A DNA stretch of 64,000 nt from Kutzneria chonburiensis (GTDB lineage Bacteria; Actinomycetota; Actinomycetes; Mycobacteriales; Pseudonocardiaceae), in contig NZ_CP097263.1 in assembly GCF_028622115.1 (NCBI RefSeq), positions 2,790,001-2,854,000 on the forward strand, read 5' to 3'. Positions 1 to 64,000 of this stretch are shown one piece after another; the stretch's first letter is position 1; each line of letters opens with the position of its first letter. The notes beneath the pieces are model-generated. The model saw only the letters and a program-made list of their open reading frames with translations, was not told the origin of the DNA and did no database searches. The position numbers and the translations under genes were made by a program.

Positions 1-1377
1 GACCAGGCCGTGCGGATGGCCGTCGACCAGGCGGTGCTGCGCGACAACGTGAACGCGATCTTCGTCAACCTGTCCCGGCGCAGCCAGGCGCTGGTCGAGC
101 GGCAGCTGTCCGAGCTGGACCGGCTGGAGCAGAACGAGCAGGACCCGGACCAGCTGGCCCGGTTCTTCGTGCTGGACCACCTGGCCACCCGGATGCGCCG
201 CAACAGCGAGAACCTGATCATCCTGTCCGGCACCGGGCTGACCAAGGCCCTGGTCCGGCCGCTGCCGCTGGCCGAGCTGGTCGGCGCGGCGATCTCCGAG
301 GTCGAGCACTACGCCCGGGTCAAGGCCAACGGCCTGCCGACCGCGCTGGTGCACGGCCGCGCGGTCAAGGACCTGATCCACCTCATCGCCGAGCTGCTGG
401 ACAACGCCACCACGTACTCCGAGGCGTCGACCACCGTGACCATCGCGGCCCGGCAGCTGCGCGGCGGGCAGCTGGCCATGCAGATCTCCGACTCCGGCAT
501 GGGCATGACCACCGACGAGCTGGACGCGGCCAACCACAAGCTGGCCGACCCGCCCGACTTCGACGTCACGGTGGCCCGGCGGATGGGCCTGTACGTGGTC
601 GGGCGGCTGGCCCAGCGGCACAACATCAAGGTCCGGCTGCGCAGCGGCGACTTCATCGAGGGCGGCACCAAGGCCGTCATCACGGTGCCGGCCGACCTGC
701 TCGCCCCGCCCCGTGAGGAGACCGACCAGCCCGACACCGCGCTGCCGGTGCGCCGGCCGGCCCGGCTCGAGGAGACCCAGCCCGACCTGGCCGCTCACGT
801 GCCGATCCCGCAGCAGAACGGCAGCCTGTTCCGGCCGCCGGCCGAGGCCGAGCCGGAGCCCGTCCCGGTCAAGGAGCCCGAGCCCGAGCCGACCACGCGC
901 CTGCCCATCTACGAGGAAGTCCTGTCCCGCTGGTTCCAGCCGACCGAGATGCCGGTCGAGCTGGACGAGTGGCCGGTCGACGAGCCCGACGCCCCGCCCC
1001 TGCCCGCCCTGCCGGCCGCCACGGCCGAGCCCGTCGTCGAGCCGCCGGTCAACCGGCACGAAGCGCCGGTCCGGAGCTGGATCTCGCCGGCCGACGAGGG
1101 TTGGCTGACCGTGCGGACCAAGCTCAGCGGACCGGCGTCCGACCAGGTCACGGCGGTCGGCCTGCCCAAGCGCGTGCCGAACAAGCACCTCGTGCCCGGC
1201 TCGGCGGCCCCCCGCACGGCGATCCCCGACGTGCAGGAGACGCGGCCGCCGCAGTTCCCGGAGCGCAGCCCGGAGACGACGCGCAGCCGGCTGTCCGGCT
1301 TCCAGCGCGGTCTCGGGCGGGCTCGCCGGCACGCACTGGACAGCCCGGACGACGACCTGGCCGAGACCCGTGGCTGA
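1..1377 (+). CDS. Sensor histidine kinase, nitrate-sensor type, 3' part only
   Basis: The reading frame is open from the first base, so the N-terminal sensor and membrane part lies outside the window. The visible part has the dimerisation-like helix ending in HLATRMRR, followed by a GHKL-type ATPase with N-box ELLDNATTYSE near residue 130 and a G1 box DSGMGM near residue 165. These are the hallmarks of the actinobacterial nitrate/nitrite-sensor-like kinases that head conservon (cvn) operons. After the ATPase comes about 230 residues of Pro/Glu-rich, low-complexity tail ending in an Arg-rich stretch, also usual for this family. The next gene, 16 bp downstream, encodes the Roadblock partner normally found beside it. 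No response regulator is present. It probably senses an unknown signal at the membrane and works with small GTPase-type partners, which are not seen here. Confidence 0.85.
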   Translation, partial: DQAVRMAVDQAVLRDNVNAIFVNLSRRSQALVERQLSELDRLEQNEQDPDQLARFFVLDHLATRMRRNSENLIILSGTGLTKALVRPLPLAELVGAAISEVEHYARVKANGLPTALVHGRAVKDLIHLIAELLDNATTYSEASTTVTIAARQLRGGQLAMQISDSGMGMTTDELDAANHKLADPPDFDVTVARRMGLYVVGRLAQRHNIKVRLRSGDFIEGGTKAVITVPADLLAPPREETDQPDTALPVRRPARLEETQPDLAAHVPIPQQNGSLFRPPAEAEPEPVPVKEPEPEPTTRLPIYEEVLSRWFQPTEMPVELDEWPVDEPDAPPLPALPAATAEPVVEPPVNRHEAPVRSWISPADEGWLTVRTKLSGPASDQVTAVGLPKRVPNKHLVPGSAAPRTAIPDVQETRPPQFPERSPETTRSRLSGFQRGLGRARRHALDSPDDDLAETRG

Positions 1378-1393
1378 GAGTGGAGAGGACCCG

Positions 1394-1813
1394 ATGACCA
1401 ACCAGGAACCCGGCGACTTCGCGTGGTTCATCACCGACTTCGTGCGCCGCGTGGCCGAGGTGGCGCATGCCGTCGTGGTGTCGGCCGACGGGCTGATGCT
1501 CGCTGGTTCGCACGCGTTGCCCTCGGACCGGGCTGAGCAGGTGTCCAGCGTGGCCAGCGGCCTGGTCAGCCTGGCCAAGGGCGCGGCCCGGTGCTTCGAC
1601 TACGGCGAGGTGGTGCAGACCATTGTCGAGATGCGGCAGGGCTACCTGTTCCTGATGTCGATCAGCGACGGGTCCTGCCTTGCCGTGCTGGCCGCGCCGA
1701 ACTGCCAGATGGACGTCGTCGCGTACGAGATGTCCATGCTGGTCGAGCGCATGGCCAGCCGCCTGACCCCCGAGCTGCGGGCCCAGCTGATCGCCGCGGC
1801 GGCCCAGGTGTGA
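1394..1813 (+). CDS. Roadblock/LC7 domain protein (conservon B type)
   Basis: A 139-residue protein of the Roadblock/LC7 fold, with the typical segment AHAVVVSADGLMLAGS near residues 23-38 and a central GAARCFDYGEV stretch. Such proteins dimerise and regulate Ras-like GTPases; in actinobacteria they form conservons with a kinase, a DUF742 protein and a GTPase. The ATG at 1394 was chosen because GGAG lies a few bases upstream; an earlier GTG at 1370 overlaps the kinase end and has no better site. The kinase and this gene form a two-gene unit. The usual third and fourth conservon genes are absent: the next gene is on the other strand and ends 3 bp beyond this stop. Confidence 0.85.
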   Translation: MTNQEPGDFAWFITDFVRRVAEVAHAVVVSADGLMLAGSHALPSDRAEQVSSVASGLVSLAKGAARCFDYGEVVQTIVEMRQGYLFLMSISDGSCLAVLAAPNCQMDVVAYEMSMLVERMASRLTPELRAQLIAAAAQV

Positions 1814-1815
1814 GG

Positions 1816-2490
1816 TCATGAGGGCTGGGCCTGCGGTGTGGCCTGGACCGGCGTCGTTTCCCGTTTCGCCCGCTGCTTGAGCAGCACGCCGATCAGCGGG
1901 CCAAGGGTCAGCGCGATGGCCAGCGTGCCCGGGCCGACGGTGCCGGCGCGGATGGCCTGCATCGGGTCGGCCAGGATCAGACCGAGGATGAGGACGGTCA
2001 GCTCGAGGCCCGTGCGGACCGCACGCACGCTCCACCCCCAGCGAGCGCACGCGCCGGTCATCAGGCCGTCCCGCGCGCCGGGGCCGAGGCCGGCCAGGAT
2101 CACCAGGGCGGTGCCGGCGGAGAAGACGACGATGCCCCCGGCCAGCAGCGCCGTGCGCGCTATGAGGGCGTCGGGCGGCGGCACGATCGCGAGCACCGCG
2201 TCGCACGACACGCCCGGCAGGATCGTCGTGGCCACCGTACCCAGGCCCGGCCGTTGACGCAGCGGCCACCAGAACAGCAGCACCAGCAGCGCCACGCCGA
2301 TGATCACCGTTCCCGGCGAAACCCCCAGCATCTTGGCCAGCGCCAGGTGCAGCACGTCCCATGGCTGCGCCCCGAGGTGCGCCCTGATCATCAGCGCCAG
2401 TCCCGCCCCCATCGCCGATGCCCCGACGATCACCCGGAACAATCGCCAGGCCAGTTTCACCAGCTGAGGCCGCGCCTTTGTGATCACCAC
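1816..2490 (-). CDS. YitT/YczE-family integral membrane protein
   Basis: A hydrophobic protein of about 224 residues with five to six predicted membrane segments and the family signature GAQPWDVLH near residue 40 of this start (short loop after the first membrane helix), as in YczE/YitT proteins. The function is unknown; some relatives sit beside peptide-synthesis genes. The GTG at 2490 gives the usual family length. However, the frame stays open upstream to 2793, and a strong AGGAGG (2707-2712 on the complementary strand) precedes a GTG at 2697, so a form with about 70 extra Pro/Arg-rich residues is possible. The coding pattern of that extension is weaker than in the body. The gene converges with the Roadblock gene. 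Confidence 0.7.
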   Translation of the reverse strand: MVITKARPQLVKLAWRLFRVIVGASAMGAGLALMIRAHLGAQPWDVLHLALAKMLGVSPGTVIIGVALLVLLFWWPLRQRPGLGTVATTILPGVSCDAVLAIVPPPDALIARTALLAGGIVVFSAGTALVILAGLGPGARDGLMTGACARWGWSVRAVRTGLELTVLILGLILADPMQAIRAGTVGPGTLAIALTLGPLIGVLLKQRAKRETTPVQATPQAQPS

Positions 2491-3244
2491 GTTTTCCCGC
2501 GGCCGTCGCGGCGCCGCCAGGCATTGCGCCTTGTGCACGGGACGCGGTCGACTCGCCATTCCCCGGTCTGCCGGCGGCCGGAGTCCGAGGCAGGTTCTGG
2601 TGGGCACTTGCGTGCCGTCCGGTGGCACCCGGATGGACGGTTCGCCCGTTGTGATCGGATCGTTGTCCGCATCGTGTATTCGGCGAATTTCCTCCACCGG
2701 AACCGACCTCCTCATACCCCCGGGAACGCGTTCAGTTTCGACGAACACCCCCGGTTCGGAAATAGCCAGAAAAGGTGAATGCGGTAGCGCCACACGTTCG
2801 AATTACCGCATGATGATGCAGGTGCACGTGCACGCGAGCATTTCCCCAGTCCACGAACGGTGCTTGTGATCACTCGAACGGAGTCGGACGGAGACGTCCG
2901 ACCGTCGGACAGGTTACGGAATGGGTAATTGCCACCCCACCATGAAAGCGCTCCATGCAATCCCATGACGCAATCGCGCCATTAAATTCCGGCAACTCAC
3001 GCCCACTGTCCCGCCGCCTCGCCGGCGCCAGAACCCCTGGGCCCAGCCGCGCCCGATCGTGTGACAGCCCTCCAACGACCACCGGCCCCGAGGTCGCCGG
3101 ACAACGTCCACGCGCACCTCCGACGGAAGCTCACCCCGCTGGCGGTACTCCTTGTCCTACCGGCTCAGCGCCGCCACGGCGCGTCACCGGCCTCTTCGGC
3201 CGGTGCTCCGGCGCCAGCGGAGGAAACCCGGTTTGACCGGCCGA
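2491..3244. other. Long intergenic region between the YitT gene and ileS
   Basis: About 750 bp without a convincing gene. It holds the possible N-terminal extension of the YitT gene (2491-2697), a 12-bp perfect palindrome GTGCACGTGCAC (2822-2833), and an 8-bp perfect hairpin GTCGGACG/CGTCCGAC closed by a GAGA (GNRA-type) loop (2883-2902). Base composition is lower in GC from about 2660 to 2990, as expected for promoters of the two divergent genes. I looked for a T-box leader for ileS and did not find a convincing one. Confidence 0.5.
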
Positions 3245-3250
3245 TAGATT
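3245..3250 (+). promoter_or_regulatory. -10 element of a probable leaderless ileS promoter
   Basis: TAGATT fits the actinobacterial TANNNT -10 hexamer and ends six bases before the GTG start codon at 3257, so transcription would begin at or next to the start codon. There is no Shine-Dalgarno sequence before this GTG, which supports a leaderless mRNA. No good -35 element is visible at the usual distance. Confidence 0.5.
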
Positions 3251-3256
3251 GACACG

Positions 3257-6200
3257 GTGAGTGAACGCGCCTTCCGTCCGCTGCCGACCGAGATCGACCT
3301 GCCCGCGGCCGAGCGGGAGATTCTGGCGCGCTGGCGGGCCACGGAGGTGTTCCGGCGGTCGCTCGAGCAGACCAAGGACGGCCCGAGCTGGGGGTTCTTC
3401 GAGGGACCGCCGACCGCGAACGGGAAGCCGGGGACCCATCACGTCGAGGCGCGGGTGTTCAAGGACCTGTTCCCCCGCTTCAAAACGATGAAGGGCCACC
3501 ACGTCGAACGGCGTGCGGGCTGGGACTGCCACGGGCTGCCGGTGGAGCTGGCGGTGGAGAAGGAGCTGGGCTTCACCAAGAAGCAGGACATCGAGGCCTA
3601 CGGCATCGCGGAGTTCAACGCCCGCTGCCGCGAGTCGGCGCTGCGCAACGTCGCCGACTTCGCCACGATGACTGAGCGCATGGGCTACTGGGTGGACCTG
3701 GACAACGCCTATCTGACGATGGCGCCGTCCTATGTGGAAAGCGTGTGGTGGTCGCTGAAGCAGGTCTTCGACAAGGGCCTGCTGGTGGAGGACCACCGGG
3801 TGACGCCGTACTGCCCGAGGGACGAGACACCGCTGTCGGATCATGAAGTGGCGCAAGGTTATCAGGATGACATCGACCCCTCGGTGTACGTCCGGTTCCA
3901 GCTGACGAGCGGCCCCTGGCAGGGCGCGAACCTGGTGGTGTGGACGACAACGCCGTGGACGCTGCCGTCGAACACGGCGGTGGCGGTGCACCCGGAGGCG
4001 ACGTACGTGCTGGCGGAGCAGGACGGCGAGCGCATCGTCATGGCGGAGCCGCTGCTCCCGGACAACGCCAAGATCCTGGAACGCCGTACCGGCAGCGAAC
4101 TCGTCGGCGAAAGCTATCGGCGGCCACTGGACCTGGTGCCGCTCGGCGAGTTCGGGGACGACGCGTTCCGCGTGTTCACGGCGGACTACGTGACCATGGA
4201 CAGCGGCACGGGCATCGTGCACCTGGCGCCGGCGTTCGGCGCGGAGGACATGGCGGTGGCCCGGCAGCACGGCCTGCCGATGGTCAACCCGATCGGCGTC
4301 AACGGCCACTTCCTCACCGACATCCCGCTCATCGGCGGACTGTTCTTCCGTGACGCGAACGAACCCGTGATCAACGAACTCGAAGCGCACGGCCTGCTCG
4401 TGAAGCACGAGCCGTACCCGCACAGCTACCCGCACTGCTGGCGCTGCGGCACGGCGTTGATCTACTACGCGCTGCCGTCCTGGTTCATCCGCACGACGGC
4501 GATCAAGGACCGGTTGGTCGCGGAGAACGAGGCGACGACCTGGTATCCGCAGCACATCAAGCACGGCCGGTACGGCGCGTGGCTGAACAACAACGTGGAC
4601 TGGGCGTTGTCCCGCAACCGCTTCTGGGGCACTCCCCTGCCGATCTGGCGTTGCGACGACAACCACCTGACCTGCATCGGATCCCTCGCAGAACTGTCCA
4701 CTTCGGCCGGTGAAGACCTGACCAACCTGGACCCCCACCGCCCGTTCGTGGACGAGATCTCCTTCCCCTGCCCGGAATGCGGCCAGCAGGCGAAGCGCGT
4801 ACCGCACGTGATCGACGTCTGGTACGACTCCGGCTCAATGCCGTTCGCCCAGTGGGGTGCGCCGCACCGCAACCTCGAGCAGTTCGAGAAGTCCTATCCG
4901 GCGCAGTACATCTGCGAGGCGATCGACCAGACCCGGGGCTGGTTCTACTCGATGATGACGGTCGGCACGCTGGTGTTCGACAGGTCCTCGTACGAGACGG
5001 TGTTGTGCCTTGGCCTGATCCTGGACGCCGAGGGCCGCAAGATGAGCAAGCGCCTCGGCAACATCCTCGATCCGTTCGAGCTGTTCGACAAGTACGGCGC
5101 GGACGCCGTGCGCTGGCTGATGTTGGCCGGCGGCTCTCCATGGGTTGACCGCCGCGTCGGCGACGATGTGCTGAGCGAGATCGTCCGCAAGGTCCTGCTG
5201 ACGTACTGGAACGCGGCCTCGTTCCTGTTGCGCTACGCCGATCTCGCCGACTGGCGCCCCGGCGACAATCCGGAACGGCATGTCATGGACCGCTGGCTGC
5301 TGGCCGAGCTGCACGGCGTCGTCAAGGACGTGGACGTCGCGCTGGAGGACTTCGACTCGGCCACGGCCGGCCGTCGGATCGCGGCGTTCATCGACGACCT
5401 GTCCAACTGGTACGTCCGCCGGTCCCGCCGCCGGTTCTGGCAGGCCGAGCCGTCCGCGCTGGCCACGTTGCACGAGGCCCTGGACGTGCTCACCCGCCTG
5501 ATGGCCCCGTTCGTGCCGTTCACCACCGATTATCTGTGGCAGCACCTGCACGCCGACGCCGACTCCGTGCACCTCGCCACCTGGCCTTCGGCCGCAGACC
5601 TGCCGGCGGACGACGCCCTGGTGGCACAGATGCGACTGGTCCGGGACCTCGTGGAGCTCGGCCGTTCCACCCGGGCCGCCCACAAGATCCGCACCCGGCA
5701 GCCGCTGGCCCGAGCCATGATGCACGCTCCTGGCTTCAACGAGCTCCCCCCAGACCTGCGCGAGCAGATCGCCGACGAGCTCAACGTCCGCGCCGTGGAG
5801 CCGATGACCACCGACCTGGTCGAGGTCACGGTCAAGCCGAACTTCCGGGTGCTGGGCAAGCGGTTCGGTCCGCGCATGCAGCAGCTGGCCAAGGCCATCG
5901 CCGCCGCCGGCTCGCCAACCGACGGCACGCTCACCGTCACCCTCGACGGCGAGGCGATCACACTGTCCGGCGACGACCTGGTGCTCACCGAGCAGCCCCG
6001 CAAGGGCTGGGCGGTGACCACCGTGAACGGCGTCTCCGTGGCCCTCGACCTGGAACTCGACGAGGAGCTCACCCTCGCCGGCCTGGCCCGCGACGCCGTC
6101 CGGCTGGTGCAGGACACCCGCAAGACCGCCGGCCTCGACATCGCGGACCGGATCCGCCTGTGGTGGCGCAGCGACCGCGAGGACGTCGCCGCCGCGCTGC

Positions 6201-6334
6201 GCCGGCATCGCGACCTGCTGGCCGAGGAGGTGTTGGCGGTGGACGTGACGGAAGGGGAAGGAGCGGACGCTCCCGCAGAGTTCGCCGAACTGGGCCTCAC
6301 CATCTGGCTGACCAGGGTCCCCAGCCCGGGCTGA
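3257..6334 (+). CDS. ileS: Isoleucyl-tRNA synthetase
   Basis: A class I aminoacyl-tRNA synthetase of 1025 residues that charges tRNA-Ile in the cytoplasm. The HIGH-type motif reads GTHH at residues 59-62, followed by WDCHGLPVE; the KMSKS-type loop is KMSKR at residues 595-599. A large editing insert (CP1) lies between, and the C-terminal half has the anticodon-binding fold starting near DRWLLAEL, then the extra domain seen in long enzymes. The length and the PTANG-PGTHH form are those of the eukaryote-like IleS class found in actinobacteria, which tends to be less sensitive to mupirocin; that last point is family knowledge. The gene stands alone, with a probable leaderless promoter. The start was set by the -10 spacing and family alignment from memory. 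Confidence 0.97.
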   Translation: MSERAFRPLPTEIDLPAAEREILARWRATEVFRRSLEQTKDGPSWGFFEGPPTANGKPGTHHVEARVFKDLFPRFKTMKGHHVERRAGWDCHGLPVELAVEKELGFTKKQDIEAYGIAEFNARCRESALRNVADFATMTERMGYWVDLDNAYLTMAPSYVESVWWSLKQVFDKGLLVEDHRVTPYCPRDETPLSDHEVAQGYQDDIDPSVYVRFQLTSGPWQGANLVVWTTTPWTLPSNTAVAVHPEATYVLAEQDGERIVMAEPLLPDNAKILERRTGSELVGESYRRPLDLVPLGEFGDDAFRVFTADYVTMDSGTGIVHLAPAFGAEDMAVARQHGLPMVNPIGVNGHFLTDIPLIGGLFFRDANEPVINELEAHGLLVKHEPYPHSYPHCWRCGTALIYYALPSWFIRTTAIKDRLVAENEATTWYPQHIKHGRYGAWLNNNVDWALSRNRFWGTPLPIWRCDDNHLTCIGSLAELSTSAGEDLTNLDPHRPFVDEISFPCPECGQQAKRVPHVIDVWYDSGSMPFAQWGAPHRNLEQFEKSYPAQYICEAIDQTRGWFYSMMTVGTLVFDRSSYETVLCLGLILDAEGRKMSKRLGNILDPFELFDKYGADAVRWLMLAGGSPWVDRRVGDDVLSEIVRKVLLTYWNAASFLLRYADLADWRPGDNPERHVMDRWLLAELHGVVKDVDVALEDFDSATAGRRIAAFIDDLSNWYVRRSRRRFWQAEPSALATLHEALDVLTRLMAPFVPFTTDYLWQHLHADADSVHLATWPSAADLPADDALVAQMRLVRDLVELGRSTRAAHKIRTRQPLARAMMHAPGFNELPPDLREQIADELNVRAVEPMTTDLVEVTVKPNFRVLGKRFGPRMQQLAKAIAAAGSPTDGTLTVTLDGEAITLSGDDLVLTEQPRKGWAVTTVNGVSVALDLELDEELTLAGLARDAVRLVQDTRKTAGLDIADRIRLWWRSDREDVAAALRRHRDLLAEEVLAVDVTEGEGADAPAEFAELGLTIWLTRVPSPG

Positions 6335-6440
6335 CGGTTCGTGACCGTGGCGGACGTCACTGGTCCGTGCCGGTATGCCGTCGATGCCGAGGAATGAAAA
6401 CCATGGTCGGGCCGTTGTAGGGGTAGCGAAGGAGGTGGCG

Positions 6441-6806
6441 ATGGCCACGGTGGAACTGACCGGCGAGAACTTCGATGAGGTCGTCGGCAAGGGCACGGTG
6501 CTGGTGGACTTCTGGGCCGCGTGGTGCGGACCGTGTCGCCAGTTCGGGCCGGTGTTCGAGCAGTCGTCCGAGCAGCACGAGGACATCGTGTACGCCAAGG
6601 TGGACACGGAGGCCCAGCAGCAGCTGGCGGCGGCGTTCGACATCCGCTCCATCCCGACGCTGATGGCCGTGCGCGACGGCGTGGTGGTCTTCTCCCAGCC
6701 GGGCGCGCTGCCGGCGGCGGCGCTGGAGGACCTGATCGGCCAGGTGCAGGCGCTGGACATGGACAAGGTCCGCGAGCAGATCGCGGCCGCCCAGAACCAG
6801 CAGTGA
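6441..6806 (+). CDS. Thioredoxin
   Basis: A compact 121-residue thioredoxin, a cytoplasmic dithiol-disulfide reductant. The redox motif is WCGPC at residues 28-32, with the family cis-proline in IRSIPTLM and the GALPAAALEDLI helix near the end. The ATG at 6441 has an excellent ribosome site (AAGGAGGTGGCG directly before it); the frame is open further upstream to 6375 but those codons do not look coding. It follows ileS by about 100 bp on the same strand. There is no signal peptide. It could be a specialised thioredoxin rather than the main trxA, which is often next to a reductase gene that is missing here. Confidence 0.93.
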   Translation: MATVELTGENFDEVVGKGTVLVDFWAAWCGPCRQFGPVFEQSSEQHEDIVYAKVDTEAQQQLAAAFDIRSIPTLMAVRDGVVVFSQPGALPAAALEDLIGQVQALDMDKVREQIAAAQNQQ

Positions 6807-6844
6807 CAGCTTCTCCCCGCCGGTTCTGACCCTACATACGGCAT

Positions 6845-6873
6845 TTCTCCCGGTCCTAGCGTGGCCGGGAGAA
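6845..6873 (+). terminator. Inverted repeat after the thioredoxin gene
   Basis: TTCTCCCGG and CCGGGAGAA form a 9-bp perfect stem with an 11-base loop. No U-rich tail follows, as is common for actinobacterial terminators. It lies between the thioredoxin and ATP-grasp genes and could instead be an operator for the latter. Confidence 0.4.
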
Positions 6874-6896
6874 GCCGTCTGTGGAGGTGGGGAAGC

Positions 6897-8410
6897 ATGC
6901 GCGCACTGCTGCTCGTCCGGCGCGGGGCACCGTTGACCAGGTCGCACGTGCACACGTTGCGCCGCAAGGGTTTCGAGCCGTACGTGTTGACCTCGCGGCC
7001 GGCCGACGGCGGCGAGCAGTTCCGGCGGATGTGCGCGCAGATCGAGGTCGAGCACGCGATCGCCGAAGGCGTCGCGATCACATCGGACGAGGTCGCCGCG
7101 GTCGTCAAGGCCGTCGATGGCCTCGTTTTCTGTCTGACGCAGGCAGATTCGCTTCGACCGCTGATGGCCGAGGCCAACCGCCTGCTGGGCGCGCCCGACG
7201 CGTCCCCCGAGGCGCTGCGCACCGCCCTGGACAAGCATCTGATGCGCAAGGCGATCGACACGACCATCGACTCGCTCAAGCTCTCCGACCCGACGCTGCG
7301 GGCCAGGATCGACGCCGGCGAGACCTTCGTGGTCAAGCCCCGCCGGGGCGTGGGGTCGCTGTGCGTCGGGCTCGTCAGGACGTGGGACGACGTCGAGAAG
7401 CTGCGCCAGGCCTTCGACGAGGGCCCGGGCCACGCGGACATGATGGCCGAGTACTTCGCCGACAACGAGCTGATCGCCGAGTCGTTCTTCGACGGCCGCG
7501 AGATCAGCCTGGAGATCGTCCGCCAGGGCGGCGTGGACAAGATCGTCGTCGACCACGACAAGACGCTGATCGAGTTCGGCGCGGACACCGTGCTGGAGCG
7601 CGGCATGGCCTCCCCCGTCACCATCGTCACCGACGAGGAGCTCGACAACGCCAAAGTCGTCGCACAGCACGCGATGGACACCCTCGGCCTGACCGACGGC
7701 GGCTACCACGTCGAGCTGCGGGTCGACGCCGAGGGCAGCACCGAGATCGTGGAGATCAATCCGCGGATCGGCGGCGGCATGGTCTGGGAGAGCATCAACG
7801 CCCAGTACGGCCGATCGGTCACCGACGACTGGATCGACGTGCTCGCCGGCACCCCGGTCACGCCGCTGGGCGAGCGCCGCTGCGGCACCTATGCCCAGCT
7901 GGCCTATCCCCGTGAGCAGCGGCAACTGCTGGGCGTGAACCGGAATCCGGCGATGCCCGACCCGGAGATCTACGACGAGCTGATCACACCGGGCGAGGTG
8001 CCGATCGCCCACCGCGAGCACTTCGGCGCGCTCGTGCTGTGGGAGACCGCGCTGGCCACGCACGGCGAGGAGGTGAAAGCCCTGGTGCCGGTCGAGTACT
8101 GCGAGTTCGTCTACTCCCCGGCCTCAGCGGCCGGCCGGTTCTCCTTGTGCTGGAACCCGATTGGGACACGCTGCGGGCCGCGGTCGCGGTGGACGGCGTG
8201 GATGTGGTGGTCTGCCACCAGGGTCCGGTCGTCGTCACGCCGGAGTACGACGACATCCGCGACGGGCTGGCGCTACTGGTCAGGGTGCCCGACTGGTCCA
8301 CTGTGGATGGAATCATCGACGCCCTTGCCGGCGCGGAGATCGCCGACATCATGGCGCCCCATGACGTCACGCGCCAAGCTGAGGCGCGGCTGCGGAAGGC
8401 TCTGGCGTGA
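6897..8410 (+). CDS. ATP-grasp family protein, broken by an apparent one-base frameshift
   Basis: Residues 1 to about 410 form a pre-ATP-grasp domain and an ATP-grasp fold: FVVKPRRGVGSLCV is the phosphate-contacting loop near residue 142, and EIVEINPRIGGGMV near residue 284 carries the metal-binding Glu and Asn. The family joins a carboxylate to an amine or thiol using ATP; the substrate is unknown. At about 8112-8118 (TCCCC) the coding pattern moves to another frame, continuing with PVLLVLEPDWDTL and ending at the TGA at 8408-8410. One extra C there would give a single protein of 504 residues. The original frame runs on to 8582 but reads as Arg/Trp-rich nonsense. The ATG at 6897 follows GGAGG. 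The C-terminal part resembles a second pre-ATP-grasp domain. A split into two genes is the alternative. Confidence 0.65.
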
Positions 8411-8504
8411 CGTCGCCAACCTCGCAGACCACGAGGTGCGGCGTAGCGTAGAAGTGCAGCATCAGGTCGCCGTAGGGCACCCACAACTCGCCGTCCTCGT
8501 CCAT
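8367..8504 (-). CDS. Possible small protein of 45 residues
   Basis: An ATG at 8504 opens a 45-residue frame starting MDEDGELWVPYGDL, with a balanced composition (GELWVPYGDLMLHFYAT, HLVVCEVGDV) unlike the Arg-rich shadows around it. It sits just behind the XRE regulator on the same strand, the position where small partner proteins (for example DUF397) often occur, though it does not look like DUF397. Its 3' end overlaps the end of the opposite ATP-grasp gene by 44 bp. Not recognised; the ribosome site (CGGGG) is weak. Confidence 0.35.
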   Translation of the reverse strand: MDEDGELWVPYGDLMLHFYATPHLVVCEVGDVTPEPSAAAPQLGA

Positions 8505-8532
8505 GCCCCGATCATGGCGCTGGACGTGGCCG

Positions 8533-9756
8533 CTAGCGGCCTTCGATGCCGGGTCCGGGTCCCGTATGCGGAATCCGCATAACCACGGTCGGCCACGGGG
8601 CCAACGACCGCAGCTCACGGGTGACGTGCGGGGAGCCGGAGATCCGGGCCAGCGAGGCGGCGCCGGTGCCGGCCGACGCCGCCTCGTCCAGGTCGCCGGT
8701 GGTGGCGTAGGCGCGGGCGAGTTTGGCCGTGTGCACGCCCTGGAACCACGGGCAGGTGTGGCCCCAGCGGAGCCGAAGCCGGTGGTAGATGGCGATCGCG
8801 TCATGCGGGCGGCCGAGATCGAGCAGGCAGGACGCCCGCTGCGCCTCCAGGTGCTCGACGTCCGTCCAGTAGCCGACGCGGTACTCGTCGGTGGCCGGGT
8901 GATCGACGTTGTCGATCAGCATGGTCGCCTGCTCCAGTCGATCGAGGCAGGCTGCTTCCTCACGGGCGAGTGCCAAGCCGCGGGCTTCTTGCTGTAACGC
9001 CAACACTTTCAGCGCCGCCCCGACACCGGGTTCGCGTTGAGCCGCGCGGGCAAGGCCGATCATGCGGTCGTGATCACCGGCCGCGAGCTGGCTCATGCGC
9101 ACGTAGGCGTAGGCCACCATGTCCCGGTCCTCGGCCGCCTGCGCCTGCTGCATTGCACGGGCCGTCCACTGCTCGGCGCCGTCCTCGTCGGTGCTTTCCT
9201 CGTGCAGCCAGCCCAGGAACTCCGCGTACAACGCGGCCACCGACAACAACATCCGCCGCATCTCGCCGCTGGCCGACCGCCGCAGCAGGTCCGTGAGCTC
9301 GTACAACTCCCGGGCCGCCGGCTTCAACGATGCCGTCACCCGCCAGTTGTCGGCGTCGTTGATCACGCGCCGGGCCACCAGAAGCTGGCCGACGATCTCC
9401 CGCGTCACCGGGACCGTGCGCTCCAATCGCCCGCCCAGCAACGCCACCAGCGCATCGGTGCCGCCGCGTTCCCGTAGCTCGGCCGCCGCAACCCCTTGCT
9501 CGGCCAGGCCCAGCAGGTGCGGCGGGATGTTCAGCGTCCGCTGCACGATCCGCAGCACCCGCATGTCGTACGCCAGGTTGCTGCCCGACTCCAGCCGCGA
9601 GATCGCCGACTGCGAGAACCCGGCCAGCGCCCCGAGTTCGTCCTGGCGCAGGCCGTGGGCCCGCCGTGCGAAGGCGATCACCGCCGACGGCGAGTTGCCC
9701 GCCACCGCGTCACGGACCTCCGGCGCGTTCCACACCGACTCGGGCAGCGGCTCCAT
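8533..9756 (-). CDS. XRE-family regulator with TPR-like C-terminal part
   Basis: A 407-residue protein with an N-terminal helix-turn-helix (ARRAHGLRQDELGALAGFSQSAISRLESG, residues about 30-58) and a long alpha-helical remainder resembling tetratricopeptide repeats, as in the many actinobacterial XRE regulators of this size. It is likely a cytoplasmic DNA-binding regulator whose helical part binds a peptide or protein. ATG at 9756, preceded by GGCGGG. It is followed by a possible 45-residue protein on the same strand. No operator could be identified. Confidence 0.85.
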   Translation of the reverse strand: MEPLPESVWNAPEVRDAVAGNSPSAVIAFARRAHGLRQDELGALAGFSQSAISRLESGSNLAYDMRVLRIVQRTLNIPPHLLGLAEQGVAAAELRERGGTDALVALLGGRLERTVPVTREIVGQLLVARRVINDADNWRVTASLKPAARELYELTDLLRRSASGEMRRMLLSVAALYAEFLGWLHEESTDEDGAEQWTARAMQQAQAAEDRDMVAYAYVRMSQLAAGDHDRMIGLARAAQREPGVGAALKVLALQQEARGLALAREEAACLDRLEQATMLIDNVDHPATDEYRVGYWTDVEHLEAQRASCLLDLGRPHDAIAIYHRLRLRWGHTCPWFQGVHTAKLARAYATTGDLDEAASAGTGAASLARISGSPHVTRELRSLAPWPTVVMRIPHTGPGPGIEGR

Positions 9757-9834
9757 CCCGCCGATGGTGGCAGATCGGCCCGCCCGACACGACCCGATGT
9801 GGCCGAAAGACGCGCGGGTGTCAGCGATGGTCAG

Positions 9835-10461
9835 TCAGTGGCAGGTGCCGATCATCTGCGTCAGGGCGTCGTGCTCGGTCTGGGAGATGGTGAGCTTGTA
9901 CTTGGCCTTCACCTTGATCCAGTGCGTCGCGTAGTCGCACCACTCCGTCTTCACCGGCATGTAGCCCGGCGGTGGCTGGTCGCCCTTGCTGCGGTTGCTG
10001 TGCGCGGTGACGGCGACCAGTTCGTCCAGGTCGTTGGCGAAGGCGACGCGCTGGTCCTGGGTCCACTGGGCGGCGCCGGTGCGCCAGGACTCGGCCTCGG
10101 GCACGAGGTGGTCGATGTCCAGGTCGTGCGGCGAGGTGACGGCGACGCCGTCGTAGAGCGAGGTCCAGTTGCCGGAGTTCACCGTGCAGCCCTTGGACTT
10201 CACGTCACGGCCCTGGGCCTTGAGCACGTCCTCCCTGGTGTCGCAGCCGTCGGGCTGCTTGATCCAGCCGCCGCCGAAGCGATCGCGGGAGTAGCCGGTC
10301 ATCGGCCCGGCGGTCGCGATCTTCAGCGACGCCAGCTGCTGGCTGCTGTCGCTGGGCAGCGGCGCGGCGCCGTCGCCGCCGGCCTTGGCCGGCAGGGAAC
10401 AGGCGGTGAGAAGGGAGAACAGGGCGATACCGGCGGCCACGCCGGTTCGGGTGCCAGCCAT
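9835..10461 (-). CDS. HNH nuclease-family (DUF1524) lipoprotein
   Basis: A 208-residue exported protein. The N-terminus is a lipoprotein signal with lipobox LLTAC at residues 17-21, so it is probably anchored outside the membrane. The body has the DUF1524/GmrSD-type HNH signature DIDHLVPEAESW with a following FANDLDELVAV and NRSKGD, and conserved Cys pairs. Such secreted proteins are predicted metal-dependent nucleases; no substrate is known. It lies downstream of an alpha/beta hydrolase gene on the same strand, 40 bp away, but the link may be only positional. Confidence 0.85.
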   Translation of the reverse strand: MAGTRTGVAAGIALFSLLTACSLPAKAGGDGAAPLPSDSSQQLASLKIATAGPMTGYSRDRFGGGWIKQPDGCDTREDVLKAQGRDVKSKGCTVNSGNWTSLYDGVAVTSPHDLDIDHLVPEAESWRTGAAQWTQDQRVAFANDLDELVAVTAHSNRSKGDQPPPGYMPVKTEWCDYATHWIKVKAKYKLTISQTEHDALTQMIGTCH

Positions 10462-10501
10462 GCGTCCAGGGGTACGGCAAGATCACGCCGTCGACCAGAG
10501 G

Positions 10502-11260
10502 TCATTCGGAGTAGTTGGCCTGCAACGAAAGCACTAGATCAACGATCTTCGCCGGCTGTTCGACCTGTGGGCTGTGCCCGGAGTCGACGATCTCCACCCG
10601 AGCGCCGGCGGCCCGGTACCTCGCGGCGGTCGGAGCCCAGGGATAGAACCGGTCGTGCTTGCCGAGGATGACCAGTGTCGGCACGCCGAGTTCGCGCACC
10701 TGCTGATCGAGGGGCCGCCGCGCCAGCTTGCGACGCCGGTCGACGATCACGGCTCGGGCCACCGCCGGGCTGGTCGTGGCGTGATCATGCAGCAGCACCG
10801 GGTCAAAGGCGAAGCCCGGCGCGAAGGCGTAGGACACCGCGCGGCGCACCGCTGCACGAGGAGCGAACCGGTGCAGCAGTGGACCGAGCACCGGCGCCGC
10901 CAACAACCCGTTGCCCGCAGGGAAGGTGGCGCAACTGTAGTCCGGTGCCTGACCGATGATCACGAGCCTCGAGACCCGGCGCCCCAGAGCCAACGCCACG
11001 TCGGCACCGTAGGAATGGCCGACGACGATCACCTCGTCGATGCCCAGCGAATCCAGCACGCCAAGGACATCGGCCGCCTGAGAGATCGCGTCGAGACCGG
11101 TGTGGCCGCCTGTTCGCCCGTGGCCGCGCAGATCCACGCGCAGCACCCGGCCGTGCTCGGCCAGTAGCGGCGTGACGGCGTCGAACCACCGCACCGATCC
11201 GCTGAACCCGTGCAGCAGCAGGAAAACCGGCTGCCCCTGACCGTCTTGGGTGACGTGCAC
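10502..11260 (-). CDS. Alpha/beta-fold hydrolase
   Basis: A 252-residue cytoplasmic alpha/beta hydrolase. The oxyanion segment LLHGFSGS, nucleophile elbow GHSYG (Ser83), acid in GKHDRFYP and the histidine in DSGHSPQ make a complete catalytic triad. The substrate is unknown (esterase or C-C/epoxide hydrolase type). It starts at a GTG only four bases after the stop of the upstream TetR-SnoaL gene, so the two are probably translated together and under the control of the operator cluster at 12181-12300. Confidence 0.85.
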   Translation of the reverse strand: MHVTQDGQGQPVFLLLHGFSGSVRWFDAVTPLLAEHGRVLRVDLRGHGRTGGHTGLDAISQAADVLGVLDSLGIDEVIVVGHSYGADVALALGRRVSRLVIIGQAPDYSCATFPAGNGLLAAPVLGPLLHRFAPRAAVRRAVSYAFAPGFAFDPVLLHDHATTSPAVARAVIVDRRRKLARRPLDQQVRELGVPTLVILGKHDRFYPWAPTAARYRAAGARVEIVDSGHSPQVEQPAKIVDLVLSLQANYSE

Positions 11261-11264
11261 CCGG

Positions 11265-12161
11265 TCAGGAGATCACAAGGCTGGCGACCTTGTCGCCGCG
11301 GACCACGAAGGCCATGGTGCCGGTGCCGTTGAAGCGGTGGCTGCGCACCTTGATCGTGACGTTGTAGGCGTCGGGCTCGCCGGCCGGCTCGACCTTCTCC
11401 AGCTCGAAGTGGGCCTGCACACCGATGTTGTCGGTCTTGTTCCAGCTGGCCACGCCCTGGTGCCCGTGGAACTGGCGGCCCCAGTCGTCCAGGAACGCGT
11501 CCTCGGTGAAGACGTCCACGAACGCCTCGTTGTCGGCCTTGTTGGTGGTGTCGACGAAGGCCTGGATGGCGGCTGGCGTGCTCACGGTGCTCTCCTTGCG
11601 CAGTCCGGGCAGGATGTTCGCGACGAGCGCCCGGGCGAACTCGTCGGTCAGCGGCTCGTCGGGGATGAGCAGCCGGTGGTACACGGCGCCCCACAGCTGG
11701 TCCACGACCACCTGCGGGTCGAAGTCGGAACGGAGTTCACCACGTTCCACGCCACGGCGCAGCGTGCGCTCGGCAAGTTCCCGGCGTGGGCGCGAGTAGC
11801 GTTCCCGAAAGGACACACCGAGGTCGGTGTCGGTCTGCGCGGCGCCGATCAGCTCGCCGATCACCCGCCCGGCGCGGCTGTCCCGCACCACGTGCACAAA
11901 GGCCAGCAGCTGCGCGACGATGTCGCGCTCGACGTCGCCGGTGTCGGGGAACTCGAGGCTGTGCGACACCACGGTCGCGTAGCCGTCGAGGGCCAGCGAG
12001 CCCTTGGACGGCCACCACTTGTAGATGGTCATCCGGCTGGCCCCGGCCTTGGCCGCCACCTTCTCGATGGTGAAGCCGCCCATGCCCTCGGCCAGCAGCA
12101 GTTCACCGGCCGCGGCGAGCACCTGCCCGCGGACAAGGGCGGCGGGACGTCGACCACGCAT
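11265..12161 (-). CDS. TetR-family regulator fused to a SnoaL/NTF2-like domain
   Basis: Residues 1-192 are a TetR-type regulator (helix-turn-helix GFTIEKVAAKAGASRMTIYKWW) very similar to the second TetR encoded at 13082-13681. That paralogue ends in MLGIKR-stop; here the matching ILPGLRK runs straight on into a 106-residue SnoaL/NTF2-like fold (STPAAIQAFVDTTNKAD onward). Within the join an AAGGAG (11592-11597) lies six bases before a GTG at 11585, so a free SnoaL-like protein could also be made. ATG 12161 (or 12164) follows GGGAGG. SnoaL-like folds often bind or isomerise small ligands, so the fusion could be a ligand-sensing or enzyme-linked repressor; that is inference. It is divergent from the SDR gene, with four operator-like sites between. 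Confidence 0.85.
   Translation of the reverse strand: MRGRRPAALVRGQVLAAAGELLLAEGMGGFTIEKVAAKAGASRMTIYKWWPSKGSLALDGYATVVSHSLEFPDTGDVERDIVAQLLAFVHVVRDSRAGRVIGELIGAAQTDTDLGVSFRERYSRPRRELAERTLRRGVERGELRSDFDPQVVVDQLWGAVYHRLLIPDEPLTDEFARALVANILPGLRKESTVSTPAAIQAFVDTTNKADNEAFVDVFTEDAFLDDWGRQFHGHQGVASWNKTDNIGVQAHFELEKVEPAGEPDAYNVTIKVRSHRFNGTGTMAFVVRGDKVASLVIS
11592..11597 (-). promoter_or_regulatory. Internal ribosome binding site inside the TetR-SnoaL gene
   Basis: AAGGAG on the minus strand, six bases before a GTG (11585) that starts the SnoaL-like domain exactly where the paralogous TetR protein ends. It looks like the surviving start site of a once separate gene. Confidence 0.5.
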
Positions 12162-12180
12162 CATGCCTCCCGCACGCATA

Positions 12181-12210
12181 TGGACACTCCGTATATGGAC
12201 ATAGTGTATA
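12181..12210. promoter_or_regulatory. Two head-to-tail operator-like 15-mers
   Basis: TGGACACTCCGTATA (12181-12195) and TGGACATAGTGTATA (12196-12210) are adjacent copies of one imperfect dyad, TGKAC-N5-GTMYA. They lie upstream of the TetR-SnoaL gene in the divergent promoter region shared with the SDR gene, and are the expected binding sites of one or both TetR paralogues. Confidence 0.6.
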
Positions 12211-12256
12211 TACAGACTGTCGCCACGCCACGTGACCGCCGTCACGCCGCTAGATA

Positions 12257-12271
12257 TGGACAGGCCGTACA
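12257..12271. promoter_or_regulatory. Operator-like dyad, third copy
   Basis: TGGACAGGCCGTACA, the same dyad as at 12181 and 12196, between the divergent TetR-SnoaL and SDR genes. Confidence 0.55.
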
Positions 12272-12285
12272 CATCGATGGTTATA

Positions 12286-12300
12286 TGTACACAGCGTCCA
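12286..12300. promoter_or_regulatory. Operator-like dyad, fourth copy
   Basis: TGTACACAGCGTCCA is the same dyad in the opposite orientation, 22 bp before the SDR start, where a bound repressor would block that gene. Confidence 0.55.
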
Positions 12301-12322
12301 CAACGAAGCAGGGAGAAAGACC

Positions 12323-13048
12323 ATGAGCAGGGTTGCCATCGTCACCGGCGGGTCGGGCGGCATCGGTCGCGTCGTCGCGGAGCGGCTGGCCAAGGACGGT
12401 CAGACGGTCGTCGTCGCCTACGCCGGCAACGCCGAGCGGGCCGAGGACGCGGTCGACGCCATCATCGCCGCCGGCGGCACCGCGTCCGCGTTCCAGGCCG
12501 ACGTGGCCGACGAGACGCAGGTCGAGGCGCTGTTCGAGGACACCGAGAAGCGCTACGGCGGCATCGACGTCGTGGTCAACACCGCCGGCATCATGTTGCT
12601 GTCGCCGCTGGCCGACCTGGACCTGGCCGACTTCGACCGGATGCACCGCACCAACGTGCGCGGCACCTTCGTGGTCGACCAGCAGGCCGTGCGCCGGCTG
12701 CGCCCGGGCGGCGCGCTGATCAACTTCTCCACGTCGGTCACGCACATCGCGGTGCCGAACTACAGCGCCTACGCCGCCACCAAGGGCGCGATCGACGGTA
12801 TGACGCTGATCCTGGCCAAGGAGATGCGCGGCCGCGACGTCACGGTCAACGCCGTGGCCCCCGGCCCCACCGCCACGCCGCTGTACTTCATCGGCAAGGA
12901 CCAGGAGACCGTCGACCGGGCGTCCAAGGCCGCACCGCTGGAGCGCCTCGGCCAGCCCGACGACATCGCCGAGGTCGTCTCCTTCCTGGCCGGCCCGGCC
13001 CGCTGGATCAACGGCCAGGTCATCTACGCCAACGGCGGCGTGGTCTGA
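12323..13048 (+). CDS. Short-chain dehydrogenase/reductase (SDR)
   Basis: A classical SDR of 241 residues, an NAD(P)-dependent oxidoreductase. The cofactor loop is TGGSGGIG (residues 8-15), the NAG motif is replaced by NTAG, the catalytic Ser is in NFSTS, and Tyr150/Lys154 complete the active site. The ATG follows GGGAGAAAGACC. It lies between two paralogous TetR genes, divergent from the TetR-SnoaL fusion and convergent with the other, with four operator-like dyads upstream. It is therefore the likely controlled target. The substrate is unknown; the family often reduces carbonyl compounds, which would suit a detoxification circuit. Confidence 0.9.
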   Translation: MSRVAIVTGGSGGIGRVVAERLAKDGQTVVVAYAGNAERAEDAVDAIIAAGGTASAFQADVADETQVEALFEDTEKRYGGIDVVVNTAGIMLLSPLADLDLADFDRMHRTNVRGTFVVDQQAVRRLRPGGALINFSTSVTHIAVPNYSAYAATKGAIDGMTLILAKEMRGRDVTVNAVAPGPTATPLYFIGKDQETVDRASKAAPLERLGQPDDIAEVVSFLAGPARWINGQVIYANGGVV

Positions 13049-13054
13049 CGGTGC

Positions 13055-13083
13055 AAGGGGCGGCACGCACTGGGCCGCCCCTT
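13055..13083. terminator. Bidirectional terminator between SDR and second TetR gene
   Basis: AAGGGGCGGC and GCCGCCCCTT form a 10-bp perfect stem with a nine-base loop between the convergent genes; it touches the TetR stop codon. Confidence 0.6.
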
Positions 13084-13681
13084 ACCGCTTGATCCCCAGC
13101 ATCACGTTGTGCACCAGGGCTTTCGCGAACTCGTCCGTGATGGGCTCGTCCGGGATGAGCAGCCGGTGGTAGCACGCCCCCCAGAGCTGGTCGACGACCA
13201 CCCGAGGGTCGATGTCATCGCGGAGCTGGCCGCGTTCGATCGCCTTGTTCATCGCCGTCACGGCCAACTCGCGCCGTGGCGCGGAATAGCGTTCCCGAAA
13301 AGCCGAGGCAAGCTCGGGATCGGTCTGCGAGGCGCCGATGAGCTCGGCGATCACCTTGCCCGCACCGGTTTCCGTGAGCAGGTGGGTGAACGCGAGCACC
13401 TGCGCGGTGAGGTCGGCCTCGATGTCACCGGTGTCCGGGAACTCCAGCACGGTGCGGACACGGCTGGCGTAACCGTCCAATGCGAGCGCCCCTCGGGACG
13501 GCCACCACTTGTAGATGGTCATCCGGCTGGCCCCGGCCTTGGCCGCCACCTTCTCGATGGTGAAGCCGGCCATGCCCTCGGTCAGCAGCAGCTCGCCCGC
13601 GGCGGCCAGCACCTGCTCGCGCACCTCGGCGGCGGGCCGCCGGCCGCGGCCCCGGCGGATCGGCTGCTCGGTCTCGGTCAT
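13082..13681 (-). CDS. TetR-family regulator, paralogue of the TetR-SnoaL fusion
   Basis: A 199-residue TetR-type repressor with helix-turn-helix GFTIEKVAAKAGASRMTIYKWW, identical over most of that stretch to the fusion at 11265-12161, and similar through the ligand-binding part to DQLWGACYHRLLIPDEP. The DNA is also nearly identical around the helix-turn-helix, so the two arose by a fairly recent duplication. The ATG at 13681 was preferred; one at 13693 is possible but lies against the operator-like dyad at 13697-13711. It may cross-regulate the SDR and the fusion gene because both proteins share the recognition helix. Confidence 0.85.
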   Translation of the reverse strand: MTETEQPIRRGRGRRPAAEVREQVLAAAGELLLTEGMAGFTIEKVAAKAGASRMTIYKWWPSRGALALDGYASRVRTVLEFPDTGDIEADLTAQVLAFTHLLTETGAGKVIAELIGASQTDPELASAFRERYSAPRRELAVTAMNKAIERGQLRDDIDPRVVVDQLWGACYHRLLIPDEPITDEFAKALVHNVMLGIKR

Positions 13682-13696
13682 GCGCCCCACCATATA

Positions 13697-13711
13697 TGGA
13701 CACAGCGTTTC
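13697..13711. promoter_or_regulatory. Operator-like dyad before the second TetR gene
   Basis: TGGACACAGCGTTTC matches the left half and core of the four sites at 12181-12300 (core ACACAGCGT shared with the fourth). It suggests autoregulation or cross-regulation. Confidence 0.5.
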
Positions 13712-13721
13712 GTCCGGGATC

Positions 13722-13751
13722 TTGACGCCCGACTATTTTCACGAGTTAGAT
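13722..13751 (+). promoter_or_regulatory. Promoter of the beta-helix protein gene
   Basis: TTGACG (13722-13727) and TTAGAT (13746-13751) are separated by 18 bp and point to the gene starting at 13814. Confidence 0.5.
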
Positions 13752-13813
13752 CACGACTCGAACAAAGCCTCGGTCGGGCGGCGGTCGGGGCCCGGTTCGA
13801 GAGGACTAGTCCT

Positions 13814-15601
13814 GTGTCCGACAGTGAGAGCAGCACCGGTCGAGGCCTGGCGCGCAGAGGTTTCCTCGGCGCGGCACTAGCCGCAGCACCTGTGATGGCC
13901 CTGGCCTCCACGGCGGTGGCCGCGGAAGCCGCGGCTCCCCCGCCGGCCACCCACAAACCGGGTGATCCGGACCTCGGCCCCAACGTCTACGTGTTCGACG
14001 GCTCCATCCCGACCGCGCAGATCCAGTCCACGGTCGACGCGGTGTACGCCCAGCAGCAGCACGCCGAGTTCGGCTCCGGCCGGTATGCACTGCTGTTCAA
14101 GCCCGGCGGCTACGGCATCGACGTCAAACTGGGCTACTACACGCATGTCGCCGGCCTCGGGCTCCAGCCGTCGGCGGCCGGCATCACCGGCTCCTGCCAG
14201 GTGCTCGGCGAGGCGCACGGCAACAACACGCTGATCAACTTCTGGCGCGGCGCGGAGAACCTGAACATCGTCCCGCGCAGCGGCCAGGACATCTGGGCAG
14301 TCTCGCAGGCCACCTTCTACCGGCGGATCTACCTGCTCGGCGACCTGAAGCTGTCGGACGGCAGCTGGTCGAGCGGCGGCTTCATCGCCGACTGCCGGCT
14401 CACCGGGCAGATCAACTCCGGCACCCAGCAGCAGTGGGTCACCCGCAACTCGTCGCTGGGCAGCTGGGTCGGCTCCAACTGGAACATCGTCTTCGTCGGC
14501 ACGGCCAACGCGCCGGCCACCACGTTCCCCGTTCCCCCGGTCACGTCCGTGCCGAAATCGCCGGTGATCAGGGAAAAGCCGTTCCTGTACGTCGACAGCT
14601 CGGGCGCCTGGCAGGTCTTCGTGCCGGACGTCCGGCACGACGCGCAGGCCACCAGCTGGGAGGCGCAGAAGCCGGCGGGCACGTCCATCCCGATCGCCGA
14701 CTTCCTGATCGTCAAGGACGGCGTGAGCGTCGCCGACATGAACGCCGCGCTGGCGCAGGGCAACCACCTGCTGATCACGCCGGGCATCTACCACCTGCCG
14801 GAGTCGCTCAAGGTCACCAAGCCGAACACGGTCATCCTCGGCCTCGGCTACGCCACCCTGATCCCGGACAACGGCGCGATCGCCATCGACGTGGCCGACG
14901 TGGACGGCGTGCACCTGGCCGGGCTGCTGATCGAGGCCGGCGTCACCGAGTCCGAGGCGCTCATCCGCATCGGCGCGGCCGGCTCGCGCCGGGACCACAG
15001 CCGCAACCCGAGCACCATGCACGACGTGTTCTGCCGTATCGGCGGCACGCTGCCCGGCAAGACCAAGCAGTCGGTGGTGGTCAACAGCCACAACGTGATC
15101 ATCGACAACACCTGGCTGTGGCGCGCCGACCACGGCAGCGGAGTCGGCTGGACCAGCAACACCGTCGGCGAGGGCCTGGTCGTCAACGGCGATGACGTGG
15201 TGGCCTACGGGCTGTTCGTCGAGCACCACCAGAAGACCCAGGTGCAGTGGAACGGAGAGGGCGGCAAGACCTTCTTCTTCCAGAACGAGATGCCGTACGA
15301 CCCGCCCAACCAGGCCGGTTGGATGGACGGGCCGCACCGCGGCTTCCCGGCGTACGCGGTCGGCGACCACGTGCGCCGGCACGAAGCGTGGGGGCTGGGC
15401 AGCTACTGCATCTTCGCCATCGACCGGACGATCGTCGCCGACCGAGCCATCGCCGCCCCGCACACGCCGGGCGTGCGCTTCCACAGCATGATCACGTTCT
15501 CGCTGGGCGGCGGGCAGGGCACCATCGCCCACATCGTGAACAACGCCGGCGGGCCGTCGGACTCGACGACCAACCTTGGCATGCTGGCGCAATATCCCTA
15601 G
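13814..15601 (+). CDS. Tat-exported right-handed beta-helix protein
   Basis: A 595-residue protein. The N-terminus has a twin-arginine signal (ARRGFLGAAL followed by a hydrophobic stretch ending at AVAAEAA), so it is probably folded before export. The remainder is rich in short repeating strands (FLIVKDGVSVADMNAAL, then LIEAGVTESEALIRIG, NSHNVIIDNTWLW), typical of pectate-lyase-like beta-helices. Close relatives are often labelled adenylyl cyclase or coagulation factor 5/8-type protein in databases; I see no sequence reason for the cyclase name. It may bind or cleave a polysaccharide. The GTG at 13814 gives a clean signal peptide; the frame is open far upstream but that part overlaps the opposite TetR gene. 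Confidence 0.75.
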   Translation: MSDSESSTGRGLARRGFLGAALAAAPVMALASTAVAAEAAAPPPATHKPGDPDLGPNVYVFDGSIPTAQIQSTVDAVYAQQQHAEFGSGRYALLFKPGGYGIDVKLGYYTHVAGLGLQPSAAGITGSCQVLGEAHGNNTLINFWRGAENLNIVPRSGQDIWAVSQATFYRRIYLLGDLKLSDGSWSSGGFIADCRLTGQINSGTQQQWVTRNSSLGSWVGSNWNIVFVGTANAPATTFPVPPVTSVPKSPVIREKPFLYVDSSGAWQVFVPDVRHDAQATSWEAQKPAGTSIPIADFLIVKDGVSVADMNAALAQGNHLLITPGIYHLPESLKVTKPNTVILGLGYATLIPDNGAIAIDVADVDGVHLAGLLIEAGVTESEALIRIGAAGSRRDHSRNPSTMHDVFCRIGGTLPGKTKQSVVVNSHNVIIDNTWLWRADHGSGVGWTSNTVGEGLVVNGDDVVAYGLFVEHHQKTQVQWNGEGGKTFFFQNEMPYDPPNQAGWMDGPHRGFPAYAVGDHVRRHEAWGLGSYCIFAIDRTIVADRAIAAPHTPGVRFHSMITFSLGGGQGTIAHIVNNAGGPSDSTTNLGMLAQYP

Positions 15602-15984
15602 GCAGGCTGGATGAGGTCCCAGCGGTTGCCGTAGAGGTCCTTGAAGACCGCGACCGAGCCGTACGGCTCGTGTCGCGGCTCTTCCTCGAACTCGACACCG
15701 GCGGCGGTCATCCGTGCGTGGTCACGGGCGAAGTCGTCGGTGTTGAGCAGGAGGCCGACGCGGCCGCCGGTCTGGTCGCCGACCCGGTCCTGCTGCGCCG
15801 GCTTGTCGGCGCGGGCCAGCAGGACGGCGGTCTCGGTCGAGCCGGGCGGGGCGACGACGACCCAGCGCCGGCCGGCGCCCTGTTCGGTGTCCTCGCGCAG
15901 CTCGAAGCCGAGGGCGTCGGTGTAGAAGGCGATCGCCTCGTCGTAGTCGTGCACGAGCACGGCGACCAATCCGATGTGCGGCAT
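15598..15984 (-). CDS. VOC (glyoxalase/bleomycin resistance) family protein
   Basis: A 128-residue vicinal-oxygen-chelate protein made of paired beta-alpha-beta-beta-beta units: HIGLVAVLVHDYDEAIAFYTDALGF at the start and VAVFKDLYGNRWDLIQ at the end. It is cytoplasmic and could be a metal-dependent lyase or a drug-binding protein. The ATG at 15984 follows a GCAGGAT ribosome site and matches the usual family start. Its stop codon and that of the convergent beta-helix gene share the tetranucleotide CTAG. Confidence 0.85.
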   Translation of the reverse strand: MPHIGLVAVLVHDYDEAIAFYTDALGFELREDTEQGAGRRWVVVAPPGSTETAVLLARADKPAQQDRVGDQTGGRVGLLLNTDDFARDHARMTAAGVEFEEEPRHEPYGSVAVFKDLYGNRWDLIQPA

Positions 15985-16076
15985 GATCACATCCTGCCTT
16001 ATTCCCGGTTCGGCGGAATTTCCCACTGCGTGGCCACTCCAGCGGCGGGTGCCGATTCCGGCGCACAATCGCTGGC

Positions 16077-17141
16077 ATGACACGTGGAACTGGTCCGCGA
16101 CTGGCAGTGGCGCTGGACGGCGCGGGATGGCATCCGGCCGCGTGGCGCACCGAGGAGGCGCGCCCGGCCGAGGTGTTCGGGGCCGCCTACTGGCTGGACC
16201 TGGTGCGGGAGGCCGAGGCCGCCACGCTCGACTTCGTCACCTTCCGTGACTCGCTGGCGCTGCCGGCGGACGGCGTGCGAGGCCGGCTGGACGCGGTGCT
16301 GGTCGCGGCCCGGGTCGCGCCGCTGACCTCGGGCATCGGGCTGGTGCCGGAGATCGTCGTGACGCACACCGAGCCGTTCCACCTGTCGAAGGCCATCGCC
16401 ACGCTGGACTACGTGAGCACCGGTCGAGGCGGTGTGCAGGTATCGGTGTCCGGTTCGGCCGATGAGTACCGGAACTTCGGGCGTCGGTCGTTCGGGGCCG
16501 ATGTCGAGGGCGAGGCTGCGGACTACGTCGAGGTGCTGCGGCGGCTGTGGGACAGCTGGGAGGACGACGCCGAGATCCGTGACGTCGCCACCGGCCGGTT
16601 CGTCGACCGGGAGAAGCTGCATTACATCGACTTCGAGGGTCGGTTCTTCTCGGTGCGTGGGCCGTCGATCACGCCGCGGCCGCCGCAGGGGCAGCCGTTG
16701 GTGACCGCTTCTTCTGGCGTTGCTGATTCCTCGGTCGACGTGGTGTATGTGACGCCGCAGTCGCGAGGTGAGATCGGGCCGTTGGTCGAGGCGCAGCACG
16801 GTCGGCAGGTGTTCGCCGACCTGGTCGTGTTCCTGGATTCTTCGTCAGCGCGGGCCGCTGAGCGGCGGGCTGAGCTGGATTCGTTGGCGTTGCTGGAAAG
16901 CGACGCTTTGGTGTTCGCCGGGACTGCTGAAGAGCTGGCGGAGCTGCTGCTGGCCTGGCATGTCGCCGGGCTGGACGGGTTCCGGCTGCGGCCGGCGGTG
17001 CTGCCCCACGATCTGCGCGGCATCACCCGGGGTCTGGTGCCGGAGCTGCGGGCTCGCGGCGCGTTCCGCACGTCGTACGAGGCCACCACCCTGCGTGGGC
17101 TGCTGGGACTGGACCGGCCCGCCAACCGCTACGTCGCCTGA
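16077..17141 (+). CDS. Luciferase-like (LLM-class) flavin-dependent oxidoreductase
   Basis: A 354-residue member of the bacterial luciferase-like superfamily, which uses reduced FMN or F420 to oxidise small substrates. Family features are the early EAATLDFVTFRDS strand, the central LDYVSTGRGGVQVSVSGS segment, and EYRNFGRRSFG. The region normally SRGRGQPLV is here PPQGQPLVTASSG. It is followed after nine bases by a second flavin monooxygenase, so they probably act on related compounds. No flavin reductase is nearby. Divergent from the VOC gene. Confidence 0.85.
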   Translation: MTRGTGPRLAVALDGAGWHPAAWRTEEARPAEVFGAAYWLDLVREAEAATLDFVTFRDSLALPADGVRGRLDAVLVAARVAPLTSGIGLVPEIVVTHTEPFHLSKAIATLDYVSTGRGGVQVSVSGSADEYRNFGRRSFGADVEGEAADYVEVLRRLWDSWEDDAEIRDVATGRFVDREKLHYIDFEGRFFSVRGPSITPRPPQGQPLVTASSGVADSSVDVVYVTPQSRGEIGPLVEAQHGRQVFADLVVFLDSSSARAAERRAELDSLALLESDALVFAGTAEELAELLLAWHVAGLDGFRLRPAVLPHDLRGITRGLVPELRARGAFRTSYEATTLRGLLGLDRPANRYVA

Positions 17142-17150
17142 GGGGAAGCG

Positions 17151-18497
17151 ATGACCAAGCCACTGAAGCAGATCCATCTTGCCGCGCACTTCCCGGGCGT
17201 GAACAACACGACCGTGTGGAGCGATCCGGAGGCCGGCAGCCACATCGAGTTCAGCTCGTTCGTCAAGCTGGCGCAGACGGCCGAGCGGGCCAAGTTCGAC
17301 TTCTTCTTCCTGGCGGAAGGCCTGCGGCTGCGGGAGCAGGGCGGGTTGATCTACGACCTGGACGTGGTGGGGCGGCCGGACACGTTCACCGTGCTGGCGG
17401 CGCTGGCTGGGGTGACGTCTCGGCTCGGGTTGGCCGGGACGATCAACTCGACGTTCAACGAGCCGTTCGAGGTGGCTCGGCAGTTTGCGTCGCTGGACCA
17501 TCTGTCTGATGGACGGGCGGCGTGGAATGTCGTGACGTCGTGGGATGCCTTCACTGGTGAGAACTTCCGGCGTGGCGGGTTCCTGCCGCAGGATCAGCGG
17601 TACTCGCGGGCGGAGACGTTCATGCGGACGGCGTGGGAGCTGTTCGACTCGTGGCGGGCTGACGATGTGCTGGCGGACAAGGCTTCTGGGGAGTTTCTGC
17701 GCCGGGTTGACGCTGGTGCGTTTGCGCACCATGACGGGCATTTCGACATCGCCGGGCAGTTTCCGGTGCCACGGAGCCCGCAGGGACGGCCGGTGATCAT
17801 TCAGGCGGGTGACTCCGACGAGGGGCGGGAGTTCGCGGCGGCTACCGCGGACGCGATCTTCACGCGGCATGGGACGTTGGAGGCTGGGCAGGCGTTCTAC
17901 TCGGATGTGAAGGGGCGGTTGGCGAAGTACGGGCGTGAGGGTCATCAGCTGATCGTGTTGCCGGCGGCGACGTTTGTGCTTGGGGATACGGATGCTGACG
18001 CTCATGAGCGGGCTGCGGTGGTACGGCGTCAGCAGGTGAGCGGGGCTACGGCGATCAGGTCGTTGGAGCAGCTGTGGAACGCGGACCTGAGTGGGTTCGA
18101 TCCGGACGGGCCGTTGCCGGCGTTCGATCCGGTGGTCGGCGAGAACACGATCTCCAGGGGGCGGGCGAGTGATCGCATGCACCGGGATCCGGTGGCTACG
18201 GCACGGAAGTGGCGTGAGCTGGCGGAGGCGAAGAGTCTCTCGATCCGGGAGCTGATCATCGAGGTGACCGGGCGGCAGAACTTCATCGGGTCGGCGGAGA
18301 CTGTTGCGGGTCGGATCAATGAGCTTGTGCAGGCTGATGCGAGTGACGGGTTCATCCTTGTGCCGCATGTGACGCCTGGGGGGCTGGACGAGTTTGCTGA
18401 CAAGGTGGTGCCGTTGCTGCAGGAGCGCGGGGTTTTTCGGAGTGAATATGGTGGGGCTACGTTGCGTGATCATTTGGGGTTGGATGTAGCGGTGTAG
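17151..18497 (+). CDS. NtaA/SnaA/DszA-type FMN-dependent monooxygenase
   Basis: A 448-residue flavin monooxygenase of the family that contains nitrilotriacetate monooxygenase NtaA and dibenzothiophene-sulfone monooxygenase DszA. It starts with KQIHLAAHFPGVNNTTVW, has FDFFFLAEGLRLRE and the diagnostic DHLSDGRAAWNVVTSWD near residue 115. These enzymes cleave C-N or C-S bonds with FMNH2 and oxygen supplied by a partner reductase. GGGGAAGCG precedes the ATG. The codon third positions drift toward G/T over the last 500 bp and merge into a G/T-rich non-coding tract, unlike the neighbouring genes. Confidence 0.88.
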   Translation: MTKPLKQIHLAAHFPGVNNTTVWSDPEAGSHIEFSSFVKLAQTAERAKFDFFFLAEGLRLREQGGLIYDLDVVGRPDTFTVLAALAGVTSRLGLAGTINSTFNEPFEVARQFASLDHLSDGRAAWNVVTSWDAFTGENFRRGGFLPQDQRYSRAETFMRTAWELFDSWRADDVLADKASGEFLRRVDAGAFAHHDGHFDIAGQFPVPRSPQGRPVIIQAGDSDEGREFAAATADAIFTRHGTLEAGQAFYSDVKGRLAKYGREGHQLIVLPAATFVLGDTDADAHERAAVVRRQQVSGATAIRSLEQLWNADLSGFDPDGPLPAFDPVVGENTISRGRASDRMHRDPVATARKWRELAEAKSLSIRELIIEVTGRQNFIGSAETVAGRINELVQADASDGFILVPHVTPGGLDEFADKVVPLLQERGVFRSEYGGATLRDHLGLDVAV

Positions 18498-18626
18498 TGG
18501 GGGTGGGGGGTGTGGTGCTAGGGCTGGGTTGGGTAGGCGTGCCGCGCGGTTGGCGTTTGGGGGGCGAGCAGGTGGCGGTGGGGAGGTTGGGGTGTGGTTG
18601 ACGGGGGTGGGATTTAATTCGGTGTG
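18498..18626 (+). other. G/T-rich tract with G-quadruplex-like runs
   Basis: On the plus strand this stretch is nearly all G and T, with runs GGGGG, GGGGGG, GGG, GGG and GGG between 18499 and 18533. It lies directly outside the left inverted repeat of the DUF222 element. A mirror-image tract flanks the right side (20280-20391). Confidence 0.6.
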
Positions 18627-18749
18627 GTCGCGTGGATTTGGTGTGGAGCCTCTGCGCGATGGCCCAAGGGCTAAAAGCGGGCAGGACGAGCCTGCCCTTG
18701 GCCTGTCAATTGTACGCCATCGCGCCCCTCCACACAAAATCCACGCGAC
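18627..18749 (+). repeat. Structured inverted repeat, left copy
   Basis: A 123-nt element. Its 97-nt core (18640-18736) is identical, base for base, to the reverse complement of 20135-20231. It folds on itself: outer arms GTCGCGTGGATTT/AAATCCACGCGAC (13 bp), then GTGTGGAG/CTCCACAC, then GCGCGATGGC/GCCATCGCGC, and an apical hairpin GGGCAGG/CCTGCCC. It could be the end of a mobile element, a structured RNA, or both. Small open frames inside it look incidental. Confidence 0.85.
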
Positions 18750-18833
18750 TAGTTCGAGTTGCCGTGTTGTGGTGTGGCGGGAGGAAAGAAAAGCCTTTCT
18801 GCCTGGCGGGATTCACCCGTTAGGGATTCGCGT

Positions 18834-18849
18834 TCGATCTTGTGTTCGA
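18834..18849. promoter_or_regulatory. LexA (SOS) box-like site
   Basis: TCGATC-TTGT-GTTCGA differs at one base from the actinobacterial LexA consensus TCGAAC-N4-GTTCGA. It sits 15 bp before the ATG of the DUF222-HNH gene and abuts its -10 element. At least one DUF222 (13E12) gene of Mycobacterium tuberculosis is, as I recall, DNA-damage inducible. Confidence 0.55.
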
Positions 18850-18850
18850 G

Positions 18851-18856
18851 TATTCT
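18851..18856 (+). promoter_or_regulatory. -10 element of a leaderless DUF222-HNH promoter
   Basis: TATTCT fits TANNNT and ends seven bases before the ATG at 18864, which has no ribosome site. Transcription would start at the start codon. Confidence 0.5.
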
Positions 18857-18863
18857 CAGAAGT

Positions 18864-20006
18864 ATGGAACTCACCCGCGACATCGAGAACAGGGAACCCG
18901 CTGGGGCCATGTTCGATCTGGTGGTGGGTGTGGATCCGGCGAGCCTGACACAAGAAGAGTTGGTCAATTTCGTGGGGGTGGCCCGGAAGGTGCGGGCCGT
19001 GTGTGAATGGGCCGAACATGAGGCCCTCAACCACATCGACGACCTCACCGAATTGGCGATGGCCACGAAGGTCTCGGAACCGGCGCTGGCCCGGTCGCAA
19101 GAGATCGCCGCCGGCCTGGAGACCCATCCCGCGCTGGCGGAGCGGTTCCGCCGGGGAGAGATCGACCTCGCCCGGTTCGCCGCAGTCTGGGAACGCACCC
19201 GCCACCTGTCGGACCCTGCCCAGGTCGCCGAAGTCGACCAGGCCCTGGCCGAGGAGGCCGCCGGTATGACTCGGACGCAGGTGTGTCGCAAGGCCACCGC
19301 GCTGGTCGCGAAGGCTGACCCGGATGGCTATGAGCAGCGCTGTCACAAGGCCAAAGACGACCGGCAGGTCGGGATCTCTGCCTTGCCCGACGGCATGGCC
19401 AAACTGACCTGGATCCTCCCGGCCGCTGAGGCCCACCAGCTGTTCCAACAGATCTGCGCCGACGCCAAGTCACTCCCGAAGGACGAGCGCACCACCGACC
19501 AGAAACGCTCCGATGTGCTCTGGGACCGCTTGCGGGGCGAGCACACCAACTGGAACGTCCGCACCTTCGTCACCATCTCCATGGAGACCCTGCTCGGCCT
19601 CACCAACGACCCCGGCCAGCTCGCTGGTTATGGTCCGATCGCGGCCGAGGCGGCCCGGGAGTTGGCCATGCACGGCCCCTTCCGGGGACTCCTCCTCGAC
19701 GAGTACCAGCAGATCAGCGCCATCAGCACCGACACCTACCGGCCCACGGCGCTGATGAAAGAGACGTCCGTTGCTCGGGCCGGCGGCACCTGCACCGCAC
19801 CCGGCTGCACCCTGCCCATCCAGGAACACGACCACATCACCCCCTGGCCCACAGGCCGCACCCAAGCGACCAACCTCCAGGGGCTCTGCACCTGGCACCA
19901 CCACCGCAAACACGACAACTACACAGTGACCCAGGATTCAGACGGCACCACTCACTGGATCACCCCGGCCGGCCGCCATCACATCACCCGCCCCATGCGC
20001 CACTAA
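18864..20006 (+). CDS. DUF222 (13E12 repeat) HNH endonuclease
   Basis: A 380-residue protein: DUF222 over about residues 20-290 (mostly helical, VGVARKVRAVCEWAEHEALNHID), then a C-terminal HNH nuclease with zinc-type cysteines from Cys310 (CTAPGCTLP), the HNH aspartate-histidine EHDHITPW, NLQGLCTWHHHRKH. This family is repeated in many actinobacterial genomes (REP13E12 in M. tuberculosis); its biological role is not established. The ATG at 18864 was chosen from the -10 spacing; the frame is open upstream to 18759. The gene is enclosed by two inverted structured repeats and has an SOS-box-like site, so it may be the protein of a mobile or damage-responsive unit. Confidence 0.92.
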   Translation: MELTRDIENREPAGAMFDLVVGVDPASLTQEELVNFVGVARKVRAVCEWAEHEALNHIDDLTELAMATKVSEPALARSQEIAAGLETHPALAERFRRGEIDLARFAAVWERTRHLSDPAQVAEVDQALAEEAAGMTRTQVCRKATALVAKADPDGYEQRCHKAKDDRQVGISALPDGMAKLTWILPAAEAHQLFQQICADAKSLPKDERTTDQKRSDVLWDRLRGEHTNWNVRTFVTISMETLLGLTNDPGQLAGYGPIAAEAARELAMHGPFRGLLLDEYQQISAISTDTYRPTALMKETSVARAGGTCTAPGCTLPIQEHDHITPWPTGRTQATNLQGLCTWHHHRKHDNYTVTQDSDGTTHWITPAGRHHITRPMRH

Positions 20007-20124
20007 CCAGGCAACGGACACCGGGAAAAGGACTTCCCACAGCCACCACAAAAAGGGTGCACAGCGGGAGTCAAAACCCAGCCACCGCCATTCCTTCACA
20101 CCCCGATCGCCAACTCCCCGAATT

Positions 20125-20241
20125 GGGTCGATTTTGTGTGGAGGGGCGCGATGGCGTACAATTGACAGGCCAAGGGCAGGCTCGTCCTGCCCGCTTTTAG
20201 CCCTTGGGCCATCGCGCAGAGGCTCCACACCAAATCGACCC
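20125..20241 (-). repeat. Structured inverted repeat, right copy
   Basis: Inverted partner of 18627-18749. The core 20135-20231 is identical over all 97 bases to the reverse complement of the left core. The outer arms are different (GGGTCGATTT/AAATCGACCC, 20125-20134 and 20232-20241) yet still perfectly complementary to each other. Three of the outer base pairs are changed on both sides relative to the left copy. A short TTCGGT...ACCGAA match (18618-18623 and 20246-20251) extends the symmetry outward. Confidence 0.85.
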
Positions 20242-20279
20242 ATAAACCGAAGAACCCCCGGAAAACTACACGGCACGCG

Positions 20280-20390
20280 CACCAAACCCAACCCCAGCAA
20301 AGGGCGGGCGGGCGGGCCACCAAACCCAACCACCGCACACCACCCACCACACCAACCCCCACACCCACCCACAACACAACCACCCACACC
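20280..20390 (-). other. A/C-only tract (G/T-rich on the minus strand)
   Basis: After a short GGGCGGGCGGGC stretch the plus strand from about 20318 to 20390 is almost free of G and T. Read on the minus strand it has repeated GGG runs, as in the tract at 18498-18626. It trails the small gene at 20391-20684, mirroring how the left tract trails the monooxygenase gene. No gene is seen here. Confidence 0.6.
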
Positions 20391-20684
20391 CTAAGTCCCA
20401 AACAAATCCGCAACCAACCCCGCCGCCGCGACCGGCGCCCGAACCTCAAACCCCAACCGATCGTCCGCCAATCTCAACGTGAACTCAAAAAACGGACAGC
20501 ACCGCAACTCCGCCGCCGCCAGTCCAGCCACCTGACCTGCCATCCCCACCGGCAGCACAAACCGAATCCCGCGCTCAACCGGCTCGCTCCGCACAGCGGT
20601 CGTCAGCAGCCGCCGCCACTGCTCAGCACGGTCCTGTTGCTCCCCGCCGTCAAGCGAGCAGGCGATGATCGGTTCCTCGGACAC
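20391..20684 (-). CDS. Small CCPFF-motif protein, function unknown
   Basis: A 97-residue protein with RFVLPVGMAGQVAGLAAAELRCCPFFEFTLRLADD. The ELRCCPFF segment is known from small proteins and C-terminal extensions associated with heavy-metal MerR-type regulators, where the cysteine pair may bind metal; that role is an inference. It follows the thiolase gene on the same strand after 10 bp and could share its transcript. Codon use becomes G/T-rich toward the 3' end. Confidence 0.65.
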   Translation of the reverse strand: MSEEPIIACSLDGGEQQDRAEQWRRLLTTAVRSEPVERGIRFVLPVGMAGQVAGLAAAELRCCPFFEFTLRLADDRLGFEVRAPVAAAGLVADLFGT

Positions 20685-20694
20685 GCCCCCAAAT

Positions 20695-21848
20695 CTAGGG
20701 CAGCCGCTCGATGATCGTCACGTTCGCCTGGCCGCCACCCTCGCACATGGTCTGCAGCCCGAACCGCCCACCCGTGCGCTCCAGCTCGCTCAGCAGCGTC
20801 GCGGTCAGCTTCGTGCCGGTGGCCCCGATCGGATGCCCCAACGCGATCGCCCCACCGTTGACGTTGACCCGGTCCAGGTCGACCTTGAGCTCCTTCGCCC
20901 AGGCCAGCACCACACTGGCGAACGCCTCGTTGACCTCGAAGAGATCGATGTCCTCGATCGTCATCCCCGCCTTGCCCAGCGCATGCCGCGTCGCCCTGAT
21001 CGGCGCGGTCAGCATAAAAACAGGATCCGCGCCCCGCGCCGACAAGTGATGCACCCGTGCACGCGGCGTCAACCGATGCGTCCGAACGGCCTCCTCCGAC
21101 GCCACCAACACCGCACTAGCCCCATCCGAAATCTGGCTGGCCAGCGCCGCCGTCACCCACCCCCAGGCCGCAAGGTCTTCAACGCCGCCATCTTCTCGAG
21201 ACTCGTCTCCCGCCGAGGCCCCTCGTCAACCGCCACGTCACCCACCGGCACGATCTCTCGCTCGAACCGCCCCGCCCCGATCGCCTCGATCGCCCGAGCG
21301 TGACTGCGGAAGGCGAACTCCTCCATCTCCTCCCGCCCGATCTCCCACCGCTGCGCGATCAGATCAGCCGCCCGGAACTGCGAGATCTCCTCCGACCCGT
21401 ACCGATGAGCCCAGCCGTCACACCCCTCCAACGGCGTCTCGAACCCGAACTGCGACCCCACGGTCATCGCCGCGCCGATCGGGATCCGGCTCATGCTCTG
21501 CACGCCACCGGCCACCACCAGATCGGCCGTCCCGCTCAACACCGCCTGCGCCGCAAAGTGCATCGCCTGCTGGCTGGACCCGCACTGCCGATCCACGGTC
21601 ACGCCCGGCACTTCCTCCGGGAACCCGGCAGCCAGCCAAGCCGTACGGGCCACATCGCCCGCCTGCCCACCGATCGTGTCCACGCAGCCCAGGATCACGT
21701 CGTCCACCTCGCCCGGATCCACGTTCACCCGCGCGAGCAGTCCCTCGATGGCGCGGGCGCCGAGGTCGGCCGGGTGCAGGTGGCTGAGCCCGCCACCGCG
21801 CCTGCCGACCGGCGTCCGCACCGCGTCAACCAGGTACGCCTGGGCCAT
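20695..21848 (-). CDS. fadA6: Thiolase (acetyl-CoA acetyltransferase, FadA6-like), broken by an apparent one-base frameshift
   Basis: Two frames together make a complete thiolase of about 384 residues. The first (21848 down to a TGA at 21153) has the nucleophile Cys89 in DRQCGSSQQAM; the second (from a GTG at 21156) has ASQISDGASAV, the catalytic His in GGAIALGHPIGATG and the second Cys in TMCEGGGQAN. The break is at GGGGGTGGG; one more G joins LRPGG to VTAALASQISDGA in the normal thiolase order. As written the halves overlap as GTGA, so coupled translation of two halves cannot be excluded. Thiolases cleave 3-oxoacyl-CoA. Its place after the TetR gene matches fadA6 in the mycobacterial KstR2 regulon. 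Confidence 0.75.
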
Positions 21849-22425
21849 CGGCCCTCCCTTGCGCTATGCCGTCCAGCACGATGGACAGGTACTGCCGGGC
21901 CACGGCGTCCGCGGTCAGCGCGCCGCCCGGGTGGTACCAGTGCACGGCCACCCACACCGTGTCGCGGATGAAGCGGTAGACCAGTTCCACGTCGAGGTCG
22001 TCACGGAAGGCGCCGACCCGGATGCCTTCCTCCAGCAGCCCGACCCACAGCTTGCGGAACTCGGTGTTGCGCTCGGTCAGGTAGCCGAACCGGTCGAAGT
22101 TCGACAGGTACGCGGCCTCCCGCTGGTAGATCGCCACGGCGTCGTGGCTGCGGTCGATGCACTCGAACGACGCGACGACCACGGCTTCCAACGCCTCGCG
22201 CGGGGCCTCGCCGGCCGCCAGGATGTCCCGGTAGCGCCCGAACAGCTCGTCCAGGAAGCTTCGCAGTATCTCGTCGACCATCGACTCCTTGGAGTCGAAG
22301 TGGTGGTAGAGGCTGCCGGACAGGATGCCGGCGGCGTCGGCGATGTCCCGCACGGTGGTCGCGAGGAAGCCGCGCTCGGCGAACATCCTCGCGGCCAGCG
22401 CGAGCAGCTCATCTCGACGGCTCAT
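21826..22425 (-). CDS. kstR2: TetR-family regulator, KstR2-like
   Basis: A 199-residue TetR repressor with helix-turn-helix TTVRDIADAAGILSGSLYHHFDSKESMV at residues about 23-50 and a helical ligand domain (IDRSHDAVAIYQREAAYLSNFDRFGYL). It lies between the SDR and thiolase genes, exactly as kstR2 (Rv3557c) does in M. tuberculosis, where the protein represses steroid C/D-ring genes and responds to HIP-CoA. The name rests mainly on this gene order. GGAGAACC precedes the ATG. The 3' end overlaps the thiolase start by 23 bp. The likely operator is the 24-bp palindrome at 24326-24349. Confidence 0.78.
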   Translation of the reverse strand: MSRRDELLALAARMFAERGFLATTVRDIADAAGILSGSLYHHFDSKESMVDEILRSFLDELFGRYRDILAAGEAPREALEAVVVASFECIDRSHDAVAIYQREAAYLSNFDRFGYLTERNTEFRKLWVGLLEEGIRVGAFRDDLDVELVYRFIRDTVWVAVHWYHPGGALTADAVARQYLSIVLDGIAQGRADGPGVPG

Positions 22426-22432
22426 GGTTCTC

Positions 22433-23203
22433 CTAGGGGTGCTGGCTGCTGACCGACAGCACCTCGCCGGTCAGGTACGAGGCGTAGTCGCTGGCGAGGA
22501 ACACCATGGCATTGGCGACCTCCCACGGCTCGGCCGCCCTGCCGAACGCCTCGCGTCCGGTCAGCTCAGTGAGCAGCTCCTCGCTGGTCACCTTGGCCAG
22601 GAACGGATGCATCGCCAGGCTGGGGGCGACGGCGTTGACCCGGATGCCATGCGCGGCGACGTCGGCGGCGGAGCAGCGGGTCAGGGCCATCACGCCGGCT
22701 TTCGCCGCGGCATAGTGGGCCTGCCCGGCCTGCGACCGCCAGCCGATCACCGAGGCGTTGTTGACGATCGCGCCGCCGCCCTGGTCGACCATGACTTTCA
22801 ACGCCGCCCGGGTGCATCGGAACGTGCCGTTGAGGGTCACGTCGAGCACCCGCGACCACTCGTCATCGGTCATGTCCAGCACGGACCTGGTGCCGCCCAA
22901 CCCAGCGTTGTTGATCATCACGTCGAGTCGGCCGAAGGTGCTCACGGCGGTGTCGATCAGCGCCTGGACCTGGGCTTCATCCGTGACGTCGCATACTGCC
23001 GCGGCGACGCGGCCGCCGTGGTCGGCGGCGAGCTTCTCCAGCGTCTCGGCGAGCCGGCGCTCGTGCCAGTCGCTGATCAGGACTCTGGCGCCCTCTTCGA
23101 GACACCGCTGCGCGACCGCCGACCCGATGCCGGTGCCGGCCGCCGCCGTGACGACAACCGCCTTGTCCGCCAACAAGTTGTGGCCGGGCACGTAGTCGAT
23201 CAT
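22433..23203 (-). CDS. SDR-family oxidoreductase of the steroid C/D-ring cluster (Rv3559c-like)
   Basis: A 256-residue SDR with cofactor loop TAAAGTGIG near residues 19-27, NNAGLGG and the YxxxK pair in HYAAAKAGV. It starts LLADKAVVVTAAAGTGIG, the N-terminal pattern of the SDR next to FadE30 in mycobacteria. The reaction is probably oxidation or reduction of a hydroxyacyl-CoA intermediate; which step is not known to me. The ATG at 23203 overlaps the FadE30 stop (ATGA) and has GGGAGG upstream. The next gene, TetR, begins seven bases after its stop. Confidence 0.85.
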   Translation of the reverse strand: MIDYVPGHNLLADKAVVVTAAAGTGIGSAVAQRCLEEGARVLISDWHERRLAETLEKLAADHGGRVAAAVCDVTDEAQVQALIDTAVSTFGRLDVMINNAGLGGTRSVLDMTDDEWSRVLDVTLNGTFRCTRAALKVMVDQGGGAIVNNASVIGWRSQAGQAHYAAAKAGVMALTRCSAADVAAHGIRVNAVAPSLAMHPFLAKVTSEELLTELTGREAFGRAAEPWEVANAMVFLASDYASYLTGEVLSVSSQHP

Positions 23204-24312
23204 CCGCGTGCCTCCCTGGGCAGGCCGAGCACCCGCTCCGCGATGATGTTGCGCTGGATCTCGTCCGAGCCGCCGTAGATGGTGTCGGCCCGGCTGAACA
23301 GATAGAGCCGCTGCCACTGATCGAAGTCGCCGTCAACGACCATCGACGAAGCCCCCCGGGCCAGCATGGCCAGCTCACCCAACCGCCGATGCCAGCCCGC
23401 CCACAGCAGTTTGCCCACCGACGGGTCAGATCCCCTGGTACGCAACGCATGCGATCTCATGACACTCAGCTCAACCGCAGCCCGGGCCAGCTTCTCCTGC
23501 AACACAACGTCTTCCGGATCAGCCAACGCTGCCACAGCCTCCAGCTCACGCCGGAAACCAACCTGCTGCCCCAAAGTCGACACGCCACGCTCGTACGCCA
23601 ACGTGGCCATCGCGACCGCCCAGCCGCCGCCCGGCTCGCCAACAACAAGATCGGCAGCCGTCCGCGCCCCGTCGAAGAAGACCTCGTTGAACTCGGCCGT
23701 GCCGGTGAGCTGCCGGATCGGCCGCACCTCGATCCCCGGCTGCTTCATCGGCACCAGCAGGTAGGACAACCCCTTGTGCCCCACCGATCCCGGTGTCGTC
23801 CGGGCCAGCACGAAACACCAGTCGGCCAGGTGCGCCAGCGAGGTCCACACCTTCTGCCCAGTGATCACCCACTCGTCGTCGACCAGCCGAGCCGAGGTCG
23901 AGACGGCAGCAAGATCAGAACCGGCGCCCGGCTCGGAGTAGCCCTGACACCACAGCTCCTGGACCGCCCGAATACGAGGTAGGAACCGCGCTTTCTGCGC
24001 CGCCGTGCCGAGGTCGATCAGCGTGGGGCCGAGCAGGTTCTCGCCCAGGTGGTTGACCCGGGCCGGCGCGTCGGCCAGCGCGTACTCCTCGTGGAAGGCG
24101 ACCTGCTCGTCGAAGGTCAGGCCGCGGCCACCGTGCTCGACCGGCCAGGACGGGCAGGTCCAGCCGTGCGCGGCCAGGTGGCGTTCCCAGTCGAGCCGCT
24201 CGGCGAACGCCTCGTGCTCGCGGCCGGGCCCGCCGAGCCCCTTGAGCTCGGCGAATCGCCCGACGAGATGCTCGGCGAGCCACCGCCGGATCTCGGATCT
24301 GGTCACCGCCAT
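23200..24312 (-). CDS. fadE30: Acyl-CoA dehydrogenase, FadE30-like
   Basis: A 370-residue FAD-dependent acyl-CoA dehydrogenase. Visible motifs are CQGYSEPGAGSDLAA (FAD/substrate loop), WVITGQKVWTSLAHLADW and the C-terminal DTIYGGSDEIQRNIIAERVLGLP. It introduces a 2,3-double bond in an acyl-CoA. It is the first gene of the leftward operon (dehydrogenase, SDR, TetR, thiolase) and divergent from the ligase gene, the same arrangement as fadE30/fadD3 in mycobacteria, where it acts on the propionate side chain of HIP-CoA-type intermediates. The palindromic operator lies 14 bp upstream. Confidence 0.85.
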   Translation of the reverse strand: MAVTRSEIRRWLAEHLVGRFAELKGLGGPGREHEAFAERLDWERHLAAHGWTCPSWPVEHGGRGLTFDEQVAFHEEYALADAPARVNHLGENLLGPTLIDLGTAAQKARFLPRIRAVQELWCQGYSEPGAGSDLAAVSTSARLVDDEWVITGQKVWTSLAHLADWCFVLARTTPGSVGHKGLSYLLVPMKQPGIEVRPIRQLTGTAEFNEVFFDGARTAADLVVGEPGGGWAVAMATLAYERGVSTLGQQVGFRRELEAVAALADPEDVVLQEKLARAAVELSVMRSHALRTRGSDPSVGKLLWAGWHRRLGELAMLARGASSMVVDGDFDQWQRLYLFSRADTIYGGSDEIQRNIIAERVLGLPREARG

Positions 24313-24316
24313 GACC

Positions 24317-24330
24317 GTAGGCTAGCCTAC
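24317..24330. promoter_or_regulatory. Perfect 14-bp palindrome beside the main operator
   Basis: GTAGGCTAGCCTAC is self-complementary and overlaps the left end of the 24-bp palindrome by five bases, close to the FadE30 start. It may be a second binding site or part of the promoter. Confidence 0.4.
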
Positions 24331-24349
24331 CAAGCAGTTGCTTGGTAGG
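24326..24349. promoter_or_regulatory. 24-bp palindromic operator between divergent fadE30 and fadD3 genes
   Basis: CCTACCAAGCA, two bases, then its exact reverse complement: a perfect 24-bp dyad. It covers the ribosome site of the ligase gene and lies 14 bp from the dehydrogenase start, so one bound TetR dimer could silence both. The half-site CAAG/CTTG agrees with the mycobacterial KstR2 motif as I recall it, but the spacing is wider (6 bases rather than 2). Confidence 0.7.
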
Positions 24350-24356
24350 AGGTGTT

Positions 24357-25796
24357 GTGGGTCCCAGCACCATCCCGGCGGCCGTCGACGCGGCCGCCGA
24401 GCGCTTCGGCGACACCGAGGCCGTTGTCGACGGCGAGGTGCGCCTCACCTACCGTGACCTGCGCACGCGCGTTCGGCAAGTGGCCGCCGCGTTCGCCGCC
24501 GCCGGCCTCAAGACCGGCGACCGGGTCGCGATCTGCGCCCCGAACACCTGGCACTGGGTCGTCGCCGCGCTCGGCGCGAGCTACGCCGGCGGCATCCTCG
24601 TGCCGCTCAACACCCGCTTCACCGCCGCCGAGATGCAGGACGTCATCTCCCGCAGCGACGCCGCCGCGCTGGTCGTGGCCACGGACTTCCTGGGCCGCAA
24701 CCGGCTGGCCGAGTTGGAGGAGCTCGGCGGCGTGCCGGAATTCGTGCTGACGATCGAGGACTGGGCGTTCACCGACGAGGTCGACGCCGCCCCGGTGCGG
24801 GCCGACGACATCAGCGACATCCTGTTCACGTCCGGCACCACCGGGCGCAGCAAGGGCGCGATGAGCGCGCACCGGCAGGCGCTGGCCGTCGCCGCCGCGT
24901 GGGCCGACTGCGGCGCCGTCGTGACCGGCGACCGATACCTGGTGATCAACCCGTTCTTCCACAGTTTCGGTTACAAGGCCGGCATTCTGGTCTGTCTGCT
25001 GACCGGCGCGACGCTGGTGCCGCAGGCCGTGTTCGACGTCGCCCGCACGATCGAGCTGGTCGAGCAGGAGCGGATCACCATCCTGCCCGGGCCGCCGACG
25101 ATCTACCAGACGCTCCTGGCCCAGCCCGGCTGTGACACCCTGCGGCTGGCCGTCACCGGGGCCGCGCCGGTGCCGGTCACGCTGGCCGAGCGGATGCAGA
25201 AGCGTTTCGGCACAGTACTTACGGCATATGGGCTGACCGAGGCTGTCGTGGCGACCATGTGCCGCCCCGACGACGACGCCGAGACCGTCTCCCACACGTC
25301 CGGTCGCGCCACCGCCGACTTCGAGGTCAAGATCGCCGACACCGGCGAGATCCTGTTGCGCGGCCCCAATGTGATGATCGGCTATCTCGATGACGCCGCC
25401 GCGACGGCGGAGGCCATCGACGCCGACGGCTGGCTGCACACCGGCGATGTCGGGGTCCTGGACGAACGCGGCTATCTGACGATCACCGACCGTCTCAAGG
25501 ACATGTACGTCTCCGGCGGTTTCAACGTCTACCCGGCCGAGGTCGAGCAGGCGCTGGCCCGACTCGACGGCGTCACCGAGTCGGCGGTCATCGGGATTCC
25601 CGATGACCGCATGGGCGAGGTCGGCAAGGCGTTCGTGGTGTCGACACGCCTACTGTCCACCGAGGACGTGATCGAGCACTGCCGGGTCCTGCTGGCCAAC
25701 TTCAAGGTGCCGAGACAGGTGGAGTTCCGGGCCGCCCTGCCCCGGAACGCGTCCGGCAAGGTGCTCAAAGTCGTGTTACGCAAGGAGTCCCCATGA
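24357..25796 (+). CDS. fadD3: Acyl-CoA synthetase, FadD3-like (HIP-CoA ligase)
   Basis: A 479-residue AMP-forming ligase. The phosphate-binding loop is TSGTTGRSKGAM near residue 160, followed by NPFFHSFGYKAG, the YGLTE motif, the hinge TGDVGVLDERGYLTITDR and the lysine-bearing NASGKVLK at the end. FadD3 in mycobacteria activates the steroid C/D-ring fragment HIP with CoA. Assignment rests on gene order plus family. The GTG at 24357 has AGGAGG upstream; that ribosome site lies within the 24-bp operator, so repression may act on transcription initiation close to the start codon. It heads an operon of five genes. Confidence 0.85.
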   Translation: MGPSTIPAAVDAAAERFGDTEAVVDGEVRLTYRDLRTRVRQVAAAFAAAGLKTGDRVAICAPNTWHWVVAALGASYAGGILVPLNTRFTAAEMQDVISRSDAAALVVATDFLGRNRLAELEELGGVPEFVLTIEDWAFTDEVDAAPVRADDISDILFTSGTTGRSKGAMSAHRQALAVAAAWADCGAVVTGDRYLVINPFFHSFGYKAGILVCLLTGATLVPQAVFDVARTIELVEQERITILPGPPTIYQTLLAQPGCDTLRLAVTGAAPVPVTLAERMQKRFGTVLTAYGLTEAVVATMCRPDDDAETVSHTSGRATADFEVKIADTGEILLRGPNVMIGYLDDAAATAEAIDADGWLHTGDVGVLDERGYLTITDRLKDMYVSGGFNVYPAEVEQALARLDGVTESAVIGIPDDRMGEVGKAFVVSTRLLSTEDVIEHCRVLLANFKVPRQVEFRAALPRNASGKVLKVVLRKESP

Positions 25797-26635
25797 CCGA
25801 GGAAGCCGTGCTGTACCACCGCGACGGCGCCATCGCCACCGTGACCATGAACCGGCCGCGCTACCGCAACGCCCAGAACTCCGTGATGACCTACGCCCTC
25901 GACGCCGCCTTCGAGCAGGCGGTCAACGACGACGAGGTGAAGGTCATCGTGCTGGCCGGGGCCGGTGACCACTTCTCGGCCGGGCACGACATCGGGACGC
26001 CCGGGCGGGACGTGGATGTCTCCTACGAGCGCAAAGCCGTGCTGTGGTGGGACCACGTCGACAAAGAGGGCGGCGACCAGCGCTTCGCCCGCGAGTCCGA
26101 GGTCTATCTCGGCATGTGCCGGCGGTGGCGGGAGATCCCCAAGCCGGTGATCGCCATGGTGCAGGGCGCGTGCATCGCCGGCGGGCTGATGCTGGCCTGG
26201 GTCTGCGACCTGATCGTGGCCGCCGAGGACGCGTTCTTCGCCGATCCCGTGGTGCGCATGGGAATTCCCGGCGTCGAGTACTTCGCCCACCCCTGGATGC
26301 TCGGTCCTCGCGCGGCCAAGGAGATCCTGTTCACCGGCGACCGGTTCAGCGCCCAGCGGGCCTACGAGTGGGGCATGGTCAACCGTGTCGTGCCACGCGC
26401 CGAACTCCAGGAAACGGTGATCGCGTTGGCGTCGAGGATCGCCAAGATGCCCCGGTTCGGATTGGCGCTGGCCAAGAAGGCGGTCAACCAGTCCGAGGAC
26501 CAGATGGGCCTGCGGGCCGGCATGGACTCGGTGTTCGGCCTGCACCACCTGGCCCACGCCCACAACGCCGAGGTGTCCAAGGACTCCCTGGCGGGAATGG
26601 ACGCCAAGGCGATGCGAGGTGCCGGTGGATCCTGA
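25793..26635 (+). CDS. Enoyl-CoA hydratase/isomerase family protein
   Basis: A 280-residue crotonase-fold protein: RPRYRNAQNSVM, the oxyanion segment AGAGDHFSAGHDIG, then MVQGACIAGGLMLAWVCDLIVAAEDAFFADPVVRMGI and the FTGDRFSAQRAYEWGMVNRVV helix. It probably hydrates an enoyl-CoA or opens a ring in the same pathway. A long insert (YERKAVLWWDHVDKEGGDQRFARES) after the oxyanion loop distinguishes it from short-chain hydratases. Its ATG overlaps the ligase stop (ATGA). In mycobacteria the hydratase echA20 of this pathway is elsewhere; this one may be a different paralogue. Confidence 0.87.
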   Translation: MTEEAVLYHRDGAIATVTMNRPRYRNAQNSVMTYALDAAFEQAVNDDEVKVIVLAGAGDHFSAGHDIGTPGRDVDVSYERKAVLWWDHVDKEGGDQRFARESEVYLGMCRRWREIPKPVIAMVQGACIAGGLMLAWVCDLIVAAEDAFFADPVVRMGIPGVEYFAHPWMLGPRAAKEILFTGDRFSAQRAYEWGMVNRVVPRAELQETVIALASRIAKMPRFGLALAKKAVNQSEDQMGLRAGMDSVFGLHHLAHAHNAEVSKDSLAGMDAKAMRGAGGS

Positions 26636-26679
26636 CCGCCCGCCGCCCGCCATGACCGCCGACCCGCTGCGAGGCCATC

Positions 26680-27795
26680 ATGGATCTCGATGACACCGAC
26701 CTCGAGTTCCGCCGCGAGGTCCGAACCTGGCTGCACGACAACCTTCCCGGCCCGTTGTCCTCAATGGACACCGCTGGCGGCTTCGAGCAGCATCGGGAGT
26801 GGGAACGCACGCTGGCCAAGGCACGGCTCTCGGCCGTCTCATGGCCGGAAGAGCACGGCGGCCGCAATGCCTCGCTGACGCAGTGGCTGGTGTTCGAGGA
26901 GGAGTACTGGGCGGCCGGCGCGCCGGGCCGGGTGGCGCAGAACGGGATCTTCCTGCTGGCCCCGACCCTGTACGCACACGGCACCGAGGAGCAGCAGAAC
27001 CGTTTGCTGCCAAGGATGGCCCGGGCCGAGGACATCTGGGCCCAGGCCTGGTCCGAGCCCGAGGCGGGCAGCGACCTCGCGGCGATCCGCAGTCGCGGCG
27101 TCCGCACGGACGGCGGCTGGCTGTTGACCGGCCAGAAAACGTGGAGTTCGCGGGCGGCGTTCGCGGACAAGGGTTTCGGACTGTTCCGCACCGACCCGGA
27201 GGCCGAGCGGCATCGCGGCCTGACGTACTTCCTGTTCGATCTCCGGGCCCCGGGCGTGACCGTGCGGCCGATCCCCCAGCTGGACGGGGAAGCCGGCTTC
27301 GCCGAGATCTTCCTGGACGAGGTTTTCGTGCCGGACGCCGACGTGCTCGGCGAGCCCGGCGCGGGCTGGCGCGTCGCGATGAGCACCGCGGGCAACGAAC
27401 GCGGCCTGTCGCTGCGCAGTCCGGGGCGATTCTGCGCGGCGGCGGATCGCCTGCTCAAGCTGTGGCGCGAGGTCGGCGATCCGGCCGATACCGCACTGCG
27501 CAACAAGGTTCTCGACGCCTGGATGGGCGCGCAGGCCTATCGCCTGCACGTCTTCGGCTCGCTGGACCGGCCGATCGGTGCGGAGGCCAGCGTCACCAAG
27601 CTGTTCTGGTCGCAGCTCGACCTGAGCCTGCACGAGACCGCCCTGGAGTTGTTGGGCCCCAACGCCGAACTCGCCGGGCAGCCAGGATCCTGGCTCGACG
27701 GCTACCTGTTCGCCCTCGCCGGTCCGATCTACGCCGGCACCAACGAGATCCAGCGCAATGTCGTCGCCGAACGACTGTTGGGGCTGCCGCGATGA
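26680..27795 (+). CDS. fadE31: Acyl-CoA dehydrogenase, FadE31-like
   Basis: A 371-residue acyl-CoA dehydrogenase with AQAWSEPEAGSDLAAIRS, GWLLTGQKTWSSRAAFAD and the C-terminal PIYAGTNEIQRNVVAERLLGLPR that contributes FAD contacts. It is the first of three consecutive dehydrogenase-like genes, as fadE31-32-33 in mycobacteria. In such sets a longer and a shorter subunit often form heterotetramers; that is family knowledge. GAGG precedes the ATG at 26680. Its TGA overlaps the next ATG. Confidence 0.85.
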   Translation: MDLDDTDLEFRREVRTWLHDNLPGPLSSMDTAGGFEQHREWERTLAKARLSAVSWPEEHGGRNASLTQWLVFEEEYWAAGAPGRVAQNGIFLLAPTLYAHGTEEQQNRLLPRMARAEDIWAQAWSEPEAGSDLAAIRSRGVRTDGGWLLTGQKTWSSRAAFADKGFGLFRTDPEAERHRGLTYFLFDLRAPGVTVRPIPQLDGEAGFAEIFLDEVFVPDADVLGEPGAGWRVAMSTAGNERGLSLRSPGRFCAAADRLLKLWREVGDPADTALRNKVLDAWMGAQAYRLHVFGSLDRPIGAEASVTKLFWSQLDLSLHETALELLGPNAELAGQPGSWLDGYLFALAGPIYAGTNEIQRNVVAERLLGLPR

Positions 27796-28595
27796 AGTTC
27801 ACCCTGTCCGACGAGCAGCGCCAGTTCGCGCAGGCGCTGCGGGACGCCCTCAAGCAGTCGACCGCGTGGGAAACCCTGCTGGCACTGGGTGTGCACGAAG
27901 TCGAGACCGCACCGGACCTGGTCGTCGCGTTCCTCGAGCTCGGCCGGGCGGCCGTGCCGGGGCCGGTGGTGGAGTCGTTCGCCGTGCTACGGGAACCGAA
28001 GGCGACGCTGGCCTGGCCGCCGCACGTGCCGTACATAGTCGACGAGGCCGAAGACACCTACGCGATCGTCGACGGCGTCCGCCATCGAGCGATCCCTGAG
28101 GAGCCGAGGAAGTCGGTCGATCCGACGCGACGCCTGCACACCTTCCGCCTCGGCGAAGCCATCGATCAGATCGACGCCGAAGCGTTCAACCGAGGTGTAC
28201 TCGCCTGTTCAGCCCAGCTGATCGGCCTCGGCCGGACGCTCCTCGAACGGACCAGGGACTATGCCTTGCAGCGCAAGCAGTTCGGCAAGACCATCGGAAG
28301 CTTCCAAGCGGTCAAGCACCAGCTGGCGGATGTGCACGTCGCCCTGGAACTGGCCGAGCCGCTGGTCTTCGGCGCAGCAGTCACACTGAACACCCGGGAC
28401 GTCTCGGCGGCCAAGATCGCCGCCGGCACAGCGGCGTACCAGGCGATGCGCACGGCATTGCAGGTGCACGGCGCGATCGGCTACACGTCCGAGCTCGACC
28501 TCAGCCGCTGGATGCTGAAGGTCCGGGCGCTGGTGACGGCGTGGGGAACCGAGGCGTACCACCGAGAACGGCTGATGGCGGCGCTATGTCCCTGA
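27792..28595 (+). CDS. fadE32: Acyl-CoA dehydrogenase, short FadE32-like subunit
   Basis: A 267-residue, shortened acyl-CoA dehydrogenase. It begins KFTLSDEQRQFAQALRDAL and has RTRDYALQRKQFGKTIGSFQAVKHQLADVHVALE, then VHGAIGYTSELDLSRWMLK; the middle beta domain is much reduced. Such short subunits are usually partners in alpha2-beta2 dehydrogenases, with the paired gene supplying the catalytic base. Start ATG overlaps the previous stop (ATGA). Mycobacterial FadE32 is somewhat longer, so this is a compact version. Confidence 0.82.
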   Translation: MKFTLSDEQRQFAQALRDALKQSTAWETLLALGVHEVETAPDLVVAFLELGRAAVPGPVVESFAVLREPKATLAWPPHVPYIVDEAEDTYAIVDGVRHRAIPEEPRKSVDPTRRLHTFRLGEAIDQIDAEAFNRGVLACSAQLIGLGRTLLERTRDYALQRKQFGKTIGSFQAVKHQLADVHVALELAEPLVFGAAVTLNTRDVSAAKIAAGTAAYQAMRTALQVHGAIGYTSELDLSRWMLKVRALVTAWGTEAYHRERLMAALCP

Positions 28596-29482
28596 TCGAG
28601 GAGCAGCTCGCCCTCCAGGACACCGTCGCCCGGCTGCTGGCCAAGGACCCGGACGACCTGTGGCCCAAGCTGGTCGAGATCGGCGCGGCGGGCCTGGCCA
28701 TCCCCGAGGAGTACGGCGGCAGCGGCGCGTCGCTGGCCGAGGTGCAGATCGTCCTGGAGCAGCTCGGCCGCACGCTGGCCGCCGTCCCGCTGCTGGCCAC
28801 GGCCATCGCGGCCGAGGCCGTCCTCGCCAGCGGCGACAACAACTGTTGTCAACGCATCCTGCCGGCCATCGCCGCAGGTCAGGTGGCCGTGTGGGCCCCG
28901 GAGTCGGAGAAATACCTGCTGGACGCCGACCGTGCAGAGGTACTGCTCATCGGCCGTGCAGGCCTGCTATACGAGATGCGGCCCGACCAGGTCGACATCC
29001 AACCACTGAAGGCCATGGACGAGTCACGACGCCTGGCCACCGTGTCCGTGGCCGAGCCGACCGGCCTGATCGGCCCCTACGACGAGCAGCGGGTGCGGAA
29101 CTTCGCCCTCTCGGCCCTCGCCGCCGAGCAGGTCGGCACGGCGGCGAGATGCCTGGAGATGACCGTCGAGTACGCCAGGCAGCGCGTACAGTTCGGGCGG
29201 CCGATCGGCAGCTTCCAGGCGGTCAAACACCGCCTGGCCGACATGCACGTGCTGGTCGAGACCGCCCGCTCGGCGGCGTACGACACCGAGCACCCGGTCG
29301 AGGCCAAGATCTACTGCTCCGAGGCACTGGAGCACGTGGCCGCCGAAATGGTGCAGCTGCACGGCGGGATAGCCATCACGTGGGAACACGACGCCCAGCG
29401 CCTCTTCAAGAGAGCGCACGGCGCCGCGTTCCTGTTCGGCCATCCCGCCGAGCACCTCCGCGCGTATCAGGTGCGGGGATAG
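28586..29482 (+). CDS. fadE33: Acyl-CoA dehydrogenase, FadE33-like subunit
   Basis: A 298-residue acyl-CoA dehydrogenase with EQLALQDTVARLLAKD at the N-terminus, AAGLAIPEEYGGSGASLAEVQIVLEQLGRTLA, ARQRVQFGRPIGSFQAVKHRLADMHVL and QLHGGIAITWEHDAQRLFKRAHG. The GGIAITWEHDAQRL end is typical of the FadE29/FadE33 type. It ends the rightward operon that starts with the ligase gene. The ATG at 28586 overlaps the end of the preceding gene by 10 bp; the frame is open upstream to 28541. Confidence 0.83.
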   Translation: MSLIEEQLALQDTVARLLAKDPDDLWPKLVEIGAAGLAIPEEYGGSGASLAEVQIVLEQLGRTLAAVPLLATAIAAEAVLASGDNNCCQRILPAIAAGQVAVWAPESEKYLLDADRAEVLLIGRAGLLYEMRPDQVDIQPLKAMDESRRLATVSVAEPTGLIGPYDEQRVRNFALSALAAEQVGTAARCLEMTVEYARQRVQFGRPIGSFQAVKHRLADMHVLVETARSAAYDTEHPVEAKIYCSEALEHVAAEMVQLHGGIAITWEHDAQRLFKRAHGAAFLFGHPAEHLRAYQVRG

Positions 29483-30159
29483 CCGAGTCTGAGCACGACC
29501 TGCGGCACCAGGTCGGGACCGATCACCTGCCGGGCCACGTTCGGCCGCACCGGCAGCTGGCAGCCGAGCAGCCCCCACACCGTGCCCATCAGCAGCACGG
29601 CGCTCAGCGCCGCCCCGGCGGCGAGCTCCTCACCGGGCCGCCCACCGATCACCACGACCACGCCGGCATTTTCCACCGCTTTCGTGCGGCGGAGCAGCCG
29701 CAGGCGAGTCTCGTGATCCAGCACGACATCCAGTTGCGCGCCCTCGCCACGGGCCTGGGCGGCGAGTCGGTTCAGCACCGTCCACGGCACCGCCGTCTCG
29801 CTGAAATCGGCGTGTTCACCGGCCCGGACGCTGATCGCCGCGGCCATCGCCACCTGCTCGGTCGTCGGCTGCTGCCGTACAGCTCGAATCGAGGCGATGT
29901 GGGTCGGATCGGACGGCGTCGTGCCACGGCTGATCAACGCGCTCCAACCGGCCGCGGCCAGGGCGATCCGCAGGTGATGCAGCACGGCGCCCACGCCGAG
30001 CAGCACGGCCGACGGGCTGTCGGGCACGTCGACGTGCAGGTGGGCGGCGCCATCGGTGAGCCGCCACTGGTAGCCGCCCTCGTGGGGGGCGAGGTCGGCG
30101 AGGTGCAGCACGGACCGCAGCACGGTGTCGCCGCGGGGCACCACATTCGTCATCGTCAC
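29467..30159 (-). CDS. Acg/nitroreductase-like protein, short form
   Basis: A protein of about 230 residues resembling the Acg family (DosR-regulon nitroreductase-like proteins such as Rv2032): VLRSVLHLADLAPHEGGYQWRL, a GVGAVLHHLRIALAAAGW helix and AVRQQPTTEQVAMAAAISVRAGEHADF. Members tend to lack some flavin-contact residues and may sequester FMN; this is family knowledge. It is shorter than the usual 320-340 residues. The GTG at 30159 has AGGAG five bases upstream; an ATG two codons later is possible. It converges with, and overlaps by 16 bp, the last acyl-CoA dehydrogenase gene. Confidence 0.65.
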   Translation of the reverse strand: MTMTNVVPRGDTVLRSVLHLADLAPHEGGYQWRLTDGAAHLHVDVPDSPSAVLLGVGAVLHHLRIALAAAGWSALISRGTTPSDPTHIASIRAVRQQPTTEQVAMAAAISVRAGEHADFSETAVPWTVLNRLAAQARGEGAQLDVVLDHETRLRLLRRTKAVENAGVVVVIGGRPGEELAAGAALSAVLLMGTVWGLLGCQLPVRPNVARQVIGPDLVPQVVLRLGYPRT

Positions 30160-30296
30160 GAGCACTCCTGACGTCTGGAGAGGGCTGCCCCCAACTGGCG
30201 GGGACCACCGCATCACGACGAGGTTGCGGCAGGGTTGCGTCAGGACTGCGGACCGACCATTTAGGGTATCCCCCGACTGTCCAAGGAGGATCAGAC

Positions 30297-31061
30297 GTGC
30301 ACGCAGCCGACCTGGCTACGGCCCGCCACCTGCTCAGACCTCGGCGCGTGGTGGTGCCGCACCTGGCCGAGGCCGAGGCGCTCATCGACCACCTCATGCT
30401 GCCCGGCGCGGGGGCCAACCTGTACAAGGAGCCCGACGAGCCGAACATCGTCACCTGGGGCACGCCGGGCGAGCCGTCGACGTGGTCCAACCAGAGCCAG
30501 TGCGCCTCGTTCGTGACGGCCGTGCTGCGGCGGGCCCACCCGTCCTGGGCCCGCTCCCGGTTCTTCACCAGGCATTTCGGCAGCGCCAGCCCGTTCGCCC
30601 GCGACTACCAGCGGGTTTTCGCCGAGGGCGGGGCCGGCCGTATCAAGCCGGTGCGCCGCGTGGCCGACCTGCGGCCCGGCGACCTGATCGCCATCGACTA
30701 CGCCAACGCGCAGGACACCAACACCGGGCACGTGGTGATGGTGCGGCGGATGCGCGGCGTGTACGTGGCCCCGAACCCGGGCCTCAACTTCGACGGCGAG
30801 ATCCAGTACGCCGTGCAGGTGGCCGACTGCACCGCCGAGCCGCACGGCCTGGCCGGCGTCGGCAACTACGAGGACTTCCCGGACACGCGCATCGTCGGCG
30901 ACCAGCAGGCGCAGGGCGTCGGCTACGGCCACATGATGTTCTACGCCTCCGAGCTGACCGGCGAGTTCACCCGGTACCGGTGGAGTGTGAACACCAGCTC
31001 GACAGGCGCGTTCAGTGTGATTGAACGCCCCGTCTCGGCGGCCAGGGTCACCGCCGGCTGA
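30297..31061 (+). CDS. Papain/NlpC-like cysteine hydrolase, not exported
   Basis: A 254-residue protein with a cysteine-hydrolase pattern: Cys69 at the start of a helix (NQSQCASFVTAVLR) and His145 in a strand (TNTGHVVMVRR), preceded by LRPGDLIAIDYAN, as in CHAP/NlpC-P60-like amidases. There is no signal peptide or membrane helix, which is unusual for a cell-wall enzyme. The role could be intracellular peptide cleavage or release by lysis. The GTG at 30297 has a strong AAGGAGGA. It converges with the MarR gene, overlapping by 14 bp. Confidence 0.6.
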   Translation: MHAADLATARHLLRPRRVVVPHLAEAEALIDHLMLPGAGANLYKEPDEPNIVTWGTPGEPSTWSNQSQCASFVTAVLRRAHPSWARSRFFTRHFGSASPFARDYQRVFAEGGAGRIKPVRRVADLRPGDLIAIDYANAQDTNTGHVVMVRRMRGVYVAPNPGLNFDGEIQYAVQVADCTAEPHGLAGVGNYEDFPDTRIVGDQQAQGVGYGHMMFYASELTGEFTRYRWSVNTSSTGAFSVIERPVSAARVTAG

Positions 31062-31491
31062 GCGTGTCCACCAGCCGTTCCAGCGACACCGCGAACCGCT
31101 GCGCCTCCTCGTCCGGCCAGTCGGCGGTCGCCGCCTCGAGGTGACCGACCAGCCGGTCCCGCATGGTCTCCACGACCTGGTCGCCGGCCGGGGTCAGGCG
31201 CAGCAGCGTTGCCCTGGCGTCGGCCGGGTCGGGGACCCGGTCGACCAGGCCGGCCTGCTGTAGCCGGCTGGCGTAGCGGGTGGTCGCGGTGCGGTCGATG
31301 CCGATCTCCAGGGCCAGGTTGGTCGCGCTGATCGGCTGCCAGCGGGCGATGCCGCTGAGCACCGGATAGGTGGTGGCGTCCACCCCGTCCAGGCCGGCAA
31401 CCATGTTGTCGTACAGGTGGGTACGGGTGCTGCGTCGCAGCAGCTGCCCGATCGCGGCTTCGATGCGCGCCGAGGTGGTCCGGGACGACAT
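31048..31491 (-). CDS. MarR-family transcriptional regulator
   Basis: A 147-residue winged-helix regulator: ISATNLALEIGIDRTATTRYASRLQQAGLVDRVPDPADARATLLRLTPAG is the MarR helix-turn-helix and wing. It is a cytoplasmic dimer that usually responds to small phenolic or oxidising ligands. ATG at 31491 without a clear ribosome site. The open frame extends upstream to 31803, but that part reads as repeats. It is divergent from the GH18 gene by 293 bp; control of that gene is possible but a DasR-type site is the better candidate. Confidence 0.85.
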   Translation of the reverse strand: MSSRTTSARIEAAIGQLLRRSTRTHLYDNMVAGLDGVDATTYPVLSGIARWQPISATNLALEIGIDRTATTRYASRLQQAGLVDRVPDPADARATLLRLTPAGDQVVETMRDRLVGHLEAATADWPDEEAQRFAVSLERLVDTLSRR

Positions 31492-31638
31492 TCGCGGCAG
31501 CGTAGCCGCACCGTTGCCCGGCCGGAACACACCGCGCTGATCCCGTGGTCGATCGGGAGGCCCGGAACGCCCGAGATGTCGGCGCGTCCCACGGCCCCGG
31601 ATCCCCTGGTCGAAGGGTGCACTCCACCGTTCGGACCC

Positions 31639-31668
31639 TTGACACGGCCGGTGGTCTAGTCCAATTGT
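31639..31668 (+). promoter_or_regulatory. Chitinase promoter
   Basis: TTGACA (31639-31644) with a weak -10 AATTGT (31663-31668) at 18-bp spacing. The spacer contains the DasR-like site, so a bound repressor would block polymerase. Confidence 0.45.
31652..31663. promoter_or_regulatory. DasR-responsive element (dre)-like site
   Basis: TGGTCTAGTCCA matches 11 of 12 bases of the palindrome TGGTCTAGACCA recognised by DasR, the GntR-type regulator of chitin and N-acetylglucosamine use in streptomycetes. It is about 120 bp upstream of a secreted GH18 chitinase gene. Confidence 0.65.
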
Positions 31669-31712
31669 GATCAGGCCGTCGCCATGTTCCGCCCCCGCCG
31701 TCATTACCCCAT

Positions 31713-31770
31713 CCCGCCCACCGCCGTCACATCCCACCCGCCCACCGCCGTCACATCCCACCCGCCCACC
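31713..31770. repeat. 24-bp tandem repeat before the chitinase gene
   Basis: About 2.4 head-to-tail copies of a 24-bp unit starting CCCGCCCACCGCCGTC, between the chitinase promoter and its ribosome site. It would be transcribed into the 5' leader. Confidence 0.75.
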
Positions 31771-31784
31771 CAATTGGAGCAAGG

Positions 31785-33551
31785 ATGCGTTTGAGAACGG
31801 CACTACTGAGTGCGGCCGTGGCGGCCGTCTCGGTATCCGGCCTGGTCGCGAGCGCCGACGCCGCGACGGCGCCGAAGGCCACTCCCCTGCCGACGCATGT
31901 GTTCGCCCCGTACTTCGAGACCTACCAGGCAGGCCAGAGCCCCTCGGCGATGGCCAAGCAGGCCGGCGTCAAGTACCTGACCTTCGCCTTCCTACAGACC
32001 GCCAGCCCAGGCTCGTGCACCCTGCTGTGGGACGGCACCACCGCCATCGGCTCCGGCACCTTCGGCACCGAGATCGCCGCCCTGCAGGCGGCCGGCGGCG
32101 ACGCCATCCCGTCGCTCGGCGGCTACACCGCCGACACCACCAACACCGAGCTGGCCGACAGCTGCACCGACGTCTCGAAGATCGCCGCCGGCTTCGAGAG
32201 CCTGATCACCACGTACAACATCAGCCGCATCGACCTCGACGTCGAGGTCGACTCGCTGAACAACTCGGCCGGCATCGACCGCCGCAACAAGGCGATCAAG
32301 ATGACCGAGGACTGGGCCGCGGCCAACGGCCGCAGCATCCAGTTCTCCTACACCCTTCCGACCCTGCCGACCGGCCTCGACACCGGTTACAACGTGCTGT
32401 CCAACGCCGTGCAGAACCAGGCGCGGATCGACGTCGTCAACCTGATGACGTTCGACTACTACGACAACCAGCAGCACGACATGGCCAAGGACACCCAGAC
32501 CGCGGTGGCCGGCCTGGTCAACCAGCTCGGGCAGCTCTACCCCGGCAAGACCGAGGCGCAGCGCTACGCCATGGTCGGCGTCACCGAGATGCCCGGCCGC
32601 GACGACTACGGCACCGGCGGCGAGACCGGGCCGCCGGAGATCTTCACCGCGGCCAACGCGACCACCGTCTACAACTGGGCCGTGTCCAAGGGCATCAACC
32701 TGCTGTCGTTCTGGGCACTCCAGCGTGACAACGGCGGCTGCCCCGGCACCGGCGGCAGCGACACCTGCTCCGGCATCACCCAGAACACCTGGGACTTCAG
32801 CCATGTGTTCGCCCCGTTCACCAGCGGCAGCACCCCGCCGCCGCCGGTCAACGACTTCTCCGTCTCGGTGACGCCCGGCTCCGCCGCCGTCAACCCCGGC
32901 GCCGGCACCACCGCGTCGGTGAAGACCGCCGTGACCTCCGGCTCCGCCCAGAACGTGTCGTTGAGCGTCAGCGGCGCGCCGGCCGGCGTGACCGCCTCGG
33001 TCAGCCCCAGCTCAGTGTCGGCCGGCGGAACGGCGACACTGACCGTGAGCACGACCTCGGCCGCCGTTCCCGGCAGCTACCCGCTGACGATCAACGCTGC
33101 CGGTTCTTCCGTCAGCCATTCGGCCACGTTCACCTTGACCGTCAACGGCACCACCCCGCCCCCGCCGCCCGGCGCCATCGTCAACCCCGGCCTGGAGACC
33201 GGTTCGTTGAGCCCGTGGACCTGCCAGTCCGGCGGGGCCGTCGTGTCCACTCCCGTGCACAGCGGCACCCATGCGCTGTCCGTCGCCGCCACCAACAGCC
33301 AGACCGGTGAGTGCGACCAGACGATCACCGTGTCCCCCAACGCCAGCCACCAGCTGACCGTGTGGGTGCGCGGCAACTTCGCCTACGCCGGTGTGAAGGG
33401 CGGGGCCAGCGGCGAGACCTGGACCTCGTCCAGTGGCTACACCCAGCTCACCATTCCGTTCACCACCGGCGCTTCCGGGACCGTCACCGTGTATGTGCAC
33501 GGGTGGTACGCCCAGGGCACCGTCTACGCCGACGATTTCGCCGTCTCCTAG
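31785..33551 (+). CDS. Secreted GH18 chitinase with Ig-like and carbohydrate-binding domains
   Basis: A 588-residue exported enzyme. Residues 1-27 are a Sec signal ending ASADA. The GH18 barrel follows, with the catalytic DxDxE motif as DLDVE at residues 150-154 and the product-side motif VNLMTFDYYD. After a Pro-rich linker comes an Ig-like domain rich in Ser/Thr/Val (about 365-455), a second PPPPPG linker and a C-terminal jelly-roll binding module (IVNPGLETGSLSPW to the end). It should cleave chitin or related beta-1,4-GlcNAc polymers outside the cell. The ATG follows GGAGCAAGG. Control by a DasR-like site is likely. A 13-bp hairpin terminator follows. Confidence 0.93.
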   Translation: MRLRTALLSAAVAAVSVSGLVASADAATAPKATPLPTHVFAPYFETYQAGQSPSAMAKQAGVKYLTFAFLQTASPGSCTLLWDGTTAIGSGTFGTEIAALQAAGGDAIPSLGGYTADTTNTELADSCTDVSKIAAGFESLITTYNISRIDLDVEVDSLNNSAGIDRRNKAIKMTEDWAAANGRSIQFSYTLPTLPTGLDTGYNVLSNAVQNQARIDVVNLMTFDYYDNQQHDMAKDTQTAVAGLVNQLGQLYPGKTEAQRYAMVGVTEMPGRDDYGTGGETGPPEIFTAANATTVYNWAVSKGINLLSFWALQRDNGGCPGTGGSDTCSGITQNTWDFSHVFAPFTSGSTPPPPVNDFSVSVTPGSAAVNPGAGTTASVKTAVTSGSAQNVSLSVSGAPAGVTASVSPSSVSAGGTATLTVSTTSAAVPGSYPLTINAAGSSVSHSATFTLTVNGTTPPPPPGAIVNPGLETGSLSPWTCQSGGAVVSTPVHSGTHALSVAATNSQTGECDQTITVSPNASHQLTVWVRGNFAYAGVKGGASGETWTSSSGYTQLTIPFTTGASGTVTVYVHGWYAQGTVYADDFAVS

Positions 33552-33558
33552 TGCTGTC

Positions 33559-33595
33559 GGTCCCCACCCGGCTCTTCGTGATCCGGGTGGGGACC
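33559..33595 (+). terminator. Terminator of the chitinase gene
   Basis: GGTCCCCACCCGG and CCGGGTGGGGACC pair perfectly over 13 bp around an 11-base loop, seven bases after the stop codon. Confidence 0.75.
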
Positions 33596-33651
33596 GTGGG
33601 AACCGGCCTGCCATGATCCGCGTCAGAGTCGGGGACCCACTGGGAGGGATC

Positions 33652-34377
33652 ATGCAGGACCGTGTGCACGGCACCGTCATGCCCGTGCTGGACATCATGC
33701 TCAATCCGGGCGAAACGGTGTGCGCCGAGTCCGGGGAGCTGTCCTGGATGACCGCGAGCATCCAGATGAGCACGTCAACGCAGGGCGCCGGCAGCGCCGG
33801 CGTTTTCGGCGCGTTGAAGCGAAGCCTGTCCGGCGGCACGTTCTTCATGACCAATTACACGGCCATGGGCCAGCCCGGCTCCGTGTCTTTCGCCGCCCAC
33901 CTGCCCGGCCAGATCTTCCCCGTCGACGTCGCGCCGCAGCCCGGTTACGGCTACCTCGCCCACCGCCGGTCGTATGTCGCCGGCACTCCCGGAGTCACCC
34001 TCACCACCGGTTTTCAGCAAAGGCTCGGCGCCGGCATCTTCGGCGGCGAGGGCTTCTTGCTCCAGCGCATCGGCGGCCAGGGCCGCGCGTGGTTGCAGCT
34101 GTCCGGCGAGGTCATCCCGTACGACCTCCAGCCCGGGCAGGTGATCCGGGCCCACCCTGGGCACATCGGCATGTTCCAGGACACCGTCCAGTTCGGAATC
34201 ACCACGGTTCCCGGTATCCGCAACAAGCTCTTCGGTGGCGACGGCATCTTCCTGGCCGAGCTCGCCGGTCCCGGACGCGTGTGGCTCCAGTCCTTGCCGA
34301 TCGACCGCCTCGCGCACTCGCTCGTGCCGTACCTGCCGCAGAATGAGGGTGGACGGCCCAGCCTGTTCAACAACTAG
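33652..34377 (+). CDS. AIM24 / TIGR00266-family protein
   Basis: A 241-residue double beta-helix protein of the AIM24 family: PVLDIMLNPGETVCAESGELSWM near the start, GSVSFAAHLPGQIFPVDV, and glycine-rich GEGFLLQRIGGQGRAWLQLSGEV. Family members are widespread cytoplasmic proteins of unknown function. The ATG at 33652 has GGGAGG four bases upstream and fits the usual family start; an ATG at 33613 is an alternative. The next gene begins eight bases after its stop. Confidence 0.85.
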   Translation: MQDRVHGTVMPVLDIMLNPGETVCAESGELSWMTASIQMSTSTQGAGSAGVFGALKRSLSGGTFFMTNYTAMGQPGSVSFAAHLPGQIFPVDVAPQPGYGYLAHRRSYVAGTPGVTLTTGFQQRLGAGIFGGEGFLLQRIGGQGRAWLQLSGEVIPYDLQPGQVIRAHPGHIGMFQDTVQFGITTVPGIRNKLFGGDGIFLAELAGPGRVWLQSLPIDRLAHSLVPYLPQNEGGRPSLFNN

Positions 34378-34385
34378 GGGTGGAA

Positions 34386-35330
34386 ATGACGGCGATGCCC
34401 ACGCAGGACGACGTGCTCGGGTACTTCGACACGCTGTCGAACTGGGGACGGTGGGGCGACGACGACGAGCGCGGGACGCTGAACCACATCACGGACGGAG
34501 TCCGGGTGGCGGCGGCGAAGGCGGTGCGGCACGGCCGGAGCGTGTCGTGCGCGTGGGAAGTGGCCGTGCCGGAGGAGATGGAGCGGGCGACGACGTCGTG
34601 CCCGTGCGCGGCCGAGATGCCTGGGGCCGAGCACATGCCGGAGGCGTTCCACAACGATCGGCGCTGGGGCTACTCATCCGAGCGGCTCGGCATCACGTTC
34701 CACGGCAACACGGTCACGCACCTCGATTCGCCGTGCCACATCTTCTGGGACGGCGCGACCTACAACGGGCGGCCGCACTCGATGGTCGACGCCGCAACGG
34801 GATCGTCGTGGGCGGCGGTCACGGCGGCGGCGAACGGGATCGTCACGCGCGGGGTTCTCCTGGATATAGCGCGGGTTCGCGACGTGCCGTGGCTGGAGCC
34901 GGGGCAGGGCGTGCATCCCGAAGACCTCGAGGAAGCCGAACGTCGCCAAGGCATCCGCGTTCAACCCGGTGACGCGGTGCTCCTACGAACCGGCAACGGG
35001 CGCGCACGGCACGAAGACGCTCCGGGAGGCGGCTTCGCGCAGACCGGCTGGCACGCGTCCTGCCTGCCCTGGCTGCACGAACGGCAGGTCGCACTCATCA
35101 GCTCCGACACCCCACAGGACGTCCAACCATCGGGCTACGACAACATCCTGATGCCGATCCACGCCGTCGGCCTCGTCGCGATGGGGCTGTGGATGGTCGA
35201 CAACTGCGACCTCGAAGCGTGCGCGGCGACCGCCGCCGAACTCGGCCAGTGGGACTTCCACCTCGCCGTCGCGCCGGTCCGCTTCGCCGGCACGTCCGGC
35301 AGCCCGGTCAACCCGATCGCCACCTTCTGA
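34386..35330 (+). CDS. Cyclase-family (kynurenine formamidase-like) hydrolase
   Basis: A 314-residue metal-dependent hydrolase of the cyclase family. The metal motif is HGNTVTHLDSPCH (HxxTxxD type) and a second site is TPQDVQPSGYDNILMPIHAVGL. Relatives hydrolyse N-formylkynurenine, isatin or polyketide intermediates; this longer form is often called simply cyclase-family protein. The start could be the GTG at 34380 or ATGs at 34386 or 34395; AGGGGTGG precedes them. It follows AIM24 closely and may be co-transcribed. Its stop codon lies inside a hairpin terminator. Confidence 0.83.
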   Translation: MTAMPTQDDVLGYFDTLSNWGRWGDDDERGTLNHITDGVRVAAAKAVRHGRSVSCAWEVAVPEEMERATTSCPCAAEMPGAEHMPEAFHNDRRWGYSSERLGITFHGNTVTHLDSPCHIFWDGATYNGRPHSMVDAATGSSWAAVTAAANGIVTRGVLLDIARVRDVPWLEPGQGVHPEDLEEAERRQGIRVQPGDAVLLRTGNGRARHEDAPGGGFAQTGWHASCLPWLHERQVALISSDTPQDVQPSGYDNILMPIHAVGLVAMGLWMVDNCDLEACAATAAELGQWDFHLAVAPVRFAGTSGSPVNPIATF

Positions 35331-35349
35331 CCACACCGGTCAGAAGGTG
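35321..35349. terminator. Bidirectional terminator
   Basis: CACCTTCTGACC and GGTCAGAAGGTG form a 12-bp perfect stem with a five-base loop between the convergent cyclase and acyl-CoA ligase genes. Confidence 0.75.
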
Positions 35350-35363
35350 GCGAAACGAGAAGC

Positions 35364-36989
<1,626 letters not shown>

Positions 36990-37029
36990 GCGGCGACCTC
37001 CGTTGGACGACTCGGCGCTCCCACGCTAG

Positions 37030-37045
37030 TACCGACCAGTTGGTA
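37030..37045. promoter_or_regulatory. TetR-type operator before the acyl-CoA ligase gene
   Basis: TACCGAC-CA-GTTGGTA is a 16-bp dyad with one mismatch, 40 bp upstream of the ligase start. TACC...GGTA dyads are typical of actinobacterial fatty-acid TetR regulators. Confidence 0.5.
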
Positions 37046-37173
37046 TGGCAACGGGCCTGCCCGTTCACCAAGAATTCATGACCCGATCCGGCCAACACCC
37101 GTTTCCCCGCACCGGCCCGGAGCGATGATCACCGAGGCGGCGCCGCCGCCACCGGATTCCTTGGGAGACAAAG

Positions 37174-38256
37174 GTGAAACGGCTGATCAGCATCGGCCTG
37201 GCCGCCGTTCTGGTGATCGGGGTTGCCCTCGCCGTCATCTTCGGCGGCGGTGGTGACACCGGCAGCACGCAGCTGACCACCGTGCGTGGCGTGATCGGTT
37301 CGGAGAAGCTGGCCTTCTTCAGCGACCAGCGGGTCAAGGACGCGTTCGCCAAGCACGGGTTGGACGTGCAGGTGGACCCGGCCGGCTCACGCCAGATGGC
37401 CACGCAGACGGACCTGTCGAAATACGACTTCGCCTTCCCGTCCAGCAGTCCCGCGGCCGACCGCATCCAGCGCGACCACTCCGGGGCGCACACCTACGCC
37501 CCGTTCTCGTCGCCGATGGCGGTGGCCACCTTCGCCCCGATCGTCGACCTGCTGACCAAGGCCGGCGTGGTGCACAAGGGCGCGGGCGACTACGACGTGC
37601 TGGACGTCGCCAAGTTCATGGAGCTCACCGCGAACGGCACGCGGTGGGACCAACTACCCGGCAACACCACGTACCCGGTGCGCAAGAACATCCTGATCAC
37701 CACCACCGACCCGCGGGACTCCAACTCGGCGGCGATGTACCTGTCAATCGCCTCGTACGTGGCCAACGGCTTCGGCGTGGTCAACACCGCGCAGCAGGAG
37801 TCGGCGATCCTGCCCAAGGTGACGCCGCTGTTCACCAACCAGGGCTACACCCAGAACAGCACCGACGCGCCGTTCGAGGACTACCTGTCCGCCGGCATCG
37901 GCCGCAATCCGATGGTCCTGGTCTACGAGGCGCAATACGCCGATCGGCTGGTCCGCGACGACGGCTCGATCAAGCCCGACATGCGCCTGCTCTACCTGTC
38001 CCCCACTGTCTACTCCAAGCACACGGTGGTGGCGCTCAAGGGTGCCGGCGACCAGGTCGGGCAGCTGCTCACCACCGACCCCGAGCTGGCCAAACTGGCC
38101 GCCACCTTCGGTTTCCGCACGCAGGACCCGAAGTACTTCACGCCGGTCGCCACCGATCACAAGCTGCCGACCTCGCTGGTGGACACCGTCGACCCGCCGT
38201 CGTTCGAGACGCTCGAACGCCTGCTGGACGCCGTTGGAAAGCAGTACGGCTCATGA
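37174..38256 (+). CDS. Membrane-anchored substrate-binding-like protein of the TelA operon
   Basis: A 360-residue protein with an N-terminal membrane anchor (residues 4-24, no lipobox cysteine) and a periplasmic-binding-protein-like body: TTVRGVIGSEKLAFFSD, then FAFPSSSPAADRIQR and LVYEAQYADRLV. There is no ABC transporter gene in the operon. It overlaps the following telA-like gene (ATGA). The GTG at 37174 has GGGAG upstream. I cannot name the ligand; the role is probably to sense or hold a ligand at the cell surface. Confidence 0.7.
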   Translation: MKRLISIGLAAVLVIGVALAVIFGGGGDTGSTQLTTVRGVIGSEKLAFFSDQRVKDAFAKHGLDVQVDPAGSRQMATQTDLSKYDFAFPSSSPAADRIQRDHSGAHTYAPFSSPMAVATFAPIVDLLTKAGVVHKGAGDYDVLDVAKFMELTANGTRWDQLPGNTTYPVRKNILITTTDPRDSNSAAMYLSIASYVANGFGVVNTAQQESAILPKVTPLFTNQGYTQNSTDAPFEDYLSAGIGRNPMVLVYEAQYADRLVRDDGSIKPDMRLLYLSPTVYSKHTVVALKGAGDQVGQLLTTDPELAKLAATFGFRTQDPKYFTPVATDHKLPTSLVDTVDPPSFETLERLLDAVGKQYGS

Positions 38257-39353
38257 GCGAGCGGCCGCTGACCGCGGCGGAACCGGTCGGGACCGTGTCG
38301 ACGGCCAGTGCGACGGGCCTCGTGCCGGTGCCCCAGGAGCGCCTGGACGAGCTGACCGACGACGCCGAGCGGATCGCCGCTGAACTGGGCGCGATGGACC
38401 CGATGGCACCGGATTTCACGGTACAGGTGGGCCAGGTGCTGGCGCTTGGCGAGGACGAGATGCGTGCAGCGGCAACGATCGCCGGCCGGCTGCTGGATCG
38501 GGCGGTGCAGGGCGTGAACCCGCCGGCCGAGCAGGTGAGCGTGAGCCTGACCGAGCTGCGGGAACGGATCAACGAGCTGGATCCGAACGGGCGCAAGGTG
38601 TTCGGCATCAGCCTGGGCAACCCGGCCAAGAAGCTGCTGGCGCGCTACCAGGCGGCCGACGCGCCGATCAACGCGGTGGTGCGCTCGCTGCGGGCCCGGC
38701 AGGACGACCTCAAGCGGGACAACGCGGCGATCCAGGGCGAGCGAGAACGCCTATGGGCGGCCATGGGCCGGCTGTCCGAGGCGGCGGCGATGGCCGGCGC
38801 TGTCGACGAGGCGATCGACCGTCAAGCGTCCATTATGGACCTTGCCGATCCGTCGCGGGCCAACACGATCAGGGCCGAGGTGCTCTTCCCCGTACGGCAA
38901 CGGCATCAGGACCTGCTGACGCAGCTGGCCGTGTGCGTGCAGGGCTATCTCGCGCTGGACGTGTTGCGCCGCAACAACGACGAGCTGATACGGGGCGTGG
39001 ACCGGGCGGCCGGCACGACGGTGTCGGCGCTGCGGGTCGCGGTCGTGGTCAGTGGCGCGTTGGCCGGGCAGCGCAAGGTGATCGACGAGATGGAGACGCT
39101 GCGGGCCACCACGGACGGGCTGATCAAGGCCAACGCGGACCTGATCGCCATGCAGGGCCAGCAGATCCAGCGGATCAGCACCGACCCGGCGGTCGGCATG
39201 GACGCGCTGCGGCAGTCGTTCGACCAGATCTACCGGGCCATCGACGACGTCGAGGGTTTCAAGGCCGCCGCCGCGACGGCGATGGCCACCACCGTCTCCG
39301 CACTGGAGGACGAGTTGCGCCGAGCCCAGGACCGCTTACGGGAGAACAGATGA
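38253..39353 (+). CDS. TelA-family (toxic anion resistance) protein
   Basis: A 366-residue, almost entirely helical cytoplasmic protein of the TelA/KlaA family: FGISLGNPAKKLLARYQAADAPINAVVRSLRARQDDLKRDNAAIQGERERLW, ANTIRAEVLFPVRQRHQDLLTQLAVCVQGYLALDVLRRNNDELIRGVDRAAGTTVSALRVAVVVS. The family is named for tellurite resistance, but in gram-positives its partner is usually XpaC, with which it is thought to act at membranes. Here the XpaC-like gene is two genes downstream. Translation is coupled on both sides by ATGA overlaps. Confidence 0.85.
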   Translation: MSERPLTAAEPVGTVSTASATGLVPVPQERLDELTDDAERIAAELGAMDPMAPDFTVQVGQVLALGEDEMRAAATIAGRLLDRAVQGVNPPAEQVSVSLTELRERINELDPNGRKVFGISLGNPAKKLLARYQAADAPINAVVRSLRARQDDLKRDNAAIQGERERLWAAMGRLSEAAAMAGAVDEAIDRQASIMDLADPSRANTIRAEVLFPVRQRHQDLLTQLAVCVQGYLALDVLRRNNDELIRGVDRAAGTTVSALRVAVVVSGALAGQRKVIDEMETLRATTDGLIKANADLIAMQGQQIQRISTDPAVGMDALRQSFDQIYRAIDDVEGFKAAAATAMATTVSALEDELRRAQDRLRENR

Positions 39354-40954
39354 GGACGCGGTTCATCGCACTGGCCGCCGTGCTGACCATGGCGCTGGCC
39401 GGCTGCTCCGGCGAGGCCACGGACCCGAAACAGCCGCTGGGACAACCGAAAGCGGGCGTCCTGCGGGTGCTGGCCGGCAGCGAACTGGCCGACATGCAGC
39501 CCATTCTGGACGAGGCGGCCAAGGCGACCGGGGTGCAGGTCAAGTTCACCTTCTCCGGCACGCTCGAGGGCGCGCAGACCGTCGTCGACGGCAAGGCCGA
39601 CAGCGCCTACGACGCGATCTGGTTCTCCTCCAACCGTTATCTCACGCTGCTGCCCGGCGGCGCCAAGAAGCTCGGCACCCAGACGAAGATCATGAGCTCC
39701 CCGGTGGTGCTCGGGCTGCCGAACTCCGTGTTGCAGCAGCTCGGCTGGCAGGACGGCAAGGTCACCTGGTCGCAGATCGCCGAGGCGGCCGGGCAGCACA
39801 GGTTCACCTACGGCATGACCGATCCGTCCGCGTCCAACTCCGGCTTCTCCGCGCTGGTCGGCGTGGCGGCCGCGCTGGCCGGCAGCGGCAGCGCGCTGAC
39901 CGCCGACCAGATCACCGCGATCACACCGCAGCTCAAGCAGTTCTTCGCCGCGCAGACGCTGAGCGCGGGCTCGTCGGGCTGGCTGACCGACGCGTACCAG
40001 AAGCGGGCCAGTGGCGCCGATCCCGGTCCGAAGGTCGACGGCCTGATCAACTACGAGTCGGTGCTGCTGGGCCTGCAAGGCCTGACCGTGATCCACCCGT
40101 CGGACGGCGTGGTCACGGCCGACTATCCGCTGACCCTGTTGGCGGCGGCCAACTCCGACGCCCGCGACTCGTTCCAGCGGCTGACCGACCACCTGCGCAC
40201 GCCGGACGTGCAGCGCCAGATCATGGCGACCACGCACCGCCGGCCGATCGCGCCGCAGGTGCCGCTGGCCAAGGAGTTCACCGACGCCAGCCCGGTCGAA
40301 CTGCCCTTCCCCGGCACCGAGCAGGCCGTGGACACGCTCGTCTCGGCCTACTTCGACAAGATCCGCCGGCCGTCCCGGACCGTGTACGTGCTCGACACGT
40401 CCGGCTCCATGGAGGGCGACCGGCTGGCCGGGCTGAAGGCGGCGCTGATCGGCCTGACCGGCGTGGACAACTCGCTGGTCGGCCGCTACCGGCAGTTCCA
40501 TGCCCGGGAACAGGTCACGCTGCTGCCGTTCTCCGGCGCACCGGCCGCGCCGGTGACGATCACCGTCGACCCGGCCGACCGGCAGCCCGCGCTGGACCAG
40601 ATCAAGCGGACCGCCGACGGGCTGGTGGCCGACGGCGACACCGCGATCTTCACCAGCCTCGAGACGGCATACCAGTTGCTGGCGCAACAATCCGACAGCG
40701 ATCCGGACCGGTTCACGTCCATCGTGCTGATGACCGACGGCGAGAACACCTCGGGCGTCGGCCTCGACGACTTCAAGCGCTTCGTCGGCACGGTGCCGGA
40801 CCGGCTCAGGGGCACGCCGGTGTTCCCGGTGCTGTTCGGCGAGGGCAGCCAGGACGACATGACGGCCATCGCGACGGCCACCGGCGGCAAGGTGTTCGAC
40901 GGCCGCAGCCAGTCGCTGGCCGACGTCTTCAAGGACATACGAGGCTACCAATGA
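39350..40954 (+). CDS. Lipoprotein: substrate-binding domain fused to a VWA domain
   Basis: A 534-residue lipoprotein, lipobox LAGC at residues 16-19. Residues about 35-320 are a type-2 periplasmic-binding fold (VLRVLAGSELADMQPIL, DAIWFSSNRYLTLL, YGMTDPSASNSGFSALVGVA). Residues about 345-530 are a von Willebrand A domain with an intact metal site: DTSGS at 348-352 and TDGEN near 461. It would sit outside the membrane and bind a ligand with one domain and a metal-dependent partner with the other. Coupled by ATGA to telA before it and to the XpaC-like gene after it. Confidence 0.85.
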   Translation: MRTRFIALAAVLTMALAGCSGEATDPKQPLGQPKAGVLRVLAGSELADMQPILDEAAKATGVQVKFTFSGTLEGAQTVVDGKADSAYDAIWFSSNRYLTLLPGGAKKLGTQTKIMSSPVVLGLPNSVLQQLGWQDGKVTWSQIAEAAGQHRFTYGMTDPSASNSGFSALVGVAAALAGSGSALTADQITAITPQLKQFFAAQTLSAGSSGWLTDAYQKRASGADPGPKVDGLINYESVLLGLQGLTVIHPSDGVVTADYPLTLLAAANSDARDSFQRLTDHLRTPDVQRQIMATTHRRPIAPQVPLAKEFTDASPVELPFPGTEQAVDTLVSAYFDKIRRPSRTVYVLDTSGSMEGDRLAGLKAALIGLTGVDNSLVGRYRQFHAREQVTLLPFSGAPAAPVTITVDPADRQPALDQIKRTADGLVADGDTAIFTSLETAYQLLAQQSDSDPDRFTSIVLMTDGENTSGVGLDDFKRFVGTVPDRLRGTPVFPVLFGEGSQDDMTAIATATGGKVFDGRSQSLADVFKDIRGYQ

Positions 40955-41550
40955 GATATCTGGCCTCGACGAAGAACATCGCCGGCTGCGTCGGCGGGCT
41001 GCTCGGGCTCGGTCTGCACTTCGTCGACGTCGGCGGCGCGTACTGGCTCGGCGTGGTCGCCGCGCTGTACGCCGCCGGCGCGCTGGCCGCCCCGCCGGAG
41101 AAGGTGCGGCTGGTGCCGCCGCAGCCGGCCGAGGAGGCCGAGGCGTTGCTGCGCGGGCTGGACGCGCTCGTGGCGCGGGTGCGCGGGCTCGGCAATCGGA
41201 TGCCGGCCGAGGCCGTCGAACGGCTGGATCGGATCGCCGAGGTGCTCTGCGGCCTGTTGGCCCGTCCGGCCGAACTGAGCGCCTACCCGGACACGCTGCA
41301 CGCGGTCGCCCGGATCGCCGGCGCCGACCTGCCGTTGACCGTGCAGGCGTTCCTGAACATGCCGTGGTGGTACGCCGTGACCCGACGCGTTGCCAGCGAG
41401 CCGAGCGCGACCGAACAGCTGCTTACCCAGCTTGACCTGCTGGAACAGGAGTCGCGGCGGATCGCCGAGGAGTTCTACGACGCCGATTCGCGCCGCCAGT
41501 CCGACCACACCCGCTACCTCAGGGACCGGGCGCGTCGCGACGAGAAGTGA
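40951..41550 (+). CDS. XpaC-like membrane protein of the TelA operon
   Basis: A 199-residue protein with two short N-terminal membrane segments (NIAGCVGGLLGLGLHFV and GAYWLGVVAALYAAGALA) followed by a charged helical part. The arrangement, and the neighbourhood with TelA, match XpaC of Bacillus subtilis, which pairs with the TelA homologue YaaN. The ATG overlaps the previous stop (ATGA). It ends the four-gene operon. The similarity is to overall pattern; a profile search would be needed for proof. Confidence 0.6.
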   Translation: MRYLASTKNIAGCVGGLLGLGLHFVDVGGAYWLGVVAALYAAGALAAPPEKVRLVPPQPAEEAEALLRGLDALVARVRGLGNRMPAEAVERLDRIAEVLCGLLARPAELSAYPDTLHAVARIAGADLPLTVQAFLNMPWWYAVTRRVASEPSATEQLLTQLDLLEQESRRIAEEFYDADSRRQSDHTRYLRDRARRDEK

Positions 41551-41624
41551 CCCGGTTAGCGTAACGTTCGCGCAGGTTGGCAAGATACGCGACACCACTG
41601 CACCGACTGCGGGAAGGAACTCGG

Positions 41625-42137
41625 TTGAACAACCAGACCTCCCAGGTGGACGACCTGCGCTTGGTGGCGACGCCGAGCGCTGTCAATGTCGCCGAGATGT
41701 TCGTCCGCTTCTCCCTCATGGAGTGGTCGCTGCGACCGCTTGTGCCGCTCGCGACACAGGTCGGCCGGCACATGGTCGCCGCCGTGGTGGACAACGCCGG
41801 CCCGGGGGTCGCCGGCTTCATGACCGTGCGGCTGCGATTGCAGGGCGACGGTCTCGTCGTCGAGGTCGAGGACGAGCAGGTGACCAGCCGCCCCGTGGTG
41901 TCACCGGAGGTGGCGGGCGCGCGCATTGGCATCGTGCCGACGGCGTACGGCACGCGGCTGTGGAGCGAGTTGCCGCTGCCCGGCAACATGAACGCCAAGT
42001 CGGTGCCGCTGCCGCGCCGCGAGCAGCGCCGTTCGCCCGCGGCCGAGGCGCTGGCCGACGAGCCGCTCGGCGTCGACCCGCAGGTGATGCAGCGGATCCT
42101 CAGCGCACTCGGTGGCCCGCAAGATTTTCGGATGTGA
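41625..42137 (+). CDS. Anti-sigma/HATPase-like small ATP-binding protein
   Basis: A 170-residue protein resembling the small GHKL-like ATP-binding proteins common in Pseudonocardiaceae and streptomycetes: LRLVATPSAVNVAEMFVRFSLMEWSLRPLV, then TVRLRLQGDGLVVEVEDEQ. The normal N-box and glycine-rich lid are degenerate (AVVDNAGPG), so ATP binding may be weak. The likely role is in anti-sigma-type regulation. The TTG at 41625 was chosen because GGGAAGGAAC precedes it. It stands alone. Confidence 0.6.
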   Translation: MNNQTSQVDDLRLVATPSAVNVAEMFVRFSLMEWSLRPLVPLATQVGRHMVAAVVDNAGPGVAGFMTVRLRLQGDGLVVEVEDEQVTSRPVVSPEVAGARIGIVPTAYGTRLWSELPLPGNMNAKSVPLPRREQRRSPAAEALADEPLGVDPQVMQRILSALGGPQDFRM

Positions 42138-42175
42138 CCGGTTTCGGCGGCCGAACCCGCGGGTAACCGGCCGCC

Positions 42176-42598
42176 GTGAATGTTGATCCCGACAGCCTCA
42201 CCGCGCGGGGCCTGTCCCGCTACGTTTCCGACGTCGCCGCAACGCTGCGAGTGCCCCGGCACGCCGTGCACCACGAGGTGAGCGAGCTGTCCAGCGCTTA
42301 CCTGGCGTTGCACCGCCGCAGCCCGATGTTCCCCGAGCTGGACCTCATGCTGCTGTGGGACGAGCGGCACGGTTGGTCCGTCGCGCTCGAGACCGCCCCG
42401 GCCGACGGCCCGGTGGTGCTGGCCTACCTCGGCGGCGACGTGCTCGCCGAGGCGGACGAGGTCCACCGGTTCGTCGAGGACGTGATCGCCGGCGAGTGTC
42501 CAGGCCGGCCCGACGCGCCGGTGGCGCTGGACAGCGAGCAGATCGAGGAACTGGTGTGGCGGCTGGCCGCCCGGGCCGAGGACGGCCTGGCCGCCTGA
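42176..42598 (+). CDS. DUF6292-type protein
   Basis: A 140-residue protein matching, from memory, the DUF6292 family of Pseudonocardiaceae: GLSRYVSDVAATLRVP, YLALHRRSPMFPELDLMLLWDERHGWSVALET and VVLAYLGGDVLAEADEVHRFVEDV. No function is known. It starts at a GTG with little ribosome site. It may be co-transcribed with the preceding gene (38-bp gap). Confidence 0.65.
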   Translation: MNVDPDSLTARGLSRYVSDVAATLRVPRHAVHHEVSELSSAYLALHRRSPMFPELDLMLLWDERHGWSVALETAPADGPVVLAYLGGDVLAEADEVHRFVEDVIAGECPGRPDAPVALDSEQIEELVWRLAARAEDGLAA

Positions 42599-42717
42599 CC
42601 ATCCACTGTGGACATCCGGCTGCCCCGACGGGCAGGCCCCACCGCCCCGATCTGCGCTTCTTCAGACCGTCCGAACACGACCCGACGCCCCCCACACTGG
42701 ATCAAGGATCCGCTGCG

Positions 42718-43368
42718 ATGGGGGAAGCAATGGCCGACGGCACCATGCCCCAGGGGCTCGACCCCTTCAACGCCTCGTCGCTCCAGGTCGTGGACCAGTA
42801 CGCCGACGGCCAGCAGAACGTGCTGTACCTCTATTCCGACCACCGCACGTACTTCCTGCACTGGGCCGGTTCACAGAACGGGCAGCACACCACGGCCGAC
42901 ACCGCGTACGGCTCGGCCTATGAGTGCTACGTCGCGATCGCGCCGACCACCATCCCGCTGCCGGCCGACGTGGCGCAGGTCTTCGACACCCTGAACCAGC
43001 TGACGGTCAAGATCGCCGACCTGTCCGCGAGCGTGGTGCAGGACTCCGCGGCCGTGGAGATCTGGGCCGAGCGCGTGCAGAAGGTCGCCGACGTGTTGGT
43101 GTTGCTGGGCGCGATCCCGTTCATCGGCACCGGGGTGTCGGCCATCGGCGTCGCACTGCATGCCGCGACCGTTGCCACCGAGGACGTCGCCGCGAAGGTG
43201 ATGCAGGTCGGGTGGAGCGGCCTCGAGACCGCGTTCCACCTCGACGACTGGTCCACGTGGGTGTGGCAGCACCGCACGGTGTCCGACGAGTGCCGACAGG
43301 CGATCGAGTACGCGGGCCACGTCCTGTCGGCCCTCGGCCATGCCCTACTCGAGGCCGTCCGACCCTGA
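42718..43368 (+). CDS. Hypothetical protein with a central hydrophobic segment
   Basis: A 216-residue protein I do not recognise. Polar N-terminus (NASSLQVVDQYADGQQNVLYLY), an amphipathic helix (VFDTLNQLTVKIADLSASVVQ) and a hydrophobic stretch VADVLVLLGAIPFIGTGVSAIGVALHAATVA that may be a membrane hairpin, then a Trp-rich tail. The pattern recalls small membrane-active or toxin-like proteins, but this is only a pattern. The ATG at 42718 (AAGGA upstream) or 42730 (GGGGAA) could be the start. Confidence 0.6.
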   Translation: MGEAMADGTMPQGLDPFNASSLQVVDQYADGQQNVLYLYSDHRTYFLHWAGSQNGQHTTADTAYGSAYECYVAIAPTTIPLPADVAQVFDTLNQLTVKIADLSASVVQDSAAVEIWAERVQKVADVLVLLGAIPFIGTGVSAIGVALHAATVATEDVAAKVMQVGWSGLETAFHLDDWSTWVWQHRTVSDECRQAIEYAGHVLSALGHALLEAVRP

Positions 43369-43408
43369 CGGCCTTTTCGTTGGCGATGATCGGACTCGTA
43401 CTGGCTGC

Positions 43409-44578
43409 CTATGGTGGTCGCCTGAGCCTGCCGCGGACCAGCAGCACCGCCAGCGCCGCGATCACCCCCAAGCCGGCCATCGTGCCGCCGTAGCCGATGC
43501 TGCCTACGGCGAAGCCGGCGATGGGCGGGCCGAGCAGGCTGAACGAGGACGTCGACAGCGAGATCGCGCTGTTGGCCCTGGCCCGCAGCTCCGGTTGGAC
43601 AACGGCGACCAGCCGACTGCCCAGGGCCAGCCGCAGCGCCGGCGCGACGAGCCAGCCGAGACCGAGGCCGATCGCGACAACAGGTGTTGTCGGAGCCAGG
43701 CCGACGGCGGTGAGGCCGGCGAACCACAGGCCGCCGTGCAGGCCGAGGATCGCACCGACCGGAAGCCGGCGGTGCAGTCGTTCCGCGACAAGGGATCCGA
43801 GCAGGCCGCCGACCGATTGCGCGGCCAGCGCGATGCCGATCGAGCCCGCCGGGAAATGGACGATGGTGGCGAGAACCCCGGCCGTCAGCACCAGGTTCAG
43901 CACGCTCACGTACAGCGTCAGCCGGCCGAGAAGCCGGTCCGCGAGCACGGTTCGAAGGCCGCCGCGGATCATCGCGAGGGTGCGGGCCGGCTGCGGCGCG
44001 ACGGTCAGCTTGGTCGAGATCAAGGCCAGCAGCAACGCCGACACGAGGTAGCTGCCGGCATCGGCGGCGAACGCCCAGGCCGGTCCGGCCGTGAACAGCA
44101 CCGCGCCGAGCAGCGGGCCGATCATGGCCAGCACGAAGTCACGGGACTGGTTGCGGGACATGGCCCGGGCGAACAGGTCTTCGCCGACCAGATCCGGCAG
44201 TGCCGCGGCGGACGCTGAGTCGAAGATCACGGACAGCGCGCCGACGGCCAGCGCGATGAGGCACAGCGACCACAGCGCCGCGCCGCCGACGGCGGCCTGC
44301 CAGACCAGCAGGCCGACCAGCGCCGCGCGAAGGACGTCCGTGGCGACCATGACGTGCTTGCGGTTGAAGCGATCGCCGACCACGCCGGCGTGCAGGGCGA
44401 ACAGGAGACCGGAGCCGTAGCTGCACACCGTCACGAGCGCGACCTCGGCCGGATTGCGCAGCGCGTGCTTGGCGAACAGCGGCAGCGCGATGTAGCTGAC
44501 CTGGGAGCCGAGGATCGAGCTCGCGCGTGACCACCAAAAGAGCAGGTAATCCTTGTTGCGCCAGAGCGTTGCGGTCAA
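43409..44578 (-). CDS. MFS transporter
   Basis: A 389-residue major-facilitator carrier with about 12 membrane helices. The loop GDRFNRKHVMVATD between helices 2 and 3 is the MFS motif A. It resembles the enterobactin-exporter/multidrug subgroup (LWRNKDYLLFWWSRASSILGSQVSYIALPL). It probably exports a small compound by proton exchange. The start lies four bases after the stop of a small upstream gene, so the two are co-translated. No regulator is adjacent. Confidence 0.88.
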   Translation of the reverse strand: MTATLWRNKDYLLFWWSRASSILGSQVSYIALPLFAKHALRNPAEVALVTVCSYGSGLLFALHAGVVGDRFNRKHVMVATDVLRAALVGLLVWQAAVGGAALWSLCLIALAVGALSVIFDSASAAALPDLVGEDLFARAMSRNQSRDFVLAMIGPLLGAVLFTAGPAWAFAADAGSYLVSALLLALISTKLTVAPQPARTLAMIRGGLRTVLADRLLGRLTLYVSVLNLVLTAGVLATIVHFPAGSIGIALAAQSVGGLLGSLVAERLHRRLPVGAILGLHGGLWFAGLTAVGLAPTTPVVAIGLGLGWLVAPALRLALGSRLVAVVQPELRARANSAISLSTSSFSLLGPPIAGFAVGSIGYGGTMAGLGVIAALAVLLVRGRLRRPP

Positions 44579-44582
44579 GGAG

Positions 44583-44984
44583 CTACTTGGCTGCCGCCGC
44601 GGTGCGGATGAAGCGGACCAGGTCCTCGATGTCGTAGCCGAGCTGCTGGCCGCGCGAGGAGGCCATCAGCAGCAGCTGGCCGACGATGGTGGCGCCGAAG
44701 CCGTCGCGACCGTCCGGGGCCCACTCCCACAGCTTCTCGATGCCGAGATCGGTCATCAGCAGGCCGTGCGCGGTCCGCACCTCGTGGCAGACCTCGGCGA
44801 CGGCGTCGAGCAGGGTGGGGGCCTTGCGTTCGCAGCGCAGCCCGAACAGGCCGCCGAAGTCGTCGGGCACGCAGCCCTCGGGCGGGTCGGCCTTGATGGC
44901 GTCGTAGATCGGGTCGTCGAAGTCGGGCGCCGGCCACGACTGGGTCACGTGCAGGAGGTGGAACTCGTGGCTTGGCTCGACCAC
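44583..44984 (-). CDS. Hypothetical protein upstream of the MFS gene
   Basis: A 133-residue soluble protein, not recognised, beginning VEPSHEFHLLHVTQSWPAPDFDDPIYDAIK and ending QQLGYDIEDLVRFIRTAAAAK. It contains two cysteines and several aromatic residues but no known motif. GGAGGTAGAAG precedes the GTG at 44984. It is the first gene of a two-gene unit with the transporter. Confidence 0.7.
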   Translation of the reverse strand: MVEPSHEFHLLHVTQSWPAPDFDDPIYDAIKADPPEGCVPDDFGGLFGLRCERKAPTLLDAVAEVCHEVRTAHGLLMTDLGIEKLWEWAPDGRDGFGATIVGQLLLMASSRGQQLGYDIEDLVRFIRTAAAAK

Positions 44985-45327
44985 CTTCTACCTCCTCCGC
45001 CGACCCGGATCAGACGAGGATACCGCCTGTTCAGCGCCATGGGGTGGCCGTCATTCCGGCGCCGCGGCCCGGATCGCCGGCCGGTCGGACGGTGTCGCCG
45101 AGCAGCCCGCCGAGCCGTTACGCCTGGTAGTCGAATGATCGCTGTGCGCGGGTCGACCGATGCTCAGCGTGACGACCGCCGGATCACCGCGGTCGGCACG
45201 TGATCGGGAACATCACTGGAATGGCTGCATCGGCGGCGAGACCGCGGACCCGTTGTCGGAACGCGCGTAAACCTTTACAGTTACGGGCGGCCCGCCGCCG
45301 CGACCCTCACCGAGGAGGAACAAGTCG
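44985..45327. other. Divergent promoter region before the GH28 gene
   Basis: 343 bp between divergent genes with no reliable reading frame. It contains the dyad GTAAA-CC-TTTAC (45267-45278) about 50 bp before the GH28 start, in a short AT-rich patch unlike its surroundings, which may be a regulator site. GAGGAGGAA is the ribosome site of the GH28 gene. Confidence 0.45.
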
Positions 45328-46701
45328 ATGGCCGGCGCGCTTTCCCGCAGGCAGTTGATCCAGCTCGGCGTGACCGTCACCGGCGCGCTCGGACTGGCCC
45401 CGTGGCTCGACGTCCGCCTGGGCTCAACCGTGCCGACGCTGCCGTGGCCGGCGGCGAACGACATCGTGGCCAACACCAAACTGCCCGTGTTCCCGGACCG
45501 CACGTTCAAGGTCGCCGACTACGGCGCGGTGGCCGACGGCAAGACCGACAACACCGCCGCCTTCGCCAAGGCGATCTCCGCGGCCAACGCTGCCGGCGGC
45601 GGGCACGTGGTCGTGGCCAAGGGCACCTACGTCACCGGCGCGATCTACCTCAAGAGCAACGTGGACCTGAACCTCGCCGCAGGCGCCACGCTCAAGTTCA
45701 GCGGCGACGCCTCGAAGTTCCCGACCGTGCTCACCCGCTACGAGGGCATCGAGTGCATGAACCGCTCCCCCATGATCTACGCGCACGGCGAGCACAACAT
45801 CGCCGTCACCGGCAGCGGGGTGCTCGACGCGGCCGGCACGTCGTCGTGGAACAAGGGCAGCGACCGCGCCTACCTGGATGGCTTGGTGGCCAAGGGCGTT
45901 CCGCCCGAGCAGCGGGTTGTCCCGGGTTCCGGGCACAACATGCGGTCCACGTTCATCGAGCCGTATTCCTGCGACACCGTGCTGATCCAGGGCGTCACCC
46001 TCAAGAACCCCATGTTCTGGCAGCTGCATCCGACCTTGTGCCGCAACGTCACCGTGGACGGCGTGAGCACCGATCCGAGCACCGCTCACTCCAACACCGA
46101 CGGCTGCGACCCCGAGTCGTGCGACCACGTCGTGATCAGCAACTGCAACCTCGGGGCGCACGACGACAACATCGCCATCAAGTCCGGCCGGGACGCCGAC
46201 GGGCGGCGGGTCAACGTGCCGTCGCAGAACATCGTCGTGGTCAACTGCACCATGAACGGCAACTGGGGCGCGATCACCTGCGGCAGCGAGCTCACCGGCG
46301 GCATCCGCAACGTCTACGCGTACCAGCTCAAGGTCACCGGTGCCACCAAGTTCGCCTTGTACGTCAAGTCCAACACCCTGCGCGGCGGCTTCGCCCAGAA
46401 CATCAACCTGGACAGCATCAGCGGCACCTTCGACCGCTCGGTCGCGTTCGTGACCATGACCTACAACGGCCAGACCGGCAACTACCCGCCCAAGTTCGGG
46501 CCGTTCAGCATCACCAACAGTTCGAGCACCAAGGTCAACGGCAAGGTCTTCGACGTCAGCGGCCTGTCCGGCGACCACGTCGCCGGCTTCACCGCCCAGG
46601 ACTGCGCCTTCAACGGCGTCTCCGACACCTCGAACACCCTGTCCAATGTGGACGGTCTGAAGCTGGTCAACGTGAAGGTCAACGGGAAGAAGCTGGGGTG
46701 A
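45328..46701 (+). CDS. Tat-exported GH28 polygalacturonase-like enzyme
   Basis: A 457-residue glycoside hydrolase family 28 protein with an N-terminal twin-arginine signal (SRRQLIQLGV). The barrel-like beta-helix starts at FKVADYGAVADGKTDNTAAF. Catalytic residues: NTD at 256-258, DD at 279-280 (HDDNIAIKSG), then WGAITCGSE in place of the usual GHG, and the YVKSN lysine. The GSE variant is seen in exo-acting and rhamnogalacturonan-type members, so the natural polymer may not be plain pectin. It acts outside the cell. The 3' end overlaps the convergent UPF0303 gene by 23 bp. Confidence 0.9.
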   Translation: MAGALSRRQLIQLGVTVTGALGLAPWLDVRLGSTVPTLPWPAANDIVANTKLPVFPDRTFKVADYGAVADGKTDNTAAFAKAISAANAAGGGHVVVAKGTYVTGAIYLKSNVDLNLAAGATLKFSGDASKFPTVLTRYEGIECMNRSPMIYAHGEHNIAVTGSGVLDAAGTSSWNKGSDRAYLDGLVAKGVPPEQRVVPGSGHNMRSTFIEPYSCDTVLIQGVTLKNPMFWQLHPTLCRNVTVDGVSTDPSTAHSNTDGCDPESCDHVVISNCNLGAHDDNIAIKSGRDADGRRVNVPSQNIVVVNCTMNGNWGAITCGSELTGGIRNVYAYQLKVTGATKFALYVKSNTLRGGFAQNINLDSISGTFDRSVAFVTMTYNGQTGNYPPKFGPFSITNSSSTKVNGKVFDVSGLSGDHVAGFTAQDCAFNGVSDTSNTLSNVDGLKLVNVKVNGKKLG

Positions 46702-47155
46702 GGAACTTCTCCAGCTGTTCAACGACGAAGGCGTGGTCGTCGGCTTGAGGTAGGCCGGAGACCGTGATCGAGCCGACCACGCCGACGTTCCTGATCGTCA
46801 GCGGGAACGAGCCGCCGTGGGCGGCGTACTCGTTCGGGTCGAGGCGGGACTTCTCCTCGAAGGTTCCGCCGCCGGCCCGGAAGTGGCAGCCCACCTGGTA
46901 CGAGCTGTGGCCGTAGCGGCGGACCACCCGCACCTTGCGCTCCACCCAGGCGTCGTTGTCGGCCGCCGTGCCCGGCAGCGCGGCGTGGAACAGCCGCTGG
47001 CCGTTGCGCTCGATGGACACGACCACCGGCAGCCCCCGGTCCCGCGCCGCGGCCACCATCTGCTGGCCCAGGGCCCAGGCTGTGTCGTTGTCGAAGCGGT
47101 CGAAGACCAGCCGCCGCTCCTGCTCGAGCAGCACCGCGAGATCGGGATCAGCCAT
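46679..47155 (-). CDS. UPF0303 / heme-degrading-domain-like protein
   Basis: A 158-residue protein of the UPF0303 family, related in fold to GlcG/HbpS: LEQERRLVFDRFDNDTAWALGQQMV, PVVVSIERNGQRLFHAALPGTAADNDAWVERK, YAAHGGSFPLTIRNVGVVGSITVSGLPQADDHAFVVEQL. Cytoplasmic; no enzyme activity is assured. ATG at 47155. It stands alone on this strand. Confidence 0.88.
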   Translation of the reverse strand: MADPDLAVLLEQERRLVFDRFDNDTAWALGQQMVAAARDRGLPVVVSIERNGQRLFHAALPGTAADNDAWVERKVRVVRRYGHSSYQVGCHFRAGGGTFEEKSRLDPNEYAAHGGSFPLTIRNVGVVGSITVSGLPQADDHAFVVEQLEKFLTPASSR

Positions 47156-47201
47156 GCCCTGACTTAATCAACAGTGTTGCAAAAAGGCAAGGGGACACAT
47201 G

Positions 47202-47233
47202 CCGATGGCCCCGCCGCGCGGCGGGGCCATCGG
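47202..47233 (-). terminator. Terminator of the second GH18 gene
   Basis: A perfect 32-bp self-complementary stretch (half-site CCGATGGCCCCGCCGC), which would form a stem of about 14 bp with a tight loop, beginning 12 bases beyond the GH18 stop. On the minus strand it is followed after about 25 bases by CTTTTTGC. Confidence 0.75.
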
Positions 47234-47244
47234 TTTCACACCGG

Positions 47245-48185
47245 TCAGCCGATGCCGTTGAAGATCTTCGAGTAGGCGTAGCCGACCTTCTTGTCGTACG
47301 AGGCGACCTCCCAGAACGCCAGCAGGCTCACGCCGTTCGACTTGGCGAACGACAGCAGGGTCTTGGCGTTGGCCTGGGTGAAGTTCTCGTTGTCGTCGTT
47401 CTTGCCGGCGATCGGCGTGAGGCCGATCAGGGACCAGGCCTGGGCCGACGAGACGCCGTACAGGCTGGCCAGCTGCTTGGCGGTGCCCTTGGCCGCGGAC
47501 TCGGCGTCGTTGAGGGCGTTCTCGCCGTCACCGAAGTCCATGGTCATGATGTTCACGGTGCTGACCTTGACGCCCTGGGCCTTGGCGTCCTTGAGCAGGT
47601 TGAGCGCGTTGCTCGGCAGGCCACCCGGGTCGACCGGCAGGGTGAAGTCGACCTGAACCGACGGGTCGGCCTTTTGCAGGGCGGCCAAGGCCTGGTTGCG
47701 ACGGGTGATCGAGGCCTTGTTGTCCAGCGGCCCGCCCTCGATGTCGAAGTCCAACCGGTGCACGTTGTTGGTCTTGACCACGTTGGCGTAGGCGGCCTGC
47801 AGGCTCGACACGCTGGTGCAGGTCAGGGCCAGCTCACCCCCTCGGCGCCGCCGAAGGAGATGATCACGTCGCCGCCCTGGGACTGCAGCGAGCTGATCTG
47901 GGACTTGAACGCGCCGACGGCGGAGCCGCCGGCCTCCCACTGCGGCGTGCAGCCGCTCTTGGGAATGAGGAACGCCAGCGTGTAGTGGCTGACGCCGGAA
48001 GCGCTCTTGTCCGCGGCCATCAAGCCGGCCGTGCTGCTGGACAGCTCCAGGTAGGGCGCGGCGAACTTGGCCGGGAAGGACTTGGGCGTGGCCGCGGTGG
48101 CATCGGTGGTGCCGATGGCCAGGGCCGCGGCCGGCAGCAGGGCCGCGGCGGCGATGGTGACGGCGCGACGAACTGCGCTAACCAT
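47245..48185 (-). CDS. Secreted GH18 chitinase-like enzyme, broken by an apparent one-base frameshift
   Basis: A signal peptide (residues 1 to about 32, ending AATPKS) is followed by a small GH18 barrel. The first frame ends FGGAEGVSWP-stop; the second frame resumes ELALTCTSVSSLQAAYANVV and carries the catalytic RLDFDIEGG and VNIMTMDFG. The break is a run of five G (minus strand, near 47840); a sixth G restores AEGGELALTC and a protein of 313 residues. It has no binding module, so it acts as a plain secreted catalytic domain. The ATG at 48185 follows AAGGAA. A clear promoter and a GTTAGGAA-type operator lie upstream. Confidence 0.8.
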
Positions 48186-48258
48186 GGGCAGGGTTCCTTC
48201 CTTGCAGGGACGAGGAAGGCGGCGGTTGTACAGGGTTCCCGCCGTGAAGGCTCCCATT

Positions 48259-48277
48259 GTTAGGAAACCTTCCTGAC
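48259..48277. promoter_or_regulatory. GTTAGGAA-type operator of the second GH18 gene
   Basis: GTTAGGAA-ACC-TTCCTGAC, a 19-bp dyad with 7 of 8 arm bases paired. It lies just downstream of the predicted transcription start, a classic repressor position. A sister site precedes the GH2 gene (63929-63947). Confidence 0.6.
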
Positions 48278-48288
48278 GGTTTAAGCAG

Positions 48289-48317
48289 ACGCTAGGGCCA
48301 CCGCCCCCACCCGTCAA
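48289..48317 (-). promoter_or_regulatory. Promoter of the second GH18 gene
   Basis: On the minus strand TTGACG (48317-48312), 17-bp spacer, TAGCGT (48294-48289, fits TANNNT). Spacing is ideal for the vegetative sigma factor. Confidence 0.65.
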
Positions 48318-48442
48318 GACAGCTGTCGGGTTGGCGCGGTTTGCCCGGTTCGCCGGGTTGGTCGGCGCAAGACGGCTACCCGGAGGATCCCTTTCCCCGG
48401 TTCGGGTGAACGGGACGGTGATCGTCTCAGTAGGGTGGAGGT

Positions 48443-49144
48443 ATGGCAGGTGCCGACGAAGCGGCGGGACAGGACGCCCGCAGACCCAACCACTTCGACG
48501 TGGTCCTCAGGGGCTACAACACGCGCCAGGTCAACGAGCGCGTGACACGCCTCGAGTACGACCTGCGCACCGCCCTCCGGGAGCGGGACCTGGCCCGGGA
48601 AGGCAACGCGGAGCTGGCCAAGCGCCTGGGCGCGGCCGAGGAGGAGCGGACCGCGCTGCGCGACCGGGTCCGCAAACTGGCCGACCAGCCGGTGACGGGT
48701 GAGAACGTCAACGAGCGCGTGCGGATGATGATGGACCTGGCGGCCGAGGAGATCGCCGAGCAGCGCCGCGCGGCCGAGCGCGAGCTGGCCGAGCAGCGGG
48801 CCGACCTGCAACAGCGCCGAGTGGCGTTGGAGCGCAAGTACAACGAGCACAACGACACCCTCGACCGCGAGTACGACGAGCTCAAGGCCAAGCTGAGCCG
48901 CGAGCACGAGCAGCTGATGGCCCGCGCCCGGGCCGAGGCGGCCAAGGTGACGCGGTTCGCCGAGGAGCGAGCGGCGCTCACCGTGCGGGAGGCCGACGAG
49001 CACGCCCGTCAGCAGGCCGCCGCCGCGGACGAGCACACGGCCCGGATGCAGGCCCTGCACAACGAGTTCCGCGACCGGCTGGTGGTGGCCCGCTCGACCG
49101 CGCAGCAGGCCGTCACCGAGTTGGCCCGGATGGCCGAGGAATGA
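48443..49144 (+). CDS. DivIVA-like coiled-coil protein
   Basis: A 233-residue protein. The N-terminal FDVVLRGYNTRQVNERVTRLEYDL (residues about 19-42) is the DivIVA membrane-targeting type segment; almost all the rest is a charged coiled coil with heptad-like Glu/Arg/Leu (residues about 45-225). Relatives include Wag31 and Scy/FilP-type polarity proteins that organise growth at the cell pole. GGTGGAGGT precedes the ATG. Its stop overlaps the start of a phosphatase gene (ATGA), suggesting the two act together. Confidence 0.8.
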   Translation: MAGADEAAGQDARRPNHFDVVLRGYNTRQVNERVTRLEYDLRTALRERDLAREGNAELAKRLGAAEEERTALRDRVRKLADQPVTGENVNERVRMMMDLAAEEIAEQRRAAERELAEQRADLQQRRVALERKYNEHNDTLDREYDELKAKLSREHEQLMARARAEAAKVTRFAEERAALTVREADEHARQQAAAADEHTARMQALHNEFRDRLVVARSTAQQAVTELARMAEE

Positions 49145-49599
49145 TCTACACCGTCGAGCTGGACGGCCCGGGGCGGCTGAGCACGATGGCCAAGCCGCGC
49201 CTCAAGGACCTGCCGACGTTGCGCGCGGCGGGCGTGGACATCCTGGTGTGCGCGCTGACCGACGAGGACTTCACCGACGCCGGCCTGGCCGAGGAGCCGA
49301 CCGCGGCGGTGGCGGCCGGTCTGGAGTTCGTGCACCTGCCGATCCCGGACTGGACGGTGCCGGACCGCGAGCAGATCCTGCCCACGCTGCGCGAGCTGGC
49401 GACCCGCCTCGACGGCGGGGCCAGCATCGTGACGCACTGTTGGGCCGGCATCGGCCGGTCCTCGCTGTTGGCAGCGTCGATCATGGTGCTGCGTGGCCTC
49501 GACCCCGACGACGCGTGGGCCCGGATCACCAAGGCCCGCGGTCATCAGGTGCCGGACACCGAGCAGCAGCGCGAGTGGGTCAGAACCTTGAGTGCGTGA
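49141..49599 (+). CDS. Tyrosine/dual-specificity phosphatase-like protein
   Basis: A 152-residue protein tyrosine phosphatase-fold enzyme. The signature loop is HCWAGIGRSS with Cys100 and Arg106 (C-x5-R), and Asp70 in PIPDW can serve as general acid. The fold is the compact dual-specificity type. It is translationally coupled to the DivIVA-like gene, so phosphorylated coiled-coil or polarity proteins are candidate substrates; that is inference. Its 3' end overlaps the convergent DinB-type gene by 20 bp. Confidence 0.82.
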   Translation: MIYTVELDGPGRLSTMAKPRLKDLPTLRAAGVDILVCALTDEDFTDAGLAEEPTAAVAAGLEFVHLPIPDWTVPDREQILPTLRELATRLDGGASIVTHCWAGIGRSSLLAASIMVLRGLDPDDAWARITKARGHQVPDTEQQREWVRTLSA

Positions 49600-50341
49600 A
49601 CCACTTGTCCAGCAGGTCGGCCTCACCCTCTGACTTGATCCGGGTGTCGTCGCGGCTGATGCGGCCGTAGACGAGCAGCAGCAGGGCATCGGGGGTCTCG
49701 GCGCTGACGGTGGCGTCGGGATCGGCGACAGCCGGCACCAGGCCGAACGAGTCAGTGTCGAGGCGGACGGTCCAGTCCACCTCGGTGCCCCACACGCCGA
49801 AGCCGATGGTCTGCCCGGTGCCGCGAAGGTTGGCCACGTGCGGCGCGAAGCCCACTGCTGACGGCAGGTTGACCAAGAACTCCTCGACGCCGTCGGCGGC
49901 CAGCGTGGGGTCGACGGGCGTGAGCGCGCCGGCGGCGAGCTCGGCGTCGTAGCGGTGGACAAGGCACTCCATCGCCATGCGCCGCGCCCAGAACCGCACC
50001 TCGCCACCGGGACCCCACGTGTACATCGGGGCGTCGGGGTCGGCGGCGCGCAACACCTTGCCGACCTCGATCTGCCGCGCCACCAACCATTCCGGGTAGT
50101 CGGCAGCCTCGGCCGGCACGCCGAAGTCGACCTCGCCGAACGGCAGCCGCTCGGGCGACCGCCGCTCGATCATGGCGGCGAACCACTGCTGGAGCACACC
50201 GACATGCCTGAGCACGTCCGCGAGCGCCCAGTCCGGGCAGCACGGCACGGCGGCCGCGAGGTCGTGCGAGCGGCCGACCTCGCCGATGCGCGTCACCTCG
50301 CGCTCGATGGCGTCGCAGTACGTCGAATAGCTCTCAGCCAT
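49580..50341 (-). CDS. Maleylpyruvate isomerase-like, mycothiol-dependent DinB-fold protein
   Basis: A 253-residue four-helix DinB-type protein of the TIGR03083 group: VPCCPDWALADVLRHVGVLQQWFA (first metal His) and MAMECLVHRYDAELAAG (second and third positions). Such actinobacterial proteins use mycothiol in thiol transfer or isomerisation. It is the last gene of a four-gene operon with TetR, a dienelactone hydrolase-like and an amidohydrolase gene; its start overlaps the amidohydrolase end by 8 bp. Confidence 0.85.
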   Translation of the reverse strand: MAESYSTYCDAIEREVTRIGEVGRSHDLAAAVPCCPDWALADVLRHVGVLQQWFAAMIERRSPERLPFGEVDFGVPAEAADYPEWLVARQIEVGKVLRAADPDAPMYTWGPGGEVRFWARRMAMECLVHRYDAELAAGALTPVDPTLAADGVEEFLVNLPSAVGFAPHVANLRGTGQTIGFGVWGTEVDWTVRLDTDSFGLVPAVADPDATVSAETPDALLLLVYGRISRDDTRIKSEGEADLLDKWFTHSRF

Positions 50342-51734
50342 GCGTTATCCGTCCCTCGACCATGGTCAGCACCACCGGCATGTCACGGAGTTCGCCGCGG
50401 GCCGGATCCCGTTCGGCGACCAGCAGATCGGCCACGTCGCCGACCTCGACCGAAGCCCGGCCGCCGGCCGCGGCGGCCAGCGCGACCTCGACCGGGATCC
50501 GCTGCTCCGGATGCCATGCGGCCCGGTCGTCGTCGGTACGCGTGACGGCGCTGGCGATGCCGTCCCACGGGTCCAGCGGCGACACCGGGGCGTCGGAGCC
50601 GATCTCCAGCGTCGCCCCGGCGGCCAGCAGCGACTGGTACGGGAAGGCCCGGTCGGTGCGGCCGGCCCAGTGCCGGTCGGCCACGTCGCGGTCGTCGGGC
50701 GCGTGCGCGGGCTGCACGGAGGCGATCACGCCCAGCTGCGCGAAACGGGGCAGGTCGGCGGGCGACACCAGCTGCGCGTGCTCGATCCGACCCGGGCAGC
50801 CGACGGCCTCGAAGGCGTCCAGGGCGATCTGGTTGGCGTGGTCGCCGATCGCATGCACGGCCGGCACGATGCCGTGCGCCCACGCCCGCCGCATCAGCGG
50901 CACCAGCTCCGCCGGCGGCACGACCACCATGCCGTGCCCGTCGCCCTCGTACGGGTCGTGGCAGTAGGCGGTCCGGGTGTTCAGCGACCCGTCCACGAAC
51001 AGCTTGTACGGCCCGACGCTCAACAGCCCGCCGCTGTCCGGCACGACCGCGCCGGTCCGGTGGCCGCGGGCGATCGCCGTCTCCAGCAGGTGCTTGGCGA
51101 TCACGCCGGCCACCCGCACCGACGGCGTGCGGATGGCCAGCCGCCGCTGCCAGTCGGCGATGGTGTCGGCCAGCTCGTAGTCGACGATCTTGGTCACGCC
51201 CCGCGCCGCCGCCGCGTCGGCCGCCGCCAGCACCCACGCATCCGGATCGCCGGCCGGCAGCCGGGCCGTGACGGCCATGCACTCCGCCTCGACGAGTACG
51301 CCGGTCGGGTGATCTAACGCGACTTCCTTCAACGCCGCCGGGCTCAGCCACAGCGTGTGCAGGTCGGCGCTGAACAAGGCGACCTTGCGGCCGGGCAGGG
51401 CTGCCTCCAGCAGGTCCTTGTGCGGGGCGTCGGGCCACAGGCCGTCGACGAAGTTCGCACCGAACACCCACTCGTCCGGGCTGCCCCGCACGAGTTCGAC
51501 CGCTTGAGCCGCGGACTTGGCCGCCGCCAAGGAAATCCGCCGTCGGTTGGCGGCCCACTGCTGCATGTGCACGTGCGCGTCGACCAGCCCCGGCAGCAGA
51601 TACCCGCCCTGGCCGTCGATGCCGTCGCCGGACAGCGCGCCGGGCTCGGTGAACTCGGCGACCACTCCCCCGGCGATCCGCACGTCCACCGGCCGACCGG
51701 CCCGGTGCACGTTGCGCAGCAGCAGATCCGTCAT
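50334..51734 (-). CDS. Amidohydrolase family 3 (YtcJ-like) protein
   Basis: A 466-residue metal-dependent amidohydrolase. HxH motif in LVDAHVHMQQW near residue 55, a metal or activating segment around PYKLFVDGSLNTRTAYC, HAIGDHANQIALDAFE, and the catalytic Asp in LEIGSDAPVSPLDPWDGI. Family members hydrolyse amides, formamides or cyclic ureas. The ATG at 51734 overlaps the upstream stop (ATGA). Its operon suggests degradation of a ring compound or ester together with the dienelactone hydrolase-like gene. Confidence 0.88.
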   Translation of the reverse strand: MTDLLLRNVHRAGRPVDVRIAGGVVAEFTEPGALSGDGIDGQGGYLLPGLVDAHVHMQQWAANRRRISLAAAKSAAQAVELVRGSPDEWVFGANFVDGLWPDAPHKDLLEAALPGRKVALFSADLHTLWLSPAALKEVALDHPTGVLVEAECMAVTARLPAGDPDAWVLAAADAAAARGVTKIVDYELADTIADWQRRLAIRTPSVRVAGVIAKHLLETAIARGHRTGAVVPDSGGLLSVGPYKLFVDGSLNTRTAYCHDPYEGDGHGMVVVPPAELVPLMRRAWAHGIVPAVHAIGDHANQIALDAFEAVGCPGRIEHAQLVSPADLPRFAQLGVIASVQPAHAPDDRDVADRHWAGRTDRAFPYQSLLAAGATLEIGSDAPVSPLDPWDGIASAVTRTDDDRAAWHPEQRIPVEVALAAAAGGRASVEVGDVADLLVAERDPARGELRDMPVVLTMVEGRITHG

Positions 51735-52531
51735 GCCGTCAGCCGCTCGCGCAGGAACTCGACGACCCGCTCGCGCGCGGCCAGCGCCTGGTGCCCGGGC
51801 CGCTCGCGGACCTCGGCCGTGAGCACCGAGTGCGCGCCCTTGGTGAAGCCGCCGGGGTTGCCCGGCTTGGAGTCCAGCTGGATCACCTCGAACGCGTCGC
51901 CGAGGCGACGGCGCAGGGTGGCGAACCGATCGGCCGGCACGGCCGGGTCCTCGCTGAACCGCAGGCCCAGCACGCACAGCCCGTCCTCGGTGCGCTTGAC
52001 CACGGTCTGCAATTCCGCCTCGGACACGCCCGGGTCGGCCTTGCGGGCCTTGCCCAGCGGCAGCGGCACCGACGGCTGGCTCAGCACCGGCGCCAGCACC
52101 ACGTCCTCGACCGCGGTGGCCAGCGCGAACCCGCCGGTGAAGCACATGCCGATGACGCCGACGCCCTTGCCCGGGGTCCGCGCGGCCAGGTCACGGGCCA
52201 CCGCCCGCAGGTACTGGGTGATCGGCCGCTCGGCGTTCACGGCGAACGCCCGGAACTCGGCCGACACGCACAGCCTGCTGATCACGCCCAGCACGTAGCC
52301 CACGGTCATCGGCTTGCCCGGGGTGCCGAACGGGGACGGCACGACCACGGTGAAGCCCTGGTCGACCAGGTGGTCGGCCAGGCCGAGCACCTCCGGCGTG
52401 ATACCGGGGACCTCGGGCACCAGCACGACGCCGGGCCCCTCGCCCTTCTCGTAGCAGTCGTAGGTGAGGCCGGCTCCGGTGAACGGCGCCTTGCGCCAGC
52501 CGGTGAGGTCGGAGGTGGGCGCGTCGCTCAT
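51731..52531 (-). CDS. Dienelactone hydrolase-family protein
   Basis: A 266-residue alpha/beta hydrolase of the dienelactone hydrolase family. The nucleophile motif is GMCFTGGFAL (cysteine in place of serine, as in the family), with PEVPGITPEVLGLADHLVDQGF near the start and the histidine in FTKGAHSVLT. Substrates are lactones or activated esters. Starts at an ATG that overlaps the TetR stop, so it is coupled to its regulator. Confidence 0.87.
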   Translation of the reverse strand: MSDAPTSDLTGWRKAPFTGAGLTYDCYEKGEGPGVVLVPEVPGITPEVLGLADHLVDQGFTVVVPSPFGTPGKPMTVGYVLGVISRLCVSAEFRAFAVNAERPITQYLRAVARDLAARTPGKGVGVIGMCFTGGFALATAVEDVVLAPVLSQPSVPLPLGKARKADPGVSEAELQTVVKRTEDGLCVLGLRFSEDPAVPADRFATLRRRLGDAFEVIQLDSKPGNPGGFTKGAHSVLTAEVRERPGHQALAARERVVEFLRERLTA

Positions 52532-53106
52532 GCTGCCGAGTCCTTTCCCGCGACGACACCGCGCACGGCGGCCTCGATCGCCAGGCGAACGATCTTGGGG
52601 TCGGGCTCATCGTAGGTCGACACGGTTGCCGGGTTGCCCGAGCCCCACGCCGCCGAGATGGCCAGCACCAGCGTGAGCACGACCTCGGCCGGATAGCGGT
52701 CGTCGACCAGCCCGTCGGACTGGGCCCTGGCGATCGCCGCCACCTTCTCGGTGTTGGACTTGACGATCTCGGCCAGCGCCTCGTCGTAGTCGCCCTGCTC
52801 CAGCCGGAACCAGCCGGCCAGCCGCAGCAGCCGCGGATTGGCCAGGAAGAACTCGTACAGCCGGCCGGCGTAGCCGGGCAGGTCCGTCGGCGTGAAGGGC
52901 ACTTCGCCCAGCAGCCGCACCACGTGCGCCTCGAACACGGCGCGGAACAGCGTCTCCTTGTTGGTGTAGTAGACGTAGATCAGGTTCTTGTTGGCCTGCG
53001 CCGCCGCCGCGATCCGGTCCACCCGGGCGCCGGCGATGCCGTAGCGCGAGAACTCCTCGGTCGCCGCCTCCAGGAGGCGGGCCTTTGTGGCGTCGGCACG
53101 GGTCAT
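52528..53106 (-). CDS. TetR-family regulator of the hydrolase operon
   Basis: A 192-residue TetR repressor: ATEEFSRYGIAGARVDRIAAAAQANKNLIYVYYTNKETLF is the helix-turn-helix (residues about 15-55). It is the first gene of the operon with hydrolase, amidohydrolase and DinB-type genes, each overlapping the next by 4-8 bp, so it probably controls its own operon. No clear operator palindrome is visible in the short upstream region (53107-53238). Confidence 0.88.
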   Translation of the reverse strand: MTRADATKARLLEAATEEFSRYGIAGARVDRIAAAAQANKNLIYVYYTNKETLFRAVFEAHVVRLLGEVPFTPTDLPGYAGRLYEFFLANPRLLRLAGWFRLEQGDYDEALAEIVKSNTEKVAAIARAQSDGLVDDRYPAEVVLTLVLAISAAWGSGNPATVSTYDEPDPKIVRLAIEAAVRGVVAGKDSAA

Positions 53107-53238
53107 GCATCGACCGTAGCAGCGGGCCGCCGGTCATCCGGACCAGCCGCGGGGCGCGGGCACCGACAGCTTCCCCGCGCCCGGCGGCCGTCACCACATC
53201 CGCAGGCCCACAAGGCATTCCTGGCCGAAGCGAGGTTG

Positions 53239-54150
53239 TCAAGCGGCCGCGTCGACGATCCGTCCGCAGGTCGCCGCCAGCTCGGCCGGCCACCCTTCTG
53301 GTTCCTCGGAAAGAAAGTCCCGCAGTTCCTGGACGGCCGCCAGCCGAGCCGGGTTCGACGGCCGCTTCTCCAGCTGCGCCAACAGGTTCGTCACGGCCCG
53401 GACGCCGTCGGCGTAGTCGTGGACGTCCCCGGCCGGGCTGCCCTTGTCCAGCAGCGCCACGACGATCCCGCAGGCCGCGTCCAGCAGCTCGTCGTCCGGG
53501 TCGGCGGCCAGCTCGTCGGCCAGGCCACCGGTCTCGGCGGCGATCAGCGCCAGGTATTCGTCCATGACGTCGTTGCGGTAGCCCTCGACCAGGATCCAGC
53601 GCCGGATCTCCGGCCGCTCCGAGCCGGCCAGCCGGTGCACCAGGTGGATCCGCCCCCAGCCGCGCACCTGCCGGGCCAGCTCCCACCACGCCGTCTCCGC
53701 GTCCTCGACCAGCCGCGCCAACGCGACCAATCCGGGCAGCGTGAACTCCTCGTGCGCCGCCAGCGTCCGCACGATCTCCACATCGGACTCGTTCCCGGCC
53801 AGCCCGAGCAGCGCCAGGCCGAACTTCACCGGCTCGCGGTCGGCCGACGTGGTCGCCAGCCGCCGCCCCAGCTCGCGGATCGAGCCACGCCCCTGGATGC
53901 GCGTCACGACGTGGTCCAGCACCGGCAGCGCCCGGGTCTCGCGCAGGCGCCCGTACAACGAGTCCCAGGTGTCCGGGTCGTCCACATAGGTGCTGATCGC
54001 CGCCACCACGGCCTCGGCCTCGTCGAACGGAGTCTCCATGGCGGTGTGCATCAGCAGCACGCCGTCCTTGGCCCCCGCCGCCCACCGGACCTTGCCCTCG
54101 GGCTCGTCCGGCAGGTCGACGCCGCCGGCCCGGACGATCTCGTAGATCAT
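53239..54150 (-). CDS. Helical repeat protein downstream of an exonuclease gene
   Basis: A 303-residue mostly helical soluble protein, with Leu/Ala-rich helices about 35 residues apart (IRELGRRLATTSADREPVKFGLALLGLAG, VEIVRTLAAHEEFTLPGLVALARLV, RRWILVEGYRNDVMDEYLALIAAETG). The spacing suggests HEAT-like repeats, which often mediate protein binding. I do not recognise a family. The ATG at 54150 would overlap the stop of the upstream exonuclease gene (ATGA) if that gene had one more G. Confidence 0.72.
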   Translation of the reverse strand: MIYEIVRAGGVDLPDEPEGKVRWAAGAKDGVLLMHTAMETPFDEAEAVVAAISTYVDDPDTWDSLYGRLRETRALPVLDHVVTRIQGRGSIRELGRRLATTSADREPVKFGLALLGLAGNESDVEIVRTLAAHEEFTLPGLVALARLVEDAETAWWELARQVRGWGRIHLVHRLAGSERPEIRRWILVEGYRNDVMDEYLALIAAETGGLADELAADPDDELLDAACGIVVALLDKGSPAGDVHDYADGVRAVTNLLAQLEKRPSNPARLAAVQELRDFLSEEPEGWPAELAATCGRIVDAAA

Positions 54151-54688
54151 CGCCAATCCCCCTGTCCACCATGTGCAGCACCAACGCGGCAATGTTCCAC
54201 GAATCGTCGTCGCCGCGGTGATGCCGCCCCTCCAGCAGCAGGCCGACGACGTCCAGCGCGCGGGCCATCCCCAGCTGGCGGCCACTCCCGGCGAACACCG
54301 CCTTGGCATTGGTGTGCCGGGCCCCGAACGGATACGGCACGCCGGTCGCCCGGCATTGCCGGGTGAACTGCTTGCGGTCGTAGTCGCCCCAACTGGCCCA
54401 GCCGCGCCTGCCGGCTTCGTGCTCGTCGACCAGTTGCGCGCAGGCGTCCGCGAAGGAGACGCCACCGTCCACTTCGGACTGGGTGAGGCCGGTCAGCGAC
54501 GTGCAGAACCCGCTGACCCTCGATGCCTTCGGCCGTACCAGGATCCGGTGCTTGGCCAGGCGTTCACGCGCGACCAGGTCGACGACGGTCAGCCCGATCT
54601 CGATGATCTCGCTGACCTGCCCGGGCGGCGGGCTGCCTTCCCAACACGTCGCCTCGACATCGACGACGTTCACCAGACGTGCGGTCAT
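54147..54688 (-). CDS. 3'-5' exonuclease (KapD-like), broken by an apparent one-base frameshift
   Basis: A DEDD-type exonuclease of about 180 residues: the first acidic pair in NVVDVEATCW, SEIIEIGLTVVDL, the middle acidic site in WGDYDRKQF and the last in HHRGDDDSWNIAAL. It degrades RNA or DNA from the 3' end. As written the frame has no stop and runs on for hundreds of codons of Arg/Gly-rich nonsense to 52607. One more G in the GGGGG after ATGGTGGACA would give MVDRGDWR-stop, with that stop overlapping the next start codon (ATGA), the normal arrangement for coupled genes. Confidence 0.8.
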
Positions 54689-54709
54689 ACGGCGAAGATT
54701 AGCCAGCCG

Positions 54710-55426
54710 CTACAAGTTGATTACCTCGAAGGCCACGCCGAACTTGGCCCCGAGCAGGCTGCCGACCGGCCGTGCGGACGACTCCAGGAACTCCCTCGGG
54801 TCGCTCATCGGGTTGTCGACGAGCCCGCGCAGGTACTCCCCGTGCGCCTCCAGCGACGCCACGCCCTGGTCGAAGCTGGCCGTCACGTCGACGCCGTGCA
54901 GCGCGTTCGGGGCGGCGGCCACGAACACGTGCTTGGCCTTCCACGGCTCCAGACCGAGATCCCGGAAGATCCAGCGGTTCGCCGCGTCGCGGGCGGCGTC
55001 CACCGCGGCCCGGCCGACGGCGATGTGGTCGGCCTGGTTGGGCACGCCCGGACCCCAGAATTCCCGCCAGCTCGCGGTCACGACGACATCGGGCCGGTGC
55101 CGGCGGATCGCCTCGGCGAAGGCCCGCCGCAGCGGCAGGCCGTACTCCACGACACCGTCCTGGAAGCCGTAGAACTCCACGACATCCACGCCGACGACCG
55201 CCGCGCCGGCCCGTTCCTCGGCCTCGCGCAGCGGCCCGCACTGCTCCGGGTCGAGGCCGTCGATGCCGGCCTCGCCGCTGGTGGCCAGGCCGTAGACGAC
55301 GCGCTTGCCCTGCCCGGTCCAGCGGGCGATCGCCGCGGCGACGCCGTACTCCAGGTCGTCCGGGTGGGCGACGAGCGCCAGCACGCTGTCGAAGGACTCG
55401 TCGATGGGCTCCAGCGCCTCGGGCAT
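54710..55426 (-). CDS. PIG-L family deacetylase
   Basis: A 238-residue zinc-dependent N-deacetylase of the PIG-L/LmbE family, with the metal motif AHPDD near residue 20, REAEERAGAAVVGV and the second metal site NQADHIAVGRAA. Relatives deacetylate GlcNAc-containing small molecules (mycothiol or glycan precursors). The frame is open far upstream, but the ATG at 55426 (or GTG at 55432) fits the family start. It follows the LacI gene after 23 bp on the same strand, so it may be the last gene of the sugar operon. Confidence 0.88.
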   Translation of the reverse strand: MPEALEPIDESFDSVLALVAHPDDLEYGVAAAIARWTGQGKRVVYGLATSGEAGIDGLDPEQCGPLREAEERAGAAVVGVDVVEFYGFQDGVVEYGLPLRRAFAEAIRRHRPDVVVTASWREFWGPGVPNQADHIAVGRAAVDAARDAANRWIFRDLGLEPWKAKHVFVAAAPNALHGVDVTASFDQGVASLEAHGEYLRGLVDNPMSDPREFLESSARPVGSLLGAKFGVAFEVINL

Positions 55427-55449
55427 CGTCACGGCCCGAACGGTACCTC

Positions 55450-56466
55450 TTATGCGGTGTCCCGGCGGATCAACTCGGTCGGCAGCAACACCGACGGCGG
55501 CAGCTCCTCGTCCCCCTCGAACTGCGCCAGCAGCCGCCACGTCATGGTCCGCCCCAGTTCCTCTATCGGCTGCCGGACCGTGGTCAGCGGCGGCACCGAC
55601 GTGGCGGCCAGCCCCGAGTCGTCGAAGCCGACCACCGCGAGGTCCTCCGGCACCCGGATTCCCCGCCCCCGCAGCACATGCAGCGCGCCGATGGCCATCA
55701 GGTCCGACGCCACGAACACCGCGTCCAGGCCCGGATGCGCGGTCAGCAGCTGCTCCATCGCCGCCATGCCGCCCTCGAGGCTGAAGTCGGCGTGCGCGAT
55801 GGCGTCGGTCGGCCGGCCGGCCATGGACAGCGTCCGCCGCCAGCCGGACAACCGGTCGATGCCCACGGCCATGTCCCGCGGCCCGGCGATGGTGCCGATC
55901 TGCCGGTGGCCCTGGTCGATCAGGAACTGCGCGGCCTGCCCGGCGCCGTTGAAGTTGTCCGCGTCCACGTACGGCACCTCGACCTTGGCCAGCGGCCGCC
56001 CGCACAGCACCACCGGCAGCCCGGAGGCGACGAGCTGGGCCGGCAGCTGGTCCTCGCCGTGCAGGCTGACCACCAGCGCCCCGTCCACGTGCCCGGAGGT
56101 CAGGTAGTTGGCCATCTGGCCGTGGTCCTGCTCGTCCTGGGCCATCAGCAGCACCAGCTGCAGCCCGCTGCCGGCCAGGCCGGCGTGCACGCCGCGCAGC
56201 ACGCGGGCGAAGAACGGGTCCCCGAGCACGCGGTCGCCGTGCTCGGAGACGACCAGCGCGATCGAGTTGGTCCGCTTCATCGCCAGCGACCTGGCCAGCA
56301 TGTTCGGGCTGTAGCCGAGGCTGGTCACGGCCTGCGCCACCGCCTCGCGGGCCTTGGCGCTGACGTAGGTGCGGCCGTTGATCACCCGCGAGGCGGTGGA
56401 CCGGGACACCCCGGCCACCCTGGCCACCTCGTCGAGGGTCGGGACCTCCCGGCCGTCTTCGGCCAC
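55450..56466 (-). CDS. LacI-family repressor of the sugar operon (CebR-like)
   Basis: A 338-residue LacI-type regulator. The helix-turn-helix and hinge are TLDEVARVAGVSRSTASRVING (residues 10-31) followed by a periplasmic-binding-like ligand domain. It is the last gene of the ABC transporter-GH1 run, starting three bases after the GH1 stop, as CebR in streptomycetes lies beside cebEFG-bglC. The operators at 60872-60889 and 60959-60975 match the CebR core, and cellobiose or a related disaccharide would be the inducer. Confidence 0.85.
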   Translation of the reverse strand: MAEDGREVPTLDEVARVAGVSRSTASRVINGRTYVSAKAREAVAQAVTSLGYSPNMLARSLAMKRTNSIALVVSEHGDRVLGDPFFARVLRGVHAGLAGSGLQLVLLMAQDEQDHGQMANYLTSGHVDGALVVSLHGEDQLPAQLVASGLPVVLCGRPLAKVEVPYVDADNFNGAGQAAQFLIDQGHRQIGTIAGPRDMAVGIDRLSGWRRTLSMAGRPTDAIAHADFSLEGGMAAMEQLLTAHPGLDAVFVASDLMAIGALHVLRGRGIRVPEDLAVVGFDDSGLAATSVPPLTTVRQPIEELGRTMTWRLLAQFEGDEELPPSVLLPTELIRRDTA

Positions 56467-56469
56467 GCT

Positions 56470-57815
56470 CTACCCCTGTTCCGGCAGGGCGTTCGCCCCC
56501 GCCACCGTCGCGTACCACCTGCCGCTCAGCTTAGGAGTGCGGGCGAAAGTGTCGAAGTCGACATGCGCGATGCCGAACCGTTTCGCGTAGCCCTCGGCCC
56601 ACTCGAAGTTGTCGAGCAGGGACCAGGCGAAGTAGCCGCGCACGTCCACCCCGGCCTGGATCGCGTCGTGCACCGCCCCGAGGTGCTGTTCGAAATACCG
56701 CTGCCGAGCATGGTCTTCGATCTTGCCGTCGACCACGGTGTCATCGTAGGCGGCGCCGTTCTCGGTGATGTGAATGGGCAGCCGCGGGTATTCGTCGTGC
56801 AGGCGGTTCAGTACGCGGAACAGGCCGTCGGGCAATTCCTCCCAGCCCATCGCCGTGGTCGGCAGGCCGCGGCTGACGTTGTGCGCGTGCTCCGACCCGA
56901 TCCATTCCGGCGTGATTCCGCCGGGCTGCCCGGTGACGTGGTGACCGGTGTAGTAGTTCACGCCGAGGGCGGCCAGCGGGGCGCTGATCAGCGTCAGGTC
57001 GCCGGGGCGGATGTGGTCAGCGAAGCCCAGCGGGGCCAGGTCGGCCAGCACGTCGTCGGGGTACCGGCCGCACAGCACGGGATCCAGCCACAGCCGGTTC
57101 TGCAGGCCGTCGACCCGCCGGGCGGCGTCCACGTCGATCGGGTCGTCGGGATCCACCGGGTCGACCGGGTACAGGTTGAACGTGACGCTGACGTTGTCGC
57201 CGATGATCGACCGCGCGAGGCCGTGCCCCAGCAGGAGATGGTGCACGGCGGCGGCAGCGGCTCTCGGCTCTCGACGACCGGGGCGTGCACGCCGGCGGCG
57301 TAGCCGAGCAGCGAGGCGCAGTAGGGCTCGTTGAGCGTGGTCCAGTTGTTGACGCGGTCGTGCAGCGCGTCGTACACGACCTGGGTGTAGTCGGCGAAGT
57401 GCTGGGCCGTGTCACGCTGCGCCCAGCCGCCACGGATCTCGTGCCGCTGCGGCAGATCCCAGTGGTAGAGCGTGAGAAACGGGGCGATGCCGCGGTCGAG
57501 CAGGCCGTCGACCAGACGCTCGTAGAAGTCCAGGCCCTTGCGGTTGATCGCGCCGTCGTCGTCGATGATCCGGGACCACGACACGGAGAACCGGTAGGCG
57601 TTGAGGTTGAGCTCGGACATCAGCGCCAGGTCGACGTCCAGCAGGTGGTAGTGGTTGGCGGCCACGTCCCCGGTGTCGCCGTTGACCACGCGCCCGGGCT
57701 GCCGGCTGAACACGTCCCACACGGACTCGCAGCGGCCGTCCTCGGCCGCCGCGCCCTCCACCTGGTAGGCGGCCGTCGCCGCGCCCCACAGGAATCCTTC
57801 CGGGAACACAGACAC
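56470..57815 (-). CDS. GH1 beta-glucosidase, broken by an apparent one-base frameshift
   Basis: A family 1 glycosidase of 448 residues once repaired. The first frame has [29 protein letters not shown] and acid/base TLNEPY; the second has the nucleophile [10 protein letters not shown] and [16 protein letters not shown]. They meet near 57278-57284, where one extra base at CCCCGG gives [24 protein letters not shown], the usual GH1 order. The protein lacks a signal, so it should hydrolyse imported disaccharides in the cytoplasm. The GTG at 57815 has AAGGGG upstream, and it follows the permease gene by two bases. Confidence 0.85.
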
Positions 57816-57817
57816 AG

Positions 57818-58636
57818 TTACCCCTTCACCGCTCCCTGCATGATGCCGGCGACGAGCTGACGGCCCACCGCGACAAAGAGCAGGAAGATCGGGATCGTGG
57901 CCAGCGTGGTGCCGGCCAGCACCAGCGCGTAGTTGACGTAGTAGCCGGCCTGGAGCTGTTCCAGGGCCAGCTGGATGGTCGGGTTGTTCTGGTCGAGCGC
58001 GATCAGCGGCCACAGGAAGTCGTTCCAGGACTGCATGAACGTGAACAGGCCGAGCATGGCCGCGGCCGGGCGGGCCGCCGGCACGGCGACGTGCCAGAAG
58101 ACGCGGATCATCGAGCAGCCGTCCGAGCGGGCCGCCTCGATCAGCTCCGACGGCACCGCGTCGGCCAGGTACTGGCGCATCCAGAACACGCCGAACGCGC
58201 TGACCAGGTTGGGCACGATCACGGCTTGCAGGTGGCCGGCCCAGCCGAAGTCGGCCATGGCCATGTAGAGCGGGATGATGCCCAGCTGCGTCGGCACCGC
58301 CATGGTCAGCACGACGAGTACGAAAAGGACGTTGCTACCGCGGAAGGCCAGCTTGGCGAAGGCGAAGCCGGCCAGCGTGGAGAAGATGACCACCGACAGC
58401 GCCACCGAGCCGGACACGATGACGCTGTTCAGCAGCGCGTGCCAGAACGGGATGGTGTCCAGCACCTGCTGGGCGTTGCTGAAGAAGTTGCCGCCGGGCA
58501 GCAGCGGCGGCACCTTGTCGGTGAGGATGTCGTTGCCGTGGCTGGGCACCAGGAACGACCAGTAGATCGGGAAGGCCGAGCCCAGCACGAACGCCACCAG
58601 CAGGCCGTAGACGAGGAAACCCGGTCGGCGGGTCAT
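57818..58636 (-). CDS. ABC sugar transporter permease (CebG/MalG type)
   Basis: A 272-residue inner-membrane permease with six membrane helices and the cytoplasmic EAA loop [28 protein letters not shown]. It forms the channel with the permease encoded upstream. The ATPase is not in the operon; actinobacterial importers of this family often share one MsiK-type ATPase encoded elsewhere. ATGA overlap with the upstream permease gene. Confidence 0.92.
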
Positions 58637-59589
58637 CGGGCCAGCCTCCTGGTGATGAAGTAGTTGCCGACCGCGGCGATCACGATGACCAGGAACAGCA
58701 CCCAGGCGATGGCGCTGGCGTAGCCGAGCCGCTGGTTGTCGAACGCCGACTGGTACAGGTAGAGCGTCACGGTCTGGAACTGGCCGGTCGAGCCGCCGGT
58801 GTCCGAGCCGGGCATCGCGCTGAACAGCTTGGGCTCGGTGAAGATCTGCAGGCCGCCGATGGTCGACGTGATCACCACGAAGATGATGGTCGGCCGCAGC
58901 ATCGGCAGCGTGATGCTGGTGAACCGCCGCCAGGGGCCGGCCCCGTCGATCATCGCCGCCTCGTTCATCTCCGGCGGGATGGCCTGCATGGCGGCCAGCA
59001 CGATCAGCGCGTTGTAGCCGGTCCAGCGCCAGTTCACCATGGTGGCGATGGCGATGTGGCTGGCCAGCCGGTCGGCCTGCCAGTCGATCCGGCCGATGCC
59101 GACGAACTCCAGCAGCGAGTTGACCAGGCCGTAGTTGACACCGAACAGGTTGCCGAAGATGATGCCGACCGCGACCAGGCTGGCCACGTACGGCACCAGC
59201 ACGCCCATCCGGAAACCCGTGCGCAGCCTCAGGTTGGTGTTCAGCAGCGCGGCCACCGCGACGGCGACGACCACCTGCGGCACGCTGGAGAGCAGGAAGA
59301 TGCTGACGGTGTTGAGCAGCGCGTTCCAGAACTGCGGATCGGCCAGCAGCTCGCCGTAGTTGCCGGCGCCGAGGAACTTCGCCGTGTCGTCACCGAGCCG
59401 CCAGTCGAACAGCGACACGTATCCGGTGTACAGCAACGGAAACAGGCCGACCACCGCGAACACCACGAAGAACGGCGCGACGTAGACGTACGGCGAGACC
59501 TTGAGATCCAGCTTGGCCCAGCGGTCGGGCCGCCCGGCGACCGGGGCGGTGGCCTCCGGTCGCCGGGCGGGCAGTCGGGTCAGCGTCAC
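58633..59589 (-). CDS. ABC sugar transporter permease (CebF/MalF type)
   Basis: A 318-residue membrane permease with the EAA loop PPEMNEAAMIDGAGPWRRFTSITLPMLRP, preceded by six helices (VSPYVYVAPFFVVFAVVGLFPLLYTGYV and onward). The GTG at 59589 overlaps the binding-protein stop (GTGA), which sets the start even though the frame is open upstream. It pairs with the second permease. Confidence 0.92.
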   Translation of the reverse strand: MTLTRLPARRPEATAPVAGRPDRWAKLDLKVSPYVYVAPFFVVFAVVGLFPLLYTGYVSLFDWRLGDDTAKFLGAGNYGELLADPQFWNALLNTVSIFLLSSVPQVVVAVAVAALLNTNLRLRTGFRMGVLVPYVASLVAVGIIFGNLFGVNYGLVNSLLEFVGIGRIDWQADRLASHIAIATMVNWRWTGYNALIVLAAMQAIPPEMNEAAMIDGAGPWRRFTSITLPMLRPTIIFVVITSTIGGLQIFTEPKLFSAMPGSDTGGSTGQFQTVTLYLYQSAFDNQRLGYASAIAWVLFLVIVIAAVGNYFITRRLAR

Positions 59590-60857
59590 TTCGCTGCCTT
59601 CTGCGCACCGGCCACGGCCTGCTGCCAGCCGTCGGCCGCGGACTTGCCCTGTTCCACCGCCTGTAGCGCCGGCGCGAACACGTCGTCCTGGATCTGGCCG
59701 TCGGCCGGCCCCTTGTACTGGGCCTTGGTCAGCTTCTTGGCCAGCTCCGCGTACAGCGCACCGGTCTTCGGGTCGGCGAAGTAGGCGTTGGTGGTGTTCT
59801 GCAACTCGGGCGACTGGAGGGCCTGCACCTGGCTGGGGAACGGGCCCTTGGCCACGAACGCCTTGATCTGCTGCTGCGGCGCGGTCAGCCAGGCCGCGAG
59901 CTCGGCCGCTTCCTTGGGGTGCTTGCTCTGCAACGGAACCGTGAGGTACGAGCCGCCCCAGTTGCCGCCGCCGTCGGGGAAGGCCGACGAGACGGCCCAC
60001 TTGCCCTTGTTGTCCGGGCCCGAGTTCTGCTCGATCGAGCCGAGCATCCAGGCCGGGCAGACGGTGGTGGCGAAGGCGCTGGTCTTGAAGCCGGCCTGCC
60101 ACTCGTTGCCGAACGACACCAGCTTGGCCGACTCCTTGTCGGCGATGGCCTGCGTGACCGCGTCCCAGTCCTTCTTGATGTCCGGGTTGCTGGCCACGAC
60201 GAGGGTGTCGCTCTGGTCGTAGTAGCCGACGTCGTGCTGGTTGTGCATGGCGTTGAAGATCTGGGTCGAGGTGTCGAACCAGGGCTTGCCGGTCTTCTGC
60301 ACGTAGGTCTTGCCGGCGTCGAAGTAGCTCTGCCAGCTGGCGAACAGCGCCTTCACGCCGTCCGGGTCGCTGGGCAGGCCGGCTGCCTTGAGCATGTCGG
60401 TCCGGTAGCACATGGCCAGCGGGCCGATGTCGGTGCCGTAGCCGACCAGCTTGCCGTCCTTGGACTTGCCGGCGTCGTACTTCCACGGCAGCCAGCGGTC
60501 CGGGCCCGCGTCGGCCGGGCCGATCTTGCTCAGGTCGTTGAACTTGTCCGACTTGGCCATCACCTGGGCCCGGTAGCCCTCCTCGATGGCCTCGATGTCG
60601 TCAAGGCCGGAACCGGCGGCCAGCTTGGTGAACAGCTCCTTGTGGTGCGGCGCGGCCTGGCCGACCTTGTGCTGCGTGACCACGATGTTCGGATGCTCGG
60701 TCTGATACTGCTTGAGCAGGTCCTCGTAGCCGAACTCGCCGAAGGTGGCGATGGTTAAGTGGATCTTGCTGTCGGCCGCGTCGCCGGCCCCGCAGCCGGT
60801 GACCAGCCCGGCGACGACAGCCGTCGCGATGGCGGTCGCGAGAAGTCTCTGACGCAT
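59586..60857 (-). CDS. Sugar-binding lipoprotein of an ABC importer (CebE-like)
   Basis: A 423-residue extracellular binding protein anchored by a lipobox LVTGC (residues 18-22). The mature part is a type-1 sugar-binding fold (FGEFGYEDLLKQYQTEHPNIVV, LPWKYDAGKSKDGKLVGYGTDIGPLAMCYRTDMLKAAGLP). It leads the operon and by gene order is the cello-oligosaccharide-binding CebE type, though the exact sugar is not visible. Two CebR-type operators lie in its promoter region. Confidence 0.92.
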   Translation of the reverse strand: MRQRLLATAIATAVVAGLVTGCGAGDAADSKIHLTIATFGEFGYEDLLKQYQTEHPNIVVTQHKVGQAAPHHKELFTKLAAGSGLDDIEAIEEGYRAQVMAKSDKFNDLSKIGPADAGPDRWLPWKYDAGKSKDGKLVGYGTDIGPLAMCYRTDMLKAAGLPSDPDGVKALFASWQSYFDAGKTYVQKTGKPWFDTSTQIFNAMHNQHDVGYYDQSDTLVVASNPDIKKDWDAVTQAIADKESAKLVSFGNEWQAGFKTSAFATTVCPAWMLGSIEQNSGPDNKGKWAVSSAFPDGGGNWGGSYLTVPLQSKHPKEAAELAAWLTAPQQQIKAFVAKGPFPSQVQALQSPELQNTTNAYFADPKTGALYAELAKKLTKAQYKGPADGQIQDDVFAPALQAVEQGKSAADGWQQAVAGAQKAAK

Positions 60858-60871
60858 GTGCTCCGCTCCAT

Positions 60872-60889
60872 TCTGGAAGCGCTTCCAGA
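60872..60889. promoter_or_regulatory. CebR-like operator, proximal
   Basis: TCTGGAAGCGCTTCCAGA is a perfect 18-bp palindrome close to the start of the binding-protein gene. Its core TGGAAGCGCTTCCA differs at two positions from the streptomycete CebR box TGGGAGCGCTCCCA. Confidence 0.75.
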
Positions 60890-60958
60890 CACTGGGGGCA
60901 GAGTTTGCGGGGTTCTTACGACGTCGTCAACCGGTCGACGCCATCTCGTGACCAGATT

Positions 60959-60975
60959 TCTGGAAGCGCTCCCAG
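60959..60975. promoter_or_regulatory. CebR-like operator, distal
   Basis: TCTGGAAGCGCTCCCAG, one base from the CebR box in the core TGGAAGCGCTCCCA. It is centred 87 bp (about eight helical turns) from the proximal site, so repressor looping is possible. Confidence 0.75.
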
Positions 60976-61004
60976 TCGAACGGATCGAATCCTGACACGA
61001 AAAC

Positions 61005-61031
61005 AGCGCCGCCGGAAGGTCCGGCGGCGCT
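61005..61031 (-). terminator. Terminator of the GH2 gene
   Basis: AGCGCCGCCGGA and TCCGGCGGCGCT pair over 12 bp around a three-base loop, followed on the minus strand by GTTTTCG. It starts 18 bases beyond the GH2 stop. Confidence 0.85.
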
Positions 61032-61048
61032 GGTCCGTTACCGCGCGA

Positions 61049-63901
61049 CTACCCCACGTGCAGAATGTCGCGGGCGGCCGCGGCCGCCTCCTGCGCCGCG
61101 CAGGACACCAGATCGGTGCCCGCCTTCACGTCGACCTTCGGCAGGTTCCAGCCCTGGAGGCTGACCACCGGCGTCGCGCCGCGCAGGTCGGCCGCGTCGT
61201 AGGTGACGGTGAGGGTCTGCGACTCCCCCGGCCACAGCGTGACGTCGTTGTCATTCCACAGACCCGACGTAACCTGGTTGTCACCGGGCTGCTCGGTGCC
61301 GTCCGCATTGCCGCGGCGGATGTCGGCCCGCAGGAAGAAGCCGACGACCGGCTGCTTCGAGGTGTTGGTGACCGTCACCTTTGTGACCTGCTTGCCGTCC
61401 CGCTGCTTCTGCGAGTAGGCGACCGCGGACACCTTGGCCTGCTGAAGGTTCTGGAGGCCCTGAAGGTCGGCGTACTGGGTCATGGTCGCCTGCGGGTTGC
61501 CGTAGCTGGCCGGCCAGTCGACCACGTCCTGCTGCGTGGACAGCCAGTACACGTTGCGGTCCACGACCTGGTTTCCCTTGCGCAGCAACAGCTCCACGAA
61601 ATACGTCTGCGCCTTGGCCGGCGGCGCGGTCACCGCGGGCGTCTTCGGCTTGAGGACATCGGTGCGGACCTGCTGACTGGCCAGGCTGGTCGCGTCCGTG
61701 TGCTGGTTGTCCAGCACGTTGCCGTTGGTGTCGTACACCTTGGACTCGACGGTCAAGCCGTCCTGCTTGTCGGCGCCCAGGTTGTCGACCGTGACGCCGC
61801 CGTCGTCGTAGGAGTACAGGACGTGCAGCGGCTCATTGGCCTTCTTCGCGCCGAAGAAGCTGCCGGCCTGGTCGCCGTCGTTGTTGTAGAGCGTCCAGAG
61901 CAGGCTGGGCCAGCCCTTGTTGCCCTGCCAGTAGATGGTGCCGGTGGACGGCGTCGGCTGGTTGGTCGAGTGGTCGATGAACGCCTCGAACTGCGAGCGG
62001 GTGTTCTCGTAGTTCTGCACCTGGGCCTGCTGCACGTACTGCGACAGGCTGTTCCACCGGCCGTAGCGGTTGGACATGGCCTGGTCGAAGGTGAACATCG
62101 AGCCGAAGCTGTAGCCGCCGTGGCCCTGCTCGAAGTTCAGGTGGTACTGGTTGTAGGCCGGGTCCTGCCAGAGCTTGGCCTGCTCGTCGGCGCTGAGGAA
62201 GCGGTTGATCGAGTCCAGCGTCGGCACCGTGTCGCCCGCACTCTGCTCGCTGTCGAAGCCCCAGGAGCCGCCCACGTTGGTGCGGGAGTCGTCGGTCGGG
62301 TCGAAGTGGGTGGTGTCGTACCAGTAGTTCGGGGGCACGTAGTCGTACGGGCCCTCCTTCTCGCCGGCCTGGCCCAGCTGCGGGCTGGCCTTGTACTCCG
62401 CCGAGGCGACGATCGGCTGGTGGAAGTCCGCGTCCTTGAAGCCCTGCAGCGACACCGCTTCCTGGCGGGGCGTGGGCTGGTTGTCGCTCCAGTTGAACGT
62501 GATCACGCTCGGGTGGTCGCGCAGCCGCTCGCCGATCGTCTGGGCGCTGAGCTGGATGATCTTGAATTCCTCATCCGTGACGCCCTTCTCGTTGCCCGGC
62601 AGCTCCCAGTGGTCGCAGCAGGAGAAGCCCGCGTTGATCATGATGCCGGCGCGGTCCAGCTGCTCGTAGAAGTCGTCCGGCAGGAAGTGGCCCTCGACCC
62701 GGACCAGGTTCACGCCCATGTTCTTGAGCAGCTTCACCTGCTTGGCGATGTCTTTGGCGTCATAGTGCAGCAGCAGATCCTCGGCGAAGCCGGCGCCGCG
62801 GACCACCAGCGGCTTGCCGTTGATCGCGTACTGCCGGACCCCGTCAGGGGCCGCCGGCGAGGGGCTGATCAGCTTCGTCGTGACCGTGCGGATGCCGAAC
62901 TGCTCCGTCGTGCCGCTGCCCTGGGCCTCGGTGGTCAGCGTGTACAGCGGTTGGCTGCCGAGGTAGTACGGCCACCACAGCTGCGGGTGGTCGATCACGA
63001 TCGGCTTGAACGTCACCGTCTGGGTGCTGTGCGGTGGGACCGTCACCATCTGCTGCACCGTGCGCGGCCGGCCGTCCGGGTCCGTGACCGTCGCCTTGGC
63101 CATCGTCGTGATCGCGATGTCCGTGCTGTTCGTGAGGTCCGTCTTCGGCGTCAGCGTCGAGCGGTCGTTGGCGTTGTCCTGGAGGACGCGGGCGTTGCCG
63201 TTGGTCAGGACGCCCGCGACGCGCAGCTGGACCGGGAAGTGGATGCCGGTGTTGTTGTCCGGCGGGACCTGGTTCCAGTCGATGTCCGAGACCGTGAACA
63301 TCTTGCCCGGGTTGTTCGGGTAGACCTTGAGGGCCAGCGTGTTGCGGCCCTTCGTGACCAGCTTCGAGACGTCGAACGTGAACTTCGTGTAGGCGCCTTG
63401 GACCGTGCTGTTGCTCGCCACCTGTTGGCCGTTCAGCCACACGTCCGCGGTGCCGATCACGCCGTTCACGATCAGCTGGGCGGTGCTCTTCTGGGCCAGG
63501 TTCGGTGTGAAGTCCGTACGGAACCACCAGGGCACGTTGAAGGGCGCGATCGCCGGGCCGTGGTTGTTGTCCGTGTAGCCGAAGCACTTGCGCAGGTTGT
63601 CCGAGAAGTAGACGTCCGGGCACTTCCCGTTCTGGACGAGGGCCCCGATCTCCGTGCCCGGAGCTCCCCCGTCATCGGCTTTGACCTTCAGCCAGCCCTT
63701 CGTGTCGAACCCCGCCTTCGACACCTCACCGCCCGGCTGCGTCGCCTCCGCCGTGCTCTGCACCTGCCAGCCCTGTAACCCCAGCGTCTCCAGCCCCGTA
63801 GCCCCGCTCGCCGGCGCCGCTCCTCCCGGCACCGCTCCCGTGACTCCCAGCAGGCCCGCCAGCAGGGCTCCCGCCAGCCCCGCACCCAGCCCTCGTCGCA
63901 T
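61049..63901 (-). CDS. Secreted GH2 exo-beta-D-glucosaminidase-like enzyme
   Basis: A 950-residue exported family 2 glycosidase closely resembling CsxA of Amycolatopsis. A signal peptide (RRGLGAGLAGALLAGLLGV) precedes sandwich, Ig-like and barrel domains. The acid/base position reads FNWSDN with Asp473 (the SD form of glucosaminidases, not the usual NE), and the nucleophile is Glu552 in FDSEQSAG. Exo-glucosaminidases remove GlcN from chitosan ends outside the cell. The ATG at 63901 gives a proper signal; an upstream in-frame start would overlap the operator at 63929-63947. A strong terminator follows. It fits the chitin/chitosan theme of the two GH18 genes. Confidence 0.9.
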   Translation of the reverse strand: MRRGLGAGLAGALLAGLLGVTGAVPGGAAPASGATGLETLGLQGWQVQSTAEATQPGGEVSKAGFDTKGWLKVKADDGGAPGTEIGALVQNGKCPDVYFSDNLRKCFGYTDNNHGPAIAPFNVPWWFRTDFTPNLAQKSTAQLIVNGVIGTADVWLNGQQVASNSTVQGAYTKFTFDVSKLVTKGRNTLALKVYPNNPGKMFTVSDIDWNQVPPDNNTGIHFPVQLRVAGVLTNGNARVLQDNANDRSTLTPKTDLTNSTDIAITTMAKATVTDPDGRPRTVQQMVTVPPHSTQTVTFKPIVIDHPQLWWPYYLGSQPLYTLTTEAQGSGTTEQFGIRTVTTKLISPSPAAPDGVRQYAINGKPLVVRGAGFAEDLLLHYDAKDIAKQVKLLKNMGVNLVRVEGHFLPDDFYEQLDRAGIMINAGFSCCDHWELPGNEKGVTDEEFKIIQLSAQTIGERLRDHPSVITFNWSDNQPTPRQEAVSLQGFKDADFHQPIVASAEYKASPQLGQAGEKEGPYDYVPPNYWYDTTHFDPTDDSRTNVGGSWGFDSEQSAGDTVPTLDSINRFLSADEQAKLWQDPAYNQYHLNFEQGHGGYSFGSMFTFDQAMSNRYGRWNSLSQYVQQAQVQNYENTRSQFEAFIDHSTNQPTPSTGTIYWQGNKGWPSLLWTLYNNDGDQAGSFFGAKKANEPLHVLYSYDDGGVTVDNLGADKQDGLTVESKVYDTNGNVLDNQHTDATSLASQQVRTDVLKPKTPAVTAPPAKAQTYFVELLLRKGNQVVDRNVYWLSTQQDVVDWPASYGNPQATMTQYADLQGLQNLQQAKVSAVAYSQKQRDGKQVTKVTVTNTSKQPVVGFFLRADIRRGNADGTEQPGDNQVTSGLWNDNDVTLWPGESQTLTVTYDAADLRGATPVVSLQGWNLPKVDVKAGTDLVSCAAQEAAAAARDILHVG

Positions 63902-63928
63902 CGCCCCAGCTCCCCACACGCCGAAATA

Positions 63929-63947
63929 GTTCAGAAGGTTTCCTAAC
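63929..63947. promoter_or_regulatory. GTTAGGAA-type operator of the GH2 gene
   Basis: GTTCAGAA-GGT-TTCCTAAC, a 19-bp dyad with 6 of 8 arm bases paired, 28 bp upstream of the start codon. Its reverse complement shares GTTAGGAAACCTTC with the site at 48259-48277, indicating a common regulator for the GH2 and GH18 genes. Confidence 0.6.
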
Positions 63948-64000
63948 ACACATCCCCCACCGCCGGAAGCCCTCCATTCCCCCAGCTCAGCGCCCCACCA

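Follow-up and report, generated by a model that had tools for sequence, protein, structure and literature searches.

A probable mobile element of Kutzneria chonburiensis with hairpin ends, a DUF222-HNH gene and an apparently strand-specific cytosine halo

Palindromic repeats that flank a single nuclease-type gene in inverted orientation, and that occur elsewhere as solo palindromes, characterize the REP/RAYT systems, in which the REPs are short and the RAYTs are Y1/HUH enzymes. According to passages of PMC5005354 and PMC4181829, the 13E12 genes of mycobacteria are assigned to the LexA regulon, the SOS box of M. tuberculosis being given as TCGAAC(N4)GTTCGA (PMC4181829), and a passage of a preprint describes gene conversion as frequent in 13E12 repeats (PMC13061034). 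In the passages of the open-access literature among the matches listed, no assigned function was found for DUF222/13E12 genes. Promoter boxes can also depend on hairpin structure, as in Frpo, which is described in a passage of PMC9849209 as folding so that its -10 and -35 boxes are rebuilt.

We analyzed a window of 64,000 nucleotides (positions 2790001-2854000) of the genome of Kutzneria chonburiensis, a single contig of 10.41 Mb. From an inverted identity of 97 bases between 18640-18736 and 20135-20231 and a shorter match outside it, the original prediction had proposed a unit of about 1.6 kb in which long structured ends enclose a single nuclease-type gene. The identity holds at 97 of 97 bases and is part of a longer stretch of inverted identity of 107 bases (18635-18741), and the outer terminal match is present as TTCGGT at 18618-18623 (+ strand), at the left end of the copies displayed, and as its inverse ACCGAA at 20246-20251 (+ strand). 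A repeat search delimited two arms of 113 nt that are 98% complementary and separated by 1382 nt. Defining the canonical strand as the one that reads GTGGAGCCTCTG, the upstream hairpin (18622-18754, arm 18632-18744) has its canonical strand on + and the downstream hairpin (20117-20249, arm 20127-20239) on -. Each arm is itself an imperfect palindrome with a folding energy far below that of shuffles on either strand, reaching z values of -8.3 and -7.5 vs shuffles when folded as RNA with some flank and of -7.1 and -7.0 when folded as DNA, and the DNA folds of the two strands of an arm are equally stable (-36.6 vs -36.5 kcal/mol). Because 31 full-length arms occur in the genome and the arms fold far better than shuffles, the inverted repeat is not due to chance. 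Outside the common core, the outer stems of the two ends differ and yet are self-complementary, reading GGTCGCGTGGATTT upstream and GGGTCGATTT downstream. The original prediction included neither the hairpin nature of each arm nor the SOS-like box and the strand-specific mutation halo described below.

Pairing within the arms has been maintained by compensatory changes. In an alignment of 28 arms taken from five Kutzneria genomes, pairing held in 97.9% of 1117 cells, and changes on both sides of a pair numbered 120, compared with 4 on one side; the structure scored had been derived from this alignment, which biases the values in its favor. Slid versions of the structure reached at most 47.4% paired, and none of the 500 shuffles attained its covariation score. 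In the number of pair types, the alignment did not stand out from shuffles (385 of 500 as high). One column pair was G-U in 26 of the 28 sequences, and G-U was rare elsewhere (8 cells). The scarcity of half-changed states would fit DNA pairing, or palindromes copied from arm to arm, better than RNA. An RNA function of the hairpin was rejected, given that no Rfam match was found at E ≤ 1 in 17500-21500 and that compensatory changes with few one-sided states point to DNA pairing.

Each hairpin also contains a conserved bulge with promoter-like boxes. A TANNNT box (TACAAT, TAAGCT or TACGCT) occupies a fixed place on the noncanonical strand in 40 of 41 unique Kutzneria arms, as well as in 20 of 21 further hairpins selected from the loci retrieved, several of which are near-identical to one another. 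In the window, this box is a -10-like TACAAT located at 18709-18714 (- strand), reading outward from the bulge of the upstream hairpin, and at 20157-20162 (+ strand) in the downstream hairpin. In both arms, a TTGTGT that may represent a -35-like box is found 17 nt upstream of it (18732-18737, - strand, and 20134-20139, + strand). The bulge box resembles a promoter with its -10 in an unpaired bulge, like the single-stranded promoter Frpo (passage of PMC9849209), but may equally be a protein-recognition motif.

Of the 34 matches to the arm in the genome, 31 are full length, one is a partial match lying on the other strand of a full-length arm, and two are short, at about 20 nt. The full-length arms form 15 inverted pairs and one single arm at 8768361, and 15 of the 24 DUF222 matches in the same genome, none of which has an internal stop, lie inside the 15 pairs; the question raised with the original prediction, whether copies of the core occur in inverted pairs around DUF222 genes, is therefore answered in the affirmative for this genome. 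The pairs cluster around the presumed terminus (the origin was located by dnaA; GC-skew sampling did not place it clearly), and several copies, including that of the window, sit between convergent genes. The right tail (20240-20300, + strand) is alike in most of the 15 copies and clearly different in L032, L037 and L044. Mean pairwise identity among the 15 copies is 99.5% for the upstream arm, 98.4% for the downstream arm and 91.6% for the coding sequence. The arms have thus remained near-identical while synonymous sites diverged, indicating strong constraint or homogenization.

Comparison with relatives indicates that the unit inserts. Four other Kutzneria genomes encode an ortholog of the left neighbor gene (17151-18497), 87-91% identical in protein sequence, and three genomes (G002, G003 and G004) hold both neighbors without the unit, providing an empty site for the copy in the window. 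The aligned flanks are 167 nt apart in G002 vs 1,951 in the window, and an unrelated palindrome fills the G002 gap. Empty sites were found in relatives for all four elements examined (L031, L032, L034 and L041), and neither an arm nor a DUF222-like ORF of at least 150 aa was present in 24 loci with orthology to one flank or both. No target duplication was evident at the sites compared, and the ends grade into tails. The architecture originally proposed is supported, at a length of about 1.7 kb, by the paired hairpin ends and the empty sites, and we are highly confident that the unit is a mobile element with hairpin ends.

The sole gene of the unit with family support, identified by ORF, Pfam and PHROGs, encodes a DUF222-HNH protein of 380 aa (18864-20006, + strand). 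Its DUF222 domain matches Pfam PF02720 (E 1.9e-21, 77.1 bits vs a cut-off of 24.4), and its HNH nuclease region (about residues 298-353; 19755-19922, + strand) matches phrog_333 (E 3.7e-8, residues 298-349) and several other HNH families in a PHROGs profile search; no Pfam HNH domain was found in the protein even at E ≤ 10. The protein did not score as an RNA-guided, IscB-like HNH nuclease (NCBIfam IscB E 0.096, 11.8 bits vs a cut-off of 175), and the Y1/HUH transposase of a REP-RAYT system (REPtron) is absent from the unit. PADLOC models for anti-phage defense gave 0 families at E ≤ 1, and no solved homologue was found at E ≤ 1. The gene is under purifying selection, with pN 0.025, pS 0.26 and pN/pS 0.095 across the nine of 15 copies that have the exact start motif (six were dropped). 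Upstream of it lies an SOS-box-like sequence, TCGATC-TTGT-GTTCGA (18834-18849, + strand). Such a box precedes the gene in 15 of 15 elements of the genome, and the exact 16-mer occurs nowhere else in it, the reversed control pattern giving 1 and 1 matches. As judged from the box, the DUF222-HNH gene is probably SOS-controlled, with LexA as the putative repressor.

Five of seven Kutzneria genomes, including that of the window, matched the arm by DNA, and a sixth (G006) matched by covariance model. Pairs located in Kutzneria buriramensis DSM 45791 (G001), G002 and G004 span about 1.5-1.95 kb between outer ends; for some G002 arms the partner is a fragment only, and the arms L073-L076 of Kutzneria sp. 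744 (G003) are single, without a partner at that search sensitivity. With at most 22 matches listed per genome, the covariance model matched 21 of 150 genomes and 9 of 46 genera in the family Pseudonocardiaceae, and in the class it matched 4 of 394 genomes, namely that of the window and three of one genus (E 2e-4 to 9e-4). A viral or plasmid origin was rejected, since viral contigs (viral_contigs) gave 0 matches to the hairpin pattern and, in a protein scan, seven pattern stretches of which none was a relative, and plasmids and phages yielded a handful of matches (7 and 7 records), all of them under 60% identity.

Dispersal of the core without DUF222 genes, which would have spoken against the original prediction, does occur, in other genera. 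Among 20 hairpin loci outside the pair-bearing genomes (L088-L103 and L109-L112; 19 of other genera and one of Kutzneria, G006), a phmmer search with the protein of the window, liable to overlook divergent DUF222 copies, identified a DUF222 ORF within 1.5 kb at three and none at 17, all 17 in other genera. Hairpins are present and DUF222 is absent at E ≤ 1e-3 in G121 and G064, and in G035 at least four other hairpins adjoin DUF222 matches by coordinates. We read the hairpins without DUF222 as solo derivatives or relatives. The solo copies of Kibdelosporangium aridum DSM 43828 (G147) have a common unit of roughly 380 nt, and one solo site measures 460 nt there vs 53 nt at the orthologous site in G069. 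In another genus (G072), two of the four DUF222 loci fetched (L268 and L269) lie between inverted hairpins of 143-149 nt that are 92-93% identical. A broader model, R2, which had no match in a 400-kb control from the genome of the window, found a hairpin at seven of 20 further DUF222 loci hand-picked from the high-scoring matches listed (three of the seven had contributed to R2) and none at 13. The association of hairpin and DUF222 is thus real but not universal.

Directly outside the element ends are a GT-rich tract (at least 83% in 60 nt; 18458-18648, unstranded), which belongs to a C-depleted halo and reaches into the end of the left neighbor gene, and its mirror, a CA-rich tract reaching into the right neighbor gene (20305-20434, unstranded). 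These are the only such tracts in the 64-kb window, and a single tract of either kind turned up in 400 kb sampled elsewhere in the genome. Across the 15 copies, GT on the strand that reads toward the element falls from 0.79 adjacent to the element, a value that includes a contribution of the element tails, to 0.52 beyond 2 kb on both sides, and is higher at 200-1000 nt than at 1500-3000 nt in 22 of 30 flanks (Wilcoxon p 2e-5). Counting C>T plus C>G against G>A plus G>C on this strand, we found that the asymmetry is carried by changes at C. Within 1 kb on the left side of the window element, at sites where three outgroups without the unit agree, the window lineage has 45 C>T and 38 C>G at 256 C, compared with 2 G>A and 1 G>C at 232 G; on the right side, at 300-1000 nt, 42 of 159 C vs 2 of 150 G changed. 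Pooling the window element and seven elements reached by the query (14 of 16 flanks informative, at least two outgroups agreeing; L038-L040, L042-L045 and the downstream flanks of L036 and L037 left out), 545 of 3238 C vs 77 of 2727 G changed within 1 kb (p 2e-78), and each change type at A or T amounted to about 3% or less. The halo fades over 2 kb, with a small excess in the pooled flanks at 2.2-3.6 kb (190/2571 C vs 121/2690 G).

Elements differ in the strength of the halo: L034, L035, L036 and L041 show a strong one, and L031, L032, L033 and L037 a weaker one, with none upstream of L031 (11/153 C vs 8/92 G); in our reading, the copies with a weaker halo may be younger insertions. Judging from the outgroups, the changes postdate the split of the lineages. 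Around the mutated C, codon constraint dominates and no clear deaminase motif was found. Transcription of the neighbors was rejected as the cause, the near value exceeding the far one in 13 of 18 flanks where the gene points toward the element and in 10 of 12 where it points away, directions being assigned by a simple heuristic ORF rule. Replication orientation is disfavored because both flanks of a pair are affected. We consider it likely, with good confidence, that a strand-specific cytosine halo lies beside the elements.

The polarity of the halo can be compared between pairs and solos. Around paired elements the halo looks mirror-symmetric. At a solo hairpin (L110) that G111 and G060 have in common and G022 lacks, both flanks are affected on the canonical strand, with 102 of 466 C vs 16 of 558 G changed within 1.2 kb; with one outgroup, the direction of change in this comparison is unpolarized, and the data on the left begin at 600 nt. 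The asymmetry is gone at 1.2-4.5 kb on the right side (113/969 C vs 117/1012 G) and persists at 1.2-2.0 kb on the left (18/79 C vs 5/75 G). At this one resolvable solo, the aligned sequences thus place the halo polarity with the hairpin. The canonical strand is also GT-rich on both sides, up to 100 nt, at 19 of the 20 hairpin loci of other genomes (the exception being L095), and on average at 20 K. aridum solos, two loci being common to these two sets. Inside the element, minor alleles show a weak trend: over the first third of the gene they number 37 for C on 109 columns vs 23 for G on 120, and over the last third 33 for C on 144 vs 24 for G on 84. GT at third positions falls along the gene (0.52-0.46-0.32), as predicted by the reading that we prefer (below), whereas the leader behind the 5' hairpin has an excess in G (10 vs 1), opposite to its prediction. 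The halo and its polarity at the solo suggest recurrent exposure of one strand, set by hairpin polarity.

Our preferred reading, which we advance tentatively, is that of an SOS-induced, hairpin-directed nicking element. Its steps, which we infer, would be as follows: DNA damage would lift LexA repression, and the HNH protein would recognize the hairpin via the conserved bulge (TACAAT, TAAGCT or TACGCT) and nick one strand. The strand opposite the canonical one would then be removed or displaced over about 1-2 kb, leaving the canonical strand single-stranded, and refilling of the exposed tract by error-prone synthesis with SOS polymerases would produce C>T and C>G. The same nick might also start the copying by which the element, or a solo hairpin, reaches new sites. 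An SOS-induced HNH protein that acts on the hairpin, exposing one strand, would account jointly for the ends and solo hairpins, the polarity of the halo, the SOS-like box and the purifying selection on the gene. What counts against this reading is that no standard repair tract is known to us in which a strand is removed to either side of a nick.

The exact mirror pattern of paired elements would also be predicted if the element were excised or cut at both ends, so that double-strand breaks at its ends were followed by 5'-3' resection and the exposed 3'-ended strand mutated at C; a weak or contrary interior signal is likewise predicted by such breaks. Mirror symmetry would then be expected at solos, however, whereas at the L110 solo one and the same strand is affected to the left and to the right, and around the 20 Kibdelosporangium solos the canonical strand is, on average, rich in GT in both flanks, which makes break and resection unlikely. 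Alternatively, the hairpins could be passive, extruding on the lagging-strand template, stalling synthesis and leaving gaps, in which case DUF222 would be a separate nuclease gene or a passenger. Stalling is indeed to be expected at long hairpins, and the pairs do cluster around the presumed terminus, but the arms of a pair are on opposite strands and yet both flanks are similarly affected, solos of either orientation have the same canonical-strand bias, and the two strands have equal DNA folds (-36.6 vs -36.5 kcal/mol), so that we regard passive hairpins as improbable.

We consider it no more probable that the hairpin acts as a promoter, perhaps on single-stranded DNA like Frpo or sso, with the halo arising from transcription or from the single-stranded state during transfer. 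This explanation would fit the fixed position of TANNNT (40 of 41 arms and 20 of 21 further hairpins), the spacing of 17 nt between this box and TTGTGT in the window, and the rebuilding of both boxes by Frpo folding that a passage of PMC9849209 describes. Transcription from this promoter would nevertheless expose the non-template strand, whereas the mutations fall on the template; sequence upstream of the promoter is hit as well, and the three most distant hairpins keep TACGCT with no clear -35 by eye. GT/CA bias could also be under selection, as it would be if Rho-type termination signals lay outside a bidirectional terminator; several copies, the window's included, do lie between convergent genes. 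The bias is found also where neighbors point away, however, and it reaches 1-2 kb into neighboring coding sequence and is carried by C changes, which leaves this explanation very improbable.

Taking the SOS-induced nicking element one step further, DUF222-HNH proteins might constitute a class of hairpin-directed, strand-specific nicking enzymes that mobilize palindromic DNA elements under SOS control, and their hairpin sites might be hot spots of focal cytosine hypermutation, at which a single-stranded state would recur on one defined strand over about 1-2 kb; we hold this generalization doubtful, if possible. DUF222/13E12 genes recur in actinobacteria, and the hairpin ends offer a testable substrate. 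The halo is an evolutionary record of which strand was exposed and how far, so the mechanism can be tested by sequence alone in many genomes. If the mechanism is true, an insertion that focally hypermutates its neighbors, including coding sequence, would be a new way in which a mobile element reshapes its host.

The elements resemble the REP13E12/13E12 repeats of mycobacteria, as presented in passages of PMC5005354 and PMC4181829, in being multicopy DUF222-HNH genes with a link to LexA and the traits of mobile elements. They differ from 13E12 repeats, as far as passages of PMC5005354, PMC4181829 and PMC13061034 describe these, in their hairpin ends and mutation halo. No description of hairpin ends or of a mutation halo at DUF222 genes was found in the open-access literature among the matches listed, and within that scope this agrees with the original prediction, for which no description of such ends was known; as far as this literature shows, the gene family is known, and the hairpin ends and the cytosine halo around the insertion appear to be new. 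Like REP/RAYT systems, the elements have inverted palindromic repeats around a single nuclease-type gene and solos elsewhere, but here the gene is DUF222-HNH and the hairpins are about 130 nt. Frpo and sso1 of ICEBs1 are presented, in the passages that describe them, as hairpins that form in single-stranded DNA and carry -10/-35-like boxes; boxes of this kind are recognized by sequence in the present hairpins, but Frpo and sso1 reside on plasmids or ICEs, and the promoter activity of the present hairpin is putative. Finally, the strand-coordinated C changes near breaks or single-stranded DNA that mark eukaryotic kataegis and AID-type somatic hypermutation are similar to the halo, which differs in being bacterial and fixed over evolution around an insertion, with no deaminase identified; if the generalization above is true, a selfish element would be driving, in bacteria, a process that corresponds to targeted somatic hypermutation.

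In the 10.41-Mb K. chonburiensis genome dnaA lies at 7.40 Mb, and the terminus is therefore presumed to be near 2.2 Mb. All 15 inverted pairs of hairpin arms that enclose a DUF222-HNH gene are located within 1.87 Mb of this presumed terminus (P = 2e-7, for an arc chosen post hoc), and the DUF222 genes of 12 of these pairs are directed against the replication fork (p = 0.035). The one unpaired arm of this genome, at 8768361 (L046), is also adjoined by a DUF222 gene, a divergent one whose product shares 76% identity with the protein of the window copy (18618-20251).

In the element L067 of a Kutzneria genome (G002), one arm is of the TAAGCT subtype and the other of the TACAAT subtype, as defined by the TANNNT box in the hairpin bulge, and this difference in sequence suggests recombination between elements. 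Separately, a distinct family of intergenic palindromes (CGCGAGTCCCGC...GCGGGACTCG, whole or partial) was observed in other Kutzneria genomes, where its members occupy sites corresponding to element positions in K. chonburiensis (L186-L188, L197).

Inspection by eye of the surroundings of 20 solo hairpins of Kibdelosporangium aridum (L113-L132) indicated that most are located within arrays of a GGCGCGC motif with a spacing of ~21 nt, L130 being an exception that is not within such an array. The array motif matches the outer stem of the solo hairpin itself.

Finally, two genomes of another genus (G072 and G039) contain 61 and 50 DUF222 matches, respectively, and inverted hairpin ends of 143-149 nt are found at some of these matches (L268, L269).
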